64,000 nucleotides of DNA, from contig JACQXX010000045.1 in assembly GCA_016208495.1 (NCBI GenBank), forward strand, positions 1-64,000, in the 5' to 3' direction. The first letter of the stretch is position 1, and each line of letters begins with the position of its first letter. Under the pieces are notes generated by a model. The model did not search any database. It was not told the DNA's origin and saw only the letters and a list, made by a program, of their open reading frames with translations. Origin of the DNA: Acidobacteriota bacterium. GTDB taxonomy: Bacteria > Acidobacteriota > Blastocatellia > Chloracidobacteriales > Chloracidobacteriaceae. This document shows, in pieces, positions 1 through 64,000 of the stretch. The position numbers and the translations under genes are program-made.

Positions 1-3000
1 ACCTGCCACCGACATCGGGTAGGCGACTCCATCCAACCATTGCAGGCTGCGCGTTACCCGCCCGTTGGTTTCATATTCATAAAACATTCCTTGCCGGTCA
101 GTCGGTGCTCCGTCCGTAACTGTTCCAACCATTCGGCCTTTATTGGCATTGGTGTCCTGTAACTCAGCGGGCCGGTCCGCCGTTGGAATGTTACTCACCT
201 GGTCGTAGAAATACCGGACCGTCGGCGTCGGCGCGACATCGCCCGTGACCGTGTAACTCTTGACCAGCAACCGTCCCAGAATGTCATAGGTGTAGCTGGT
301 CTGGGCCTGTCGGGCATCCGTCCGCAGCGTCAGGTTCGACGCCGGGTCATACTGGTAACTGGTGACTCCACTTTCCGGAACATTGGCCTGGAGCAGCCGG
401 CTCATTCCGTCATAGCTGAAACTTCGGGTCTGGTCTTCGTTGCGTCCCCCACTCTGCTTCACCTGGAGCAGATTTCCCCGCGCATCATAACCATAGGTTG
501 TCACGTAGCCCAATCCGCCTGGATCTTCAACCACTTCCCGGACTCGTCCCAGCGCATCGCTCCGGCTCTGACGGCGTTTCCCGGCCTGGTCCTCGACCAG
601 CACCACCGGCCCGGCGTAGCTGCTCATCACCGTCCCGGTTGACTGGCTCAGGTTTTTATCTTCAGCCGTCGTCACTCGCACCACCCGCGACAACCCGTCA
701 TATTCGCTCCCGGTCCAGCCATAGGTCTCATCATCCAGGGTTCGATAGGGATTCGACACTTTTTCCGGTCGTGCCATCCCGTCATATTCAGTTTCAGAGA
801 AAACCATTCCGGTTGGGTCGTGCCGTTCGCTCCGAATCGGCTTGAGCATCCCGTCAAACTCGCTGGTGGCTGTCAATGATTGACTTCCGTCAATCGCTAC
901 GGTTGACGTCACCGACACCGGATAGTCGCCCGCCGCGCTGTAGCCGTAGGTCGTGAATCCCATCCCCGCCGGACGATTCACCCGCGTCAGCCGGTCCAGC
1001 GAGTCAACATAATCGTACGTTGTTGTTTCTCCGTTATTTCCAGTTTCGTCTTGCACTAACCCGGTGTTGAGGTCATAGGTGGTGACCGTCGCCAGGCTCA
1101 CGCCGCCAACCGTCACCGAAGTGGTATTTGGATAGGCATGGTTGAAGAGTCCGCCGGTATACCCAATCGTCGTTTCCCGCCGCTGGCTGGCGGCATTCGC
1201 TGGACCGAAGGTTTTGACCACGTTTCCCGCGATGTCGTACTGTGAGAATGAATCCGATAGTTTCGCGCCTGTTTTGTCGAATACCTCGACTTTGGTCACG
1301 TTGCCGCGTGTTGTCCAGCTTGTTCCATAGGGATTGGTATTGTGGACACTCGTCGGCGCAAAGGTCCGCCCAACGAGCCCCGCCGCCAGCTCTCCGCTGT
1401 ACTGGTCGTAGGTATACACCGTTCTCGATTCCAGGCTTTCCGCCTGGGTATCTGGATGATACCCGTAGATCGCTTCCTGGCTCGGCAGTGACCGCAAATG
1501 GATGTTTTTGTTCGTGGCGTAATTGCTTCCCCCAAGCGTGGTGACATAGCTCCGATTGACCCGCCGCAGCTTCTTCCCGTCGTAGTCAAACACCGTTTCA
1601 TCCACGACATTGGTGTACTCGTCGTAGGTCATCCGCGTCTCAGATTTCTGTCCGTTTTCCCACTCCATCACCGTCTTGACCAGTCGCACATCCAGCGCCG
1701 GTTGCGAATCCAGATTGGCCGGGTTGCGCCACACCTGGGCTTGCGACCACGTGACCGTCTCCCGCTGCTCAAACGTGTAGCGCGTCTGCTGCAAATAGCC
1801 GGTTTCCGCGTCAAAGTTGCTGGTTGTGGGCGGCAACACGGTTGTTTCAATTTCCTTGGCTTCCTGCCACGTTTTAAACCCAAGCTGCGGCGGACGGGTG
1901 CTGGTCTGGCCGTTGAAAAGCGGTGGATCAAGTGGCGCGGTCTTGAACCGGTGGCGGACTACCTGGAGTCGTTCATTCTCCGCACCTTCATGGACTTCGG
2001 TCACCTGATGGCGGTCGCCGTCCAGGCGTTTCGCGTGGTAACTGGTTTTTCCTTCCAGGGCTTGCCCATCGGCATACACTCGTCGTTCTTTCACCACCCG
2101 GAAAATCTGCGGGTCAAAACTGTAGACCGGTCCGGGCGACTGCATCTCTGTCTCCATCGTGTACTGCACCTTGCCACCGGATGGGGTCTCGACCTCCGCA
2201 ATTTCGCCATAGCTGTTATAGCGGAACCGCCACTGGTGTCCTGACGGCAGCGTAATCGCCGCCGGCATCTGGCCCGGATTAAACACTTCAGGGGTTTGGA
2301 AGAACTGGGCTTCAGGGAAGAGCTGGCCAATCGTCTTGATGGTTTCGTTGGCCACCAGTAGATCCCCCAGCCGATCTTTCTCAACATCAATCGTGCGAGC
2401 AGTTCCGGCCTCAGTGGTTCCCGGCAGCGTCACTCGCATCAACAGGTCCTTGCCTGACACCTGGACGTTGTATTGGATCTGGATTTCCCGCCCGAGCGTG
2501 TCAATGATTTTCGTCAGGATGGACGAATTTGGCCGATATTCATACCGGATCACATTTCCGTTGCGGTCTTGTTGTTTCACAACCCGGTTCTGGTCAATCG
2601 TGAAGCGTGTTCCATCGCGCAGCACCACCGTTCCATTCAAGAAGGGCTGGACACTTCCCGCACCGAGTTTGGATGCCCGATCCCGAATCTCAACCGGGTT
2701 GCCGTTCCCGTCGTGGCTGTAAAATGTGGCGGCGGTTCCATCAGTCGAGACCCAGGTTGCTCCGCGTGACAGTCCTTCGCAGCCATTGACCAGCAATGGC
2801 GCGCCATTCGCCACCGGGTCGCGAAATTCATACTCGGTTCCATCCGGTGCCGTGAACGTGATCGTCGTCAGCGTCCAGATGTAGCGCGGAAAATACCCGG
2901 CGCCGCCCGCATCGCCGCACGCGACTGGAATGTCGTTCCACCCACTCTGCCGCGCTGATAATCGCCCCGCGTGGAGCAGCCATCCCGGCGCAATCATCGG

Positions 3001-3396
3001 CACGCCCGTGTCCCACTCGCGAAACACCGGAACTGAAACCGGATCCAGTTCGGTGCCCGGAGGCGCGCCCTGCGACACGGGTCGTCGTTTCTGTTCCGCC
3101 CGCCACAGCTTGGCGTTGTATGACAGCACCACCGCCGCCGTCATCCCGCCGCGTCCGGACAGTGCCCCCAGCGGAAACCGCATCGAGAGATTCCCATTGT
3201 AAAGGTTCACGGTATCGAAAGACCCGCCATCATAGCTCCCCAACGGAGGCACGCCCTTGGCCAGCGAGGACGGCGTCGTCACCGACGATGGCGACACCTG
3301 GGCCCAGAGCGACGCGGATGAAAGATGAAGCACGATGAAGACAGCGAAGAACAAAACACACAGACAGCGGACGGAGTTGAATCGCATAAAAGACAT
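1..3396 (-). CDS. RHS/YD-repeat secreted protein (partial, C-terminus beyond window)
   Basis: The reading frame is open from 3396 to base 1 (1132 codons, no stop), so the C-terminus, normally the variable toxin or tip part of RHS proteins, lies outside the window. The N-terminus has a hydrophobic signal peptide (residues about 4-32, ending near SLWA). Residues about 40-250 are a non-repeat N-terminal region. From about residue 280 onward the protein is a long series of YD/RHS repeats such as YDGLGRL-type units (SYDGMSRLLQ, DALGRVREV, YDILGRLLV). RHS proteins form beta-cocoon shells on the cell surface or in secretion systems and often deliver C-terminal toxins; here the cargo cannot be seen. 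Start may be 3396 or 3387 (ATG in the same frame); neither has a clear ribosome site. Upstream lies a frame-disrupted cupredoxin-like gene on the same strand. Confidence 0.9.
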   Translation of the reverse strand, partial: MSFMRFNSVRCLCVLFFAVFIVLHLSSASLWAQVSPSSVTTPSSLAKGVPPLGSYDGGSFDTVNLYNGNLSMRFPLGALSGRGGMTAAVVLSYNAKLWRAEQKRRPVSQGAPPGTELDPVSVPVFREWDTGVPMIAPGWLLHAGRLSARQSGWNDIPVACGDAGGAGYFPRYIWTLTTITFTAPDGTEYEFRDPVANGAPLLVNGCEGLSRGATWVSTDGTAATFYSHDGNGNPVEIRDRASKLGAGSVQPFLNGTVVLRDGTRFTIDQNRVVKQQDRNGNVIRYEYRPNSSILTKIIDTLGREIQIQYNVQVSGKDLLMRVTLPGTTEAGTARTIDVEKDRLGDLLVANETIKTIGQLFPEAQFFQTPEVFNPGQMPAAITLPSGHQWRFRYNSYGEIAEVETPSGGKVQYTMETEMQSPGPVYSFDPQIFRVVKERRVYADGQALEGKTSYHAKRLDGDRHQVTEVHEGAENERLQVVRHRFKTAPLDPPLFNGQTSTRPPQLGFKTWQEAKEIETTVLPPTTSNFDAETGYLQQTRYTFEQRETVTWSQAQVWRNPANLDSQPALDVRLVKTVMEWENGQKSETRMTYDEYTNVVDETVFDYDGKKLRRVNRSYVTTLGGSNYATNKNIHLRSLPSQEAIYGYHPDTQAESLESRTVYTYDQYSGELAAGLVGRTFAPTSVHNTNPYGTSWTTRGNVTKVEVFDKTGAKLSDSFSQYDIAGNVVKTFGPANAASQRRETTIGYTGGLFNHAYPNTTSVTVGGVSLATVTTYDLNTGLVQDETGNNGETTTYDYVDSLDRLTRVNRPAGMGFTTYGYSAAGDYPVSVTSTVAIDGSQSLTATSEFDGMLKPIRSERHDPTGMVFSETEYDGMARPEKVSNPYRTLDDETYGWTGSEYDGLSRVVRVTTAEDKNLSQSTGTVMSSYAGPVVLVEDQAGKRRQSRSDALGRVREVVEDPGGLGYVTTYGYDARGNLLQVKQSGGRNEDQTRSFSYDGMSRLLQANVPESGVTSYQYDPASNLTLRTDARQAQTSYTYDILGRLLVKSYTVTGDVAPTPTVRYFYDQVSNIPTADRPAELQDTNANKGRMVGTVTDGAPTDRQGMFYEYETNGRVTRSLQWLDGVAYPMSVAG

Positions 3397-3499
3397 CACT
3401 GAAAAATCTCAAAAAAATAGAAACGGGGGTCAAGACCCACGATGAACCGACGCCAGTTCTAACCAGGCCAGCGCTCATCTTTTCTTTTATTGGTTGATC

Positions 3500-3974
3500 T
3501 CACGGCGTAACCGTGATGGTGCAGCTTCCCAAATCGGCATTGGCCGGATCGGAGAGTTGATGGACTCCAGCAGTCAACGCCAGTTCCACCTTGGCGTCGT
3601 TGCCTTCCTGGGGAAGGTCGAGCGGGGAAGCACCTGGCGCGTCAACCGATAGGTCGGGGCCACCAGCGTTCCGGTGCAGGTCTGCACATTCAGGACACGG
3701 GTTCCAGCGGGAACGGTCACCTCGGCTGGTTCAAACCCAAATGGCGTGGCATAGACCACGATCCAGCCCACCTGTCCCTTTGGACTTTGGCCGGAAGCGG
3801 TGCCACCGCCACCGGGGTCGGGACTGGAGTGGGCACGGCAACCGACGACGGACCGCTTTTGGCCTGCGAACTCCGACCGGTCAAACCGATGCCGACACCG
3901 ATCAGCACCAGAAGCACCATCAGCGCCAAAAGAACGGGCTTCCTTCGATGGAACAAAGTGTTGGTCAATTTCAT
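3500..3974 (-). pseudogene. Cupredoxin-like membrane-anchored protein, frame-disrupted
   Basis: Three reading frames must be joined to obtain one sensible protein. From ATG 3974 the first frame gives a cytoplasmic start, a membrane segment (ALMVLLVLIGVGIGL) and a Pro/Thr linker. Near 3780 the coding signal moves to a second frame with GWIVVYATPFGFEPAEVTVP, a pattern typical of cupredoxin-like domains. Near 3640 it moves to a third frame ending LGSCTITVTP before the TGA at 3500-3502. The third frame starts with a DLP...G turn and resembles the last strands of the same fold. Either the gene carries two indels and is dead, or the assembly contains indel errors here. It lies just upstream of the RHS gene on the same strand and could have been cotranscribed with it. 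Confidence 0.6.
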
Positions 3975-4233
3975 AAAACAACCTTTGACTGTAAACAGCC
4001 ATAAATCAATCAACCCTGAGTCCTTCGCAAAAAGGACATAGACCCATCTTCTCTCAAAAAGAGAAGTACAATCTCATTGCATTGCAATGATTTCCAGGAT
4101 TAAATAGGAATACGATTCGGCCTAAGATGTTAGGATTCCAAAATAACAAAGTATGTAAGCCGGTGTCAACTGGTTTTTGGAGCGGAAATGTAAAAACAAT
4201 AAAAGCGGCGTCAAGTGGGCCGCACTCCACACC

Positions 4234-6018
4234 TTAATTTCCAGAGCTTGTTTCCAGCCCTTTCGAAAGTGTCTCGACATAACTCTGAACTCCACTAAAG
4301 AGTGATTCGGCAATCGTCTGGCGGAATTCAATTGTTCGTAAGGCGTCGGCATCCTTGGGGTGGCTAATAAATGAAACTTCAGCCAGGATGCTCGGCATGG
4401 TGGTGCCGACCAGCACCACAAACGGCGCCTTTTTCACTCCTCGATTCAACCCGGAATGAGGACTGACTCGGGTTAACCCGTTTACCAGATTGGTTTGAAC
4501 GTGTTGGGCAAAGTCACGGGATTCGGCAACTTTGTTGTTGAGCGCGATTTGCTGAAGTAAATCAAGCAGGTCATTGACGTTGCGTGAGGTGGTCGCATTT
4601 TCACGAGTGGCGACTTCGAGTTCTTCCTTGGACGCGTCACGACTCAGGAAGTAGGTTTCAACCCCGCTGGCCAGGCTCGATGGGCTGGAGTTCGTGTGGA
4701 TTGAAATGAAAAGATCGGCCTGTTTGGTATTGGCAATGGCGGTTCGTTCTTCAAGAGGAATAAATCGGTCGCTATCACGGGTCAAAATGACTTCGACATC
4801 TTTCATTCGTTGTTGAATGGCTGCCCTGAGTCGAAGGGCAATATCAAGGACCACATCCTTTTCATAAATGTTGTCTTTGCCGGTAGCGCCCAAATCAGAG
4901 CCTCCGTGACCCGGATCAATCACAATCCGTTTGACTTTCAGCCCCAGGGCCCGCATCAGGGTAATGTCGCCCGCCGCTGTTTGCTGGGCGCCTTTGATTG
5001 AGGGAAGAGGTGTCGTCGAGGCCAGGATCTCAGCATCTTCGGCAATCGAGCGTGACCCACGCAGGTCAACCACCAACCGCGGTGGGTCGTCGAGTGCAAA
5101 AATAGCGAAATCACGCAGTTGGGTGCACTCAATCGCGACTTCAACCGAGCTGGTTGAAGATGAGTAGCGGATATTTTTCAAGAGTCCATTGGGGGTAACG
5201 ACAACTGGTCGCCCAGCCAGGAGCGGGGAAACTTTGGCTGAAGGAAGCTTCAACACCAGAGTGGATCCATTTAAGGATCGTTCGTAGGTGCCCGGGATGC
5301 TGAGATCGAGAATCACCCGGGCATAATCCGGGCCGGAAAAGTGGCGAATCTGTCCAATGGTGGTGATTCCGGCCTGATCATCCTGCGACTGGGCAAACAG
5401 TACATTTTCACCAGTTGTTTGATCACCCGATACCGTGCCGATTCGGGCGAGGCTGGCCAGTGCTTCGCGGGCACTCACCGAGTTGGGGTATTGCTCGACG
5501 ATCAATTGATACGCACGTGCCGCCTGACTGATTTCCTGGAGGTTGTGTTCGTAAATTTGGGCAATGCTGATGAGTGCGCGGGTGGTATGTGGACTGGTTT
5601 CATAGGTTTCCAGCAGATTTTGGTAGCACCCGATGGCACTGTAGAAATACCGCGTTTTTTGAAAACGCGATCCCATCTCCCGAAAAACCTCAGCCTGACC
5701 AATGAGTGCCGCATCGCCGACGGTTTGCTCGGTGTCAAGGCGGACCGCACGCTGGTAGATGCCGATCAGGTCAAGATATTCAGTTTCAGTGTGTGCAACT
5801 TTGGGATTATTGGCGAAGGTCTGCCGCAAGATCGTGGCGCGTTCAACCAGTTCGTGGGAAATGGAGACATTTTGCAGCGTTGGTTGTTGGGCGTGATAGT
5901 CATAGCGCAAAGGAGCGGCCAAAAACATCAGCAACCCAACCGCACCCACCGTCAAACACCGACAGACGAACCGCACGAAATCTGGCACACGTACGGTTTC
6001 AAAGTTCATTCGAAGCAT
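4234..6018 (-). CDS. N-acetylmuramoyl-L-alanine amidase, TPR-AMIN-Amidase_3
   Basis: This 594-residue protein is a periplasmic peptidoglycan amidase of the AmiC type. It has one N-terminal membrane or signal segment (residues about 17-36), a helical TPR-like region (about 65-200, with an EQYPNS repeat motif), an AMIN domain (about 215-320) that targets septal wall or pili, and a C-terminal Amidase_3 zinc domain from about 362. Visible zinc and catalytic residues are His371 in DPGHGG, Glu385, His441 in SIHTN and Glu547 in ILAEVSF. The family cleaves the bond between MurNAc and L-Ala of the stem peptide during cell separation. The TPR-like N-terminus is unusual for AmiC and may recruit partners. 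A start at 6009 is equally possible. Confidence 0.92.
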   Translation of the reverse strand: MLRMNFETVRVPDFVRFVCRCLTVGAVGLLMFLAAPLRYDYHAQQPTLQNVSISHELVERATILRQTFANNPKVAHTETEYLDLIGIYQRAVRLDTEQTVGDAALIGQAEVFREMGSRFQKTRYFYSAIGCYQNLLETYETSPHTTRALISIAQIYEHNLQEISQAARAYQLIVEQYPNSVSAREALASLARIGTVSGDQTTGENVLFAQSQDDQAGITTIGQIRHFSGPDYARVILDLSIPGTYERSLNGSTLVLKLPSAKVSPLLAGRPVVVTPNGLLKNIRYSSSTSSVEVAIECTQLRDFAIFALDDPPRLVVDLRGSRSIAEDAEILASTTPLPSIKGAQQTAAGDITLMRALGLKVKRIVIDPGHGGSDLGATGKDNIYEKDVVLDIALRLRAAIQQRMKDVEVILTRDSDRFIPLEERTAIANTKQADLFISIHTNSSPSSLASGVETYFLSRDASKEELEVATRENATTSRNVNDLLDLLQQIALNNKVAESRDFAQHVQTNLVNGLTRVSPHSGLNRGVKKAPFVVLVGTTMPSILAEVSFISHPKDADALRTIEFRQTIAESLFSGVQSYVETLSKGLETSSGN

Positions 6019-6382
6019 ACTGCTACAGGGTTTCGCTTTTAAATTTTCAGCGCAAAAGGTGGCTGAATGAAACGGGGAGGAGCCGTCCCCACAAAGCTTC
6101 GGGTGATGAAGCAGAAAATGCGCTTAACCCCTTGATTGATTTCGGAAAAGATGCCCTTGATAGGTTAGGAAGACAGGCGCTATTGTACCACAGCTTGGGG
6201 TTCCGCCAAGCGAATTCATCCGTTATCAATTGCCGGAAACCTGTCATTTTCCAATCTTTTCGAGCGCCAAACATTTATCCAAAGGTGACAGCTCCCCGAT
6301 CAGACACAAATCTGAATCACTGGCAATTGCTTACACTTTTTCAAAAGAGTATCCCTGACCAGGAGGGAAACAAGGAGAACGA
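6019..6382. other. Intergenic region between divergent amidase and S46 peptidase genes
   Basis: These 364 bases separate divergent genes and must hold both promoters. I see a short GGGGA/TCCCC stem near 6075-6092 and a possible but weak TTGCTT (about 6327) with downstream TATCCC for the plus strand. The plus gene has a strong ribosome site, AAGGAG, at 6371-6376. No coding sequence is supported here. Confidence 0.5.
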
Positions 6383-8590
6383 ATGCGACTGAAAATATTG
6401 GCCTCTGTTTTACTTACCGTTGTGCTGCTGGGGCAAGCCCTGCCGCTCCGTGCTGACGAAGGGATGTGGCTGCCTGACACGATTGGAAACCGGCAACTGC
6501 TCCAAAAGATGAAAGCCAAAGGCTTTACCTTGCGACCAGAAGACGTCTTTTCAAACACCGCCCCCAGTTTAAAAGATGCGATTGTGATTGTTGATGGGGG
6601 CACGGCTGAGTTTGTTTCAGACCGTGGATTACTTTTGACCAACCACCACGTGGCGTTCCAGGCGATTGCGACTGAAAGCACTCCGGAAAAGGACTACTTG
6701 AAAAATGGGTTTGTCTCAAAAAGCGAAGCCGAGGAAATCGCGATCAAAGATGAAACCTACCGCTGCAAAATCTTGAAAGAAGCACGTGATGTAACCGCTG
6801 ACATGCTGGCGGGGGTCACTGACCAGATGAATGCCGAAGAGCGCAACGCGGCCATTGAAACCAAACGCCGCGACCTTATCAAAGCCGCTCAGACGAGCAA
6901 GAATTATGAGTGCCAGGTGGTGGCGATGCTGAGCGGGTTGAAATACTACCTGTATGTGTATGAAGTCTATCCGGATGTCCGGCTGGTGTATGCTCCACCG
7001 CTGGCCATCGGAAAGTTTGGTGGCGACATTGATAATTTCCAGTGGCCACGCCATACAGGTGATTTCACGTTCCTGCGTGTCTACTCAGCGCCAGATGGCA
7101 GCCCGGCTGAATACTCACCAACCAATGTGCCGTACCGTCCCAAAAAATTCCTTCCGATTTCCCTTAACGGCTACAAGGAAAAAGACTTTGTGATGATTAT
7201 GGGATATCCAGGGAAAACTTCGCGCTATCTCGAAGCGTCTGCCCTGGCCAATACGGCTGAAGTCCAACTGCCGTTTACGGTTAAATACTACACCGCCCGC
7301 ATTGAACTGTTGCGCGAAGCCGGACGCAACAACCGGCAACTGCAACTCGAACTGGCTTCGCTGGTGGCTGGTCTGGCCAATACGCAAAAGAATTTTGACG
7401 GCGCAATCCGAGGACTCAAACGTTCCAACCTGCTGGCCCGTCGGCGGGCTGAAGAAGCCGAACTGGCCAAATTTATTGATTCGCGTCCCGATATGAGAGC
7501 GAAGTATGGCGATGTGCTCTCTAAACTCGACAACGTGAATGAAAAATGGCGGCGGACCATCGTCGGTAACACGCTGGTCAATGCCCTGTCCAGCCCGTTG
7601 AGCTTCCCAGCCTTTTCAACTGGGATTTTTGCCGCCACATTTGCTATGGATCAGGAAAAACCTGAAGCTGAGCGAACCATCCCGCCAGCGATTGCCATGG
7701 GGTTGAAAAAGCAAATTCCAGTTGTGTTCAAAGATCGCAAGCCTGAAATTGAGCAGCGAATCTATGAAATGTTGTTCCAGTTTGCTCGCGAACTGCCTGC
7801 TGACCAAAAGGTGGAAGTCTATGAAAACCTCTTCCGAGGCAAGACAGGTGAGGCCCGCATTCAGGCCGAGAAAGACTTTGCTGAAAAGGTTGTCAATCAC
7901 CCAAATCTGTCATCTGCCGATGGGGTCGCTCGACTGGCTGACATGTCAGCCAAACAGATGCGTGATCTCAATGACCCGGTCATCAATTTCCTGTTGAGCG
8001 CCGCGAAAGAAATCCCTGAAATTGCCAAACGCACCGAAGGGTACAACACGCGGGTCGCCAAACTCCGGGCTGAATATATCGAAGTCCTGACGCTGTTCCG
8101 CCGCACGGATCCAATTTATCCGGATGCCAACCGGACATTGCGCTTTACGTATGGCGAAGTGCTCGGCTACACCCCATTTGATGGAGCAACCTACCGTTAC
8201 TACACCACTCTCAAGGGAGTAGTTGACAAAGATACCGGTGCTGAACCGTTTGACGTTCCGGCTGAACTCAAATCACTGGTTGAAAAACGTGATGTGGGTG
8301 GTTATAGCGATCCTCGATTTGGCGATGTACCGGTTGCGTTTTTGGCAACCACCGACATTACCGGAGGGAACTCGGGGTCACCGATCATGAATGGTCGGGG
8401 TGAGTTGATCGGGATTGCCTTTGACGGGAACTTTGAAGGTCTGGGGAGCGACTATGCCTTCAACCCGGAACTGGCACGCACCATCAGCGTGGACATCCGG
8501 TACGTTCTGTTCCTGGTTGAAAAAATGGCTGGTGCCACTCATTTGCTCAAGGAACTCAAATTTGCCGGCAAGGCTGCCGGTGCCCGCTAA
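6383..8590 (+). CDS. S46-family dipeptidyl-peptidase (DPP7/DPP11-like), secreted
   Basis: A 735-residue serine peptidase of family S46. A signal peptide (residues 1-24, ending RADEG) exports it to the periplasm. The chymotrypsin-like catalytic residues are visible: His89 in TNHHVAF, the Asp in GGDIDNFQWPRHTGDF and Ser664 in GGNSGSP. The C-terminal block RTISVDIRYVLF is also typical. S46 enzymes remove N-terminal dipeptides from oligopeptides and are best known in asaccharolytic Bacteroidota; they are common in Acidobacteriota too. The specificity residue downstream of the catalytic Ser cannot be assigned with confidence, so DPP7 versus DPP11 preference is open. The start is fixed by an AAGGAG ribosome site six bases upstream. 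The downstream S55 peptidase gene on the same strand suggests joint envelope proteolysis. Confidence 0.93.
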   Translation: MRLKILASVLLTVVLLGQALPLRADEGMWLPDTIGNRQLLQKMKAKGFTLRPEDVFSNTAPSLKDAIVIVDGGTAEFVSDRGLLLTNHHVAFQAIATESTPEKDYLKNGFVSKSEAEEIAIKDETYRCKILKEARDVTADMLAGVTDQMNAEERNAAIETKRRDLIKAAQTSKNYECQVVAMLSGLKYYLYVYEVYPDVRLVYAPPLAIGKFGGDIDNFQWPRHTGDFTFLRVYSAPDGSPAEYSPTNVPYRPKKFLPISLNGYKEKDFVMIMGYPGKTSRYLEASALANTAEVQLPFTVKYYTARIELLREAGRNNRQLQLELASLVAGLANTQKNFDGAIRGLKRSNLLARRRAEEAELAKFIDSRPDMRAKYGDVLSKLDNVNEKWRRTIVGNTLVNALSSPLSFPAFSTGIFAATFAMDQEKPEAERTIPPAIAMGLKKQIPVVFKDRKPEIEQRIYEMLFQFARELPADQKVEVYENLFRGKTGEARIQAEKDFAEKVVNHPNLSSADGVARLADMSAKQMRDLNDPVINFLLSAAKEIPEIAKRTEGYNTRVAKLRAEYIEVLTLFRRTDPIYPDANRTLRFTYGEVLGYTPFDGATYRYYTTLKGVVDKDTGAEPFDVPAELKSLVEKRDVGGYSDPRFGDVPVAFLATTDITGGNSGSPIMNGRGELIGIAFDGNFEGLGSDYAFNPELARTISVDIRYVLFLVEKMAGATHLLKELKFAGKAAGAR

Positions 8591-8607
8591 TCCAGAATGA
8601 AAAACGT

Positions 8608-8679
8608 GTCAGTACCACCTGCGTCAGCGGGTGGGTTTACAAGTAATACACTCCACCCGCTGACGCAGGTGGTACTGAC
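8608..8679. repeat. 72-bp perfect-stem palindrome of a dispersed 27-bp repeat
   Basis: Arms 8608-8635 and 8652-8679 match at 27 of 28 positions in inverted orientation around a 16-base loop. The core is CCACCCGCTGACGCAGGTGG. Two further copies of the same 27-bp unit stand as direct repeats at 49327-49389. It sits between the S46 and S55 genes and can act as a transcript-stabilising or attenuating hairpin; mobility of REP type is an alternative reading. Confidence 0.85.
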
Positions 8680-8701
8680 TTTTAGTTTTGAGGTTCAGTC
8701 T

Positions 8702-10687
8702 ATGTCGTTTCGAAAGAGTCTTTTGGTCGCCGGTGTTGTGACACTCCTTGGTTTTCATTCGGTTGGATTCACTTTTGCCCAAACGAAATCCGCAACCTTA
8801 TCCGGCCAGCCTGGTGCCCAGGCTGCTCCGAGTTCTGACACCAAACAGTCTCAAAAACAGAGATTGAACCAATCAGCCGTATCAAACCCATCTGAACCTC
8901 AAAAAAAGGGAATTGGCGATCCTCGATTTCTCCCATTAAAAGAAGTGAAGTCCGGAATGAAGGGGATCGCCCGAACCATTTTCCAGGGCTCGCAAATGGA
9001 AGAGTTTGGTGTCGAAGTGCTGGGTGTGCTCTATGGGCTGCCGACACCGACTCAATCTTCGATCATTATTCGGCTGTCGGGCGCCAATGCCGAACGAACC
9101 GGCGTGTTTGCTGGAATGAGCGGCAGCCCGGTCTTTATCAATGGGAAGCTGGTTGGCGCGATTGCGTTCAGCTTCCCGTTTTCAAAAGAACCGCTCGGTG
9201 GTGTGACCCCCATCGAGGAAATGTTATCCATTTTTGAAACCGGGGAATCGGAAGTTCACTCAGCTCGCGGGTTGTTTAGTTTTCAGGACTTAGCCACCGT
9301 GAAGCCAGCTTCCGTTCCAGTTGAATTGAGTCAGCGACAAACCCCAGTGTTGATAGGTGCCGAAGCTGCCTATACTCCAGGTCTGGCCTCGCTGGTGGGG
9401 CAAACCATAATGCCAATTGCGACTCCGATTTCGGTTTCAGGTGTTCCAAATGACATCCTGGCCCAATACGCACCCCAGTTTGAAGCCCTTGGCTTTCGGC
9501 TGGTTTCAGGCTTGAGCGGAGCGGCCCCGATGGGAACTGGTTTGAAACCCTTTGACGACACCACCTTGCTGCCTGGCTCCACGATCAGCGTTTTGCTGGC
9601 GGGAGGAGATTTCAGCTTTGCCGCTGGTGGGACCGTGACCTGGCGAGATGGCGATCAGGTGTATGCCTTCGGCCACCCCTTTTTAAATTTTGGGACAACT
9701 CAATTTCCAATGTCTGAAGGGTCGGTGGTAACTGTCGTTCCAAATATCAACAATTCCTTCAAACTCACTGTTCCAGGTCCTCCAGTTGGAATGATCAACC
9801 AGGACCGAACCACCGCGATTCGAGGCAAGTTGGGGCAGGCGGCGCCGATGATTCCAATTACCTTACATGTCACCACCAGTCGTGGCGCTGAACGGACCTA
9901 CCGGTTCGAAGTCATTAACGATTCGTTTCTTACCCCACTGCTGGTCAGTCTTGGCGTTTCCAGTGGATTAACCGCAACTGAACGGGCGCTCGGTGATCTG
10001 ACCCTCCATTCGAAAGGTCAGATTCAACTCGAAGGCCATGCGCCAATTGATCTGAGCAATAGTTTTACTTCACGCCTCAATCCAGCCGGATTGATTGGCC
10101 TTTCCGTTTCCCAACCCCTTGGTGTGCTGCTCGGAACTGGGTTCGAAGATGTCAACGTGAAAGGTGTGACCCTCAACGTGACAGCCAGTGATGCCCGAAC
10201 CAATGGCTCGCTCGAACGAATCTGGGTCAGCAAAACGAAGGTCAGACGCGGGGAAGCCATTGAAATTCAGGCATTTGCCCGTAATGCAAACGGCCAGACC
10301 TTTGTCGAACGAATTCCGATTGATATCCCCGCCGATGCCAGATTGGGAATGGCTACGGTTTCAGTTGGGGATGGTGCAACCATCGGCCAAAGCGAACGCC
10401 GGGCCCTGCCAGAACCAAAAGATACAGCCCAGTTGGTTCGGTTCATCAATCAGCTTCGAAAAAATAACCGCCTGTATGTCCGACTGCTCCGAGCAGAAGC
10501 CGGGGCCGTGGTCAATAACGAGGAAATGCCCTCGCTCCCGCCTTCCATGCTGGCGACCCTCAGCAGTGACCGTATCTCAAGCGAATATCAACCCTTAAAG
10601 AGTTCAGTTCTGGTCGAAAAAGAACTTCCCTCAGCCCACTTTTTAATTACTGGTCAGCAATCAATTTCGATAGAAGTTGTGAAGTAG
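8702..10687 (+). CDS. SpoIVB-type S55 peptidase domain protein, secreted
   Basis: A 661-residue exported protein. The signal peptide spans residues 1-26 (ending FTFAQT). An S55 domain follows at about 70-340, with the serine motif GMSGSP (Ser140) and FGHPFLNFG near residue 357, both hallmarks of the SpoIVB peptidase fold. The C-terminal half (about 400-661) is a beta-rich region without a clear name. In Bacillus, SpoIVB signals between sporulation compartments; in non-sporulating Acidobacteriota the role of these proteins is unknown. An upstream in-frame ATG at 8597 would force translation through the palindrome 8608-8679, so 8702 is preferred. The stop codon (TAG, 10685-10687) lies inside a short tandem repeat. 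Confidence 0.88.
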   Translation: MSFRKSLLVAGVVTLLGFHSVGFTFAQTKSATLSGQPGAQAAPSSDTKQSQKQRLNQSAVSNPSEPQKKGIGDPRFLPLKEVKSGMKGIARTIFQGSQMEEFGVEVLGVLYGLPTPTQSSIIIRLSGANAERTGVFAGMSGSPVFINGKLVGAIAFSFPFSKEPLGGVTPIEEMLSIFETGESEVHSARGLFSFQDLATVKPASVPVELSQRQTPVLIGAEAAYTPGLASLVGQTIMPIATPISVSGVPNDILAQYAPQFEALGFRLVSGLSGAAPMGTGLKPFDDTTLLPGSTISVLLAGGDFSFAAGGTVTWRDGDQVYAFGHPFLNFGTTQFPMSEGSVVTVVPNINNSFKLTVPGPPVGMINQDRTTAIRGKLGQAAPMIPITLHVTTSRGAERTYRFEVINDSFLTPLLVSLGVSSGLTATERALGDLTLHSKGQIQLEGHAPIDLSNSFTSRLNPAGLIGLSVSQPLGVLLGTGFEDVNVKGVTLNVTASDARTNGSLERIWVSKTKVRRGEAIEIQAFARNANGQTFVERIPIDIPADARLGMATVSVGDGATIGQSERRALPEPKDTAQLVRFINQLRKNNRLYVRLLRAEAGAVVNNEEMPSLPPSMLATLSSDRISSEYQPLKSSVLVEKELPSAHFLITGQQSISIEVVK

Positions 10688-10715
10688 CAAGCAGAGCGAA
10701 ATAGTGAAATAGTGA
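10685..10715. repeat. Octamer tandem repeat at gene end
   Basis: Units related to GCGAAATA and GTGAAATA repeat with 8-bp period directly over and after the stop codon of the S55 gene. The same octamer family is found at 47575-47691. Confidence 0.7.
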
Positions 10716-10737
10716 AAGACAGAGAATTTAGGAGTCG

Positions 10738-11066
10738 TTAAAAAACAAGTTCCTGGGGGTGTAGGCGACCTTTCAGGTTCAGGTTTTTGGTTGTGCACCG
10801 CGAAGCGTTGCTGTTCGGATAGCCGGTCAGTTGGCCGCTTTGGGCCTACCACCGGATCCAAAGGCCACCCCTTGTTGCTCCCCCGCTTCGCCCGCGCCCC
10901 GCAGGGGCACGGGCGAAGCGGGGGAGCACTGGAGAGAACGAACCTGTTCCCGGTGGTAGCTCGCAAAGCCTCGCAACCACCAGCTATCCGAACTGCAGCC
11001 TTTCAGGATGCTCAATCCAAATACCCGTTCCCCAAACGAAAACGGGAAGTTGATTTTTTACAGTCC
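10738..11066. repeat. Palindromic element family A, copy 1
   Basis: The outer arms 10814-10855 and 10949-10993 pair imperfectly (core TTCGGATAGCCGGT against CAGCTATCCGAA). A central GC-rich hairpin with a perfect 17-bp stem sits at 10878-10894 and 10910-10926. The right side continues with GCCTTTCAGGATGCTCAATC (from 10998) and a segment to 11066. Other copies are at 13791-14175 (inverted) and 56690-56940. No coding sequence is evident. It may be a non-autonomous mobile element or a structured RNA. Confidence 0.8.
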
Positions 11067-11457
11067 CTAAGTACAAGTCCCCATAAAAGGGGGATGCAAT
11101 TCAACCACTCACTGGGAGAAATATTGGTTTTCGCCCGGATGGGCGCTGGACAATAGCCGGTGGCAAGTGTCGCTTTGGACACGCGGCCACCGGACAGAGC
11201 CGCCATCACGGGTTCGCGCCCGGATGGGCGCTGGAACAAGAGTCGTGAGCCAGCAGCCGAAAATTCGACGAAAACCGGGACCCGAACCAGCTTCCAGCGC
11301 CCATCCGGGCGCAAACCACTGCGGACCGAAGCTCCGGTGGTGTGCCCAAAGCGGCAAACCACCGGCTATTGTCCAGCGCCCATCCGGGCGAAAGCCAATA
11401 TTTCTCCCAGTGAGTGGTTGAATTGCATCCCCCTTTTATGGGGACTTGTACTAAGGG
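11065..11457. repeat. 393-bp nested inverted repeat (family B)
   Basis: Arms 11065-11163 and 11359-11457 are almost identical in inverted orientation over 99 bases. Inside them a second perfect 21-bp inverted pair lies at 11216-11236 and 11291-11311. The unit CGCCCGGATGGGCG, itself a small hairpin, occurs four times in the element, twice in each orientation. It ends 14 bases beyond the stop of the downstream minus-strand gene, so read-through transcripts would fold into a very long hairpin. Confidence 0.88.
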
Positions 11458-11471
11458 TTTCAGGCCCTGAC

Positions 11472-13454
11472 TCATTTGATTGTAAATAGCGGGCTGATCG
11501 CGTCGCCGAGATTTCCGGCGGTGTCACGGGCAGTAACTTTGATGCGACCGGTCTTCGTTTTCCCAAGTGAGGCGGGAACGGTCCAGGTGAAAGAGGTTGT
11601 ATCACCTGCGAGTCCCTCAATGACCGTCAGAGCGAAATTCTCTCCCTCCCCGGCATAGGCAATGGACTGTGAAGCGACAGCGGTGTTGTCGGACGAGGTC
11701 CAGGTAATTTGGAGGGTTGGGTCTTTCTTTCGCTTGACCTTGGATTTCGAAAGCGCCAGGTTCGACACAACCGGATTTTGAGAATCGGGCGCCTGAATCG
11801 TAACTGAAAACGACGTTTGGGCAGTGAGTCCGGCTGCGTTTGTGGCGGTCACGACGACACGTCCACCCTGAGTTTCAGTCGCTGAAGGAGCAATCCGCAA
11901 TACCCCGGCTCCGTTTCCATTGTCAGTGAAGGTTACATAGGCCGGTCCCGAGGCCGAAAGCCTCAATCCACTTGTGCTCCCAGCGTCCGAGGCCATAACG
12001 GGGACCAGGTGCTCCTCGCCCGGCGCTACAGTTTGATCGGCAATCGGGGTCACCGATGGTGGGTTGGACGAACCCGGATTGACGGTCAAGACGACGGCTC
12101 TGCTTCGCTTGCGCGACCCTGCTTCCCCAACGACCTGGACGAGATAATTCCCTGGCGGGGTAAGACTGGTTGTGGTAACGATAACATCTACCATTCCACC
12201 CGGAACGACCGGTCCGGGCGATACCGAAGCTTTCATGGTATCGGTGGCTGGGGAAACTGTTGCCGTCACCAACACCGGTTGTGAAAACCCGTCTTTGCCC
12301 GTGACGGTCGCCGTAAATCCAATTGACCCGCCAGCCATGACGGTTTGCGTTTCGGGTGACGCTGAGAGATCGAAATCAGGCACGGGATTGCCGGATTTGA
12401 TGAATTCAGCCGTCGATTGCAGTGTCCAGGTAGCTCCGGAATCCTGGGAAACCTCGAAAGTGCGCTTGAATCCGAACGGTGTCACCCCGTCGGACGTCAT
12501 CCGAACCAGGACCGTATTTCCGGTTTGGGAATCAAGCATGTCGCCGGTCAGAACCGCTTTCCCATCTTTTACTTCGCCGACGAGTTCAAGATGGCGACCA
12601 TTCGAATCAAGTCGAATCTGGCGCCACAGCTTGTTCTCATTGTTGTAAAGACTCACGCTCGTATCGACATATCCGTCAGGCCCCTCAAACTCCTCCAATA
12701 CAGCAATTCCGCCGCCCAACCCGAAATTGGAAATTTTTGCCGTGCTGGTTCCTGCACGATCAGACATGACGACGTTCCATGCCCCGACCGAGAAATCAAA
12801 TTGACGAAATCCGGATGGCAACACAGACGGGACAAATGTGCCGGACCTGGCTTTCAACTCGGCCCCCAACACCCCCAAACCACCTGCAGGCGGGGGCAAT
12901 GTGCCGGGCATCCTCGTGAAACGAGATGACAAACTCAACTGCCACGTCTTTCCCTTGTCGGTCGATACTTCGTACAAAAAATCGAGATTCTGAGCTGTGA
13001 TCCTGGAAAAGGTAATTCGTCCGAGCAGTCTTTCCCCGGTGGCAGTGCCGAAGTGGGGGCCCTGGATGATCATGTTTCCGTCCTGAACCCCGCCCGCCAT
13101 CTCAATCAACAATTGGTCGGTGTCATACCACGTTTGGTACCATTTTCCGGTTTTGGGACTGTAGAGACTGATGCTGGTGCCAATGGGTTGCGCCCCCGCT
13201 CTAAAATCTTCAAGGATTGCAATTCCGCCTCCAAGTCCAAAAGAGGTGATGACGTCCTGTACCGGAAAATTGATTCCAGGTATCGCGACGTTCCATCTGC
13301 CGAGCCAGAAATCGAACTGCCTTGCCTCCGAGGGCAATCCAGTCGGCGTGAATTGACGGGGGCCGTTTGTAGCTAAACGGGCTGAGGGCAACCCGATAAA
13401 CAGCGGCAACAAAATGATTAAACCGATAAGAATGTGACGAATATATTTTTTCAT
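11472..13454 (-). CDS. Secreted protein with two FDFWLGRW-type domains and Ig-like modules
   Basis: A 660-residue exported protein from ATG 13454 (a GTG at 13466 is an in-frame alternative; AAGGTG lies nine bases before the ATG). A signal peptide covers residues 1-26. Two related lipocalin-like domains follow: RQFDFWLGRWNV (about 45-195) and RQFDFSVGAWNV (about 215-360), each with a GLGGGIA..E.F motif, as in the DUF1579-like group. Then come an Ig/BACON-like module starting PVPDFDLSASP, a second with VTPIADQTVAPGE, and a C-terminal fibronectin-like module. Function is unknown; the layout suggests a surface or periplasmic binding protein. The gene is bracketed by inverted copies of repeat family A, so transfer as a unit is possible. 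Confidence 0.75.
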   Translation of the reverse strand: MKKYIRHILIGLIILLPLFIGLPSARLATNGPRQFTPTGLPSEARQFDFWLGRWNVAIPGINFPVQDVITSFGLGGGIAILEDFRAGAQPIGTSISLYSPKTGKWYQTWYDTDQLLIEMAGGVQDGNMIIQGPHFGTATGERLLGRITFSRITAQNLDFLYEVSTDKGKTWQLSLSSRFTRMPGTLPPPAGGLGVLGAELKARSGTFVPSVLPSGFRQFDFSVGAWNVVMSDRAGTSTAKISNFGLGGGIAVLEEFEGPDGYVDTSVSLYNNENKLWRQIRLDSNGRHLELVGEVKDGKAVLTGDMLDSQTGNTVLVRMTSDGVTPFGFKRTFEVSQDSGATWTLQSTAEFIKSGNPVPDFDLSASPETQTVMAGGSIGFTATVTGKDGFSQPVLVTATVSPATDTMKASVSPGPVVPGGMVDVIVTTTSLTPPGNYLVQVVGEAGSRKRSRAVVLTVNPGSSNPPSVTPIADQTVAPGEEHLVPVMASDAGSTSGLRLSASGPAYVTFTDNGNGAGVLRIAPSATETQGGRVVVTATNAAGLTAQTSFSVTIQAPDSQNPVVSNLALSKSKVKRKKDPTLQITWTSSDNTAVASQSIAYAGEGENFALTVIEGLAGDTTSFTWTVPASLGKTKTGRIKVTARDTAGNLGDAISPLFTIK

Positions 13455-13466
13455 AGGCTGAAACAC

Positions 13467-13790
13467 CTTCTTTTTTGGCCCGGCATTGCGTCGGCAAATG
13501 ATTCAATACCAGCGGCGTGAGCCTCCAGGGTCAAACATTGCCGTTGGTGAATCTGCCTGATTAATGACAGTATTTTCAAAAAGATCCAAAACACCGGCCA
13601 ACATTTCGTCGAACGCGGAAAAGGAAGGTATGAACGCGGAAAAAGCCTTTGGCAACACTGTACATCGGTAACCCTGTACGCTCCCAATCTGTCCTTGTGT
13701 GAAACCACAAGTCGAACTGGATTGACTGAGGAGGCTGGGCATACATTCTCCAAATTTGTGTTGAGTTGGTTGAACCGCCCGGACCTTAGA
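13467..13790. other. Intergenic region upstream of the Ig-like protein gene
   Basis: I see nothing coding or structured that I can name in these 324 bases. They must contain the promoter of the minus-strand gene ending at 11472. Confidence 0.4.
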
Positions 13791-14175
13791 GACTGTAAAA
13801 AATCAACTTCCCGTTTTCGTTTGGGAATCAGGCATTTGGATTGAGCATCCTGAAAGGCAAAAAGACAAGGGATGAGGGATGAAGGATGAGGGATGAAAAA
13901 TTTCCCGGCATTTGATCTTCCACGGGTTCAAATGAATGTGCTTTTTGTCCTTTTCGTCCTTTTTGTCCTTTCGCCCAGCTCACAAGGTTTTTTCCCGCTG
14001 CTGCTCCTGCCCCTGCGGGGCGGGGGCAGCAGTGGGAAAAGAGAGAGGGCTGTTGTTCCCGGTGGTAGGCCCAAAGCGGCCAACCGACCGGCTATCCGAA
14101 CGGCAACGCTTCGCGGTGCACAACCAAAAACCTGAACGTAAAAGGGTGACCACGCTCCCAGGAACTTATTTTTTA
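13791..14175. repeat. Palindromic element family A, copy 2 (inverted)
   Basis: Segment 13791-13858 is the reverse complement of 11000-11066, segment 14057-14137 that of 10776-10855, and 14155-14175 that of 10738-10756. The central hairpin is different in sequence from copy 1 but again GC-rich (about 13993-14038). Between the segments lie a heptamer array GGGATGA (13869-13896) and a T-rich array with GTCCTTTTT-like units (13940-13971). Confidence 0.8.
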
Positions 14176-14251
14176 ATGATCCCTTAGTGATGCGAGTTAA
14201 GGGTTGAAAAAAGACTGGTTTTGAATCCGCGAAGCGGATGACAGTCTTCAA

Positions 14252-14382
14252 GCCTCGGGTGCAATGAGCGTCAGCGAATGGAATCCGTGGCCTCCATCAC
14301 CGGTCAGCGTGGCCTGGGCAACGGCGGAATTCATCGCCACCGATTCTGTTTTCCACGGATTCCGCTCCGCTCCACCCGAGGC
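14252..14382. repeat. 131-bp imperfect hairpin
   Basis: GCCTCGGGTG (14252-14261) pairs with CACCCGAGGC (14373-14382), and GGAATCCGTGG (14280-14290) pairs with CCACGGATTCC (14353-14363). It lies downstream of the transglycosylase gene and may serve as its terminator or be another repeat family. Confidence 0.65.
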
Positions 14383-14472
14383 TTTCATTATTCCGTCCAG
14401 TTCCTGGGCTGAACCCCCAAAACCGCTTCAACTCTTAACTGGCACCACTAACCACTAACCAAATTCTTCATT

Positions 14473-16713
14473 CTACTCGGGTTGTGGGTTCAGGCTTTTC
14501 TCGCCATAGAGCCGGCGGTAATGGGAGGCATTGCGCAACACGCCATGAACATACAGCCGGGTTTCAGTAATTGGGATTGATTCAACCCAGGTAATCAGGT
14601 CATCGCTGGGAAGGGTTTGAAGCCACTTGGAGACACGTCCCGGGCCGCCATTGTAAGCGGCGAAAGCATATTCATACCGGCCAAATTTTCGCACCATATC
14701 TGACAAATAAATCGTGCCAAGTTGAATATTCAGTCTGGGATTGTACAGTTGTTCTTCAGAAATGGCCCCGACGCTGGATTTTTTGGCCACCATGCGACCC
14801 GTGGACGGAAGCAATTGCATCAATCCAAGGGCATTGGCTCGGGATTTGGCGCGTGGATTAAAAACTGATTCCTGGCGAATCAATCCCGCCACAATAAATG
14901 GATCAAGTCCATTGGCACGGGCTTCACGTTGAATGGTTTCCCATTCGACCATTGGGAAAACCAGATCCCATTCTTCGCGTGAGAGTTGATGTTCTTGATA
15001 GTACAGGTAATCGGGGTGTGCCCGCGAAATTGAGCGCATTGCCGCCAGCGTATCACCTTTGTCACGATTCACCCGGGCGATTTCAAGGTTGATTTTCCGT
15101 GACCGTGGAGCCGTGCTGCGGGCAGCTTCAAGTTCGGTCATGGCCAGATCCATCAGGCCGATAATTCGCAAATCCGATGCTCGATTCAAAAAAGCATCAG
15201 CCTCTTTTCCAGCGGTTTCAGGTGGAACCTGGGCCGGTTGAACATTATTGAGGGCTCGCCCAAGTGCCGAAGAGGGTGAGAGTTTGGCTGGTTTCAGGTT
15301 CGATTGGGCTTTGATTCGTTTCACGCCATCGGAAGCCAGCGAGCCATATAAACTGGTGATATAGCGTTTGGAAACAGCCTCATACAAGGCGAGTGCCCGC
15401 TCCAGGTCGTTGATTCGTTCGGCATCACGCGCCGCCCAAAAGGCACTTTTTCCTTTAAAATCCGAATCAGGGTAATTGCCCACATGTTCGATCAGAAAAT
15501 TGACGGCTGCCGCATAATTTTTGGCTTCGTGGGCTTTCCAGGCTCTTTTGAAAGAATAGTCGTCGCCCGTTTTTTCATTCGGATACTCACGCATGAGCCG
15601 GGCATAATACGTCACACCTTGTCCACGTTTTTCCTGAAAGGCAGCCAGATCCGCCAGTGCTTCGCCAGCCAGTGGATGTTTGGGGTAGAGGCTTAAAAAC
15701 CGTTCAGTCGTACCCACATGAGAAGGCAGGTTCGCCCGGCGTTCAGCTTTCGCCAGATAAAATAAAGCTTCTGGATACAATTCTTTATTTTTGGAGCTGA
15801 TCTGGTTGAGATAAGGAATTGCGGTTGGATATTTTTGAGCCGTTACCAGTGAAATGCCATATCGGAGCCGGTTTTGATCAGCCTGGAGGGCTGAAGGATT
15901 CAGTTTTTCAAGCTGGGCATAAGCTTCGGCGGCACTGACAAACTGCTTATTCTCAAAGAGGCGGTCCGCTCGAATCTGCCATTGCCGGGCATTCATCATT
16001 TCAGGTGCATCAAGGGCAATGCCGAGCAGCGGAAGCTTGCTGACTGCCACGGAACATTCGGTTGAATGTGGCGCCTCAAAATAGAGTCGCTGGTACATTC
16101 CAGTTGCTTCCGTTGATTTTCCTTGTGTTTCCAGTGTTTGGGCCACCAGCAGGAGGGCTGCTCCATCACCCTGATCCAGCAATGGTTTTAATTCCTGTTC
16201 AAGACCTTGAAGATCAAGCTTCTGTGCCGCGGATTTACCAGCCCACAGTTGGGCGTCTCGGACCAGCGGGGTGTTGGGATATGAACTTGCGGCTCGTGAA
16301 AAAGCCTGTTGAGCCCTGGCAAATTTGCCAAGTTCAAAAAGCGCCCGGCCCTGGTAAAACAAAGCATAGGCGCCTAAGCGACTGTTTGCCTGAATATATT
16401 TTTCATCCAGCAAGTCAGCCGCTTCGTCATATTCTTGCTTGATAAAATGATCATAGCCACGTCGAAATCGGGCTAATGAGGCCGCTTCAGATTGGGGGTA
16501 ATTTCGCTCAAAGTAGGCAAGTGCCGAATCCGAAGGCTGGTTGCCAGCTTTGGCCACTTCACGTCGCAAATCAGTGAGTGCCCTGGTCCGTTCTTCGGGC
16601 GTGGCTGGGCGAGCCGCCGCGCAGGTCGCCACCAGAACACAACTGGCCACAATCGGGACCAATCCCAGTGAAGATTGTCGAAGAAGTCTGAAAAATCGAG
16701 AGAAGAGATTCAT
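14473..16713 (-). CDS. Slt70-like soluble lytic murein transglycosylase
   Basis: A 746-residue periplasmic protein from ATG 16713. A signal peptide (about 1-34, ending CAAARP) is followed by a long superhelix of TPR-like helices (about 45-580) and a C-terminal goose-lysozyme-like SLT domain (about 600-735). The catalytic Glu615 lies in IRQESVFNPRAKS; ALGLMQLLPSTG and AYNGGPGRVSKW are further family motifs. The enzyme cleaves the MurNAc-GlcNAc bond with formation of 1,6-anhydroMurNAc. The size and layout match E. coli Slt70. An in-frame ATG at 16785 would put 24 extra residues before the signal peptide, so it is less likely. Confidence 0.93.
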   Translation of the reverse strand: MNLFSRFFRLLRQSSLGLVPIVASCVLVATCAAARPATPEERTRALTDLRREVAKAGNQPSDSALAYFERNYPQSEAASLARFRRGYDHFIKQEYDEAADLLDEKYIQANSRLGAYALFYQGRALFELGKFARAQQAFSRAASSYPNTPLVRDAQLWAGKSAAQKLDLQGLEQELKPLLDQGDGAALLLVAQTLETQGKSTEATGMYQRLYFEAPHSTECSVAVSKLPLLGIALDAPEMMNARQWQIRADRLFENKQFVSAAEAYAQLEKLNPSALQADQNRLRYGISLVTAQKYPTAIPYLNQISSKNKELYPEALFYLAKAERRANLPSHVGTTERFLSLYPKHPLAGEALADLAAFQEKRGQGVTYYARLMREYPNEKTGDDYSFKRAWKAHEAKNYAAAVNFLIEHVGNYPDSDFKGKSAFWAARDAERINDLERALALYEAVSKRYITSLYGSLASDGVKRIKAQSNLKPAKLSPSSALGRALNNVQPAQVPPETAGKEADAFLNRASDLRIIGLMDLAMTELEAARSTAPRSRKINLEIARVNRDKGDTLAAMRSISRAHPDYLYYQEHQLSREEWDLVFPMVEWETIQREARANGLDPFIVAGLIRQESVFNPRAKSRANALGLMQLLPSTGRMVAKKSSVGAISEEQLYNPRLNIQLGTIYLSDMVRKFGRYEYAFAAYNGGPGRVSKWLQTLPSDDLITWVESIPITETRLYVHGVLRNASHYRRLYGEKSLNPQPE

Positions 16714-16796
16714 AGTGTCTCGCCGCAATGGGGAAATGTTGCCGTGTTCACCTGACAAAGTGAGAAAAGTACTTTTAGAAACCAATCTTGGGATTA

Positions 16797-16899
16797 GTCA
16801 TACCATATAGGGCTGAGGGTATCGGGCTAAGGGCTGAGGGAAATACAATTTTATCAACAGGTTAGCCTTTTGCTCATACGTTGGGGTCATTCCAAAATG
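16797..16899. repeat. Small inverted-end element with heptamer array, copy 1
   Basis: It starts with ATACCATATAGG and ends with CATTCCAAAATGG. Inside are four heptamers (GGGCTGA, GGGTATC and relatives) at 16810-16837, followed by GGGAAATACAATT. A second copy with the same order is at 30817-30922. The two copies share length, ends and heptamer block, which suggests a miniature mobile element. Confidence 0.65.
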
Positions 16900-17183
16900 G
16901 AATTAAGAATGAAAAAACAGGCCGCACCACGGATGGTTGGTGCTGGCTTCAGTTCAACAGATGGTTTGAGAGTGATTGGGGATGCACCTCAAATCTGCTC
17001 ACTGAGTGGGCGACAGTCTGAGCTGTCACTTTTTGATTTGGATTTTAGAGTTGAAAATGGGCGATAGATGGCACTGTACCCGCCTGGAAAATCAAAGCGG
17101 AATGTGGCTTCCCACAGCCAGATGGCGAGTTGCCGTCTGAAAAATTGAATCAAACACTCAAGAAGGATAAGTCCAGGAATACG

Positions 17184-17258
17184 TTTGGGGTTTAGGATTT
17201 GGTGAACTCACCAGGTTTGTCTGGATGAGCCGTATCTCCGAAATCCTAAACCCCAAAC
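17184..17258. terminator. Perfect 17-bp inverted repeat, possible terminator
   Basis: GTTTGGGGTTTAGGATT (17184-17200) pairs perfectly with its reverse complement at 17242-17258, and a T-rich tract follows on the plus strand. It lies just beyond the 3' end of the Pro-rich GAF gene (minus). The loop of 41 bases is long for an intrinsic terminator. The remaining bases from 16900 to 17293 show no supported gene. Confidence 0.5.
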
Positions 17259-17293
17259 CATTTTTATCAGCAGGTAAGGTTGAACGCTTGTGA

Positions 17294-19174
17294 CTAGCCT
17301 CCAAGCTGAGGGCCTGGACAATCGCGACCTAGTTTTTCAGGGTCTCCACCGCCAAGAATATTCACCAATTCATCGTGAAAATAGTCAAAACGAGTAGAAA
17401 CCACCGGGTTGACCCGCTTGTCATACATCTGCCGGGAGCGATCAATGTCTTCTTTCAACCGATCATACAGATCGTTGTTCTTCCGGCCCTCGATAACTTT
17501 TGATTCATTATAAAGTTTGATTTCAGATACCAGGAGGCGTGCAAAGCGCCGAGCATCGCTATGGAGCTTTTGCTCTTCTTCACTGACATCCGGCATTGGA
17601 ACCGACAACCGGCCTGTTCGGCCAGCGACTGGAACAGACTGGGCTGGCGGAGGAGGAGGTGGGGGCGCCTGAGGCGGCGGCGCAAAACTTGGAGGTTCAA
17701 CCGCAACCGGGGGAGGAGGTGGGGGAGGTGGGGGAGGTGCAAAGCTGGTCGGTTGAAATGAGGCTGGTGCTGGTTGTGGTGGAAAAGCTGGAGCTTCAAA
17801 AGCCACAGGTGCCGGAGGTGTAAATGCCTGGGGCTGAAAAGCTACAGGTGCTGGTGGAGTAAATGCTGGAGGTGGCGGAGGAACCGGTTCGGCCCATGAC
17901 GGCGCGGCTGGTGGCGCTGGAACAGGCTCAGCCCACGCTGGCGCGGCTGGCGGAGCGGGGACGGGTTCTGCCCAGGACGGCACGGCTGGCGGAGCGGGAA
18001 CAGGTTCGGCCCAGGAAGGTGCTGGAGGTGGCGCAGGGACGGGTTCGGCCCACGACGGCACGGCTGGCGGCGCTGGAACAGGCTCAGCCCACGCTGGCGC
18101 GGCTGGTGGCGCGGGAACAGGTTCGGCCCAGGAAGGTGCCGGAGGTGGCGCGGGAACAGGTTCGGCCCACGCTGGCGCGGCTGGCGGCGCGGGAACAGGT
18201 TCCGCCCAGGAAGGTGCCGGAGGTGGCGCGGGTGTCGGTTCTGGCTCGGCTGGTGGTTCTGGCGCCGGTTCTGCAGGTGCTGGTTCTGGTTCCGGCGCTG
18301 CAACAACTGGTGCCGGTTCTGGTACTGGAGGTGGTGCTGGTGCTTCAACTTTAGGAGGGGCCGGATGAGCTGCTTCGGGGGCTGGGGCGGCGGGTGATGT
18401 TGCCGAGCGACCTCGCAACGACAACATTTCCACCGTCATGCCAGCGATATTCACCAGGATTTCAAGTGTTTCAAGGTTAATGGCATCACCGGCCTGAACA
18501 CCGGAGTCCACATACAACACGGCTGCCGCTTTACCTCGCACCAGAAGCGGAATTCCTGAAATCCGTTCCGGTGATACTTCGCCTAGCCGTTTGATCAAAA
18601 GCAGATTGTCGGCCTGGTCAGCGGGCTGGCCCGCAAAAGTGGATTGTTTGCTTAAAACAGTCCGAAGCAGGGTATCAGCCTGAAGTGAAACGCTCAGACC
18701 CCGGATGCTGTTATTATCAACTGTTCCTTCAAATCCACGCCCGGTCCACCCGACGACATTTCCAGCTTTGACAATAAAAAGTGCCACCCGAGGGGCAAAA
18801 TTCGCGGTGTGGTTGACCAGTGCCGTTAAAACATCAGCCTGGGTTTGATGGCTTTGAATATCAAGAATCGAAGCCTTGACAATGGCCAGATCCGAGCTTG
18901 ATTGAGGAGGGGCGGGTGGTGCTGGCGGAGGAGGTGGAACGGAAGCAATGCCTGCCGCATAGACTTGAGCCACCGTTGCCTGTACCAGTTCAGCCAGGGT
19001 TTGGTCCTGGTTGAGCGATTCAAGTTGAGCTTCGGATTGTTCGAGGAATTGATTAAATGCGTTTTGAACCTGGGCTTGAATCTGGATGATCTGTTGCTGA
19101 AGTGTTCCCAAATGGGTCCGAACGAGTTCGACAACCTGTCCTTGAAGTTGTGCCTCAAATTCTTGTGTTGTCAC
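17294..19174 (-). CDS. GAF-domain protein with Pro-Ala-Trp tandem repeats, pilus-cluster associated
   Basis: A 626-residue protein with an N-terminal coiled coil (about 5-70), a short polyproline link, a GAF-like domain (about 95-255), a disordered Pro/Ala/Glu linker and a conserved-looking helical C-terminus (about 530-626, with DARRFARLLVSEIKLYNE). Residues 315-431 are nine tandem 13-residue units of the type PAPPAAPAWAEPV, encoded by 39-bp repeats at 17882-18232. No catalytic motif is visible. It is the last gene of the minus-strand pil cluster after the FHA-GAF kinase, so a scaffold or sensory role in pilus control is an inference. The linker length probably varies between strains through repeat slippage. 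Confidence 0.75.
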   Translation of the reverse strand: MTTQEFEAQLQGQVVELVRTHLGTLQQQIIQIQAQVQNAFNQFLEQSEAQLESLNQDQTLAELVQATVAQVYAAGIASVPPPPPAPPAPPQSSSDLAIVKASILDIQSHQTQADVLTALVNHTANFAPRVALFIVKAGNVVGWTGRGFEGTVDNNSIRGLSVSLQADTLLRTVLSKQSTFAGQPADQADNLLLIKRLGEVSPERISGIPLLVRGKAAAVLYVDSGVQAGDAINLETLEILVNIAGMTVEMLSLRGRSATSPAAPAPEAAHPAPPKVEAPAPPPVPEPAPVVAAPEPEPAPAEPAPEPPAEPEPTPAPPPAPSWAEPVPAPPAAPAWAEPVPAPPPAPSWAEPVPAPPAAPAWAEPVPAPPAVPSWAEPVPAPPPAPSWAEPVPAPPAVPSWAEPVPAPPAAPAWAEPVPAPPAAPSWAEPVPPPPPAFTPPAPVAFQPQAFTPPAPVAFEAPAFPPQPAPASFQPTSFAPPPPPPPPPPVAVEPPSFAPPPQAPPPPPPPAQSVPVAGRTGRLSVPMPDVSEEEQKLHSDARRFARLLVSEIKLYNESKVIEGRKNNDLYDRLKEDIDRSRQMYDKRVNPVVSTRFDYFHDELVNILGGGDPEKLGRDCPGPQLGG

Positions 19175-19408
19175 GATACCAGTCCTCCCGCTGCCTAAAA
19201 AAATGGCGTTACGGTTCGCAGATTAAGGTTGAAAAAAACGAAGGTTGGCTGCTGTGAGCAGAAACACGGGGAATCAGGATTTTGATGGTGTTGGAACTGA
19301 TGATCCAATGATGACTTGCGGTGGAAAGGCCATTATGGTTTCCCACCGGGGAGTTGTCAACTAGCCGCAAAACTTTCCGTTTCAGGAAGTAACCGGCGAA
19401 GTATGGTT

Positions 19409-21055
19409 TTATTGGATGCCCGGAATCGGAAGCTTGATGATAAATGAAGTCCCGGTGTTGAGTTCACTTTCGCAGGCAATAATACCTGAATGGCCTTCAA
19501 TAATGCGCCGGCAAATCCCCAAACCAAGCCCCGTTCCTTCAGTTCCTTTGGTGGTATAAAACGGTTCCCAGATCAGGTGAATGTGTTCGGCGGGGATCCC
19601 ACACCCTGAATCCGTCACACGAATGATGGCATGGCTATCAAGCTCTGAAACTCGGACGACGATAACTCCTTGTGCCATGGCCTGGGCGGCATTGCGGAGC
19701 AGGTTCAAAATGACCTGCATCAGTTTATCCTTGTTGAGATAGAGCACCGGGTTGGTTTCAAAGTGGGTCTCCACCCGGCAAATTTTGACGCAGGGGTCAA
19801 AACGGGCAAAGCTGATCGCGTCTTCCAAAACAGGTCGGAGGGGTTGTAAATCCTTGCGGAATCCATCCGGGTTTTGTTTGGCAAAATCCTTGATTTCATT
19901 GACCATTGACAACATGCGTTGTTGGGCATTGAGAATCAACTGGATCAGTTTGCGCAGATTCTGGTCTTCCGTGACATTGAGTAAGATTTCGGCGGCTGTC
20001 AGGGTGGTTAACTGATTTTTGAGTTCATGGGCGATCCCGCTGGAAAATTGTCCCAGGGTGGCCAGTTTTTCTTTGGCAATGAGTTTTTCCTGGGTGGCTC
20101 GCAATTCTTCAATCAAATGCAGATTTTCCATCGTCAGCCCGGCCTGCTGGGTCAAAGCCAGAAAGAACTCCAGTTCTTCATCATTAAACTGGGTATGGGC
20201 CATCAGATTGTCGATATAGCAAACGCCCCACACCCGATTTTGGGAACTTACCGGGGCACACATCACCGAGTGAATCGCTTGTTGGATGATGCTCGAATTG
20301 AGGGCAAAGCGATTATCCGCCATCGCGTCAAAGCTTCGAATGGCCACATTTTCCTGATAAACGTGTTCGACAATGGTGCTGCTCGGCTGTACCGGAGTAC
20401 CACTTTCGGTTCGGCGTCGGACGGCTCTGATTTCGAGGCGATTTGAGCCCTGAGGCGGTAAAATCACCACGCCGCGTTCAGCGGGAAGGGCCGCCATCAC
20501 TGCGTCAAGCAAAATTTCGAGCAATTCCTGGGTACTGCGGGCGGCCAGCATCCGCCGCATGGTCTCATTCAAATTCTTCAACCGATTCAACGTGGCATCA
20601 GTGATGCATTCAGCACTATCCAGGAGCGAGGTATTGAGAAACCGGGTTTGATTATGGGTGATGATGGTCATCAACTTGTCAGTTGAATGCTCCTCACCTG
20701 TGCTCATAGAGGCTTCGGTTGTAACCTGATCGTCGTGAAGTTCAAAAACAAGAATCAACGGGTTGGTATTGCCGAGTTGGATTTGATCATTATGTTGGAG
20801 CAAATAATCTGAAACTCGCTTCCCATTCACCAGACATCCCCCGGTACTGTTTTTGTCCCGCAAATAGAAATGCCCATCCTGATAGGCAATTTCCGCATGT
20901 TGGCGCGAAACATAGGAGTCATTGATTTGAAGGTGGTTTGTTCTCAATCTTCCAATGGTGAAGACCGGTGCATTAATCGGGACAATATGTGTTTGTCCTG
21001 AGCTATCCAGGTAACTGAGGGTGGCATAGGGAAGGGAATGAGAAATCTCTTTCAT
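19409..21055 (-). CDS. FHA-GAF sensor histidine kinase
   Basis: A 548-residue cytoplasmic kinase with no membrane segment. An N-terminal FHA domain (about 25-105; IGR...SYVSRQHAEI...NSTGGCLVNG) can bind phosphothreonine, a GAF domain lies at about 165-310, then a HisKA helix with the phospho-acceptor in SSGIAHELKNQL and a HATPase domain (NLLRNAAQAM, DSGCGIPAEH, GTGLGLGICRR). An FHA module fused to a histidine kinase links Ser/Thr phosphorylation to two-component signalling. No response regulator gene adjoins it in the window. It follows pilS and precedes the Pro-rich GAF gene in the same direction. Confidence 0.9.
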   Translation of the reverse strand: MKEISHSLPYATLSYLDSSGQTHIVPINAPVFTIGRLRTNHLQINDSYVSRQHAEIAYQDGHFYLRDKNSTGGCLVNGKRVSDYLLQHNDQIQLGNTNPLILVFELHDDQVTTEASMSTGEEHSTDKLMTIITHNQTRFLNTSLLDSAECITDATLNRLKNLNETMRRMLAARSTQELLEILLDAVMAALPAERGVVILPPQGSNRLEIRAVRRRTESGTPVQPSSTIVEHVYQENVAIRSFDAMADNRFALNSSIIQQAIHSVMCAPVSSQNRVWGVCYIDNLMAHTQFNDEELEFFLALTQQAGLTMENLHLIEELRATQEKLIAKEKLATLGQFSSGIAHELKNQLTTLTAAEILLNVTEDQNLRKLIQLILNAQQRMLSMVNEIKDFAKQNPDGFRKDLQPLRPVLEDAISFARFDPCVKICRVETHFETNPVLYLNKDKLMQVILNLLRNAAQAMAQGVIVVRVSELDSHAIIRVTDSGCGIPAEHIHLIWEPFYTTKGTEGTGLGLGICRRIIEGHSGIIACESELNTGTSFIIKLPIPGIQ

Positions 21056-21200
21056 AGAGAACCCCAGGAACGAAAATTATAAAAGGAATGGATCAACCGT
21101 GTGGAACGGTGTGGTTGTCTGGAAGAATCAATGTGGGTCCAGCATACCACGTTTACTTCAGGTTTGAGAGTCAGGAAACAAAAAGATTTACAAAACCCGG

Positions 21201-22880
21201 TTAATCAAAGTCATCGGCTTTTTCATAGGCACCTGTTTTTCCCGTGACAGATGGCGGAGTTTCACGAATCGGAAGCCGGATCGTGATTTCAGTCCCGCCC
21301 CGGTTTTGCTCAGAGGTTTGAGGACCGCTGGTCACGCTGATTGTCCCCTGGTGATCGGTAATAATTTGATACACAATGGCCATTCCAAGCCCAGTTCCTC
21401 CTGTCCGTGAAGAATTAAATGGCTCAAATAAGCGATCCATTTGTTCTTGTGACATTCCAAGTCCAGTATCCTTCAATTTGATTTCGATCTCTTTGCCAAA
21501 TGAGGATTCCATGAGGATGTCGAGGGTCCCGCCCTCAGGCATTGCCTGAAGGGAATTTCGTGACAGATTCCACATGACCTGCCGGATTTGGCCTGCATCA
21601 GCCAGGAGAATCAATGGTCGGGATTTAATCTGAACGGTAATTTGGTGATTCGGGTGGAGTTCGGGACTATTTCTGAGCAAGGTGACAGTTTCTTCAATGA
21701 CTGGAACCAGATCAACACGGGTCATATGTGGGTGGCTGGGCCGGGCGTAGGCCAGAAAATCAGTGATAATTCGATTTAACCGATCAGATTCTCGAAGAAT
21801 AATCTGGAACAGATATCCCTGATCCTCAGTCATCTCCATTTCACTGCGTAACAACTGGATTGATCCACGCATGGCAGCCAGCGGGTTGCGGATTTCATGA
21901 GCAATTCCGGCTGCCATTTTCCCCAGAGCTGCCAGGCGGTCGCGCCGGCGGATTTCCTGTTCCAATTTGATTACTTCGGTCAGGTCCTGAAACGAAAAAA
22001 CATATCCAGTGACGGTAGACGATTCGCTGATTAAAGGAGAGGCACTAAATCCCAAATGGACGGTGCGTCCGTCTTGTGCAACGCAATCAACATCAAACCG
22101 AGGAAGACGCTTTGAGGTTTGAATTTCGCTTTGGTCAAAGAGGCTAAAGGCAGACAAATCTCCAAAAATATCATAAAAATGACGACCACGAACCCGAGCT
22201 GACTGATAGCGAGTGATTTCTTCGGCAGCCCGATTAAAAGAAAGAACCGTCCCGGTCAAGTCAGTGGTCACCAATCCACTGTTGATACTTTGAACAATCC
22301 GTTCATTAAATGCTCGTAAATCAGCCAGATACCGGGTGGCTATTTCCAAATCAGAATCACTGCGACGTAATCGTTCCGCGAGTTGACCGCCTAAAATTGT
22401 TAAAAGTAGAAGGGCAAGCGTATACAATGGCAGATTATTTTGGTGGGTACTTTGAAGAAACCGACCGTCATCACTCAGAATTTTAAAATAAAATAGCCCA
22501 AAGAGTGCTGAATAATTGACCACACACCCAATGCCGACGCTTAAAACCCCTGGCCGAGGGAGTACCATGCTGGCTCCCAACACGATCACCAGATAGAGCG
22601 GCGCCAAAGAAAAATCAGAGGCCCGCATCAGGTAAATCAACCAGGTGGTGAGTACCACATCAGTATACACCTGGATATAAAGCTGTATCCGATAGTGTTC
22701 TGAAAGCCGCAGGGCAACAAAATAACCAACTGAAAGCAGGCAGACTGCGGCGGCAAAGATCAAGAGGGGTTTTAGATTCAGGTTGGGGTTGTAGGAGGCA
22801 TTCACGATAATGCCGAGCCCTAAAAGCAAAATGACGATGACCAGACGTGACAGAATTAAACTCAGAACACGGGTATACAT
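21201..22880 (-). CDS. pilS: PilS-like membrane sensor histidine kinase (PAS-HisKA-HATPase)
   Basis: A 559-residue kinase. The first 170 residues hold about six hydrophobic segments, a layout typical of PilS/NtrB-like sensors. A PAS domain follows (about 195-310; FNERIVQSINSGLVTTD), then HisKA with GKMAAGIAHEIRNPL and HATPase with NLSRNSLQAM, DTGLGM and GGTGLGMAIV. PilS phosphorylates the sigma-54 activator PilR to control pilin expression. No pilR gene follows within the window, which is odd, since pilR normally sits next to pilS. The gene lies downstream of pilC, separated by an intrinsic terminator at 23004-23034, so it probably has its own promoter. Confidence 0.85.
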   Translation of the reverse strand: MYTRVLSLILSRLVIVILLLGLGIIVNASYNPNLNLKPLLIFAAAVCLLSVGYFVALRLSEHYRIQLYIQVYTDVVLTTWLIYLMRASDFSLAPLYLVIVLGASMVLPRPGVLSVGIGCVVNYSALFGLFYFKILSDDGRFLQSTHQNNLPLYTLALLLLTILGGQLAERLRRSDSDLEIATRYLADLRAFNERIVQSINSGLVTTDLTGTVLSFNRAAEEITRYQSARVRGRHFYDIFGDLSAFSLFDQSEIQTSKRLPRFDVDCVAQDGRTVHLGFSASPLISESSTVTGYVFSFQDLTEVIKLEQEIRRRDRLAALGKMAAGIAHEIRNPLAAMRGSIQLLRSEMEMTEDQGYLFQIILRESDRLNRIITDFLAYARPSHPHMTRVDLVPVIEETVTLLRNSPELHPNHQITVQIKSRPLILLADAGQIRQVMWNLSRNSLQAMPEGGTLDILMESSFGKEIEIKLKDTGLGMSQEQMDRLFEPFNSSRTGGTGLGMAIVYQIITDHQGTISVTSGPQTSEQNRGGTEITIRLPIRETPPSVTGKTGAYEKADDFD

Positions 22881-23003
22881 AGCAATGAAATTGACTGAAA
22901 TGAGTTGTTGCCTGTCTTGATATCAATGTCAATGACATCAACCTGCTGACTTTCGACGTGGTGGATCTGATGGTACTCGTTGGGTAAATCAACCCAAAAA
23001 TAA

Positions 23004-23034
23004 AACGGGAGTGTTCCACTGGAGCACTCCCGTT
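23004..23034 (-). terminator. Intrinsic terminator downstream of pilC
   Basis: AACGGGAGTG (23004-23013) pairs with CACTCCCGTT (23025-23034). Read on the minus strand, the stem is followed by a T-rich run (reverse complement of 22995-23003). It sits 29 bases after the pilC stop and separates pilBTC from pilS. Confidence 0.85.
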
Positions 23035-23062
23035 CTCAATCTGATGTGGGGACGAAGGTGGT

Positions 23063-24286
23063 CTACTTACTGGCCAGTTTCCCGATCAGCACAAACAGTG
23101 GCATATACATGGCAATCACAATTCCCCCGATGGTTACGCCAAGGAACCCGATCATGACCGGCTCAATCAAGGTCAGAAGGTTGGCAATGGCGCTATCAAC
23201 TTCCTGTTCATAAAAGTCGGCGATTTTGCCAAGCATCGCATCCAGGGCGCCGGTTTGCTCTCCGACCGCAATCATTTGGCACACCATTGATGGGAAGACC
23301 CCAGAGGCTTTTAAGGGTTCAACAATGGTTTGACCTTGTTCGATGGCTGCCCGAACTTTGAAAATGGCTTCACCCACAATGACGTTCCCAGAGGTCTTTG
23401 CGGTAATGTCCAAAGATTCCAGAATCGGAACACCGCTCGAGAGGAGGGTCGCCAGGGTGCGGGAGAACCGGGCAACTGCAATTTTAAGCAAAATCGGACC
23501 AAAGATGGGCGATTTGAGCATGAGATTATCAATATTTCGTTGCCCGCCTGGGGTGGCATAATAGGATTTGATCCCATAGATCGTCATACCAACGATAATG
23601 GCCAGCAACCACCAGTAAGAGCCCATAAAGTTACTGATTATGATCACGATTTCAGTCGGGAGTGGAAGGCGTTCCCCAGGACCAAGCAACCCTTCAAAAA
23701 TGGTCTTAAAGGCCGGGATCACCACAATCATAATGACTGAAATCACAACCACCGCCAAAATGACAACCGCTGCCGGATAGATCAAAGCCGAAACGACATC
23801 ACCTTTTAATTTGACGATTTTTTCAATAAAGACTGAAAGTCGCTGTAAGATCACATCCAAAATACCGCCAGTTTCCCCGGCTGCCACCATGTTGACATAG
23901 AGCTGTTCAAAAACCTTGGGGTGGCGAGACATTGAGTCTGACAACGTCATCCCCTGTTCGACGTCGGCGCGAACTTGCAACAACACTTGCTTGAAATATT
24001 TGTTTTCCTGCTGGCCACCAAGGATTTCCAGGCATTGAACCAGCGGTAACCCGGCGTCAATCATCACTGAAAACTGTTTGGTGAAGATGGCCAGTTCTTT
24101 GGCCTTCACCTTTTGGGAGCCTCCAAGCCGGGGCACAGAGACTTCTTTCCCTTTTTCCTTGGCACTTAATAACGAAACTTTGTCCCGGCGAAGAAGTTGC
24201 TCCAGTTGATCGCGGCTGGGGGCAAATTTTTCTCCAACAACAACCTCATTCAGGTGATTGCGTCCCTTATAAACAAACGTTGGCAT
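23063..24286 (-). CDS. pilC: Type IV pilus inner-membrane platform protein PilC
   Basis: This 407-residue protein belongs to the GspF/PilC family. It contains two repeated T2SSF cytoplasmic domains (about 70-195 and 270-395; FTKQFSVMIDAGLPLVQCLEIL and FSRTLATLLSSGVPILESLDI) and three membrane segments (about 170-190, 220-240 and 375-400). PilC links the PilB/PilT motors with pilin assembly in the inner membrane. The length is as usual for the family. A GGAG ribosome site precedes the ATG. The gene follows pilT by 231 bases. Confidence 0.95.
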   Translation of the reverse strand: MPTFVYKGRNHLNEVVVGEKFAPSRDQLEQLLRRDKVSLLSAKEKGKEVSVPRLGGSQKVKAKELAIFTKQFSVMIDAGLPLVQCLEILGGQQENKYFKQVLLQVRADVEQGMTLSDSMSRHPKVFEQLYVNMVAAGETGGILDVILQRLSVFIEKIVKLKGDVVSALIYPAAVVILAVVVISVIMIVVIPAFKTIFEGLLGPGERLPLPTEIVIIISNFMGSYWWLLAIIVGMTIYGIKSYYATPGGQRNIDNLMLKSPIFGPILLKIAVARFSRTLATLLSSGVPILESLDITAKTSGNVIVGEAIFKVRAAIEQGQTIVEPLKASGVFPSMVCQMIAVGEQTGALDAMLGKIADFYEQEVDSAIANLLTLIEPVMIGFLGVTIGGIVIAMYMPLFVLIGKLASK

Positions 24287-24517
24287 AACTGGTCTGCTCC
24301 TTACATCTCAGAAGTGTCTGGCTTGAGCTGTGCCGACGGAGTTGTGTTGAACCCAAATGGCAATTGCCGTCGAACAACCAAGTGCGCAAAGGGCCTCACC
24401 GTGATAAATGGCCCCTCTTTGACAAGGAGCAGATCCGATTCGACAAGACGAAAAACATGAGTCGGAAGTGCTCCAGATAAGTTGTGTTCCCCTGGCAAGT
24501 TAAGAAGAGTCAATGTG

Positions 24518-25726
24518 TTAGCGTCGAACTCCACCTGGTGGCGGCCCACCTGGGCGCATCGGAGGTTGTCCTGGCCGCTGCATCCCGCCTGGAGGCATTG
24601 GGCGACCGCCTGGAGGTCCACCGGGTCCACCAGGTCCACCCTGGCCTGCCAGGCCGGAGCCGCGATTGATGAGATCCTGGAGTTCATCCGCATTATGTGA
24701 CCGAATGAGCGCCATTTCCAACGAAATCGACCGCTGGAAGTAGAGCGTGGCCAGTGCCTGATTAAAGGTCTGCATCCCGTATTTATCCTGGCCAGTTTGC
24801 ATCATACCGTAAATCTGGTGGATTTTATCTTCGCGAATCAGATTCCGGATAGCCACGTTTGGAATCAGGATTTCAAGCGCCATGCAGCGTCCCTGACCAC
24901 TGGCTTTCGGCAGCAGCGATTGGCAAAGGACACCTTCCAACACCAGGCTCAACTGAGTCCGGATTTGTGATTGCTGGTGGGATGGGAAAATGTCAATGAT
25001 ACGGTTGATGGTTGAATAGGCGGAGTTGGTGTGCAGGGTGCCAAAGGTCAAGTGGCCCGTTTCTGCAATTCGCAGCGCCGTTTCCACGGTTTCCAGGTCG
25101 CGCATTTCCCCGATCAGCACCACGTCGGGGTCTTGACGGAGTGCGGCACGAAGCGAGTTGGCGAAACTGTGGGTATCAGCATGCACTTCACGCTGGTTGA
25201 CCAGACAATTTTTATGGGGATGGAGAAATTCAATTGGGTCTTCAATCGTGATGATGTGTTCGTGCCGATCCTGGTTGATTTTATCAATCATGGCCGCCAG
25301 GGTCGTGGATTTCCCAGAGCCAGTTGGACCAGTCACCAAAATCAAACCACGGGGTTTTTCACACAGTTTTCTCACTATGGGCGGCAGACCCAGGGTCTCA
25401 AAGGTTTTGATTTCGTAGGGAATTGCCCGGAAGACCGCGGCTACTGCTCCGCGTTGATTAAACAGGTTGGCGCGAAAGCGGGACAAGCCCTTAATCCCAA
25501 AAGAGAAGTCCAGTTCAAGAGTTTCTTCAAACCGGTGTTTTTGAGCGTCAGTCAAAACTGAATAGGCCAGTTGCTTGGTGTCTGACGGGGTAAGTTCTGG
25601 ATAATCAAGGGGGCGAAGGTGACCATCAACCCGGACCTGGGGTGGGGAATTCGTGGTGATGTGCAAGTCTGAACCACCAAGTTCGGTCATCTTCTTGAGT
25701 AATTCGCTGAGGACAAGATTTGCCAT
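24518..25726 (-). CDS. pilT: Type IV pilus retraction ATPase PilT
   Basis: A 402-residue hexameric secretion ATPase. Walker A is GPTGSGKST (133-141); the Asp-box and Walker B follow (IITIEDPIEF, DVVLIGEMRD) and the His box is GTLHTNSA. PilT depolymerises pili and drives twitching and DNA uptake. The core ends near residue 355; a C-terminal tail of about 45 residues is rich in Gly and Pro and is unusual for PilT. The ATG at 25726 has a GGAGG ribosome site. After the stop the same strand stays open in another frame to about 24301, but I do not consider that coding (see rejected items). Confidence 0.95.
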   Translation of the reverse strand: MANLVLSELLKKMTELGGSDLHITTNSPPQVRVDGHLRPLDYPELTPSDTKQLAYSVLTDAQKHRFEETLELDFSFGIKGLSRFRANLFNQRGAVAAVFRAIPYEIKTFETLGLPPIVRKLCEKPRGLILVTGPTGSGKSTTLAAMIDKINQDRHEHIITIEDPIEFLHPHKNCLVNQREVHADTHSFANSLRAALRQDPDVVLIGEMRDLETVETALRIAETGHLTFGTLHTNSAYSTINRIIDIFPSHQQSQIRTQLSLVLEGVLCQSLLPKASGQGRCMALEILIPNVAIRNLIREDKIHQIYGMMQTGQDKYGMQTFNQALATLYFQRSISLEMALIRSHNADELQDLINRGSGLAGQGGPGGPGGPPGGRPMPPGGMQRPGQPPMRPGGPPPGGVRR

Positions 25727-25884
25727 GAATCCTCCACTTCAAACCGAGGTCTATTAAGAATGACGGGTTACAACCGGTACAGTCGCTGAACTGCGAAAAA
25801 TAAAGACAGGACGCACATGCGAACCCAAAATGGGCTTTTCCAACGAAAACCGACGGGAAATGAAAAAAGCGCCAGTGTGGGTGC

Positions 25885-27729
25885 TTATAAGACTGTCTCA
25901 CGAATCACTTCTTCAATGGTTGTGATCCCCTGTTTAACTTTTTCAATCCCACTTTGACGAAGGGAAAGCATACCTTTGTAGCCAGGTTTGTCTTCCATGG
26001 CTTTTTTCTTGATTTCAAGGGCCGAGGCACCAACCAGGATCAGTTCTCGCAGTTCATCGGTCATTTCCATAACTTCATAGAGTCCGACGCGCCCTTTATA
26101 CCCGCTTCCTTTACATTTCGGGCACTCTCGACCATCTGGTAACCGACCGTGTCCCTCCACAATCGTGATGCTGGAGGCATCTTCGGGTGAAAACCCAACT
26201 TCAAGCAGGGTTTGCAGCGGAGGTTGAACCTTGGCGGGCGCTTTGCACTCGGTGCAAATTCGGCGAATCAACCGCTGGGCTTGAATCAGGTTCACTGAGG
26301 TCGCCACCAGAAAGGGTTCAATTCCCATATTCATCAAGCGACTAACGGTAGACGGGGCGTCGTTGGTGTGGAGCGTTGACAGCACAAGGTGGCCGGTCAG
26401 CGCCGCTTTGACAGCAATTTCAGCCGTTTCAAAGTCTCGGATCTCTCCGACCAGAATAATATTTGGATCCTGCCGGAGAAATGACCGCAACGTGGCCGCA
26501 AAATTTAAGCCGATTTGTTCCTTCATCTGGACCTGATTGATTCCAGTCAAGTTAAATTCGACCGGATCTTCAGCCGTCATGATGTTGGTATCGGGGGTGT
26601 TTAAACTGGAGAGTGCTGAATAAAGGGTGTTGGTTTTACCAGATCCTGTCGGGCCGGTCACCAGCACCATGCCATAGGGCTTGGCGATTTGGCGCTTGAA
26701 TCGTTCCAGGCTTTGGACCTCAAACCCAAGCTTGGTCATATCAAGCATGAGCTTTTCTTTATCAAGCAACCGCATGACGATCTTTTCGCCCCAGAGGGTG
26801 GGGAGAGTCGAAACCCGGAAATCAAGGTCACGGGCCCGACCTTCGCGGCGAAGTTTAATTTTGATACGACCATCCTGGGGAAGGCGCTTTTCCGCAATGT
26901 CCAGTTTGGACATGATTTTGATACGGGACGTGAGAGCATCCCGCATTTTTTGGGGAGGCCGCATGATCTCTTTCAAAATCCCGTCAATCCGGAACCGAAT
27001 GCGGAACTCTTTTTCATAGGGTTCAATATGAATATCGCTGGCGCCATATTCCAATGAATTGACCAGAACCAGGTTGACGAGTTTAACAACCGGAGCTTCG
27101 TTGGCCCCTTTCTCTGAATCATCAAGGTTGATTTCGTCCTGTTCTTCTAACACCTCAAGGTTGGTTGATTCGTCATCAATAAACTCACTCATCTGATCAG
27201 ATAATGATGTACTGCTGGCGGCTGAGGACGCCTGGGAGGAGCCGCCACCGCCCATGAATTGCTCGTTAAACTGGTTCATTTGACTGGCCAGTTCGAGACC
27301 ACGCTCTGGGGCATAGTATTTATCCAGCGCCTTGAGCATTGCGATTTCCGAGACCACAACCTGCTCGATACTGAGCCCCGTCATAAACTTGATATCGTCA
27401 ATGGCAAACACGTTTGCCGGATCAACCATCGCCAGGGTGAGCGTTGGTCCAACCCGTGCCAGCGGAAGCACCATATACTTGCGAGCCGTCTCTTCAGGAA
27501 TGATTTTGACGGCATTGGAATCAACATCAAAAAGATCCAGATTAACAGCCGGAACCCCATATTGACGGCTCAAAATGGATGTAATCTCTTCATCTGAAAC
27601 CAGTTTCAGGTTGACCAGAATTGAGCCAAGCCGCCCACCATGGGCACGTTGGTAATCCAGAGCTTCTTTCAGTTGTTGCGGAGTGAGTAAATTCTCTTTG
27701 AGTAGGATCTCGCCAAGCTTCGCGGACAT
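25885..27729 (-). CDS. pilB: Type IV pilus extension ATPase PilB
   Basis: A 614-residue GspE/PilB ATPase. An N-terminal MshEN domain (about 1-145) of the type that binds c-di-GMP in related proteins is followed by a Ser/Gly-rich linker and the motor domain with Walker A GPTGSGKT (359-366), NIILVGEIRD and STLHTND. A zinc-binding tetracysteine site is visible: Cys492, Cys495, Cys536 and Cys539. PilB powers pilus polymerisation. It is the first gene of the minus-strand pil cluster and is divergent from comEC. Confidence 0.95.
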   Translation of the reverse strand: MSAKLGEILLKENLLTPQQLKEALDYQRAHGGRLGSILVNLKLVSDEEITSILSRQYGVPAVNLDLFDVDSNAVKIIPEETARKYMVLPLARVGPTLTLAMVDPANVFAIDDIKFMTGLSIEQVVVSEIAMLKALDKYYAPERGLELASQMNQFNEQFMGGGGSSQASSAASSTSLSDQMSEFIDDESTNLEVLEEQDEINLDDSEKGANEAPVVKLVNLVLVNSLEYGASDIHIEPYEKEFRIRFRIDGILKEIMRPPQKMRDALTSRIKIMSKLDIAEKRLPQDGRIKIKLRREGRARDLDFRVSTLPTLWGEKIVMRLLDKEKLMLDMTKLGFEVQSLERFKRQIAKPYGMVLVTGPTGSGKTNTLYSALSSLNTPDTNIMTAEDPVEFNLTGINQVQMKEQIGLNFAATLRSFLRQDPNIILVGEIRDFETAEIAVKAALTGHLVLSTLHTNDAPSTVSRLMNMGIEPFLVATSVNLIQAQRLIRRICTECKAPAKVQPPLQTLLEVGFSPEDASSITIVEGHGRLPDGRECPKCKGSGYKGRVGLYEVMEMTDELRELILVGASALEIKKKAMEDKPGYKGMLSLRQSGIEKVKQGITTIEEVIRETVL

Positions 27730-27903
27730 GCGTGTGTTTCCCCGATAGAGAAAAAGGATAACCTAGCGGCTAAGTGTTGTCGTGGAACTGTTTTTTGGAA
27801 AACCAGAAGATTTAGAGGCTTTATAGAAAAAAGAGCAGCAACCAAAAGGACAGGGCCAGAATAGTGCAACGTCATGAAGACTGTCAAGCATCGCGTCTGA
27901 TTG

Positions 27904-27944
27904 CCGGATTTTCCCGGTGAAAACCATGATTTATCCGGTTTTTT
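27904..27944 (+). terminator. Terminator-like hairpin in the pilB-comEC intergenic region
   Basis: CCGGAT (27904-27909) pairs with ATCCGG (27933-27938), and six T residues follow directly on the plus strand. It lies upstream of comEC, so it would be a leader attenuator or end a short transcript. The stem is only six base pairs, so support is modest. Confidence 0.35.
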
Positions 27945-28022
27945 GGCAGGTCGGTTGGGAACACGGTTTGCCCTTCATTCTCCGAGTTTAATACCAATTT
28001 CGATTCTGGGGGAAATTTAATT

Positions 28023-30818
28023 GTGAAAGGGCAATCTGGTGTGTCTCAGCCGTCTCGCGGGGGATTCGATTGGACCCGAAGGCCATTATGGTATGGCAGT
28101 TGGGTGTTTGGAGCAGGCATTGGGTTTGGCTCACTTCAGTTCGTTCAAGCTACGGTTTTTTGGATCGTGGGGATTGTGGTCGCTGCCTGCCTGGCCAGTG
28201 GTTTTGGCTATCTGAAATCCTGGTCCGGATTGTGGTGGGGCAGTCTGGTGATTGCGGTCTTTGGTGTTGGAGCACTTGGTGCAATTCAGGAAAAACAGGC
28301 AGCCGTTCATCCTGACCAACTGGCTTGGATCCTGGCTCAACATCAGATTGACCCCACCGAAGCCGTCAAACTCACCGGTGTTGTCGAAGACTGGCCAGAA
28401 CCGGCCATTCAGCGCCTGTATCTCACCATGAAGGTCACTGAGGCGCGGTTCAAGGATCAAATCCAGCCGGTCCAGGGGCGAATCAGTGTTGTGTACCCAC
28501 TTGAAAAAATTACGTTCAAACAAGCCTGGGAATCCCATCCAATCGTGCCTGGCACCCTGGTTCAACTGGTTGTCAAACTCCAATGGCGGAGTCAATGCCA
28601 TAATCCAGGCATGCTCGAACTGGATGATTTTCTGAGTGCCTCCAATTTGACGGCGATTGGTCGGGTGCAATCAATTGAATCCATCCTGGCACCAGGGACA
28701 AGCCAGGGGTGGCACATCCGGATCAGAATGCTTCGACTGCGGGCAATCAACCGCCTGTTTGAGGACTTTGAACCCCGAGTTGCAGGTCTGCTGGCCGCCT
28801 TACTCTTTGGCAGTCGGGCCTTTCTGGAGGCTGGATGGGCCGAGTCTTTTCGACAAACGGGAACGTTCCATCTGCTGGTGATCTCGGGTTCGCATCTGGC
28901 TCTCCTTGGTTGGTTGGTGGCAAGTGCCACCCGCCGCTGGTTTTCCCCGCGTTGGGTATCTGCTTCGGTCACTCTGGTCATGATCTGGAGCTACTGCTGG
29001 ATGGTTGGAAGTGAGCCACCTGTCCAGCGGGCAGCGGTGGCCATTACGGTCTGGCAACTGTGTGGACTTTTTTTCCGTCAACCTGAGCCACTCAACGTAG
29101 TGGGCGCCGCCAGCATCGCTTTATTGCTTTTCAAACCCTCAGACCTTTTTTCACCCAGTTTTCAATTGACGATTGGGGCCGTCTGGCTGCTGGTCGGCGG
29201 TGTGATGCCGCTGGTATCAAGCCTTGAACGGATTGGGAACTGGCGACCGACTCGCCAGACACCCTTGCCGCCTGTGTGCCCCAGGTGGATTCGAGTCCTG
29301 GCCGAAGCACTCTTTTGGAGCCCGCAACGCTTTGCTGAAGACATGGCGCGATCTCCGATTACCTACCAGCTTGAAAAATCAAATGCCGCGTTCTGGCTTG
29401 AGCAAATTGGTCTTCCTCAGTTCCTCAGAAAGCGATTTCCCTGGGCAAAGGTGATGAATCTTCAGGTTCTGATCCGGTGGGGCGTGGTGTTGCTGATTGC
29501 TTCTGGGATGGTTCAACTTGCATTGTTGCCGCTCAGTGCCGCCTATTTTAACCGATTCACGCCGATTGGCCTGATTTCCAATCTGGGAGCTGAACTGGTG
29601 CTGGGGCTCATTCTCATTCTGGCCAGCGGGTATTTCCTTTCGCTGGTCGTTCATTCAGGGCTCACGGGGTGGTTGGTTCTGGCGTTGGAGTGGGTCACCT
29701 CAGGGTTTGTCAAACTGGCGACCTGGGGTGCTGAGTGGTCCTGGGCAAGCTGGCGAATTCCTCACCTGGAAGGCCGGTTGATTGGCGTTTATGTCCTGTA
29801 TGGCGTGATGGTGATGGTGATGATTGCCATCCTCCAGCACTGGAAGCCACTCCTGCAAAGTCCCAGGCCAGAACCAACCTTCGGGAAAAAATATCGGGTT
29901 ATCCTGGGAGCATTTCTGGTGGCTATCTGGGGAACGCTGGCGGTCTGGATTATCAACCCACCGCGCTGGTGGACGGCAGCTCCAGCAGGTGTTTTGCGGG
30001 TAACCTTTCTCGATGTTGGGCAGGGAGATTCAGCCGTGGTTGAATTTCCAACCGGCCAGGTGATGCTCATTGACAGTGGCGGCTGGTCAGCCTGGACCAA
30101 ACCGGCTGAATCGGGATTTAATCCGGACCGGCGGGGAATTGGCGAGCGCGTTGTTTCACGGGCATTGTGGGCACGGGGGATTCGTCGTCTGGATTGGATT
30201 GTCGGAACGCACGGGGATGCTGACCATCTTCAAGGGTTTAGTGAAGTTGTTCGGAATTTCCCGGTTGGGCAAGCCTTGGGAAGCGGGAGTGAATCATCAG
30301 ACCGCACCTATCAAACCTGGCAACAGGCGCTCGACACACAGCACATTCAACTGATTCAACTGGGAGCCGGGTATCGCTGGGAAGTCGGGGCGGTGCAGGT
30401 CGAGGTCCTTTCGCCTCCTGACGCATCTAAACGCTTCTTTCAGTCTGATAATGATAATTCTTTAGTGCTCAGGGTTTCCTATGGTCAGCAATCCTTTTTA
30501 TTTACCGGCGACATTGAAAAAACGGCTGAACACTGGCTGGTTTCCCAGTCGAATCTCCAATCCTGCACCGTTCTCAAAGCACCACATCACGGCAGCAAAA
30601 CCTCAAGCACGGTCGAGTTTTTAGAACATACCCGGCCTCAGCACGTGGTGTTTTGCGCCCCGGAGCATTCGATTTACCATCATCCTCATCCAGATGTGGT
30701 TCGTCGCTATCAGTACCTCTTTCCAGCCGCCCAACTCTGGCAGACTGGTCTGAATGGTGCGGTCACCTTTGAAACCGATGGAAACTGGCTTCAGGGGAGA
30801 GGATTTGTTGGGAAGTAA
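28023..30818 (+). CDS. comEC: ComEC/Rec2 DNA-uptake channel
   Basis: A 931-residue polytopic membrane protein starting with GTG. It has an N-terminal DUF4131-like region, a central Competence domain with many hydrophobic helices (about 235-590; GTFHLLVISGSHLALLGWL is a family hallmark) and a C-terminal metallo-beta-lactamase-like domain (about 660-925) with FLDVGQGDS, GTHGDADHLQG and APHHGSKTSS. ComEC carries single-stranded DNA through the inner membrane during natural transformation; the C-terminal domain is thought to degrade the second strand. Its position opposite the pil motor genes fits a competence role, because pili capture DNA. Confidence 0.93.
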   Translation: MKGQSGVSQPSRGGFDWTRRPLWYGSWVFGAGIGFGSLQFVQATVFWIVGIVVAACLASGFGYLKSWSGLWWGSLVIAVFGVGALGAIQEKQAAVHPDQLAWILAQHQIDPTEAVKLTGVVEDWPEPAIQRLYLTMKVTEARFKDQIQPVQGRISVVYPLEKITFKQAWESHPIVPGTLVQLVVKLQWRSQCHNPGMLELDDFLSASNLTAIGRVQSIESILAPGTSQGWHIRIRMLRLRAINRLFEDFEPRVAGLLAALLFGSRAFLEAGWAESFRQTGTFHLLVISGSHLALLGWLVASATRRWFSPRWVSASVTLVMIWSYCWMVGSEPPVQRAAVAITVWQLCGLFFRQPEPLNVVGAASIALLLFKPSDLFSPSFQLTIGAVWLLVGGVMPLVSSLERIGNWRPTRQTPLPPVCPRWIRVLAEALFWSPQRFAEDMARSPITYQLEKSNAAFWLEQIGLPQFLRKRFPWAKVMNLQVLIRWGVVLLIASGMVQLALLPLSAAYFNRFTPIGLISNLGAELVLGLILILASGYFLSLVVHSGLTGWLVLALEWVTSGFVKLATWGAEWSWASWRIPHLEGRLIGVYVLYGVMVMVMIAILQHWKPLLQSPRPEPTFGKKYRVILGAFLVAIWGTLAVWIINPPRWWTAAPAGVLRVTFLDVGQGDSAVVEFPTGQVMLIDSGGWSAWTKPAESGFNPDRRGIGERVVSRALWARGIRRLDWIVGTHGDADHLQGFSEVVRNFPVGQALGSGSESSDRTYQTWQQALDTQHIQLIQLGAGYRWEVGAVQVEVLSPPDASKRFFQSDNDNSLVLRVSYGQQSFLFTGDIEKTAEHWLVSQSNLQSCTVLKAPHHGSKTSSTVEFLEHTRPQHVVFCAPEHSIYHHPHPDVVRRYQYLFPAAQLWQTGLNGAVTFETDGNWLQGRGFVGK

Positions 30819-30922
30819 TACCATTTTGGGTTCAGGGTATCGGGTTCAGGGTATCGGGAAAATACAATTCTTCCAATAGTTTAGCTTTCCCGTAATGCGA
30901 TAGGTTCATTCCAAAATTGTAT
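30817..30922. repeat. Small inverted-end element with heptamer array, copy 2
   Basis: The ends ATACCATTTTGG and CCAAAATTGTAT are inverted. Four heptamers alternating GGGTTCA and GGGTATC lie at 30828-30855, followed by GGGAAAATACAATT, as in the copy at 16797-16899. It fills the space between the convergent comEC gene and the next minus-strand gene and slightly overlaps the end of the latter. Confidence 0.65.
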
Positions 30923-32279
30923 AATTTGTGGAAAGTTGTGCTTGAAAAACCAGATCGCCATCCTGGTTGGAATTTAACCAATCTGGTTCCGGAACCGATT
31001 TCCCCCCGTCGTCATCCAGGTCTGGCCCGAGACTCCAGAACACAAGCCCGGTACCGTGGCTGTCAAGACGATATAAAAAGGGCGCCGATGAAAATGGATC
31101 TTTCGCCGGACTGGAAGCCGTAACTTGTTGGATAAGTTCAGATATATTAGTCGGCGAAGTTCTCTGTTCAATGCTCTTCTGATGAAGTGAAACAATAAAA
31201 AGACAGGCCCGAAATTCAGCCTGGATTTGCCAGGCATTCAGCAGCGACTCTTTGTCCTGAGTGGCTGGTATCGCTCGTAACAGGCTTCTCAGGTCAAGGC
31301 TTTCCGCTTTTTCCAGGAGCTGAAAGACCTGATCTTTTTTTTGAATAAAAGCCAGTGTTCGTGGAAGAAAAAAATGCCCTTCAAGTGATCGTTCAATCTC
31401 TTCCATCTTTAATTTCAACTGACTTGGTTTACCTCCGCAATGGCTGACGAATGTTCCATATTCGCCAAAGCGCCGATCAATCGCTGGTTTGGTTATGCGG
31501 GCCAAAAAACCAACGCGCTGATAGCGCATCTTTGCTGACCACGGAACCTGGGTTTGATAAAGAGACATCAGGTGGGCCTGAAGTTGAGCATACTCTGGTG
31601 ATTGAAGGCGATTTTGACTGAGTAACTTCAAAATCCGATGTAACACCACTGACTGATGTTGAAAGACCTGCCCTGCGTGATACCAGGTTGTTACGAAGAA
31701 CAAATCTTCCCATAAGCAATAAGCACGCAGAGCCAGTTGGATCGCCTCCATCTGTTTCCCGTCGGTTTCAGCCAGTCGAGACGCCACAATCAGCAAGTCG
31801 CTTAATTTCTCAACTTCATACGGAGGCAGTACTTGATCGTAGAATCTTTCAGTCCGGTTTTCAGGGCGACAAAAGAACTGCTGGTTCTGGGCTTTTTGAA
31901 TCAATAACAACGCATCTCGATAGGCGAAAACTTCCCGGCCTGCGGCTTCGCTTTGAGAAGGTTTTGATTCTTTCAAATTGCTAATTCCATAAAAGCCTGA
32001 GCTGCCTTTCACTTGAGACTCATAGATTTCTTTTTGTTTTGTAAGGGCTTTCAGGTAGTACGGCCAGGCTTCGCCATCGTCCACATTTGAAGAAAACACA
32101 GGGCGTTTCGCACCAAAGGAAGCTGACTCAGCCATAGTGATCCGATTTCGACGGGCTATTTCCATCAGTGTTTCTCTGGCCGTTTCAGTTCGATACCGTA
32201 CAGCCACTACCAAAAAGCCAATCAAAATCAGAGCAGAAAGGGAAACCCTCTTCTTCAATCGGGTTGGGGACTGCTTCAT
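30906..32279 (-). CDS. Membrane-anchored hypothetical protein
   Basis: A 457-residue protein of unknown function. The start at 32279 is set by AGGAGG five to ten bases upstream; an ATG at 32327 would add 16 residues. One membrane segment (VSLSALILIGFLVVAV) close to the N-terminus is followed by a helical extracytoplasmic region. The C-terminus contains a FLYRLDS...GPDLDDDGG pattern, which resembles the pseudopilin-like tails of many planctomycete and acidobacterial secreted proteins. No catalytic motif is recognised. It may be related in style to the 625-residue protein at 35770-37647. Its final codons overlap the repeat 30817-30922. Confidence 0.7.
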   Translation of the reverse strand: MKQSPTRLKKRVSLSALILIGFLVVAVRYRTETARETLMEIARRNRITMAESASFGAKRPVFSSNVDDGEAWPYYLKALTKQKEIYESQVKGSSGFYGISNLKESKPSQSEAAGREVFAYRDALLLIQKAQNQQFFCRPENRTERFYDQVLPPYEVEKLSDLLIVASRLAETDGKQMEAIQLALRAYCLWEDLFFVTTWYHAGQVFQHQSVVLHRILKLLSQNRLQSPEYAQLQAHLMSLYQTQVPWSAKMRYQRVGFLARITKPAIDRRFGEYGTFVSHCGGKPSQLKLKMEEIERSLEGHFFLPRTLAFIQKKDQVFQLLEKAESLDLRSLLRAIPATQDKESLLNAWQIQAEFRACLFIVSLHQKSIEQRTSPTNISELIQQVTASSPAKDPFSSAPFLYRLDSHGTGLVFWSLGPDLDDDGGKSVPEPDWLNSNQDGDLVFQAQLSTNYTILE

Positions 32280-32429
32280 ATCTTCCTCCTGAGTCAGTTC
32301 ATGCAATAGCAAAAGCCAGAACTTCATTCAAAGGGCAGCATCAACCACTTTGGTGACTGGTTTTTCGTCAGTGGGTTGGTGATTTGGCAGGCGGTTTACA
32401 AATTTTCAGAAGATGTCGGCCTGAAGCAA

Positions 32430-32903
32430 TTATGACCCAAACCGAAGTCCAAGAATTGAAGCGCTAAACGCCATCAATCCCAGACCAACCCGGAACCAGT
32501 TCCAGGCTGACCAGCGGGCTAGTTCATGTGAAAGTTCATCGGGGCTGAGTGAACCGGCGGCAAATTGCGAGTTGGCTTTTTTAAAGTAAATTTCATGCGT
32601 GGCTGTCACACACACCATGAGGACACCTGCCGTTAGTGTGGACCAACTTTTGGAACCGGCGACCAGAATGCTGGTGACGCCTGCGATAAGAGAAAGGAGC
32701 AGCGGAGCAACGGTCAGCGGTGTAAAGTACCGGTAGAGCAGGGGATGGAGTTCTCGATAAAGCGCATGAAAGCGATCTGCAGACAAACTGTGCCAGTATG
32801 GAACCAGCAGACACCCTTCGGTCAGCAACGCACCCACCAGCAGGCCAATGCCAGCCGTTGACAGGATTTGGATCAACTCGCTTGTCAGGTTCAGCAGGGG
32901 CAT
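32430..32903 (-). CDS. DUF1772-like four-helix membrane protein
   Basis: A protein of about 157 residues from ATG 32903 (the frame is open to 32951). Hydrophobic segments lie near residues 10-30, 55-75, 80-105 and 135-155. The spacing and the conserved polar residues between helices (TEGCLLVPYW, ELHPLLYRYF) are like DUF1772/anthrone-oxygenase-like proteins. The function of bacterial members is not known. It is monocistronic here, between an unknown membrane protein and serC. Confidence 0.6.
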   Translation of the reverse strand: MPLLNLTSELIQILSTAGIGLLVGALLTEGCLLVPYWHSLSADRFHALYRELHPLLYRYFTPLTVAPLLLSLIAGVTSILVAGSKSWSTLTAGVLMVCVTATHEIYFKKANSQFAAGSLSPDELSHELARWSAWNWFRVGLGLMAFSASILGLRFGS

Positions 32904-33127
32904 TTGGAAACACCTGAAAGCCACACGAGAACAAAATTGAAGTTTTACCAAATGTAGTCAGGCAAGGGCTTCATTTCAACCGAATTCCCAAAACCAGAGA
33001 GAAGATTTTCTCAGTCCACGTGATTGCCCTTGATTCTTCGTTTCAGACTTGAATACTCTCTGCCTTCCGCAAATCTTAACCTTCACTTATCACTTCATTT
33101 TTAAGTCTTTCGAAGGAGTAAACTTCC

Positions 33128-34225
33128 ATGTCGAGTCCACTACCAAAGCGAATTTTTAATTTCAGCGCCGGCCCGGCCATCATGCCAGTGTCCGTGCTGG
33201 AGCAAATCCGTGACGAAATGATGTCGTTGCCCGGCGTCGGCATGTCCGTTCTGGAAATCAGCCATCGGTCAAAAGTGTTTGATGAAATCATTCAAACAGC
33301 CGAAGCCAAACTCCGCAGCCTGATGGGGATCCCTGACAATTACCACGTGCTGTTTTTGCAGGGCGGCGCCAGTTTGCAATTCTCAATGGTGCCGATCAAC
33401 CTGCTGCCGGCCAACGGTTCTGCCGACTACATTGTAACCGGCGTCTGGTCGGAAAAGGCGGTCAAGGAAGCCAAAAAGGTCGGCACGGTGAAAACGGCTG
33501 GCACCACGAAAGCCGAGAACTTTTCGCGCATCCCGAATCAGTCAGAATTAACCCTCGACCCGGATGCCGCCTATGTGCATTTCACCTCCAACAATACAAT
33601 TTTTGGAACTGAATGGCGCACCGAACCCGAAGTTGGCAACGTGCCACTGATTTGCGACGCCTCGTCTGACATTCTGAGCCGACCGGTTGATGTTTCAAAG
33701 TATGGGATGATTTATGCCGGTGCCCAGAAGAACATTGGTCCTTCAGGAGTAACGCTGGTCATTGTGCGTGATGACTTGCTGGCGAGAATTCCTGACGGGC
33801 TGCATACCATGCTGGACTACCGGACCCACGTCAAAGACAAGTCGCTCTATAACACACCCCCAACCTTTGGGATTTATGTGATTGGACTGGTAGCGAAGTG
33901 GCTGGAAGGACTGGGCGGACTGGCAGCGATGGAGAAGATGAATCAAGAAAAAGCCGGTATTCTCTATGATGCGATTGATGCCTCTGAGTTCTATCGTGGA
34001 ACGGCTGACAAAAACAGCCGCTCACTGATGAATGTCTGCTTCCGTCTGCCAAGTGAAGAGCTTGAAAAAGACCTCATCAAACAGGCAACCGCCGCTGGGT
34101 TTGATGGGTTGAAAGGCCATCGGTCAGTCGGCGGTCTGCGGGCTTCGATTTACAACGCGTTCCCGAAAGAAGGTGTGGCCGCGCTGGTTGAATTTATGAA
34201 GGAATTTGAGCGGAAACATGCTTAG
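33128..34225 (+). CDS. serC: Phosphoserine aminotransferase SerC
   Basis: A 365-residue class V aminotransferase. It converts 3-phosphohydroxypyruvate and glutamate to O-phosphoserine and 2-oxoglutarate, the second step of serine synthesis; the family also works in pyridoxal phosphate synthesis. Visible hallmarks are NFSAGPA at the N-terminus, LFLQGGASLQF, the pyridoxal-phosphate Lys201 in YAGAQKNIGPSG and the C-terminal GHRSVGGLRASIYNA. The length is normal. A GAAGGAG ribosome site precedes the ATG. It is monocistronic, and serA and serB are not in the window. Confidence 0.97.
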   Translation: MSSPLPKRIFNFSAGPAIMPVSVLEQIRDEMMSLPGVGMSVLEISHRSKVFDEIIQTAEAKLRSLMGIPDNYHVLFLQGGASLQFSMVPINLLPANGSADYIVTGVWSEKAVKEAKKVGTVKTAGTTKAENFSRIPNQSELTLDPDAAYVHFTSNNTIFGTEWRTEPEVGNVPLICDASSDILSRPVDVSKYGMIYAGAQKNIGPSGVTLVIVRDDLLARIPDGLHTMLDYRTHVKDKSLYNTPPTFGIYVIGLVAKWLEGLGGLAAMEKMNQEKAGILYDAIDASEFYRGTADKNSRSLMNVCFRLPSEELEKDLIKQATAAGFDGLKGHRSVGGLRASIYNAFPKEGVAALVEFMKEFERKHA

Positions 34226-34231
34226 GAAGCC

Positions 34232-34388
34232 GGGTTCGGGGTTCGGGGTTCGGGGTTCGGGGTTCCGGGTTTTTGAAAGGATACTCTTTATCGTTTTTTC
34301 AAAACCCTGAACCCTGAACCCTGAACCCTGAACCCTGGTTTTCAAACCCTGAACCCTGGTTTTCAAACCCTGAACCCTGGTTTTCAAC
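34232..34388. repeat. Heptamer arrays GGGTTCG and ACCCTGA forming a hairpin
   Basis: Five GGGTTCG-type heptamers (34232-34266) are followed by a 37-bp spacer and about ten ACCCTGA/ACCCTGG-type heptamers (34304-34388), in part as 14-bp double units with TTTTCAA. The two blocks are roughly complementary, so the transcript between serC and the convergent gene can fold into a long stem. Confidence 0.85.
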
Positions 34389-34396
34389 CCCAATTC

Positions 34397-35395
34397 TCAC
34401 CGACGTGAGTCGTATCCCTTGTCAAAGCCTTCGTTGAAGCCTTTGATAAAACCACGGTCATAGTCAGTTTTGATTGGTCGCCGCCAAAGCGAGTTGCTGC
34501 GATCATTGCGGTTGCGCCGTTCACGAGCCGCTTCCTGACCTTCGGCAAATCCCATCCGGAACCCTTCGCGATATCCGCGCTCAAATTCCTGCTGGTTGAC
34601 CTGGCCCTGGTCGGCGGTGCGGAAGCCTTTTTCGAAGCCTTCAGAGTAGCCCTTCGAAAACCCTTGTTCGTACTGGTTTTCCCGGCTTGCGCGGCGGGTA
34701 CGGAAGGCATCATCCCGATTCCGGCCCGAGCGGGCAGCTTGCTGGCCATCCTGGAAGCCCAGTTTGTATCCATCGGCGTATCCGCGCTGAAAATCCTTGC
34801 CTGAATTGACTGGACGTTCGCGATAGCCTTTTTCAAACCCTTCGCGATACCCGCGTTCAAACGCATCGTCATAGGCTTTTTGGAATTTGTTACGCAGGTT
34901 GTTCACGGGCCGGGCGGTCCGGCGAAGTGATTCATCCCACTGGTTGCGATCAATGGCATTGCGTCCGTCTTTCAAGCCGGCATTGTAGCCATCTTTGTAT
35001 CCACGCTGGGTCTGTTCCTGCAGGCCCTTGGAAAATTCCTGGTCAAATCCGATCTCATACCCTTCGCGATAGCCATTGTTGTAGCCATCAGCAAACGCCA
35101 TCTCGCCCATGGTCGGGTTCCGGCGGGTCGAATAGGTGCGCAATTTTTCTTGCTTGACTTCGCGGGCACCGTCGCGGCGGCCATCCGTCAGCCCATCGCT
35201 TCGGCCCTGACGAAACCCACGATTGTAATCTTCGGCATATTCCCGGCTATATCCTTGCGGATAAGTTCCATATTGTTGATCAACTGGGCGTGGATACCGG
35301 CCAGCAGATGGGTAGTTTTGCGCCTGGGCCGAATCCACCAGGCCCATCGCGGTTACCATGAAAATCGTCATTAATGAAAGTGTCAGTTTGTTCAT
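34397..35395 (-). CDS. Secreted GX3-repeat protein
   Basis: A 332-residue protein from ATG 35395, which has GAGGAG upstream. A signal peptide (residues 1-20, ending DSAQAQ) is followed by a highly polar mature protein built of clusters of Gly-X-X-X repeats with aromatic residues next to Gly (RGYREGFEKGYR, DGYNNGYREGYEIGF, RGFIKGFNEGFDKGY). At least seven such clusters are separated by Arg/Gln/Asn-rich linkers. GX3 runs can form closely packed helices; the decaGX3 motif of eukaryotic Yae1/Lto1 is the only named parallel, but those are cytosolic. Function is unknown. Confidence 0.75.
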   Translation of the reverse strand: MNKLTLSLMTIFMVTAMGLVDSAQAQNYPSAGRYPRPVDQQYGTYPQGYSREYAEDYNRGFRQGRSDGLTDGRRDGAREVKQEKLRTYSTRRNPTMGEMAFADGYNNGYREGYEIGFDQEFSKGLQEQTQRGYKDGYNAGLKDGRNAIDRNQWDESLRRTARPVNNLRNKFQKAYDDAFERGYREGFEKGYRERPVNSGKDFQRGYADGYKLGFQDGQQAARSGRNRDDAFRTRRASRENQYEQGFSKGYSEGFEKGFRTADQGQVNQQEFERGYREGFRMGFAEGQEAARERRNRNDRSNSLWRRPIKTDYDRGFIKGFNEGFDKGYDSRR

Positions 35396-35769
35396 AATCG
35401 GGCTCCTCATCCAGAAGTTCCTGTGTGTCTATCACTATTGTTTCAGCATCGCTGCTGTATGTTTGCGGCGATTTGACACAGGGGGATTTTGAATCGTTGC
35501 CTGACTTTTTTATAAATTATTGTGAATAAAGAGGTTATGCACGAAAAGGTATGTGCTGGTAATTTGAGGTCACGAAATCGTGTACCGCGAGTGGTTCCAG
35601 GGAAGCCTTATTCAACCGCAGAATATGGGAAAAGATGTACCAGGAGAATACATTCAGCCGTGCAGATACAGTGTTTGGGGTCTGTGGTTTGAAGCTCAAT
35701 GGACCGGAAATACCCTGTTCTCTTTGCTGCAAACCACAGCGTTCTTTCCAAATTTTGGTGACTTTGTGG
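35396..35769. other. Intergenic region, no supported gene
   Basis: This 374-base stretch is the upstream region of the GX3 gene. TGTGGTTTG (about 35679) and CAAACCACA (about 35730) could form a stem. A plus-strand reading frame at 35580-35882 lacks a ribosome site and overlaps the next gene, so I do not call it. Confidence 0.4.
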
Positions 35770-37647
35770 TTAAGGTGCATCAAGGATCCATTGACCATCT
35801 GAATCAGGAAAGGGACCCTCTTTTTCTAATTCTGCCAATTCTGAGGTGGCAGTGGTATCGCCCAGTTGGACCCGGGTTTTGAGCAAAAGGTAATAAGTTC
35901 GAGAAAGACGATCAGAACAGGCGGGGCCCGTTCTTGGAGTTTTGGCTCGCAGATCTCGACAATGGTTTGCCAGCGATTGCAGAACCGGAAGTGAGGCTGA
36001 TGGATCCCACCGAACCAGCATCATTGCCATATCACTTCCACGGTCAATCGAACGAGGGGTCATGTTCAGGGTATTGCCTGCCAGGTCAATTGCCCGCTGG
36101 CTCATGAGTTCAGTGATGGTTGGGTTCACCTTTGAGCGCAAGGGATCTCCACACAAACCCTGAGGTTGATTTGGTTGACACCCTTCGCCAGGTGTTGCGG
36201 TCCCAATCATCGAGCCAGGGATATAACTCTTCTCGCCAGCCGGTTTGACAATTTTGGAAGCGGCGATAAGCCACTGGGTATCCTCAATCGTCGGATCCAT
36301 CAGCACCTGGTACCACCGCTCGACAAGCGGGATTCCGTGATATTTCGTCCAGTAGTCGCGCATTTGCCTGACAATTTCTTGTCGCTGTTCCTGGCTTCGT
36401 CTGGAAAGATTGTCGCTGCTTCGGTTTGGACTAAAGAAAGAAGTTTGCAAAATTGCGGTGAGGGCGGTATAGGCTGCTTCGTGTACCCTCAGGACGGCTC
36501 GATCAGGCATGAAATCACGGTGAAAATGAACAGAACGAGTCAGCCGGTTATCAAATGCAAACGTGTCGAGGAGAAGGGGAACCGCTTCCTCTCCCCGTGC
36601 AATCAAGGCTTGAACGATTGGATCATCGGCTAAATTGACTCCTCCAGGTTGTCCCCACTGGCGGGCATTCACTTGATCCAGGTTTTTGATAAGGGTTGCA
36701 ATGGGTGCCGGGTTATTTTCAGATACTTGTGGTTCTGTCTGGGAGAAGGTGGTGTCTGTAATTTGTGCTCGGGCGCGACGTTCCTGATCAGCCAGCAATT
36801 CAGAGAGGTTCCACACAAAATGAAGGTATGGCATTGGGGTCTGAAGGTGAACCTTGGGAGGGGCCTCGGGACGTTGAAACCCACGCCGTTCAGCCTCAGC
36901 TTCGATAAGCCGATTGACACGAGCCAGCATTTGAAATCGTTCAAGTGCAGTTTGGTCATCGCCCACCATGTGGGCACATAAGCCCCGATCATAGAGCGAA
37001 TATGCCCAGGTTCGGGCTAATTCAAGATATGGATCAGGCGGCTTGAGATTGGAAAGACGGCGCGGCGTGAGAGAGATTTCCCATGCCCGGCGCGCTAAAT
37101 CCACTTCACCAAGCCGAAGCAACAAGCAGACTTTGAGGGTTGAACACGTTCGGTGGGAAATTTCAAATGCCTGAGTGATCTTGTGGAATGAACATTCTTC
37201 AATGCCATCCCAATTCGTTTCGCTAAGAAACCGGTTGACCTTCCCGATATGTTCGATGTCGTGCTTGAGGTCCACTTTCTTCCCGACGGAGACTGCCGAA
37301 TAAATCAATCCATCCCAGCAAACAACCTGCTGAGACGGTTGGTTTTCATTGGAAACGGGTTGAACAAAACCATGAACCTGGATTGTTCGCTCTTCCCCCC
37401 ATACATTCCGGGCTTTTATTTCAACTTCACGGTACTCGCACCCACGTGGATCCCCAAGCCCCTGTTCAAATAGAGTATTTGTTGCTGAAGTGAGAATTTC
37501 GGGAAAGGCAAGTTGAGGGTTTTCTTCCTGGTACGAATAGGTTGTATCCCGGTAGAGCAGACTGGGATATCCAAAAAACAAACCTGCGATAGCAAGTCCA
37601 ATAAATGCAACGATGAAAGCAACACGATACGGACGGCGAATATTCAT
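35770..37647 (-). CDS. Membrane-anchored hypothetical protein with HEAT-like region
   Basis: A 625-residue protein from ATG 37647 (AAGGAG nine bases upstream; an ATG at 37668 is in frame). One membrane helix (about 8-30) anchors a large extracytoplasmic part. The segment with ARGEEAVPLLLDTF and RSVHFHRDFMPDRAVLRVHEAAYTAL matches, by eye, a type of uncharacterised protein common in Planctomycetes, Verrucomicrobia and Acidobacteriota. Many Cys residues (for example in GCEYREVEI, EECSFH, RTCSTLKVC) suggest disulfides. No enzyme motif is visible and the partner is unknown. Confidence 0.65.
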   Translation of the reverse strand: MNIRRPYRVAFIVAFIGLAIAGLFFGYPSLLYRDTTYSYQEENPQLAFPEILTSATNTLFEQGLGDPRGCEYREVEIKARNVWGEERTIQVHGFVQPVSNENQPSQQVVCWDGLIYSAVSVGKKVDLKHDIEHIGKVNRFLSETNWDGIEECSFHKITQAFEISHRTCSTLKVCLLLRLGEVDLARRAWEISLTPRRLSNLKPPDPYLELARTWAYSLYDRGLCAHMVGDDQTALERFQMLARVNRLIEAEAERRGFQRPEAPPKVHLQTPMPYLHFVWNLSELLADQERRARAQITDTTFSQTEPQVSENNPAPIATLIKNLDQVNARQWGQPGGVNLADDPIVQALIARGEEAVPLLLDTFAFDNRLTRSVHFHRDFMPDRAVLRVHEAAYTALTAILQTSFFSPNRSSDNLSRRSQEQRQEIVRQMRDYWTKYHGIPLVERWYQVLMDPTIEDTQWLIAASKIVKPAGEKSYIPGSMIGTATPGEGCQPNQPQGLCGDPLRSKVNPTITELMSQRAIDLAGNTLNMTPRSIDRGSDMAMMLVRWDPSASLPVLQSLANHCRDLRAKTPRTGPACSDRLSRTYYLLLKTRVQLGDTTATSELAELEKEGPFPDSDGQWILDAP

Positions 37648-37908
37648 GGGCTCATTCTCCTTGAACACCAGATTGAAGTGAGGTTTAAAACTATCAAGGC
37701 GTGCGGGAGAGGTGGTTGTTTTGTCATCAACAAAACATTACCGTCGTGAGAGCAATCCCTGTTCCACTGAGCCATCATCGGTGAAAGACAGCATTTTCCC
37801 TGATTTTGCTTGAATTCAGTGCGAGGAACCCCGACTTTCAAACAATGGGTGAGAGAGCAGTTTCAATTTTTGTTTGATGAAGGAGACAAAAAATGGGAAT
37901 GGTGAGGT

Positions 37909-38844
37909 TTATTTGAATTCTCGCCGCAGATATCCGATCAGGTCGGAAAAACTCGTGCCATGAAAGTGATGGGGAAAATGGGCGCGGATATCAGGATCCT
38001 CAAAGGCGGCCCCACCAATAATGATCCGAGTTCCCAGGGCTTCGGCCCGTTCCCAGCAAACTTTATAATCACGCCGCAAATGTTCCAAATTAGACAAAAT
38101 CGTGGCTGATAAACACAGAATCGCTGGTTGAAACCGGTTGAGCGCATCAGAAATTGAGTGAACCGGGGTATTGGCCCCGGCCACAATCACCCGCCAGCCA
38201 TCAGATTCAAGCGTTTGGGTCAGCCAGTGAAGTGCAATTTCGTGGAAATCGCCTTCAAGACAGGCACACAATGCTGACTTCCCATGTTCGGATTTGTGTG
38301 GCACCAGGTAATGTAAATATCTGGTGGCTGAAAGAGTTACTTGAGATGCCAGGTGTTCTTCATAGACCTGCAATTCGCCCCGTTGCCACAACCATCCGAT
38401 CTGGTGCATGACCGGGGTAATCACTTTTTCCTTGATATCCAGAATTGAATAGCCTTGCAGGTACAACCGTTGGAGAAAAATCTCAGCCAGTTTCTGACTT
38501 CCCTGAATTGCCAGTTCGAAATAGATCTGCTGGAGTGTTTTGAGTGGCGTGAACTCAGTCACCGTTTCAACTTGCTCAAGTAATTGTTGTTCCCGGCCAA
38601 AGTGATTTTCCTGAGCCTGGGCGGGCTCAGCAGCCACCAGTGACGGGATCGAGAACGAGAAGAGGTTGGATGACTTCAGGTGATTTTGTTCCTGAAATGC
38701 CATCAGAGCTTCCATTTGAAATCGGCGGTGCCCCCCAGGTGTCCGGATACACTCCAGCTTCCCACTGTCAGCCCACCGTTTAATCGTGGATTCACTGACA
38801 TTCCACATTTGAGAAACTTCCGCAGTTGAATAGGCACGCGTCAT
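37909..38844 (-). CDS. carH: CarH-type B12-dependent photoreceptor repressor
   Basis: A 311-residue protein. Residues 1-60 are a MerR-type helix-turn-helix (YSTAEVSQMWNVSESTIKRW...PGGHRRF). After a linker comes a four-helix light-sensing domain and a B12-binding Rossmann domain (about 188-308). The CarH signature W-x9-EH is present exactly: Trp153, Glu163, His164. The lower axial His201 lies in GDFHEIA, where the usual DxHxxG Gly is Ala. In CarH, adenosylcobalamin drives tetramerisation and DNA binding in the dark; light breaks the Co-C bond and releases DNA, so carotenoid genes are induced. The divergent neighbour encodes a polyprenyl synthase, a typical target. Repeated GGTCGTTTT sites lie in the shared upstream region. 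Confidence 0.85.
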   Translation of the reverse strand: MTRAYSTAEVSQMWNVSESTIKRWADSGKLECIRTPGGHRRFQMEALMAFQEQNHLKSSNLFSFSIPSLVAAEPAQAQENHFGREQQLLEQVETVTEFTPLKTLQQIYFELAIQGSQKLAEIFLQRLYLQGYSILDIKEKVITPVMHQIGWLWQRGELQVYEEHLASQVTLSATRYLHYLVPHKSEHGKSALCACLEGDFHEIALHWLTQTLESDGWRVIVAGANTPVHSISDALNRFQPAILCLSATILSNLEHLRRDYKVCWERAEALGTRIIIGGAAFEDPDIRAHFPHHFHGTSFSDLIGYLRREFK

Positions 38845-38917
38845 AGATCACCATCTTCAGGATTTGAGGAAAAACGAACCACTTGCTCCATTTCGGTATC
38901 GCCCAATAGGAAATGAT

Positions 38918-38948
38918 GGTCGTTTTGGTCGTTTTCGTTGGTCGAATT
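38918..38948. promoter_or_regulatory. Candidate CarH operator, tandem GGTCGTTTT sites
   Basis: GGTCGTTTT occurs at 38918-38926 and 38927-38935, and the variant GGTCGAATT at 38940-38948. The same 9-mer recurs at 39102-39110 inside a promoter spacer, and TGTCGTTTT at 39037-39045. Nothing else in the window has this clustering. CarH proteins bind series of direct repeats, so autoregulation is likely; binding here is an inference. Confidence 0.5.
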
Positions 38949-39090
38949 AAACCTACCAGATTCCATTTGGAGGAACAAGATGTTTTATCGGAGAGTAAGT
39001 TGGTTTAAGGCTAATTATTGTTTTTATTAGCTTTACTGTCGTTTTGCTAGAATTTGTAAGGAAGTTAGGATGATTTTAGGGAAAAGAGTG

Positions 39091-39119
39091 TTGACCGATT
39101 TGGTCGTTTTTCGTATAGT
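39091..39119 (+). promoter_or_regulatory. Sigma-70-type promoter of the polyprenyl synthase, with embedded operator copy
   Basis: TTGACC (39091-39096) and TATAGT (39114-39119) are separated by an ideal 17-base spacer. The spacer contains GGTCGTTTT (39102-39110), the same 9-mer found in tandem upstream of carH. A repressor bound here would occlude RNA polymerase. Transcription would start near 39126, leaving a leader of about 290 bases. Confidence 0.65.
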
Positions 39120-39173
39120 CAATTCATTCAATGAGCGATCTTATTGGACAGTGTCTGTAGGGAGTTCATTGCT

Positions 39174-39347
39174 GATTTGGCACATCCTACTTCTGAGTTG
39201 TAGGCTTGGAGGGATCCGGGGGGAAACTTCAGGTCTGCTGCCAACGCTTGGGGGCCTGTAGGGTGTGCCAAATCTATTTTCGGCTCCTGGTGACTGAGCA
39301 AACGACCCTGTGGGCTGGCATGCCATTGATAAATGAGGCGCCGAAAG
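39174..39347 (+). ncRNA. Structured 5' leader of the polyprenyl synthase mRNA
   Basis: GATTTGGCACATCCTAC (39174-39190) pairs with GTAGGGTGTGCCAAATC (39256-39272), one mismatch, enclosing a 65-base internal domain that can fold further. A second stem pairs about 39280-39290 (TTTCGGCTCC) with 39337-39347 (GGCGCCGAAA). I do not recognise the B12 riboswitch box or another known riboswitch consensus. It may be an unnamed cis-regulatory RNA. Confidence 0.45.
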
Positions 39348-39417
39348 CTTGTGCTTGCGAGTGCATCTGGCCCATTGTAGGATGGTGAGAATACATCACC
39401 GAGAAAAGCGGGGGACC

Positions 39418-40419
39418 ATGCGCGAACTTCTTGAAGAGCCGGGAACGATTGCCTTGATGGCAAGGGCAGAAGCCGTAGCCCGAATGATCGACAAAGAAAT
39501 CATCAAAGACATTGCCGAAGTCACACAACCACTTCTATTGGAAGCCACCACCTACCTCTTTAAAAGCGGTGGCAAACGATTACGTCCCTTTCTGGTTATC
39601 ACCTGTGCCGAAGCACTCGGCGGTGTACTGGATGATGCCATTCCGCCAGCCCTGGCCGTTGAGTACCTGCACAATTTATCGTTGATTCACGATGATATGA
39701 TGGATCACAGTGAAAAACGGCATGGTCTCCCAACGCTCCACAGCCAGTTTGGAAATCGAACCTCGCTCCTGGTGGGAGATTTGCTCTACGCCAAAGCGGT
39801 TGAACAGGCGTCTCGGGTTGCCCGGCATGCCATTCGAATGGTTGACGTGCTGGCCAAAGCCGCCAAATTGATGTGTTTAGGGCAATTTGACGACATGAGT
39901 TTTGAGACCCGGATGGAGCTGGAAATCGAAGACTATTTGATTATGGCGTCACGTAAGACATCGGCGCTCTACCGGGCAAGTTGCATCTGCGGTGTTCTGG
40001 CTGGTGATGGAACCGAAGACCAGGTCAACGCCATGGCGGTGTTTGGTGAAAAGATTGGAACGGCGTTCCAGATTTGGGATGATGTGCTGGATCTTCAGGC
40101 TGATCCGCTCCGGTTAGGCAAACCGCTTGGATTGGATATCCGCGACGGGAAAAAGACGTTGATTGTGATTCACTTCCTGAAATATGCCAAATCACCTGAA
40201 CGTGAGCAATTTCTGAAATATCTGGGCAATCCAGGCTTAACTCGTGAATTACCGGAAGCCGTCGCTTTACTTGAAGAGGCTGGTTCAATTGCGTTTGCAC
40301 GTGATATTGCCTGGAATTTGCTTGAAGACGCGAAAAAGCAACTCCATGTCCTGCCAGAATCACCAGCCCGAGACCTCCTTTATCAGTATGCTGATTTTTT
40401 GCTCCAGCGAAATTACTGA
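39418..40419 (+). CDS. Trans-polyprenyl diphosphate synthase (GGPP/octaprenyl-type)
   Basis: A 333-residue isoprenyl synthase. Both Asp-rich motifs are present: DDMMD (92-96) in HNLSLIHDDMMD and DDVLD (221-225) in FQIWDDVLD, together with GGKRLRPFLV and GDLLYAKA. It condenses isopentenyl diphosphate with allylic diphosphates. Product length cannot be set from the sequence alone: octaprenyl-type quinone side-chain synthases and GGPP synthases share these motifs. The CarH regulator next door favours a carotenoid precursor (GGPP) role. ATG 39418 is chosen; TTG at 39349 is in frame but implausible. Confidence 0.9.
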   Translation: MRELLEEPGTIALMARAEAVARMIDKEIIKDIAEVTQPLLLEATTYLFKSGGKRLRPFLVITCAEALGGVLDDAIPPALAVEYLHNLSLIHDDMMDHSEKRHGLPTLHSQFGNRTSLLVGDLLYAKAVEQASRVARHAIRMVDVLAKAAKLMCLGQFDDMSFETRMELEIEDYLIMASRKTSALYRASCICGVLAGDGTEDQVNAMAVFGEKIGTAFQIWDDVLDLQADPLRLGKPLGLDIRDGKKTLIVIHFLKYAKSPEREQFLKYLGNPGLTRELPEAVALLEEAGSIAFARDIAWNLLEDAKKQLHVLPESPARDLLYQYADFLLQRNY

Positions 40420-40609
40420 TTCAGGGCTAAAGAAAACGGGCTGAAAACATCAGGCTGAAGACTCGCAAGCTCGGGGTTGAAGAAAACGGGCTGAAGAAGT
40501 CGGGCTTGGGGCTGAAGAAGTTTGGATTGACTTCATTTTTCATTCTGCATTCCTTTGGTCACTTTCAACCCAGGAATTTGCCTCATAATTCATAATTCAT
40601 AATTCATCT
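40420..40609. repeat. Short direct repeats between polyprenyl synthase and SpoIIM-like genes
   Basis: Units such as GGGCTGAAGAA recur between about 40432 and 40530, with the phrase GAAGACTCGCAAGCTCGGGG (about 40456-40475), whose reverse complement stands near 56157-56177. Nonamers ATAATTCAT repeat three times at about 40584-40606 and run up to the next ATG, which therefore has no visible ribosome site. Confidence 0.65.
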
Positions 40610-41563
40610 ATGGGCCGAGATTTTATTGATCGCAGACAATTAAACTGGAAGCGACTGGAAGAGATGCTGTCTCTGGCCCTGCGTGGTCAACTCAGCCACC
40701 TGCACCGGGAGCAAGTTCGCGAATTCGGTCGTCTCTATCAGCGCACGGCGGCTGATTTTGCGATTGCGCACCAGGAAATCCGGGACAGTCACCTGGTGAA
40801 TTATCTCAATAACCTGGTTGGCCGGGCGCACGGTACCATTTACCGTTCAAAAAGCTCTGGGTTTAAGGAAATTTGGGAATTCTACCGCTATTCCGCGCCG
40901 GCTTTATTTCGAGAAACCTGGCGCTATACCTTTGCGGCGTTCCTGGTCTTTATGGTGGTTGGGGTATTTAGCGGCATCTTTGTCTTTCTGGATGACCAGT
41001 ATTCCCTCCGATTGGCGCCCGACGTTCTGGATATGGTCAAGTCCAAACAAAACTGGACGGAAATGATCAACAGCAACAATCAGGCTGCCTCCTCAATGAT
41101 TTTTACCAATAACGCCAGGGTGGCTGTCTATTCGTTTGCCACCGGCATTTTTCTCGGACTCGGGTCGCTGTACTTTATGGCCACCAACGGCCTGCACATT
41201 GGTGGGATCACGGCCATGTGTATTAAGTACAAATTCACTCCGATTTTGATCTTTATGGCGGCCCATGGTGTGTTTGAGCTTACGGCAATCTTTATTGCCG
41301 GCGGAGCGGGTTTTCTGATAGGTAGCGCATTACTGATGCCCGGCGATTTGAGGCGGGGCGAAGCACTGATCGAACGTGGGATCAAAGCCATTAAATTAAT
41401 GATGATTTGTCTACCGCTTCTGGTGGTGGCAGGTCTGATTGAAGGCTTTCTCTCACCACTCAATATTTCACCCGCTTATAAGCTGGCGGTCTCAGGGGCG
41501 ACGGCACTGTTCCTTGTGGTGTACTTCAGTACGCCAGCTCGCCGTCAAACCCAGGAAAGGTAA
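40610..41563 (+). CDS. Stage II sporulation protein M family (SpoIIM/DUF95) membrane protein
   Basis: A 317-residue protein with a soluble helical N-terminus (about 1-95) and five to six membrane segments (for example YTFAAFLVFMVVGVFSGIF, VAVYSFATGIFLGLGSLYF and LMMICLPLLVVAGLIEGFL). The conserved core NNARVAVYSFATG...HGVFELTAIFIAGGAG is the family signature. In Bacillus SpoIIM works in peptidoglycan remodelling during engulfment; homologues are common in non-sporulating bacteria, usually next to RDD or DUF58 genes, which are missing here. The ferritin-like gene follows after four bases and is probably cotranscribed. The ATG is preceded by nonamer repeats rather than a Shine-Dalgarno sequence. 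Confidence 0.85.
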   Translation: MGRDFIDRRQLNWKRLEEMLSLALRGQLSHLHREQVREFGRLYQRTAADFAIAHQEIRDSHLVNYLNNLVGRAHGTIYRSKSSGFKEIWEFYRYSAPALFRETWRYTFAAFLVFMVVGVFSGIFVFLDDQYSLRLAPDVLDMVKSKQNWTEMINSNNQAASSMIFTNNARVAVYSFATGIFLGLGSLYFMATNGLHIGGITAMCIKYKFTPILIFMAAHGVFELTAIFIAGGAGFLIGSALLMPGDLRRGEALIERGIKAIKLMMICLPLLVVAGLIEGFLSPLNISPAYKLAVSGATALFLVVYFSTPARRQTQER

Positions 41564-41567
41564 TCAT

Positions 41568-42002
41568 ATGGAAGATCTCGATACACCTCAAACGTGCGAA
41601 TTATTAAAGTCAATTATGGAGTATGAATTGGCCGGAGTCGTTCGGTACACGCACTATGCGCTGATGGTCACTGGTCCAAACCGAATTCCAATCGTTCAAT
41701 TTCTCAAAGCCCAGGCCACCGAATCACTGCTCCACGCCCAGACCGCCGGAGAAATCTTGACTGGATTGGAAGGACATCCCAGCCTGCGCATTGCCACCAT
41801 TGAAGAAACCAACCAGCATTCAGTCAAAGACATTCTGTCAGAAAGCCTGGTGCATGAACGAAAAGCGCTTGATCTCTATAAATCGCTGCTTGATGTCGTG
41901 AAAGACCGGAGCGTGTATTTGGAAGAATTTGCCCGCACCATGATCGGGCAGGAAGAAATGCACGTGATTGAACTCCGGAAAATGCTGCGGGATTATGTTT
42001 AG
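41568..42002 (+). CDS. Bacterioferritin-like four-helix protein
   Basis: A 144-residue ferritin-fold protein. Diiron-type residues can be seen in four helices: Glu in IMEYELAGVVRYTHY, Glu/His in ATESLLHAQTAGEIL, Glu in LVHERKALDLY and Glu/His in IGQEEMHVIELRKML. Such proteins oxidise and store iron or act as a ferroxidase-like enzyme. The Met heme ligand of true bacterioferritin cannot be placed with certainty. The start ATG at 41568 has AGGAAAGG upstream and lies four bases after the SpoIIM-family stop, which indicates an operon. Confidence 0.82.
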   Translation: MEDLDTPQTCELLKSIMEYELAGVVRYTHYALMVTGPNRIPIVQFLKAQATESLLHAQTAGEILTGLEGHPSLRIATIEETNQHSVKDILSESLVHERKALDLYKSLLDVVKDRSVYLEEFARTMIGQEEMHVIELRKMLRDYV

Positions 42003-42005
42003 TGG

Positions 42006-42041
42006 GTCAGTAGTCAGTAGTCAGTAGTCAAGTGTTGGGAA
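42006..42041. repeat. Heptamer array GTCAGTA, left flank of the four-helix-bundle gene
   Basis: Three GTCAGTA heptamers (42006-42026) run into AGTGTTGGGA. The reverse complement of this arrangement, TCCCAACACTC followed by the CTACTGA array, stands at 42629-42719. The pair therefore brackets the gene at 42110-42535 as inverted repeats. Confidence 0.85.
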
Positions 42042-42109
42042 GGTCGAATACAATTTCAAGTGTATTTTGTTTTAATGCTCTAGTTTATGAGATTTTCTTT
42101 CAGAGAAGC

Positions 42110-42535
42110 TCAGTCATCAATGATATTAGATTTTGACTGCTGACTATTGATCAGACTCTCTTGACTGTTAACTGAAGAGGTTCCTATTGACCGCAGGTAT
42201 CCATTTAATAACGGTCCAAGATTCTCGACTAATTTTCTTAACTCTTGAATTTCCTGGGAAGTTAAAAGGTTCCGCTTAAAGGCCCGGCGTAACCAATGTT
42301 GGGTTTCATTGGGTGAGCCCCGTGCAATTTTAATAAATCGCCGATTGTCCTGATAGGACCCACGCCCACACCCTTCCGCAATATTTGCACCAATACTGTC
42401 AGCCGCACGGACAAGCTGATTTCCGATGGTGGCCTTCGTAAAAGGCTCCCATTGGCTAACGATTTCCCAAATAACATCGGCAAATAATTCGGCTACCTGA
42501 TAGACCCGAAGTCTTTCAAAATTTGGTTTACTCAT
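42110..42535 (-). CDS. Four-helix-bundle protein (S23/rRNA-intervening-sequence family)
   Basis: A 141-residue protein of the family first found in insertions within 23S rRNA genes. The hallmarks are the N-terminal F..LRVYQVAELFADVIW, the central QLVRAADSIGANIAEGCGRGS and the C-terminal helix with EIQELRKLVENLGPLLNGYLRS. The last 25 residues (Ser/Asn/Gln-rich) run into repeat-derived sequence. The molecular role is unknown; members form pentamers of four-helix bundles and also occur near diversity-generating retroelements. No rRNA and no reverse transcriptase are in this window. It lies between inverted heptamer arrays, so it looks like a cassette. Confidence 0.88.
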   Translation of the reverse strand: MSKPNFERLRVYQVAELFADVIWEIVSQWEPFTKATIGNQLVRAADSIGANIAEGCGRGSYQDNRRFIKIARGSPNETQHWLRRAFKRNLLTSQEIQELRKLVENLGPLLNGYLRSIGTSSVNSQESLINSQQSKSNIIDD

Positions 42536-42628
42536 TGGTTAATCCTTCATTTAAATTCGATTGAATTTGCAGTAATGAAAGAATAACCGTCAAATTTCGT
42601 GCCAAACACACTTGACACTAATTTCAAA

Positions 42629-42719
42629 ATCCCAACACTCGACTACTGACTACTGACTACTGACTACTGACTACTGACTACTGACTACTGACTACTGACT
42701 ACTGACTACTGACTACTGA
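42629..42719. repeat. Heptamer array CTACTGA, eleven copies
   Basis: About eleven units of the heptamer fill 42641-42719 after TCCCAACACTC. The Nudix gene on the minus strand ends inside the array: its TAG stop at 42713-42715 is part of a unit. The same heptamer is used at 42006 and 55972. Confidence 0.92.
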
Positions 42720-43276
42720 TTCTTCCTCCACAACTCCAGGTAGTAAAAAGCCACAATCACCAGCGCGTGGGTGATGGCTCCAGAGTGGATCAATTCTGGA
42801 ATTTCCTCCAACGGCACCAGTTTCATCGCAATATCTTCGGTCCCATCCATTGACGGTGTCTGAACCTGCCTGACATTCCTTGCCAAAATCGAATAACACA
42901 CATTGTTCTGGATCGCCGGATTCGGGAAGTGCCTGCCAATGATCGTGATTTCATCGGCGCGGTAGCCGGTTTCTTCAAGCAGTTCGCGGGCGGCGGCAGC
43001 TTCGGGTGACGGGTCTTCGGGGTCAATCATGCCGCCGGGGATTTCGAGGGCGACCTGCTCGATGCCATGACGAAATTGTTCAATTAAGAGAACTTTTCCA
43101 TCAGGTGTAATTGGAATCACATTGACCCAGTTGGCCGGGTGGATCACAAAAAAGGAATGGGCTTTTTCATCCGGTTCACCAGGAGCGCAGACACGGTCAC
43201 GGTTGACCGTAAAGACTTTACAATCAGCAATTTGTTCAGTGGAGAGTTTTCTCCAGGGCAGAATTTCACGGGACAT
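42713..43276 (-). CDS. Nudix hydrolase, ADP-ribose pyrophosphatase type
   Basis: A 187-residue protein with a Nudix box at residues 81-105 (GGMIDPEDPSP then REL.EETGY). The preceding strands NWVNVIPITPDGKVLLIEQFRHG and the extended N-terminal beta region are typical of the ADP-ribose pyrophosphatase (NudF-like) group, which hydrolyses nucleoside diphosphate sugars. The substrate cannot be fixed by sequence reading. The stop codon is provided by the heptamer array. Confidence 0.9.
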   Translation of the reverse strand: MSREILPWRKLSTEQIADCKVFTVNRDRVCAPGEPDEKAHSFFVIHPANWVNVIPITPDGKVLLIEQFRHGIEQVALEIPGGMIDPEDPSPEAAAARELLEETGYRADEITIIGRHFPNPAIQNNVCYSILARNVRQVQTPSMDGTEDIAMKLVPLEEIPELIHSGAITHALVIVAFYYLELWRKNQ

Positions 43277-43495
43277 AGGCGATGGTTAAAGAACTGGTGT
43301 GAGAGGTGTGTTGGGTGAAAGGCTGAGAACCGGGTGTGTCGGGACCGGGCACACTTCGACGCGACTCAGGCGGGGCTCCTCAGCAATCGCAACGGGGTTT
43401 GATTGAAGAAAAGAGCGGGATTGGGGAAGGGGTCAACTGGAGGTTGATGGGATTCGTCAACGGAAATCAGCGGATCGCTTCCTCGCAGGCTCTGG
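43277..43495. other. Intergenic region, no supported gene
   Basis: Upstream region of the Nudix gene and downstream region of the small gene at 43496. No clear hairpin, repeat or coding signal is visible. Confidence 0.35.
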
Positions 43496-43738
43496 TCAAG
43501 CGCGGGCGCTGCGTGTTTCCGACATCAAACTCATTTCAGAAACCCGGCGCGAATTTTTTTCAGCATTGATTTTTTGAAAGGCGACTGAGACTTCGACTTT
43601 CATCAGTACATCGTAGCCTTCTTCTTTTATGTCCTGAAGGGCTTTGGCTACGCGGGGAGACTTGGCAATGACATCATTGAGCAGGTTGCCCAAATCATAG
43701 GTCGTGGTTTGCAACTTTTTATCCGAATGCTGATCCAT
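43496..43738 (-). CDS. Small conserved-looking hypothetical protein
   Basis: An 80-residue protein from ATG 43738, preceded by AAGGGGAC. The core LGNLLNDVIAKSPRVAKALQ followed by DIKEEGYDV reads as a helix with a short strand. I do not recognise a family name, but the codon pattern and ribosome site support translation. The C-terminus is Ser/Arg-rich and could be poorly conserved. Confidence 0.6.
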   Translation of the reverse strand: MDQHSDKKLQTTTYDLGNLLNDVIAKSPRVAKALQDIKEEGYDVLMKVEVSVAFQKINAEKNSRRVSEMSLMSETRSARA

Positions 43739-43807
43739 GATTGTCCCCTTGGCGGTAGGTAGGTTGGAGAAAAGGGAAATTTGGAAAGACGCTGCCAATC
43801 CTAAAGA

Positions 43808-44337
43808 ATGAATTTTGAACCTCCCCTCCCTACCGCTACGCGGTTGAGGAAAGGGATTCTTCCTGTTCCGGACAACCGCTTCCGTTCCTGCTCGGAGCAG
43901 ACGGCTCTAAGTTGCCTTTTCCAGGTGTCGCGCGAGACGCTCTACCGGCGTGTGGAGCGCCGGTTTGGGAACCGAGTTCCCGCTGTCGCATCTGTGACAA
44001 GTCCACGGTTCCCGGACCGACCACGCATGGTCCTGAAATCGCTTTCAGGCCGGACGCCAAGGTTCGATGGCGATGGATACCGGGTCGTGCCTGATCAAGA
44101 TTCACGACCCATTTTCCGTCGGTTCAGGAGGTCAGTGACCGGCTCGCTGGGAGCCAGGTTGCTTTCAAGTTCAATCGCACCGTCTCCGGGCGTTTCGGCT
44201 CTTCGGATTGAGTTGCTTTCAAAAGCTGACGGTGTGGTGACACTATAAACTTGCCGCCTCAGTGGGGCAACTCTTTTTTCGGCGGTGATTCATCCCCGCT
44301 TTACCGCTTCGCGGTTGAAGGCGGGGATTTCTCGCAT
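43808..44337 (+). ncRNA. HEARO/omega-RNA-like structured element without nuclease ORF
   Basis: No frame here looks like a real protein, but the stretch is packed with stems: CCGGCG/CGCCGG (43945-43950, 43958-43963), GGGTCGTG/CACGACCC (44082-44089, 44103-44110), GGCTC/GAGCC near 44145 and TTGCC/GGCAA (44251-44255, 44266-44270). Both edges carry related hairpins around CCGC-TNC-GCGG: about 43823-43855, and 44294-44326 with outer CCCCGC/GCGGGG. The right edge ATTCATCCCC...GGGGATTTCTCGC resembles the right ends of IS200/IS605-type elements. A stand-alone IscB guide RNA (HEARO) relic is my best reading; TnpB or IscB coding sequence is absent. Strand is inferred from the right-end orientation. Confidence 0.4.
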
Positions 44338-44372
44338 TTTTTCTGGTAAACAATTTTTCCGACTTCCGGTTC

Positions 44373-44401
44373 CTGTCTGTTTTGTGAGAGATAGCTGTCA
44401 G
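44373..44401 (+). promoter_or_regulatory. Pho-box-like tandem half-sites
   Basis: CTGTCTG (44373-44379) and CTGTCAG (44395-44401) stand exactly 22 bases apart, with a weaker 7-mer GTGAGAG (44384-44390) in the middle. This is the 7+4 spacing of PhoB sites. It lies about 150 bases before the phosphoesterase-btaA-btaB genes. A palindrome TTGAGT-A-ACTCAA follows at 44435-44447. Both are suggestive only. Confidence 0.35.
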
Positions 44402-44553
44402 GGTTTCCGCCTTTACCCTGGATCAGTTCAATTTTTGAGTAACTCAAGGTTCATATTTTTCTAACACGCACGTAATTCGCCGCTTACCTGACCCTGATTT
44501 AGTTGCACGCACCAGCCTCCAACTCTGTTCCTTTTTCACTTCGACCTTTGCCA

Positions 44554-45240
44554 ATGTCTGAATTTTGCACCCTGATTGTCTCAGACATCCATCTCGGCTC
44601 GCCGGTAAGCCGGGCTGAAGCGCTTTCGGCTTTGCTCAGGGAACATACTTTCAAGCGATTGATTTTGCTGGGAGATGTGTTTGAAAACCTGAAATTTGAC
44701 CGATTGCACCCCGCGCACTGGGAACTGGTTCGCACCATTCAGGCATTGTCAAAGGCATCTTCTGAGGTTGAAGTGGTCTGGATCGAAGGCAATCACGATG
44801 AGGGCCTGTGCCGTCGAGGTATGGAATTGCTCGGTCAGCCGGTTCTGGAGGAATTTGCCTGGGAAGCTGGCGGGACGAAATTTGTGGCACTTCATGGGCA
44901 TCAATTTGACTCCCTGGTGGCCGAACGCCCGTTACTGACCGAAGTTGGCAGCCATCTCAATCAGGCACTTCAAAAAATTGACCATCGCGATCTTCGTTTG
45001 AGCCGCTGGGCCAAGCGGATGTCGAAAAAACTCTCCGGACAATCTGCCAAAGTGGCTGAAAAGGCAACTGTTTACGGCCAGGAGCAGGGAGCTGACTACG
45101 TTTTTTGTGGTCACACCCACCTGGCGATGACGGCTCAGGCGGGTTCGGTCCGGTATGTCAACACCGGGTGCTGGACCGACATTCCATCTACCTTTGTCGG
45201 AATTACAAACCAGGACGTTCATCTGATTCCAGTTGAATGA
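44554..45240 (+). CDS. LpxH/PlcP-like metallophosphoesterase
   Basis: A 228-residue calcineurin-like phosphoesterase (COG2908 style). The metal motifs are SDIHLG, LLGDVFE, EGNHDEG, LHGHQFD and CGHTH. The segment between HGHQFD and the last motif, with a long basic helix (SRWAKRMSKK...), and the ending RYVNTGCW resemble PlcP, the phosphorus-stress phospholipase C that splits phosphatidylethanolamine to diacylglycerol, as well as LpxH. An lpxH-like role in lipid A synthesis cannot be excluded from sequence alone. The location directly upstream of btaA and btaB favours lipid remodelling. ATG 44554 is chosen over an upstream TTG. The TGA stop lies in a GAATGAA tandem repeat. Confidence 0.75.
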   Translation: MSEFCTLIVSDIHLGSPVSRAEALSALLREHTFKRLILLGDVFENLKFDRLHPAHWELVRTIQALSKASSEVEVVWIEGNHDEGLCRRGMELLGQPVLEEFAWEAGGTKFVALHGHQFDSLVAERPLLTEVGSHLNQALQKIDHRDLRLSRWAKRMSKKLSGQSAKVAEKATVYGQEQGADYVFCGHTHLAMTAQAGSVRYVNTGCWTDIPSTFVGITNQDVHLIPVE

Positions 45241-45360
45241 AGAATGAAGAATTGAGAATGAAGAGCAAGTATTAAGTTTTTTAATGTCTATATTTAGAGC
45301 AAATAAGGCGATAGCTTCTTCATTCTTCATTCTTCATTCTTCATTCTTCATTCTTCATTC
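45238..45360. repeat. GAATGAA / CTTCATT heptamer arrays between phosphoesterase and btaA
   Basis: GAATGAA-type units begin at the phosphoesterase stop (45235-45265). Six complementary heptamers (CTTCATT) fill about 45316-45360. The two blocks can pair in the transcript, forming a stem in the 147-base gap ahead of btaA, which itself lacks a clear Shine-Dalgarno sequence. Confidence 0.85.
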
Positions 45361-45387
45361 TGTTACCTTGTCGCTTCACGAAAACCT

Positions 45388-46611
45388 ATGGTCTCACCAT
45401 CTGCCAGTTTGCTCCGCAAAGCAGTTCATCAGCATTCACTGACCAGCCGTCAAGGTGTGCTTGAACGAATGTTTACTGCTTTTTTTGATGGGCTGGTCTA
45501 CAACCAGATTTGGGAAGATCCGCTGGTTGATCTCGAAGCCCTGGAACTCACCTCTGACAGTCGAGTGCTGACGATTACTTCGGGTGGGTGCAATGTTCTC
45601 AATTATCTGGTTGCCCAACCGCGGTTGATTATCGGCGTGGACTTGAACCCTTATCACATGTATTTGACCCGGTTGAAGTTAACGGCGCTTGAATTCTTGC
45701 CCGACCACGAGGCGTTCTTTGAGTTTTTCGGATGTGCCAACCGATCTGAGAACGTCGCCCGGTACGATGCTTTTATAGCTCCAAACCTGGATGTCCATGC
45801 TCGTGAATATTGGGAAGGTCGCACAATCACCGGAAAACGTCGGGTCGAGGCATTTGGGACCCAATTTTATGACCATGCGCGAAACGGGTATTTCCTGCGG
45901 TTTGTAACCGGACTGGCGCATCTGCTTGGAAAACATCCTGAAAAGGTGTTAGAGGCCACATCGCTGGCTGAACAGGAACAGGTCTTTGCTACTGAAATCG
46001 CACCGTTTTTTGACAATGTGCTGGTTAAAGGATTGGCCAAACTGCCATTTCTGGTGTTTGGGCTGGGGATTCCGCCCCGACAGCTTGAAGCACTTCGCGA
46101 AGACGCCCAGGGAAATATCATCGAACTCTATCGGTCACGGGTGAAAAAGCTGACCTGTGGCTTTCCAATTGCGGAAAACTATTTTACCTGGCAGGCAATT
46201 GCCCGCCGCTACGATTGCGACCAGCGCCAGGCGATTCCGGATTATTTAAAAGCTGAGCACTATCCGGTCCTCAAAGACAACGTCAATCGAATCAAGACGG
46301 CAATCATTTCGGTTACGGAGCTTTTGAAACACCAGCCGGCGCAAAGCCTGGATCGGTTTGTGCTGCTTGATGCCCAGGAATGGATGAAGCCCGTCGAAAT
46401 CGAAGCCCTCTGGGCCGAGATTGCCCGCGTTGGTCAGCCGGGTTCACGCATTATTTTTCGAACCGCTGCCCGGAAATCCACCATCGAAGGGGTTTTGTCG
46501 CCCGAGTTGCGAAAACGATTTGTGTATGAGTCTGAACGCTCACACGACTGGTTCCAGCGAGATCGGTCTTCAATTTATGGCGGATTTCACCTCTATCGGC
46601 TGGCCGAATGA
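45388..46611 (+). CDS. btaA: BtaA, SAM:diacylglycerol 3-amino-3-carboxypropyltransferase (DUF3419)
   Basis: A 407-residue protein with the DUF3419 hallmarks VYNQIWEDPLVDLEAL, ITSGGCNVLNYL, VDLNPYHMYL and LKLTALEFLPDH near the N-terminus, and VLLDAQEWM with a later RTAARKS motif. BtaA moves the aminocarboxypropyl group of S-adenosylmethionine to diacylglycerol and makes diacylglyceryl homoserine, the first step of betaine lipid (DGTS) synthesis. Length matches bacterial BtaA (about 400-420). The next gene encodes a BtaB-like methyltransferase, which supports this reading strongly. No good ribosome site precedes ATG 45388. Confidence 0.9.
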   Translation: MVSPSASLLRKAVHQHSLTSRQGVLERMFTAFFDGLVYNQIWEDPLVDLEALELTSDSRVLTITSGGCNVLNYLVAQPRLIIGVDLNPYHMYLTRLKLTALEFLPDHEAFFEFFGCANRSENVARYDAFIAPNLDVHAREYWEGRTITGKRRVEAFGTQFYDHARNGYFLRFVTGLAHLLGKHPEKVLEATSLAEQEQVFATEIAPFFDNVLVKGLAKLPFLVFGLGIPPRQLEALREDAQGNIIELYRSRVKKLTCGFPIAENYFTWQAIARRYDCDQRQAIPDYLKAEHYPVLKDNVNRIKTAIISVTELLKHQPAQSLDRFVLLDAQEWMKPVEIEALWAEIARVGQPGSRIIFRTAARKSTIEGVLSPELRKRFVYESERSHDWFQRDRSSIYGGFHLYRLAE

Positions 46612-46792
46612 AGCAAATTATGAAGTATGAATGACCTGAATTTTGCCTAAAATAGCGGTAATTTGCCAAAAGACCAGCGCCGACCAGGGCGGGACACGCC
46701 GCGTAACCAGGAAGCGGTCAAATCACTCAAGTGGAATCAGAATTCACCGAAATTGAGCCTTCGCGGTGACGAAACTGACATTCACCCTATTT

Positions 46793-46826
46793 TTTATGTC
46801 CTTTATGTCCTTTATGTCCTTTATTT
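46793..46826. repeat. Nonamer array TTTATGTCC ahead of btaB
   Basis: Three to four units of a 9-bp repeat stand 60 bases before the btaB start. A frame open from 46663 reads through them as FYVLYVLYVLYF, an artefact of the array. Confidence 0.8.
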
Positions 46827-46887
46827 CACCACATCTGAGACCAAACCTGAGCAAACAGTTACTATTTGGGGCAAAATTTGGGGAATT

Positions 46888-47592
46888 ATGAGTGACGCCA
46901 CGATATCGTCAATGTCGTCAAACTCTGACCAGATGGCTGAGCAGGGAGACCAGATGGACCGCATGTATCGCCATCAGAGGCACATTTATGATCTGTCGCG
47001 AAAATACTACCTGCTGGGCCGTGACCGATTGCTCGATACCCTGTCCATCCAGCCCGGTGAGCATATTCTTGAAATTGGCTGTGGGACCGCCCGTAACCTG
47101 ATTACCCTGGCCAATCGCCATCCGAAAGCGCATCTGTTTGGGGTGGATATTTCCCAGGAGATGCTGGCCACCGCCCGGAGCAATATCATTCGGGCTGATG
47201 TTGATCACCAAATCGTCTTAAAGTACTCGGCTGCCGAAGCCTTTCACTTTCATCAGACCTTTTCACTCCTCACTCAATTTGACTCCATTTTTTTCTCCTA
47301 CTCCCTGTCAATGATCCCCACTTGGCCGGAGGCACTCAAAACCGCTCTTCACAATTTGAAGCCTGGGGGAACACTTTTCATCATTGATTTTGGTGATTCT
47401 TTTGATTTACCGTCCTGGTTCCGCAAACTTCTTCACACATGGCTTGCCAGATTTGGTGTATATTTCCGGCCCGAAGTTTTAGAACATCTCCATTTACAAC
47501 AGACACAAGGGCTTGGAACACTATCGGTCGAGTTCCTCTATCGCCGGTATGCCTATCTGGCCAGTTTCAAGAAGAGCGAAATAGTGAAGTAG
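46888..47592 (+). CDS. btaB: BtaB-like SAM methyltransferase (betaine lipid synthesis)
   Basis: A 234-residue class I methyltransferase. The N-terminal block MDRMYRHQRHIYDLSRKYYL followed by LGRDRLL is characteristic of BtaB, and the SAM-binding motif is ILEIGCGTARNL with FGVDISQEML. BtaB methylates the amino group of diacylglyceryl homoserine three times to give DGTS. ATG 46888 (GGGGA upstream) is chosen; upstream Met codons lie in repeat DNA. The last residues SEIVK and the TAG stop are encoded by an octamer array. Confidence 0.88.
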   Translation: MSDATISSMSSNSDQMAEQGDQMDRMYRHQRHIYDLSRKYYLLGRDRLLDTLSIQPGEHILEIGCGTARNLITLANRHPKAHLFGVDISQEMLATARSNIIRADVDHQIVLKYSAAEAFHFHQTFSLLTQFDSIFFSYSLSMIPTWPEALKTALHNLKPGGTLFIIDFGDSFDLPSWFRKLLHTWLARFGVYFRPEVLEHLHLQQTQGLGTLSVEFLYRRYAYLASFKKSEIVK

Positions 47593-47691
47593 CGAAGTAG
47601 CAAGTAGTGATTTACTGGTTAGTTTGTACTATTTTCCTAATTCAGTATTCGCTACTTCACTACTTCACTACTTCGCTACTTCACTAATTCG
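47575..47691. repeat. Octamer arrays GCGAAGTA and CTACTTCA
   Basis: GCGAAGTA-type octamers begin within the btaB C-terminus (about 47575-47608), and the complementary CTACTTCA-type octamers fill about 47651-47691. The blocks form an inverted pair between btaB and the epimerase gene. Confidence 0.85.
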
Positions 47692-47714
47692 CTCAGGTGT
47701 GAAAGGAACAGGGT

Positions 47715-48671
47715 ATGAGTCACGGGTATTCGGTCCGGTCCGAAATGCGTGAAGGGGTTGAAATTTTTGTCTTGGCCAATGATGGGAAAGCTGAAGCCGA
47801 GGTCGCCCCAGCACTGGGAAACAATTGTTTTGTCTTTCGAACCTCAGAGGTTGCACTGCTTGAGCCGGTTTCATTGGCTGATTTCCTTCAGAAACCAACC
47901 AGTTACGGTATTCCACTGTTGTTTCCGTATCCCAACCGGGTTTCCGAAGGCGTGCTTGAATTCCAGGGGAAACTGTATCCAGTGCAGCCCAATCGCCACG
48001 GATACGTTCGAGATAAAGCCTGGACCGTGGTGGACAGCGGCGCGACGGCTGACGGCGGCGCCTGGGTGACGTCAGCGTTGGATACCCACACGTACGCCGA
48101 CCAGATCCTGACTCAATTTCCATTTCCATTTCGGATCGAAGTCACCTACCGGCTGCACGACCTGTCGTTGGTTTTAGAAACCACGGTGCACAATACCGGG
48201 AATGGCGAATTGCCATTTGGATTTGGCATCCACCCGTATTTTCGCCGTCCAGACCACGGAAAGCTCTTTATTCCGGCTCATCTACGCTGGGAACTCCGGG
48301 ACAGCCTGCCAACCGGGAATGTACTCGAAGTTGATGGAATGTTTGATTTGCGAGACGGCCAGGAGACCAGCCAGATCGAACTCGACGATATTTACACTGA
48401 TATGGTGGTGGATGAGTTGGGGCTGGTGCACTGTGTGTTGGAAGATACCCCGGCACGGTCGCTGGTGGTGGTGGAATCAGACGTCACGACGTTTCCGCAT
48501 ATTGTCGCCTACACAGCGCCGCTCCCCAGAAAAGCGATTTGTATTGAACCCTATACCTGTCCAACCGATGGGTTTAACCTGCAGGCGCGTGGCATTGACG
48601 CCAATCTGATTGTGCTCGAACCCGGCACAGAGCGAAAAATGGTGATCACCATTCGCCATGAAAATTTTTAA
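47715..48671 (+). CDS. Aldose 1-epimerase family protein
   Basis: A 318-residue beta-sandwich enzyme of the galactose mutarotase superfamily. Visible motifs are GIPLLFPYPNRVSEGVL, NRHGYVRDKAW and the catalytic His in FGIHPYFRRP; the Glu base is likely in CIEPYTCPTDG. Such enzymes interconvert anomers of sugars or hexose-6-phosphates. A substrate cannot be named. The ATG has AAGGAACAGGG upstream. Confidence 0.88.
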   Translation: MSHGYSVRSEMREGVEIFVLANDGKAEAEVAPALGNNCFVFRTSEVALLEPVSLADFLQKPTSYGIPLLFPYPNRVSEGVLEFQGKLYPVQPNRHGYVRDKAWTVVDSGATADGGAWVTSALDTHTYADQILTQFPFPFRIEVTYRLHDLSLVLETTVHNTGNGELPFGFGIHPYFRRPDHGKLFIPAHLRWELRDSLPTGNVLEVDGMFDLRDGQETSQIELDDIYTDMVVDELGLVHCVLEDTPARSLVVVESDVTTFPHIVAYTAPLPRKAICIEPYTCPTDGFNLQARGIDANLIVLEPGTERKMVITIRHENF

Positions 48672-48714
48672 GTGAAAAGTTTAGAGTTCCGCCTTTAGGC
48701 GGTTAACTGCCGTT

Positions 48715-49308
48715 CTACCTTTCTTTCTTTGTCGGCTGTTTTTTCCGCCAGAGATCAAAGAAGAGGTTTTCGATAGTACAGGAAAAGCCGGGAAGCAGGG
48801 GGGATTTCAGTTCGTCCTGTGGAAAGAACGTGCCAGCGAGTTTGAGGGCGCCTTCTTCGCGGCGGTGGATTTCGACGTGGTGGCGCTGGCAATCCACAAT
48901 CCAGTATTCGTGAACTCCGCGTCGGGAATAGAGTTTCAATTTCGTCTGCCGATCACGGCGTTCATTGAGCGTGCCGGGAGAGAGCACTTCGATGACCAGT
49001 TCTGGAGCTTCGTGGAGTTTCCGGTCTGATTCAAGCGAGGTCTGAAGCTGCTCATGGCTGATCCAGACGACGTCTGGAACGACATCATCGTCATCTGCAA
49101 AGAGAAGCTCAGGGGCAAAAACGACAGTGCCCGTTCCAGAGGTGTGAATCCAAAGATTCAGGTAATATGAAAGTTGTGTGCAGGTAAATTGGTGATCCCA
49201 GCCTGGTTGTTTTGACACATGAAGTTCTCCCTCAATGAGTTCATAGCGTTTTCCATCGTCTGGAAAACATTCAAGGTCCGCTGAAGTGAATTTGGCTAAG
49301 GTGGACAT
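48715..49308 (-). CDS. Uma2-family PD-(D/E)XK endonuclease (DUF820)
   Basis: A 197-residue protein with the Uma2 core: Glu in YELIEGEL, VPDVVWI, ELVIEVLSPGT and KLYSRRGVHEYWIVD, in which Asp and Glu residues form the nuclease-like metal site. Uma2 proteins are greatly expanded in Cyanobacteria, Chloroflexota and Acidobacteriota; their biological role is unknown. AGGAGG lies 9-14 bases before the ATG. The gene ends convergently with the epimerase gene. Confidence 0.92.
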   Translation of the reverse strand: MSTLAKFTSADLECFPDDGKRYELIEGELHVSKQPGWDHQFTCTQLSYYLNLWIHTSGTGTVVFAPELLFADDDDVVPDVVWISHEQLQTSLESDRKLHEAPELVIEVLSPGTLNERRDRQTKLKLYSRRGVHEYWIVDCQRHHVEIHRREEGALKLAGTFFPQDELKSPLLPGFSCTIENLFFDLWRKKQPTKKER

Positions 49309-49326
49309 GTTTGAATCCTCCTGAAA

Positions 49327-49389
49327 CCCACCCGTTCACGCAGGTGGTACTGATGACATAGCCCACCCGCTCACGCAGGTGGTACTCAC
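49327..49389. repeat. Two direct copies of the 27-bp CCACCCGC repeat
   Basis: Copies at 49327-49354 and 49362-49389 share the motif CACGCAGGTGGTACT with the palindrome at 8608-8679. The second copy reaches the stop codon of the following metalloprotease gene. Confidence 0.85.
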
Positions 49390-52151
49390 TATTTTGCTTT
49401 CTTCACTTTAATCGTGGCACTGGCCGTTCCGCCGGCTGTTTCAACTGTGATTGTGGTTTTGCCACGTGGTGTTGTGGCTGGAATAACCGCCTGAATCTCG
49501 GTCTCGCTGCTGAAATTGATGGGGGCTGAAACCCCGCCGATACGAACCGCACCGTTGCGTAAATTTGAACCCAAAATGCGCACAACGGCACCCGCCTGAA
49601 CCTTTGTCGGGGTGACGCCGGTAATGACTGGGACCGGTTCGGCTTCGATAGCAAAGCTGAGACTGGCCGTTCCACCGGCTGTTCGAACAATCAACTGAGT
49701 TGTTCCGACTGCAATTCCAGTCGGGACACTGGTTCGAATTTCAGTTCCTGAGTTAAAAGTTACTTCCGCCTGGGTTTCACCGAAAAAGACGGTGGCACCG
49801 TCAAAGTTGCTGCCCGTAATGACCAGCGGTGTGCCGATACGCGCCGAGCCAGGTGTGACGCTCCCGATTTTAGGGGCAGCCACGACGGTAAATGGTTGAT
49901 TTGAAAGGATACTGTTGCCAGAACGTGAAATCAGTCGGATTGGACCGGTTGACGTATTTCCTGGGACAATCGCCGCAATTGCCGTGTCACTGTTCGTGGT
50001 AAATTCAGCCGATACGCCGTTAAATTCAACCTTCGCGATTTCAGAAAGACGAGTGCCGATGATGACCACTCGTTCTCCGACGGGACCGCTCAGAGGCGTA
50101 AAACTGGTAAAGGTAGGGAGGGTTTCGGTGGTAACCGTGAAAGAAGTGGTACTGACGGCAGTTCCTTCGGCATTCGTCACACTGATTGAACCATTGGTCG
50201 CCTGTGGCGGAACCGTAGCCAGAAGTTCCTGGCTGGAGCGAATTGAAAATTGAGCCACGACTGTTCCAAAACGAACTGATGTGGCGCTGGAAAAATTGGT
50301 TCCACGGACGACAACCGCCGTTCCCACCGGGCCACTGGTCGGGTCAAAGCTGAGAATCGTTGGAAGATTTGGATTGGCCACCACAAAATCTTCAGTGGTT
50401 GTGGCCGTTCCCAGCAGGGTTTCCACCGAGATTGGTGCGGTGACTGCTCCTTCGGGGACAATGGCCGAAATGGTACCGGAGGAAGTTACCTGAAATGAAG
50501 TGCGAAGGGTGCCAAACCGGACTTCGCGGACGTTGACAAACGACGAGCCCGAAATGGTGACCGTAGAGGTGACAGGCCCGCTTTTCGGAGAAAAACTCAA
50601 AATCGAAGGCGGTAGAATGGGAATGAAAAATGAATTCTGGCTGCTGCCCGTGCCTTCCGGGGTGGTGACTGAAATTGGCCCCGTGACGGCACCCGCCGGA
50701 ACTGTGGTTTTGATTGACGTGGCGGTGACGTCTGAAAATGTTGCTTCAACGGTCCCAAATCTGACGGAGGTGGCGCCGGTAAAGTTAAATCCGGTAATGA
50801 CGACAGCGGTTCCTGCCTGGCCAGTGGTGGGAGAAAAGCTATCAATCACCGGCACGGTTGTTTGAAGCGGATAAATAAATGTGGTTCCGGCAATGTCATC
50901 TGACCGAACTGACGAACCGCGCCCATCCCCGTGCGCCCGAAAATACATCGTGGCGTCCGACAACACAAAATCAGGTTCTGGGGACTTTTGTGAAGAATGC
51001 CCCAGCCCGATGCTATGGCCGATTTCATGGGTCATGACTTCGCCCAGATTGGCGGCAACTCCCAGGAAACATTCGAAGTTATTGTTAAAGACCACATCAC
51101 CTTCAAGGGTGCGCTGAAAGACCTGTCCGTTGATGGTGCGGGTTTCGCTTGAGGCCAGCGAGATGCCGCCAATGGCCAAAATTCCGCGACAATCAACTGG
51201 ATCGTCAATTTCGTTGCGGCAATCATCAAAGGAAACCGCCGTCACGCCATCAGCGACAAAGCCACAGGCAGTTGTGGTTCCAATGTTGTCCAGGGTAATT
51301 GAGGCTGAGGAAATGTCACTCCAGGCGGATAACGATTGAGCAAAAATGGATTGGGCCCCGCTGTTTGGCGCATCTTGCAAGTTGACTCGATACGGCACCG
51401 GCGTATTTTGATCTGGTTCAAACCAGCGGAAGCCACGTCCAAGCAGGCTAAATTTGGGCTGAACAAAGACTTTTGTGGGCGATGGCTGATATTCAGATGG
51501 CATTGACCGGAGCGAGATCCCGGCAAAACGTTTTTCGAACATTGCGACCCGATCAGCTTGCGAATGGAGCGTGGCTCGGATTTTCTCAAGATATAACCCA
51601 AGCTCCATTGAATTGGTGATCTCTCCGGTTTGGAGCGTCTGGGTGGCTGGCGATTCAAGGTGTGTTTGATCAATCTCCCGCTTGACGAATTTCCGCCCGC
51701 TGGCTGGGTCAGTCACAATCGAGAATTTTCCCATAAAAAAATGGGCAATGCGGAGTGCGCCATCTGGTGCTGGGTTGAGGTAGAGCAGAACTTCTTCTGA
51801 TGGTGAGAATTCCGGAGATAAGAAAACCACTTGAGCCGTCGGCCCGACTTCGCCACCCAGTTGACGAATGACCAGTTCGCGGGATGAAAGGCTTCCTTTT
51901 AAGAACTCGTCCACCCGGATCGTGACATAGGTGTAAATCCGCTCGTGGCCAGCATCCCAGTTTGATTCACGGGCAATGACCTGGCCACGAACAATCAACC
52001 GGGAACTGACGATCAAATCATCATCAGGTAAAAGAATGGCGGTCGTAGCCGTGACCGTGTCGCTGCAACCACAATAAATCAGCCCAATGACAAGCATCAG
52101 AAATCGAAAAGAGCATAAGAGAATTGAATTTTTCAATAGGTTACTGTGCAT
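49389..52151 (-). CDS. Secreted matrixin-like metalloprotease with six IPT/TIG domains
   Basis: A 920-residue exported protein. After a signal sequence (about 8-30) and an N-terminal region with a beta domain (about 40-200), a metzincin-type protease domain (about 240-430) contains HEIGHSIGLGH, with zinc ligands His375, His379 and His385 and the base Glu376; a YF Met-turn-like segment DATMYF follows. Six IPT/TIG immunoglobulin-like domains (from about residue 434; each starts P.I.SF.P.SG..G) complete the protein. It probably cleaves extracellular protein and binds surface polymers. Cys pairs in the protease domain may form disulfides. Confidence 0.88.
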   Translation of the reverse strand: MHSNLLKNSILLCSFRFLMLVIGLIYCGCSDTVTATTAILLPDDDLIVSSRLIVRGQVIARESNWDAGHERIYTYVTIRVDEFLKGSLSSRELVIRQLGGEVGPTAQVVFLSPEFSPSEEVLLYLNPAPDGALRIAHFFMGKFSIVTDPASGRKFVKREIDQTHLESPATQTLQTGEITNSMELGLYLEKIRATLHSQADRVAMFEKRFAGISLRSMPSEYQPSPTKVFVQPKFSLLGRGFRWFEPDQNTPVPYRVNLQDAPNSGAQSIFAQSLSAWSDISSASITLDNIGTTTACGFVADGVTAVSFDDCRNEIDDPVDCRGILAIGGISLASSETRTINGQVFQRTLEGDVVFNNNFECFLGVAANLGEVMTHEIGHSIGLGHSSQKSPEPDFVLSDATMYFRAHGDGRGSSVRSDDIAGTTFIYPLQTTVPVIDSFSPTTGQAGTAVVITGFNFTGATSVRFGTVEATFSDVTATSIKTTVPAGAVTGPISVTTPEGTGSSQNSFFIPILPPSILSFSPKSGPVTSTVTISGSSFVNVREVRFGTLRTSFQVTSSGTISAIVPEGAVTAPISVETLLGTATTTEDFVVANPNLPTILSFDPTSGPVGTAVVVRGTNFSSATSVRFGTVVAQFSIRSSQELLATVPPQATNGSISVTNAEGTAVSTTSFTVTTETLPTFTSFTPLSGPVGERVVIIGTRLSEIAKVEFNGVSAEFTTNSDTAIAAIVPGNTSTGPIRLISRSGNSILSNQPFTVVAAPKIGSVTPGSARIGTPLVITGSNFDGATVFFGETQAEVTFNSGTEIRTSVPTGIAVGTTQLIVRTAGGTASLSFAIEAEPVPVITGVTPTKVQAGAVVRILGSNLRNGAVRIGGVSAPINFSSETEIQAVIPATTPRGKTTITVETAGGTASATIKVKKAK

Positions 52152-52484
52152 ATTGAATTTGAATAGAAACTTTTAATTTGAATTGAATGTGAACGGTGGT
52201 TTGATTGAGTTCAAAAAATGTACCACGGGTGAAAGTTCAATTCACATTCACTTACCTGACATGGTTGATTATGGCGTTTCAGTGAAGAGAATTGCCTCGT
52301 TTTTCCAGTCTGCATTTATCAAATGGATGAGTTGTTGGTAGAATAGCCGCACATTTTTGGCAAACCCAAGTCCTGACCCAGATCCCCTTGTTGTTGGTTT
52401 ACCTCAACTTCAGTTTTTCCAAGTTCGTGATTCAGCAGCCTCGACTCTTGTCCAGGCCGTTGGAATACACCCCGTTGTCTGCCC
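52152..52484. other. Divergent promoter region of metalloprotease and propeller protein
   Basis: These 333 bases separate divergent genes. They contain AT-rich repeats with GAATTGAAT-like units at about 52155-52240. A TAGAAT at about 52338 may be a -10 box for the plus strand, but a convincing -35 is absent. Confidence 0.4.
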
Positions 52485-55400
52485 ATGATCAGCAAGTTCT
52501 GGATTGGATGGTCCATTTTCCTATTGAGCCTGATGGGATGCGGTCGTGTCTTTGCACAACAGGAACTGAGTGAGTTTCAGCATGTCTCTCGGGATCAAGG
52601 ACTTTCACAGGGCACGGTCATGTGTCTGTTACAGGATCGGGAAGGGTATTTGTGGTTTGGGACCCAGGATGGACTCAATCGCTATGACGGGTATGAATTC
52701 AAAGTTTATTACTATGACCAGCAAAACCCGGCGAGTTTGAGTTCAAATTTTATCATGTCGCTGTGTGAAGACCCGTCCGGTGCGCTGTGGGTCGGTACAA
52801 ACGGTGATGGGTTGAACCGGCTGGATCGTCGGACCGGAAAGTTTGACCACTTCTTTGCCGATCCGAAAAACCCGAACAGTTTGAGCGATAACCAGATTTC
52901 AGCGCTCCTGGTTGACCACCGTGGAAAACTCTGGGTCGGTACATTGGGTGGCGGGCTGAACTGTTTTGATCCGGTGACAGGGCACTTTTCACGGTTTGTG
53001 CATGACGAGGCTGACCCCTATAGCCTGAGTTCAAACCGGGTGTCCTCGATTTGTGAATCACCCGCCGGCGTGTTGTGGATTGGCACGCTGGGCGGAGGGC
53101 TCAACCGCTTCGACGTGGCCAAAGAAACATTTACCGTCTATCGCCACCAGCCAGTTTCTGCAAACCCGGAACCCGGAACCCGGAACCCGGAACCCTTGCT
53201 CGGAAGTGATCGGGTCATGGTGGTTGTGGTGGATCGGGCCGGAATGCTCTGGATCGGTACTGAAGACAGCGGGCTTGACCGCCTTGATCCACGGACCAAT
53301 CAAATCACTCATTTTCGAAATGACCCTCAATCACCAACCAGTCTGGGTGGCAATGATGTGCGGACCATCTTTGAAGATCGCGAAGGTGTACTCTGGGTTG
53401 GCACGCGGGGTGGTGGTTTGAGCCGGTTTGATCGGGGAAGTGGAAAGTTCATCCAGTATCGCAATGACCCGCTCCAACCAGGGAGCCTGAGCAGCAACTC
53501 CGTGCTCTCGCTCACCCAGGATCGAGCGGGTGTGCTCTGGGTTGGAACTGGAGATGGCGGCGCCAATCGGCTGGATCGGTCCAAACATTTTCCTGGATTT
53601 CGGGAAAACCCAGGCCAGCCAACAAGTCTTCGCGGAAAAAGTGTACAGGCGTTTGCCGCGGATCCAACCGGGGCCGTTTGGGTTGGAACCGATGGCGGAG
53701 GCGTGAACCGACTGGACTCGATTGAAACGGGGGTGTTCAGTCATTTCCAAAATGACCCTCAAAATCCATCCAGTTTGGGCAGTAACCGGGTGACGTCGCT
53801 GGCGCGTGATACCGCTGGCACGTTCTGGGTGGCGACATTGGGGAGCGGGCTCAACTGGCTGGATCCACGGACTGGGAAGTGCAAACGATTTCAGCATCAA
53901 CCCGAAGATCCGACCAGTGTCAGCAATAACCGCATCTGGTCGGTGCTGGTGGATCGTCAGGGGCAGGTTTGGGTTGGTACAGAGAGTGGTCTGGATCGGT
54001 TGGATCGGACAACGGGTAAATTTACTCGCTTTCAGGAAAAAGCGGCTGAAACCGGGCGCCCGGTTGAAGACAACATCAATGTTTTATATGAAGATCGGGC
54101 GGGTGTGTTGTGGATTGGAACCTATGGAAACGGCCTGCTCCGGCTGGATCCAACCACAAAGGAATTTACCCGCTATCTGTCAGCCGCCTGGAATGCGACC
54201 AGTCTGGGGAGCAATACGATCTTTACCATTTATGAAAGCACGGCTGGAGCATTGTGGGTTGGCACCAATGGCGGCGGGCTAAGTTGTCTGGATCGAACGA
54301 CGGGGACCTTTACCAGTTACACGATTCGTGACGGCCTTCCAAGCAATTCAGTGATGAGTATGCTTGAGGATGAAGCTGGAAATCTCTGGCTTGGGACAAC
54401 TCTGGGACTTTGTCGTTTCCATCCCGCCAGCCGATCCTGTCGAAACTACGATAGCCGCGATGGACTGCAAAGCAATGAATTTACGCAAAATGCAGCCTTG
54501 AAAACCAGTCGGGGTGAGATGCTCTTTGGCGGAATCAACGGGTTTAACTGGTTTCACCCGGAAAAAATCGAAGATCGTCAGTTTATCCCTTCGCTGTCAC
54601 TGACCAGTTTTCTTATCTATGGCCGTGAACTTGAAGGTTTTAACGGCACAAATCTTCCCTCGCTCAATTACACCCAAAATTTTATCACCTTTAAATTTGC
54701 CTTCTTAAATGACACAGTGCCAGAGAAAGATCGCTATCAGTACAAACTTGAAGGATTTGACCGGGATTGGGTCTTCGCCGGTTCACAGCGGTATGCGAGT
54801 TACACTGATTTGAAACCTGGCACCTACGTTTTTCGAGTCAAGGGGGCAAACTCCGATGGGGTCTGGGATCAGCAGGGGATTGCACTCCGCTTTGAAGTGA
54901 TTCCGCCACCGTGGAAAACCTGGTGGGCCTATTCACTCTATGTCATCGGAATTGTTGGTGGTTCGTGGCTGGGCGTTCAATTACGCCTGCGGTCGTTGAA
55001 ACGGCGGGCAATCATTTTAGAGCAATCTGTCATTGAGCGAACCCAGGAGGTTGTTCAGCAGAAAAATGAACTCTCGCACCAGAACGAACAAATTATCCGC
55101 CAACGGGATGAAATCGAGCGCAAAAGCGCCGAACTGGAGCGCCGTTCCCGAGAGATTCAGGAAAAAAACAGCCAGATTATTGACAGTATTTTGTATGCCG
55201 AGCGAATCCAACAGGCCATTCTGGCCTACCGGAAGCGCATCGGTCAGTCGCTGAATGAGTACTTCATTTTGTTTCGACCCAAGGACATTGTTTCAGGCGA
55301 CTTTTACTGGTTTCACTATGTTGACGGTATCAGCATCATTGCCGTGGTGGACTGTACCGGGCACGGTGTTCCGGGCGCCTTTATGTCAATGATCGGCAAT

Positions 55401-55967
55401 AGTTTATTGAGTCAAATCGTGATCGAAAACCAGGTTCACGACCCAGCCCTGATTTTGGAGTTGATGCACGTCGGCATTCGCAAAGCACTGAAACAGGATG
55501 CTGACGACGCTGAATCGCAGGACGGGATGGATGTCGCCGTGTGTCGGATTGATCCGCTCCAGCAAACAATCATTTTTGCTGGTGCGAAACGCCCGCTGTA
55601 TTACATCAACGGTGGCGGAGAATTGATCGAAGTCAAAGGTGACCGGAAATCAGTCGGCGGCAAACAAAAGGAAACCGAGCGGAAATTCACCAATCAAACC
55701 ATTTCAATCCAAAAGGAAGTCACCATGTATCTGGCTTCGGATGGGTTTAGCGATCAGGCAGGAGAAAACGCACCGAAATTTGGCACCCGGCGATTTAAAG
55801 AACTCCTGCAGTCAACTTCCGGGTATAGCCTCGAAGTGCAATACCACGCACTCATTGAAGAACTTGAAGCCCATCAAGGCGCTGAACCCCAGCGTGATGA
55901 CATCACCGTGGTCGGGGTGCGCATCCAGACCGAACGGAACTATTCTCCGGAAGGGTATTTGATGTAA
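52485..55967 (+). CDS. Two-component-type propeller sensor with SpoIIE/PP2C phosphatase output
   Basis: A 1160-residue membrane sensor. A signal segment (about 7-24) is followed by two seven-bladed reg_prop propellers (about 30-700; repeated LW(V/I)GT.GGGLNR.D), a Y_Y_Y domain (about 735-805; LKPGTYVFRVKGANSDG), one membrane helix (about 812-832), a coiled coil and a C-terminal SpoIIE-type Ser/Thr phosphatase (about 905-1155; VSGDFYW, DCTGHGVPGAFMSM, DDITVVGVRI). Such proteins usually end in a histidine kinase; here the output is a PP2C phosphatase that likely acts on an anti-sigma antagonist. A heptamer array interrupts one blade at residues about 227-238. Confidence 0.92.
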   Translation: MISKFWIGWSIFLLSLMGCGRVFAQQELSEFQHVSRDQGLSQGTVMCLLQDREGYLWFGTQDGLNRYDGYEFKVYYYDQQNPASLSSNFIMSLCEDPSGALWVGTNGDGLNRLDRRTGKFDHFFADPKNPNSLSDNQISALLVDHRGKLWVGTLGGGLNCFDPVTGHFSRFVHDEADPYSLSSNRVSSICESPAGVLWIGTLGGGLNRFDVAKETFTVYRHQPVSANPEPGTRNPEPLLGSDRVMVVVVDRAGMLWIGTEDSGLDRLDPRTNQITHFRNDPQSPTSLGGNDVRTIFEDREGVLWVGTRGGGLSRFDRGSGKFIQYRNDPLQPGSLSSNSVLSLTQDRAGVLWVGTGDGGANRLDRSKHFPGFRENPGQPTSLRGKSVQAFAADPTGAVWVGTDGGGVNRLDSIETGVFSHFQNDPQNPSSLGSNRVTSLARDTAGTFWVATLGSGLNWLDPRTGKCKRFQHQPEDPTSVSNNRIWSVLVDRQGQVWVGTESGLDRLDRTTGKFTRFQEKAAETGRPVEDNINVLYEDRAGVLWIGTYGNGLLRLDPTTKEFTRYLSAAWNATSLGSNTIFTIYESTAGALWVGTNGGGLSCLDRTTGTFTSYTIRDGLPSNSVMSMLEDEAGNLWLGTTLGLCRFHPASRSCRNYDSRDGLQSNEFTQNAALKTSRGEMLFGGINGFNWFHPEKIEDRQFIPSLSLTSFLIYGRELEGFNGTNLPSLNYTQNFITFKFAFLNDTVPEKDRYQYKLEGFDRDWVFAGSQRYASYTDLKPGTYVFRVKGANSDGVWDQQGIALRFEVIPPPWKTWWAYSLYVIGIVGGSWLGVQLRLRSLKRRAIILEQSVIERTQEVVQQKNELSHQNEQIIRQRDEIERKSAELERRSREIQEKNSQIIDSILYAERIQQAILAYRKRIGQSLNEYFILFRPKDIVSGDFYWFHYVDGISIIAVVDCTGHGVPGAFMSMIGNSLLSQIVIENQVHDPALILELMHVGIRKALKQDADDAESQDGMDVAVCRIDPLQQTIIFAGAKRPLYYINGGGELIEVKGDRKSVGGKQKETERKFTNQTISIQKEVTMYLASDGFSDQAGENAPKFGTRRFKELLQSTSGYSLEVQYHALIEELEAHQGAEPQRDDITVVGVRIQTERNYSPEGYLM
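53163..53197 (+). repeat. In-frame heptamer array inside the propeller gene
   Basis: Four AACCCGG heptamers and a partial fifth encode the peptide ANPEPGTRNPEP within a propeller blade, where other blades have a short polar loop. It is the same family as the array after serC (GGGTTCG/GGGTTCC). The reading frame is kept. Confidence 0.88.
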
Positions 55968-56206
55968 TACCAGTCAGTAGTCAGTAGTCAGTAGTCAGTA
56001 GTCAGTAGTTCACTAAATTTATTTGATTGAATTACTTAACTGTTTTCTGGTGTGAGTGCTTGACTGCGAAATGATATAAGTTTGGGGCTGAAGACGTTGG
56101 GTTGACGAACTGGTTTTATTTCATCCCTCATCCTTCATCCCTCATCCCTTCAATTGCCCCGAGCTTGCGAGTCTTCATCCCTTAGCCCCAGGCCCTCAGC
56201 CCGGTT
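55968..56206. repeat. Heptamer arrays between propeller gene and dgkA
   Basis: GTCAGTA heptamers stand at 55974-56008, CATCCCT/CATCCTT heptamers at about 56123-56150, and a GGGCTGA-related block in reverse at about 56178-56205. The phrase complementary to GAAGACTCGCAAGCTCGGGG (40456) is at 56157-56177. No coding sequence is supported. Confidence 0.8.
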
Positions 56207-56587
56207 TTAGGGCTTGGCAATTCCCCAGATGTGAAGGCTTTCAAGCACTAAAATCGTAGCCCAAACGACAATGCTGATTCCGGCGGCAGCAGCAGCAATA
56301 TCTTTGATGATGCGAATTTTTTCATCTTCGCGGTGTTCGACAAAATCGCAAAGGACTTCAATCGAACTGTTAAACAGCTCGGCAATGAGCATCAGCCCGG
56401 TAGCGAGTAAAATAATGGAGAGATCTACCCATTGGCGGAAGAAAAAAGCAACGATCAGGACCGGAAGTGAAAGCACCACTTTATAAGCAACACTAAAATC
56501 AGTCAGAACCGCGACATGGAGTCCAGCCAGAGCAACTTTGATTTTTCGAAGTGGATGATACCCAGGCGTGCGAAATTTGGAAGGCAT
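56207..56587 (-). CDS. dgkA: Diacylglycerol kinase DgkA (prokaryotic, membrane)
   Basis: A 126-residue three-helix membrane kinase. The family signature AELFNSSIEVLCDF (Glu70, Asn73, Glu77) is followed by the basic/acidic turn and KDIAAAAAGI. DgkA phosphorylates diacylglycerol or undecaprenol with ATP. Diacylglycerol is also the substrate of BtaA and the product of a PlcP-type enzyme in this window, so it could recycle the same lipid pool; there is no operon link. Confidence 0.93.
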   Translation of the reverse strand: MPSKFRTPGYHPLRKIKVALAGLHVAVLTDFSVAYKVVLSLPVLIVAFFFRQWVDLSIILLATGLMLIAELFNSSIEVLCDFVEHREDEKIRIIKDIAAAAAGISIVVWATILVLESLHIWGIAKP

Positions 56588-56689
56588 TGTTTTTAACGGT
56601 ATAGCAGTTTGGAGTCAGTGATTGGTAATGCGAATGAAGGATTGAAGAATAGAGCAGTTTTGAACCCGTGAAGCGGGTGGAAGGCTCCT

Positions 56690-56940
56690 TTCACGTGTCG
56701 GTTTTTGGTTTTGCACCGCGAAGCGTTGCAGTTCGGATAGCCGGTCGGTTGGCCGCTTTGGGCCTACCACCGGACACCAAGGCCACCCCTTGTTGCTCCC
56801 CCGCTTCGCCCGCGCCCCACAGGGCGCGGGCAGGCAGCGCGGAGGGAGAATAACCCGACTTTTCCCGGTGGTAGCTCCCAAAACCTCGCAACCGACCGGC
56901 TATCCGAACGGCAGCCTTTCAGGATGCTCAATCCAATGCA
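56690..56940. repeat. Palindromic element family A, copy 3
   Basis: The left arm 56701-56773 (GCACCGCGAAGCGTTGCAG, then GATAGCCGGTCGGTTGGCC) and the right arm 56864-56936 (GGCTATCCGAACGGCAGCC, then TTTCAGGATGCTCAATCC) repeat copy 1 closely. The central GC-rich part (56795-56850) is a broken hairpin. A further stem AACCCGTGAAGCGGGTGG lies just upstream at 56662. No gene is seen between 56588 and 57031. Confidence 0.8.
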
Positions 56941-57031
56941 CGCATTGTCTCGTCCCACTAGAACACAAACAAAAACCTACACATGAAAGGCGAAAGACTT
57001 GCAAGTTTAAACCCCAAACTTTGCTGTAGTG

Positions 57032-58633
57032 CTAAGCAATTTTGTTTTGGTAGAGTCCGGTTAACTCGGTTATACAGAGTTTAGTTGCTGGATGATCAGC
57101 GCCAAGTGCGTTTTCCAGAATTGGTTTTGCCTGCTCAAGCAAGACCTGAGCTTCAGCAAATCGTTCCTGTTTTTGATAGAGGTTTGCCAGGTCGTGCAAA
57201 CTAATAGCGACATCCAGGTGTTCCTGACCTAAGCGTCTTTCCCGAATCGCAACTGCTTTTTTAAAGAGATCTTCTGCCTCTGCAAATCGGTTTTGTCTGA
57301 CAAAGAGTCGAGCTAACTCAATCATGGCATCAGCCGTAGCTGGATGTTCTGGTTCTAAAAGTCTTTCTCGAATGGCAAGGGCTTTTTTAAAGAGAGGTTC
57401 TGCTTCGAGGTACCGGCCCAGTTTTCGGTAGAGGTTTGCTAAATCGTTGAAAAGAAAGGCGAGACTGAGGGTTTCACCTTCCCAGATTTTTTCACCAATA
57501 AGCAATGCACGTTTGAAGATAACCTCTGCCTCAGCAAGGTTTCCCAACTCGGTTTGCACCCTGGCGAGTTCATTCAATTTAGTAATAAACGTTGGGTGTT
57601 CAACACCTTCTAGTCGCTCTCTTTGTTCTAACGCCTGTTCAAAAAAGTACTTTGCCTCTGAAAAGTTGTCTTGACGATAAAAATAGGTTCCCAGCTTTTC
57701 AAGAATTGGAACAAAGATGGGGTTTTCTAAAGGTAGATTTTCCTTGGCAAGCTGAAGAGCTTTTTGAAGTAGGTCTGTTGCTTGTTGATATTGGTTAAGC
57801 ACCCCATAATTTTCAGCTTGTTTGATCAAAAGGTCTAAATAATCTTCGTGGTCTTCTTCTGTCTTAGCGAAGCGAGAGAGTCTTGCAATCTCACCTAATT
57901 GTGGAAGAAATGTTGTGAGATGCTGAGCTAATTGAGTAGCCTCATTAAAAAGCTTTGTTTCATGAAGTGTTAAAATGGCATGCCTTGCCAATTGATGAAA
58001 AACCTCAACTGAATTCTGTCCGTGTAGTACTGCCAATTCAAAACGATGAGCTAGACCCGTTGAGATGTAACGGGCATCATCAACACTAAATATTGAAATG
58101 TCTTTAAATCCAAAAGAGTGCCGCACTGTGTCGAATGAAGTATCAGGTTTAAGGATGATTTCTGTAAGCCCTAACTTGATGAGAAACCAGGAATTGATGT
58201 CAGGAAGGCCCCGAATAAAGATGTCTGCCGTTGAAGGAGCCATCCACCAGATTTGACAGATGTTTGGAACGACCAGGTTTTCACGGTTGATGTTCAGAAT
58301 CCGAAGGGATTCGACGAGCGGCGTATCTTCAGGAAATGCGGTTTCAAAGCCTGAGATGGAAACAACACCCTTCGCAAGTTCTTTCAGATGTGCGAATAAG
58401 AAATCAACAATCTCAGTTGCTGGTTGATTTCGCGGAAGTTTGACTTCATGGAACGCGATCTCAAGATCCTCAAAGCTTTTATGGAGATTTGAAACAACTT
58501 CCTGTCTGGCAAATTCAGATGTGAACTCAACCCGAGCCAGTCCCCTGGGTGCCCGCCGCCCCCAGAGCAACAGGCGTGCGGTAACCTCTTTGATTGAACC
58601 AGGTTCCAGAGATGGAGAGCTATTCGGTTCCAC
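57032..58633 (-). CDS. TPR protein with unknown N-terminal domain, partner of AAA ATPase
   Basis: A 533-residue cytoplasmic protein starting with GTG, whose first 14 bases overlap the ATPase gene; AAGGAG lies upstream. Residues 1-180 form a domain I cannot name, with the motif LNINRENLVVPNICQIWWMAP and later DINSWFLIKLGL. This pattern is known to me from acidobacterial and cyanobacterial TPR proteins that sit next to NTPases. Residues about 230-530 contain six to seven kinesin-light-chain-like TPR units of 42 residues (AE.LFKKALAIRER.LG..HP). A role as a recognition or effector subunit in a conflict or signalling system is an inference. Confidence 0.72.
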   Translation of the reverse strand: MEPNSSPSLEPGSIKEVTARLLLWGRRAPRGLARVEFTSEFARQEVVSNLHKSFEDLEIAFHEVKLPRNQPATEIVDFLFAHLKELAKGVVSISGFETAFPEDTPLVESLRILNINRENLVVPNICQIWWMAPSTADIFIRGLPDINSWFLIKLGLTEIILKPDTSFDTVRHSFGFKDISIFSVDDARYISTGLAHRFELAVLHGQNSVEVFHQLARHAILTLHETKLFNEATQLAQHLTTFLPQLGEIARLSRFAKTEEDHEDYLDLLIKQAENYGVLNQYQQATDLLQKALQLAKENLPLENPIFVPILEKLGTYFYRQDNFSEAKYFFEQALEQRERLEGVEHPTFITKLNELARVQTELGNLAEAEVIFKRALLIGEKIWEGETLSLAFLFNDLANLYRKLGRYLEAEPLFKKALAIRERLLEPEHPATADAMIELARLFVRQNRFAEAEDLFKKAVAIRERRLGQEHLDVAISLHDLANLYQKQERFAEAQVLLEQAKPILENALGADHPATKLCITELTGLYQNKIA

Positions 58634-60017
58634 CAGGCGCTACTCCTTGAGCATTGGGGGCAATTTTTCCTTGTTTCCGCAAAATATCAACCACGAGTGG
58701 ATGGACGCCAAGCCATCGTTCCCCATTAAATTCGAGTACTGCACGAGCCCGAAAGAGTGATGTCAGAACTGGATCCGCAATTTCAGCCGCTTCATCCCGG
58801 TTGTAGATTTTAAGCAACCGCTCAGCTTGTTGGGCGTAAGTGACAGGGTTTTCAGTTTTATCTGGTTGATGTTGACCAAGGCGGCGCTCGTATTCTGACC
58901 TGAGCGATATAATGGAGTCGGTTACTTGATCCTGGCCAATTTTCAATTTCGAAGACAGCAGACTGTTATCCGCAGCGGAATTCACCAGCGTGAACAGATC
59001 CCGGAGATTCCCGCCTGAAGCCGTGATGAGTCGCATCATTTGGCCAGGTTCAAACAAATCAGCCACTAAGCGTGCCTCCAAAATTGCCTGGAGCGATTTT
59101 CTACCAGCCATGTTTGGTGTGTGGTTTTTATGAAAAACCGGAATGTCAGGAATTAACAGGCAGGGAAAGGAAAACTGCCCGGTTTTGGCATATCCAAAAT
59201 CAATCGGAATGGTAAAGATACAATGTGCATCCAGTTCTCTGAGCACAGTGCTATAAGTCAGGAATAGATTTTCAATTTTTTCCGGTGGAATGATGCCAAT
59301 CCGGTCAAACCCTTCCCAAACAAAGAGCCATTCTTTCCCAGTCGCTTTTTTGAGAATTTCATTGCATTCCGCCAGAAGCCGGTTGGCCGCTTTGACCAGG
59401 GCTGAAATCTGGTTGAGCCGGTACTGAACAGTTTCGGTCGTGCGAGACGAAGCATATTTCATCTCACCTTTTAAACTTCCAAACAGCCCAAGCGCTTTTG
59501 CCCAGAGCGAATCAGATGAAAGTCCAGCCCCTGCTTCAGCCTGGGCACCAACTTCGGTCTTTTTTTCGTCTGTAATCTTAACTGCTGAAAACCATTCGAG
59601 AATTTCACGGAGGCGATGGTCTGATGGGGGACTTCCTGCGCCACCCTTATCAACTGATTGAGCGGTGCGTTCAGCGACCTCCATCAGCATCAGGAGGAGC
59701 ACATCAAAAGGCTGAAAACTGGTTGGATCCAGGTCAAGTGTGGCGTTGAGCGTAATTGTCTTGAATGAATTTTTGATTTCCTGAGACAGCTTTGAAAGCT
59801 CAGTTGATTTTCCAACCCCTTGATGGCCCATCAAAAATGCTTTAAACGGAGCACTTCCAAAAGCACGACGCAATTGAAGAGATAAATGTTGTAACCGGTA
59901 CCCGCCTCTGATTTCATTGAGTTCAGCCCGATAGTAGTCATTTAACTCCTGCTCCGTCCGTAGCGGCTCTGGAGAAAGCATCTTGTACACGTCTTCAAGC
60001 GTGGTTACTTGAGGCAT
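58620..60017 (-). CDS. STAND/AAA-type ATPase
   Basis: A 465-residue P-loop ATPase. Walker A is GHQGVGKST (64-72) and a Walker-B-like strand is LFVWEGFDRIG. The N-terminal 45 residues (YYRAELNEIRGGYRLQHLSLQL) and the C-terminal winged-helix-like end match no family I can name with certainty. The gene overlaps the TPR gene by 14 bases, so both products are made together. The arrangement, an ATPase switch with a TPR partner, is like modules of prokaryotic STAND immunity and regulation, but no nuclease, protease or membrane effector domain is seen. Confidence 0.75.
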   Translation of the reverse strand: MPQVTTLEDVYKMLSPEPLRTEQELNDYYRAELNEIRGGYRLQHLSLQLRRAFGSAPFKAFLMGHQGVGKSTELSKLSQEIKNSFKTITLNATLDLDPTSFQPFDVLLLMLMEVAERTAQSVDKGGAGSPPSDHRLREILEWFSAVKITDEKKTEVGAQAEAGAGLSSDSLWAKALGLFGSLKGEMKYASSRTTETVQYRLNQISALVKAANRLLAECNEILKKATGKEWLFVWEGFDRIGIIPPEKIENLFLTYSTVLRELDAHCIFTIPIDFGYAKTGQFSFPCLLIPDIPVFHKNHTPNMAGRKSLQAILEARLVADLFEPGQMMRLITASGGNLRDLFTLVNSAADNSLLSSKLKIGQDQVTDSIISLRSEYERRLGQHQPDKTENPVTYAQQAERLLKIYNRDEAAEIADPVLTSLFRARAVLEFNGERWLGVHPLVVDILRKQGKIAPNAQGVAPGGTE

Positions 60018-60146
60018 ATTCGTGGTTTCCTAATCAAGATTCGAAAGAAGAGCGAGGATGAGAACCCCAAATATACCTGTGTTAGTTAGCTATGAAAAGG
60101 CGGCTGAACCCTGACTCTGCAATAGAGGTAATTGAAAACGCTGGCT

Positions 60147-61922
60147 TTATTGGCTTTGTGGCTGCCTTGCCCCATTCTTCACCTTTTGAATTGCCTCACA
60201 TAGCGCTGAAACATTACCGGCTGGAATTGTCGTGACGCCAGGGACGTGTTTTAAACCGCACTCGGCTGAGGCAATCACAGGAATGCCAGCCGCGACGGCT
60301 TCGAGCAACTTGCGTGGTTTATGTTCGACAAAGGCTGGCAGGACGACGATTCCGATGTCATCCAGCCAGTTTGGGGAAAAGGATCGTCGCTGTGTTTGAC
60401 CGCTACCCCAAAAGTCTTTTCCTTCAAGTTCAGAACCAAAAGTCACAACTTCAAGTCCAAGTTTTTCAGCGACTTCACGGAGTTCGTAGGCGCCTTTGCG
60501 GCCAACGGTTGAAGCCGGGAAGGCCACTTTTTTTCCTTTGACAGGTGTATGTGTTGATTTGGGGAGCTTCCAGTCGAGCAACACAGCTTTGGTTGGAAAC
60601 AATTCGGCAATGTGCGAATGTGGCGTGATAATTCGTCGAGCCTGACGAAGGGCTTCGCGTTCAGCCTTGAGCAAAGCTGAGTCAGCGCGAAAATCACCCA
60701 GCGTGGGGCTTTCCGGATGAAGTTTCCGGCCTCGATCCAGTTGCTGGTGCAGGGCATCAAGCGGCAACCGGGTCATCAGGACATCAAACGTTCTACCTCC
60801 TAAATGTCCATCCATCCACAGAAACGGCAGCAGGTTTTGCATACAGGTCAGGTGTGTGATGTCATAGGTCAAATTTTTGGCAAAGGCGGCGGCCAGTTCC
60901 TGGTCGGCTTCAAGGAGCGCCTGTTGCCGCTCGGCACCCTGGGAAGCCAGCGACCGTGACGACCACGCCCGCCAGAGGGCAACCAGTCGGGCCTGTTGAA
61001 CCTGTCCAAACCCACCAGTCTCCCAGGCATAATTGGCTTTCTTGACCTGGTTGCCATCAATCGGGAGACACAACACATCCTGGTCAGATTTGTGCTGACT
61101 CAGGTACTCATCAAACTCCGGCCAGAATTCATCCACCAGAAACGCCTGTTTTCCAAACTGTGCGTATTGCGTCTCCCGTTCAACATTGCGATGACAGCTA
61201 TAAACCCCGCAACTGGCACAACTTCCAGGGATAATTCCCAGCAGGCGAGCTGGTTTTGAATCAGTTGGGTTTGTTGAATCTTCTGAGGTTGCATCACCTC
61301 GAAATCGCACCACCAGCGAATCTGATGTCAGAAAGGCTTCGATGCGAAATGGAAAACCGGCTCGGAAGCGCAAATCAACATAATTCCAGAAAACCGTGGC
61401 ATCCCGACCAATTTCAGCCAGCGAGCCGGGCACCACCTGCGAATGGGCATGCCGTTCGACGATGTCAAACCCGGCTTTGAGTGCGGCGTCATAGAGTGCA
61501 TTGGAAAGCTGGCACAAGCCACCGCCTACGCTGGGAATCAGACATCCTTCGCGCAATTCACGCCCGGCGACATAGCCTTTCCATCGGGTTGGCTGTCCCA
61601 GTTGTGCCCAAAAACTAAACACTTCACCAGCCGGAAGTTCAATCCCGTCAAGTTGTTTGAGGGCAATGCGGAGATTATGAATTTTCCCGGCTTGCAGGTG
61701 TTTTTCAGCCGGTGCGCCTGGGCTGGTCCAGAGTGGAGTTCGTGATTCGGCCAAAACTGGCTTTTCGACAAACTGATTGCCTTTGGTGTGGTGTTTCGGT
61801 GATGAAGGAAACTGGTTTTTGATGCCCCGTTTGACCTGCAACAGGGTGGCTTTCAAACGAAAGAGAGCCTCACTGGTCAACTTCGGATGACTGAGTTTGG
61901 GCGAAATAAGCATGGTCTTCAT
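60147..61922 (-). CDS. VanW-like domain fused to a glycosyltransferase-like domain
   Basis: A protein of about 591 residues from ATG 61922 (an in-frame ATG at 61994 adds 24 residues). The N-terminal half (about 80-250) is a VanW domain: LPAGEVFSFWAQLG, YVAGRELREGC and SVGGGLCQLSNALYDAAL are clear. The middle has a Cys-rich patch (CASCGVYSCHR). The C-terminal part (about 440-585), with VVLPAFVEHKPRKLLEAVAAGIPVIAS, looks like the second half of a GT-B glycosyltransferase. VanW proteins occur in vancomycin-resistance clusters but their activity is unknown. No signal peptide is visible, so it is cytoplasmic or peripheral. Confidence 0.82.
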   Translation of the reverse strand: MKTMLISPKLSHPKLTSEALFRLKATLLQVKRGIKNQFPSSPKHHTKGNQFVEKPVLAESRTPLWTSPGAPAEKHLQAGKIHNLRIALKQLDGIELPAGEVFSFWAQLGQPTRWKGYVAGRELREGCLIPSVGGGLCQLSNALYDAALKAGFDIVERHAHSQVVPGSLAEIGRDATVFWNYVDLRFRAGFPFRIEAFLTSDSLVVRFRGDATSEDSTNPTDSKPARLLGIIPGSCASCGVYSCHRNVERETQYAQFGKQAFLVDEFWPEFDEYLSQHKSDQDVLCLPIDGNQVKKANYAWETGGFGQVQQARLVALWRAWSSRSLASQGAERQQALLEADQELAAAFAKNLTYDITHLTCMQNLLPFLWMDGHLGGRTFDVLMTRLPLDALHQQLDRGRKLHPESPTLGDFRADSALLKAEREALRQARRIITPHSHIAELFPTKAVLLDWKLPKSTHTPVKGKKVAFPASTVGRKGAYELREVAEKLGLEVVTFGSELEGKDFWGSGQTQRRSFSPNWLDDIGIVVLPAFVEHKPRKLLEAVAAGIPVIASAECGLKHVPGVTTIPAGNVSALCEAIQKVKNGARQPQSQ

Positions 61923-62057
61923 AGGCTGCCTGATGTGATAGATGGAATTGGAGTTGATTTTAAAAGCTATATGCAACTCGAATGCCACGGCCACAACTGA
62001 TTTGTTTTGAATGAGATCTGCTTTTTCTCTTGCTCCGAATTCAATTTGAATTGAAAT

Positions 62058-63941
62058 TTAGTTTGATGGCTGAAGCTCAAATTTTACGACCTCATACAGT
62101 CGCCCAGGTTCGGTTCGGCGAGTAATCGTGACTTCTGTGACGGGTTGCACCGTGTCGAGCACACTGGAAATTTCATTCGCAAAAAAGTCAATCTGGTCGC
62201 TTTTGAGCCGGGTGGCGATGTCATCAAAGGCCGGTTTGCGCTGGTTCAGGCGAATCAGGGTCAGTTCGTCAATTGCGTTCGAGGTTTGGAACATGTTCTT
62301 TTGCTGTGGCGAATGCGCCAAAATTGATTGAAGTAACTCAATATTATTTGCCAGCACCAGCACCCGGTCTTTGAGGGCATAACACCACGTGAGTCCGAGC
62401 ATTGGCAGGCTCAGTTGTCGAAATTGGAGACCATTGGTTTCTGAGCTGGTCCACTCCAACGATGTCGTTCCAACGGCGGCGATTGAAAACTGACTTTGTG
62501 CCAGTTGGATCAATGATTGTTCAAGTAGCGGGCGGTTCAGCCCTGACGGAGATTGAACCGTCACCAGTGTCGCTTTGCGAAATTCGGCAAAAAGCTGGCC
62601 GGGGCGGGCTTGCGGGCTTTGAATGACAGCGACGGTTTGGGGGCCGGTACTGGACATGGCATCGCTGAAGCTTTGTGAAAAGGCCAGTCGGGCTGATTTG
62701 CGGACTTCAATCGGATCAAGCTCAGGGATGGCGATTTCGGCATCTACTGGATCGTTGATGGTTTCGTCATAGTCTGAATCAAGGTATTGATAGTGGCTGT
62801 ATCCATACCAGGAATCATCGGAATCTACGCCATAGGTATCATAACTGGCTAAATAGGTATCCCAGTGATGCTCCCGGTCATAAGTCGTGTCTGGCTTGAG
62901 CGGCTGGGTAAAAATCTGGCTCACGGGTTTGGAGATAGTTGTTGCCTGACCGGCTGCGGAGTGAAGCGTGATAAATGGAACATCATCCGGGATGAGTTGT
63001 GCGACCTGGGATAGTTCCTTTGTCGAAATTTGGGTTGGGCGACCAGTTTTGGTCTTCGAAGTCAGGAAAAACCGATGCTCAAGCCATTCGGTTTCAGCCA
63101 GTTCAAGGTCAAACAAGCCAGCTTCAAATGATTTCAACTCAGCCACGTTGCGCTGCACCCAGTAATGTCTGAAGTACCAGTCGCTGTTGAGTTTGTTCTG
63201 GTCAACCCAGGCGGTGAAGAAGTGCGGCGTGGCTTCACGCGTCAATTTCTGAAAGGCGGGTTCGGCTGACAACCGGTCAGCCTGTGATTTCCCTCGGAGG
63301 TTGGCCAGCGTGCGGAGCATCAGTTGTTCGCTGGTGGCCAGAATGAGCTTTCCTTTGACAGCGGCAAAAACCAGCTTCTGTTTTTGACGGCCCCGGTCGG
63401 CTTCGACTTCGAGGCTGTAGTAGGTTGTTCCATCAGGAAGCTCAGTCGGTTCAAACCGATCCTGGTTGCTAAAGAATTGAGTGGCGGCAATTTTTTCGTC
63501 ACTCATTGGTGCGACAAACACCATTTCCATTCGACCAATGTCATAGACGGCAAAGGCAGCTTTCTTTTCTGCTGAGTTGCTCATTGTCATCGAATCCAGC
63601 TCAAACCCAAGGGCAGAATTGAATTCAAAGTATCGTTCCATCAGCTTGAGCCCGAGGTGACGTTTTTGAAACTGTTGATAATTCACACTTTCCTGGTAGC
63701 GAGCTTTCAAACCGGATTCATTCCAGCGTTTGATGAACTCCGGCAAATCCTGAAATTGCCCATAAACAAACGCCCCACGCGGCAAGGCATTGGCCAGTTC
63801 AAATGGATTGGCTTTTTTCCTCGCGGATTGCGCCGAACCAAAAAGCCCCAGGCCCGCAATCAGCACCAGCGCCAGTTTCCACCGCCAGGAGTTTTGAATA
63901 ACCGCAGAACCCCGGAATTTACAGCCTGTTAGGAACATCAT
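62058..63941 (-). CDS. Secreted or membrane-anchored DUF3352-like protein
   Basis: A 627-residue protein. A hydrophobic segment at about residues 21-40 (LALVLIAGLGLFGSAQSA) is a signal peptide or anchor. The mature part starts with NALPRGAFVYGQFQDLPEFIKRW, a pattern typical of DUF3352-like proteins, and alternates beta strands and helices with KLVFAAVKGKLILATS. An acidic, Tyr/Asp-rich insertion (about 365-395, SYDTYGVDSDDSWYGYSHYQ) is notable. No catalytic residue is recognised. The first 20 residues are not part of a standard signal, so the true start may be further downstream. Confidence 0.7.
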   Translation of the reverse strand: MMFLTGCKFRGSAVIQNSWRWKLALVLIAGLGLFGSAQSARKKANPFELANALPRGAFVYGQFQDLPEFIKRWNESGLKARYQESVNYQQFQKRHLGLKLMERYFEFNSALGFELDSMTMSNSAEKKAAFAVYDIGRMEMVFVAPMSDEKIAATQFFSNQDRFEPTELPDGTTYYSLEVEADRGRQKQKLVFAAVKGKLILATSEQLMLRTLANLRGKSQADRLSAEPAFQKLTREATPHFFTAWVDQNKLNSDWYFRHYWVQRNVAELKSFEAGLFDLELAETEWLEHRFFLTSKTKTGRPTQISTKELSQVAQLIPDDVPFITLHSAAGQATTISKPVSQIFTQPLKPDTTYDREHHWDTYLASYDTYGVDSDDSWYGYSHYQYLDSDYDETINDPVDAEIAIPELDPIEVRKSARLAFSQSFSDAMSSTGPQTVAVIQSPQARPGQLFAEFRKATLVTVQSPSGLNRPLLEQSLIQLAQSQFSIAAVGTTSLEWTSSETNGLQFRQLSLPMLGLTWCYALKDRVLVLANNIELLQSILAHSPQQKNMFQTSNAIDELTLIRLNQRKPAFDDIATRLKSDQIDFFANEISSVLDTVQPVTEVTITRRTEPGRLYEVVKFELQPSN

Positions 63942-63957
63942 ACATTGGCCTCAAAAG

Positions 63958-64000
63958 GGTTTTAGTCCCGCAGGGACGTTGTGCAATAGCCGTGGCGCGA
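63958..64000. repeat. Partial intergenic repeat at the right edge
   Basis: TTTAGTCCCGCAGGGACG (small stem GTCCC/GGGAC) is followed by TTGTGCAATAGCCGTGG. The phrase CAATAGCCG also ends the arms of repeat family B at 11151, so this may be the edge of a related element. Confidence 0.4.

Follow-up and report, generated by a model that had tools for sequence, protein, structure and literature searches.

A regulator of the CtMerR type, encoded in the 64,000-nucleotide stretch of acidobacterial DNA analysed here (the window), probably represses both its own gene and a light-induced structured RNA; the latter is likely a small RNA, and the polyprenyl diphosphate synthase gene beyond it would be transcribed mainly from a second promoter. 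The orthology of the regulator, the gene pair, the operators, the covariation in the RNA and the second promoter were all computed. The locus comprises the following features:

37909..38844, minus strand: predicted CtMerR-type B12 photoreceptor and repressor (311 aa; domain and homology evidence)
38917..38934, plus strand: predicted operator O1, tandem 9-bp half-sites TGGTCGTTT-TGGTCGTTT just downstream of the regulator -10, with spacing and place the same in 10/10 family genomes
38950..38978, minus strand: predicted regulator promoter, -35 TTGTTC (38978-38973), 17-bp spacer, -10 TAGGTT (38955-38950)
39091..39119, plus strand: predicted RNA promoter, TTGACC-17-TATAGT; TTGACYGNTTTGNNCGTTTT in 10/10 family genomes
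39092..39109, plus strand: predicted operator O2, tandem 9-bp half-sites TGACCGATT-TGGTCGTTT, overlapping the -35 element and filling the spacer
39170..39277, plus strand: conserved structured RNA element (fold, covariation, covariance-model search)
39275..39283, plus strand: T-rich stretch, possible terminator tail (TATTTT after the closing stem)
39355..39383, plus strand: predicted second conserved promoter, TTGCGA-17-TAGGAT, between RNA and synthase
39418..40419, plus strand: polyprenyl (short/medium-chain isoprenyl) diphosphate synthase (domain and profile matches)

The regulator (minus strand) and the synthase (plus strand) diverge across 573 bp, and this divergent arrangement is kept in all ten genomes of the family sample, which comprises the window's genome and nine relatives (G001-G009) and spans four genera. 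Since seven of the ten belong to one genus, the sample amounts to four independent lineages. Within it, tblastn identity is 45-56% for the regulator and 67-75% for the synthase. A type I reaction-centre gene is present in G002-G009 and absent from the window's genome and G001; in G002-G009, too, a TPR-like gene sits between the RNA element and the synthase. Judged by genome structure, the reaction centre and the name CtMerR, the family is probably Chloracidobacteriaceae.

The regulator and its relatives

The regulator open reading frame contains the domains HTH_17, B12-binding_2 and B12-binding, that is, a BldC-like winged helix-turn-helix (residues ~1-55) followed by a cobalamin-binding helical bundle and a Rossmann domain. 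The W-x9-EH signature and the axial histidine, on which the sequence-only reading had based its assignment to CarH-type light switches, are both present (as GWLWQRGELQVYEEH and GDFH, respectively). The fuller signature GxxW, EH, GxxH, GxxxP of light-responsive cobalamin regulators, as defined in PMC11796333, is complete in the window protein, where it reads GWLW, EEH, GDFH, GANTP.

By far the best solved relative is CtMerR (8jbs), which aligns over residues 3-310, essentially the full length of the regulator, with an E-value of 5e-86 and an identity of ~47%. The protein encoded at the same locus in G005 is 96% identical to 8jbs (the sequence of the latter being taken from the HMMER alignment); hence, the solved protein belongs to the same locus as the window regulator. 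The NCBIfam model for CarH equivalogs, NF052513, gives the regulator 63 bits against a cut-off of 400. As judged from these comparisons, the window regulator is a CtMerR orthologue and not a CarH equivalog, and it adds a new photoreceptor to the CtMerR group; the earlier assignment holds in so far as a CarH-like B12 light switch is meant, but not as regards identity with CarH itself. A scan of genome contigs for further relatives returned distant proteobacterial ones only.

The cobalamin-binding domain of CtMerR binds AdoCbl, responds to green light and passes from a tetramer in the dark to a monomer in the light (FEBS J 2024, PMC11796333); the constructs used in these experiments lacked the DNA-binding domain. 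The authors described that domain as divergent and suggested "an alternative DNA-binding site"; the available text of their paper gives no target. AdoCbl binding, a dark tetramer and a light monomer may be carried over to the window regulator by analogy. The DxHxxA motif, found here as GDFHEIA in place of DxHxxG, had been thought possibly to alter cobalamin binding, a suspicion that we can dismiss: CtMerR reads GDLHEIA at this site, and, because the motif is common to an experimental AdoCbl binder, it is no sign of altered cobalamin binding and is normal for the CtMerR group. In an alignment with the Thermus chain, His132, the residue behind the bis-His light state, is absent from the window regulator; the corresponding position holds Q here and R in CtMerR.

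When the DNA-binding domain alone was used as the query against solved structures, CtMerR came first and was followed by BldC (6amk, E 2.6e-9), and the NCBIfam BldC model NF033787 gave the regulator 55.9 bits (cut-off 77). The alignment provides counterparts in the regulator for Arg30, Trp31 and Glu16 of BldC, in a numbering based on PMC5859096 and the BldC sequence.

Predicted operators built of 9-bp direct repeats

The 9-mer GGTCGTTTT, which had been noticed twice in tandem near the regulator start and once inside a 17-bp promoter spacer, is found precisely so, at 38918, 38927 and 39102, always on the plus strand. Its count alone is weak and not significant: the window holds three copies against 0.92 expected, at least three copies occurred in 8 of 100 shuffles, and the 8.4-Mb genome contains 100 copies, fewer than of the backwards-read control. 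Searched for across the genome, which had been proposed as a check, the single 9-mer says little; the tandem form is specific to the locus: exact matches to the tandem pattern TGRNYGNTTTGRNCGTTT in the window's own genome lie only at the regulator and RNA promoters. In all ten family genomes, both promoters carry two half-sites TGRNYGNTT spaced by exactly 9 bp, save for a single mismatched base in one of the G001 half-sites. It is therefore the tandem form, unique to the locus in its exact version and conserved in 10/10 genomes, that counts, and conservation of the motif near orthologues is borne out in this form. The regulator promoter was recognised by eye across the ten genomes and was not reported by the promoter scan.

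Further exact 18-bp operator matches amount to at most one per relative genome, and, among these extra single-genome matches (L087, L088, L090, L093, L095), there is no consistent, intergenic third target; G004 and G005 alone share one extra match, which falls within overlapping open frames. The proposal of a single-target switch is in keeping with these data, which support an operator target that would be essentially a single locus.

Distant homologues of the regulator, 27-37% identical and drawn from further families within the class or the phylum, provide an independent test of the operator. When the DNA upstream of these genes was searched blindly for direct repeats with a period of 8-12, period 9 with a TGAGCGnTTTGAGCGnTT-like sequence emerged in most homologues of one family (f4). 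Across 14 upstream regions, 14 half-site pairs were found at period 9, with at least one pair in 10 of the 14 loci; periods 5-8 and 10-15 gave no pair in these regions, and 94 kb of further DNA from these loci, used as a control, likewise contained none. The geometry of O2 recurs in promoters of the distant homologues, and in several of these loci the promoter is arranged as in the window, TTGnnCGnTTTGnnCGnTT-Tnn-TAnnnT, with the first half-site serving as the -35 element. BldC binds 9-bp direct repeats AATTxxxxC head to tail (PMC5859096), and the lower strand of the window, reading AAAACGACC AAAACGACC, fits this pattern. The period-9 repeats of the distant homologues, together with the match to the BldC repeat, thus give good support to a BldC-like 9-bp direct repeat as the predicted DNA target of the CtMerR class.

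The surroundings of the distant homologues vary. The gene divergent from the regulator homologue encodes a secreted-looking fasciclin-domain protein in two loci (L116:2212-2721 and L121:3182-3691), and the intergenic region of L116 contains two operator-embedded promoters; at L118:1309-3077, the homologue lies near genes for a NUDIX (IPP isomerase-like) protein, a short-chain dehydrogenase and an amine-oxidase-like (CrtI-like) protein.

A structured RNA element and a predicted second promoter before the synthase

The promoter in which O2 is embedded is a good one (TTGACC-17-TATAGT), as had been claimed; its description as the promoter of the polyprenyl synthase needs amending, as a structured RNA comes first and a second promoter follows. 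The RNA element, ~105 nt long, begins ~50 nt past the expected start of the transcript from the O2 promoter. Its closing stem of 17 bp (39174-39190/39258-39274) leads, via an internal loop, to a second stem of 12 pairs, and the apical stem is of the CUCC-GGGG-GGAG type, capped by GGGG; the element also has an invariant unpaired ACGCTTGGGGG. In the window, the fold scores a z of -6.1 against shuffles; in the alignment of 12 copies, 96.7% of cells are paired. Seven pairs have changed on both sides, a number reached in none of 500 shuffles, and sliding the pairing partner abolishes the signal, which rests mainly on three of the four independent lineages. No other non-coding stretch of the region is as well conserved as the element, and its unpaired parts are the most conserved of all.

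A covariance model built from these sequences recovers the element in 10/10 family genomes, at this locus only, with E-values from 1e-13 to 1e-26; 152 further genomes of the class and 391 further ones of the phylum gave no hit. There is one copy per genome, or two in tandem in G008 and G009 (L053:7706-8022 and L054:7257-7557, period ~193-209 nt). A mobile or repeat sequence of the MITE/REP kind, trapped in the intergenic region, could be imagined from the long inverted-repeat arms of the element, but this idea is refuted by the copy number and the invariable position, and the greater conservation of the unpaired parts also speaks against it; we consider it wholly improbable.

Rfam searches left the element without a match, at E-values up to 10 for the window and up to 1 for five homologous loci; the only matches lay off the element and were chance-like. 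Identity with the 6S RNA of the genome was rejected, since 6S-like matches lie elsewhere, on other contigs or positions, in nine of the ten genomes (three of these nine matches being above the curated cut-off). A simple search of the retrieved loci for complements of the candidate seed ACGCTTGGGGGG returned the element itself and scattered matches only. At L047:1746-1889, between SpoIIM and synthase genes, there is a large palindromic array of GGGAGTCTTGGGAGTC repeats, which attracts spurious Rfam miRNA matches.

Downstream of the element and before the first gene, all ten genomes have a promoter of the form TTGnnn-17/18-TAGGAT-G, with TAGGATG present in each. As this conserved promoter precedes the synthase operon, control of the synthase by the O2 promoter is only one possibility. 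The reading closest to the original proposal, namely that the switch governs the supply of isoprenoid precursors by way of the synthase, with the element as a passive 5' UTR, would agree with the neighbourhood kept in 10/10 genomes, with the near-consensus, operator-bearing promoter and with carotenoid genes as the known targets of CarH (PMC9304148). The second promoter weighs against it, and a passive UTR does not explain the element, given its invariant unpaired bases and compensatory changes; we regard this reading as improbable.

Somewhat better placed, if still rather unlikely, is a cis-acting leader, an attenuator or riboswitch-like device that would set the amount of transcription or translation arriving at the synthase in the light. 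The element indeed immediately precedes the synthase operon in every case and occurs nowhere else in the genome, terminator-like hairpins separate it from the gene, and it is duplicated in tandem in G008 and G009, as happens in some riboswitches; there, the second copy has no operator promoter of its own and only the first copy follows one, so that one transcript must pass the first copy. Against a leader, the second promoter can serve the operon without the element, the TPR-like gene has been inserted before the synthase in G002-G009 with the element still beside the operator promoter, and the element is confined to one family. The second promoter and the TPR-like insertion count in favour of a separate RNA, and so do the marks of termination, which are not uniform: the T stretch after the closing stem is weak in the window and clear (T7) in G001, and G002, G003, G006 and G007 have strong G+C hairpins after the element, in several genomes ~90 nt past its centre, with little of the kind in the window. 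On balance, the direct output of the facing promoter is probably the structured RNA, and we would rank a discrete light-induced small RNA, as the mildly favoured form of it, before a leader.

As to the synthase, the IdsA/GGPP models of NCBIfam match best, none of them above its own cut-off, and each genome has one further homologue. In G003 (L048:9017-12115), the genes next to the synthase, in convergent orientation, encode a BchP/ChlP geranylgeranyl reductase and a PUCC protein, neighbours that were not seen in the retrieved stretches of the other genomes; this adjacency makes a link to pigment synthesis plausible, at least in G003. Elsewhere in the window, degenerate repeats of GGGCTGAAGAA(AAC) directly follow the synthase stop codon (40420-40540), short tandem repeats (LKTRVQG in one translation) come after a class-V aminotransferase (SerC-like) gene (34124-34393), and a DUF3419 (BtaA-like) protein adjoins a metallophosphoesterase (45388-46611), where betaine-lipid synthesis is possible.

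The proposed circuit and known light switches

The following scheme, in which DNA binding, the sign of regulation, transcription and the mode of action of the RNA are what we infer, can be envisaged. In the dark, the regulator with bound AdoCbl would repress the two facing promoters of the single intergenic region, its BldC-like DNA-binding domains lying head to tail on the 9-bp direct repeats. O1, placed just after the regulator -10, would provide autoregulation, and O2, fused to the -35 element and spacer of the facing promoter, would exclude RNA polymerase. Green light would break the Co-C bond, the tetramer would fall apart and both promoters would open. The facing promoter would directly yield a stable, lineage-specific structured RNA of ~105 nt, whose most likely role is that of a light-induced small RNA; transcription of the synthase operon would start mainly at the second promoter, supplemented in the light by some read-through. 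Going one step further, we tentatively suggest, at close to an even chance, that the main output of this BldC-fused B12 photoreceptor is the single-copy structured small RNA, which, induced by green light, would carry the light response instead of an enzyme. The RNA is kept in both the reaction-centre-bearing and the reaction-centre-lacking members of the family.

With this scheme, CtMerR, whose crystal structure is solved and whose light response is proven, gains a predicted DNA target, an operator with 18-bp sites, within a circuit that would be autoregulated and confined to one locus. The circuit, with BldC-type 9-bp operators fused to the promoter of an undescribed structured RNA, would be a new variation on such switches. 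Should the RNA prove to be the output, it would represent a new RNA family and, as far as the literature search shows, the first case of a B12 photoreceptor that controls a structured RNA. Optogenetics, too, could profit from so compact a green-light promoter, in which the operator is built in. The terms CarH, small RNA, light-induced and cobalamin come together in one paper, which surveys signalling in the genomes of Myxococcaceae. No paper linking CarH with BldC was found in the literature.

Among known RNAs, 6S RNA (RF00013) is likewise a single-copy, hairpin-like bacterial RNA, but it sits elsewhere in nine of the ten genomes and no similarity to the element was reported. Among known regulators, CtMerR (WP_157850694; PDB 8jbs/8jbt; PMC11796333) is the nearest, having the same domains, signature residues, DxHxxA motif and locus; apart from its overall divergence, it differs in the residue after the signature Trp, the site of H132 in TtCarH. 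CarH of Thermus thermophilus and myxobacteria has the AdoCbl-binding core, W-x9-EH and the axial His in common with the window protein, and presumably also the dark tetramer and its release by light. However, the DNA-binding domain of CarH is of the MerR type and reads 11-bp repeats nnnnTnnACAn (PMC9304148), whereas that of the H132-less window regulator looks BldC-like and would recognise 9-bp repeats, the first of which doubles as the -35 element; and the known CarH targets are carotenoid genes, whereas the target predicted here is the promoter of an RNA. BldC of Streptomyces (6ama/6amk; PMC5859096), finally, resembles the regulator in the sequence of the DNA-binding domain and in the 9-bp direct repeats predicted for the latter, which combine an AT-rich 4-mer with a C 4 bp further along, but it is a 68-residue monomer without a sensor, whereas the window regulator appears to fuse a BldC-like domain to a light-gated oligomeriser.
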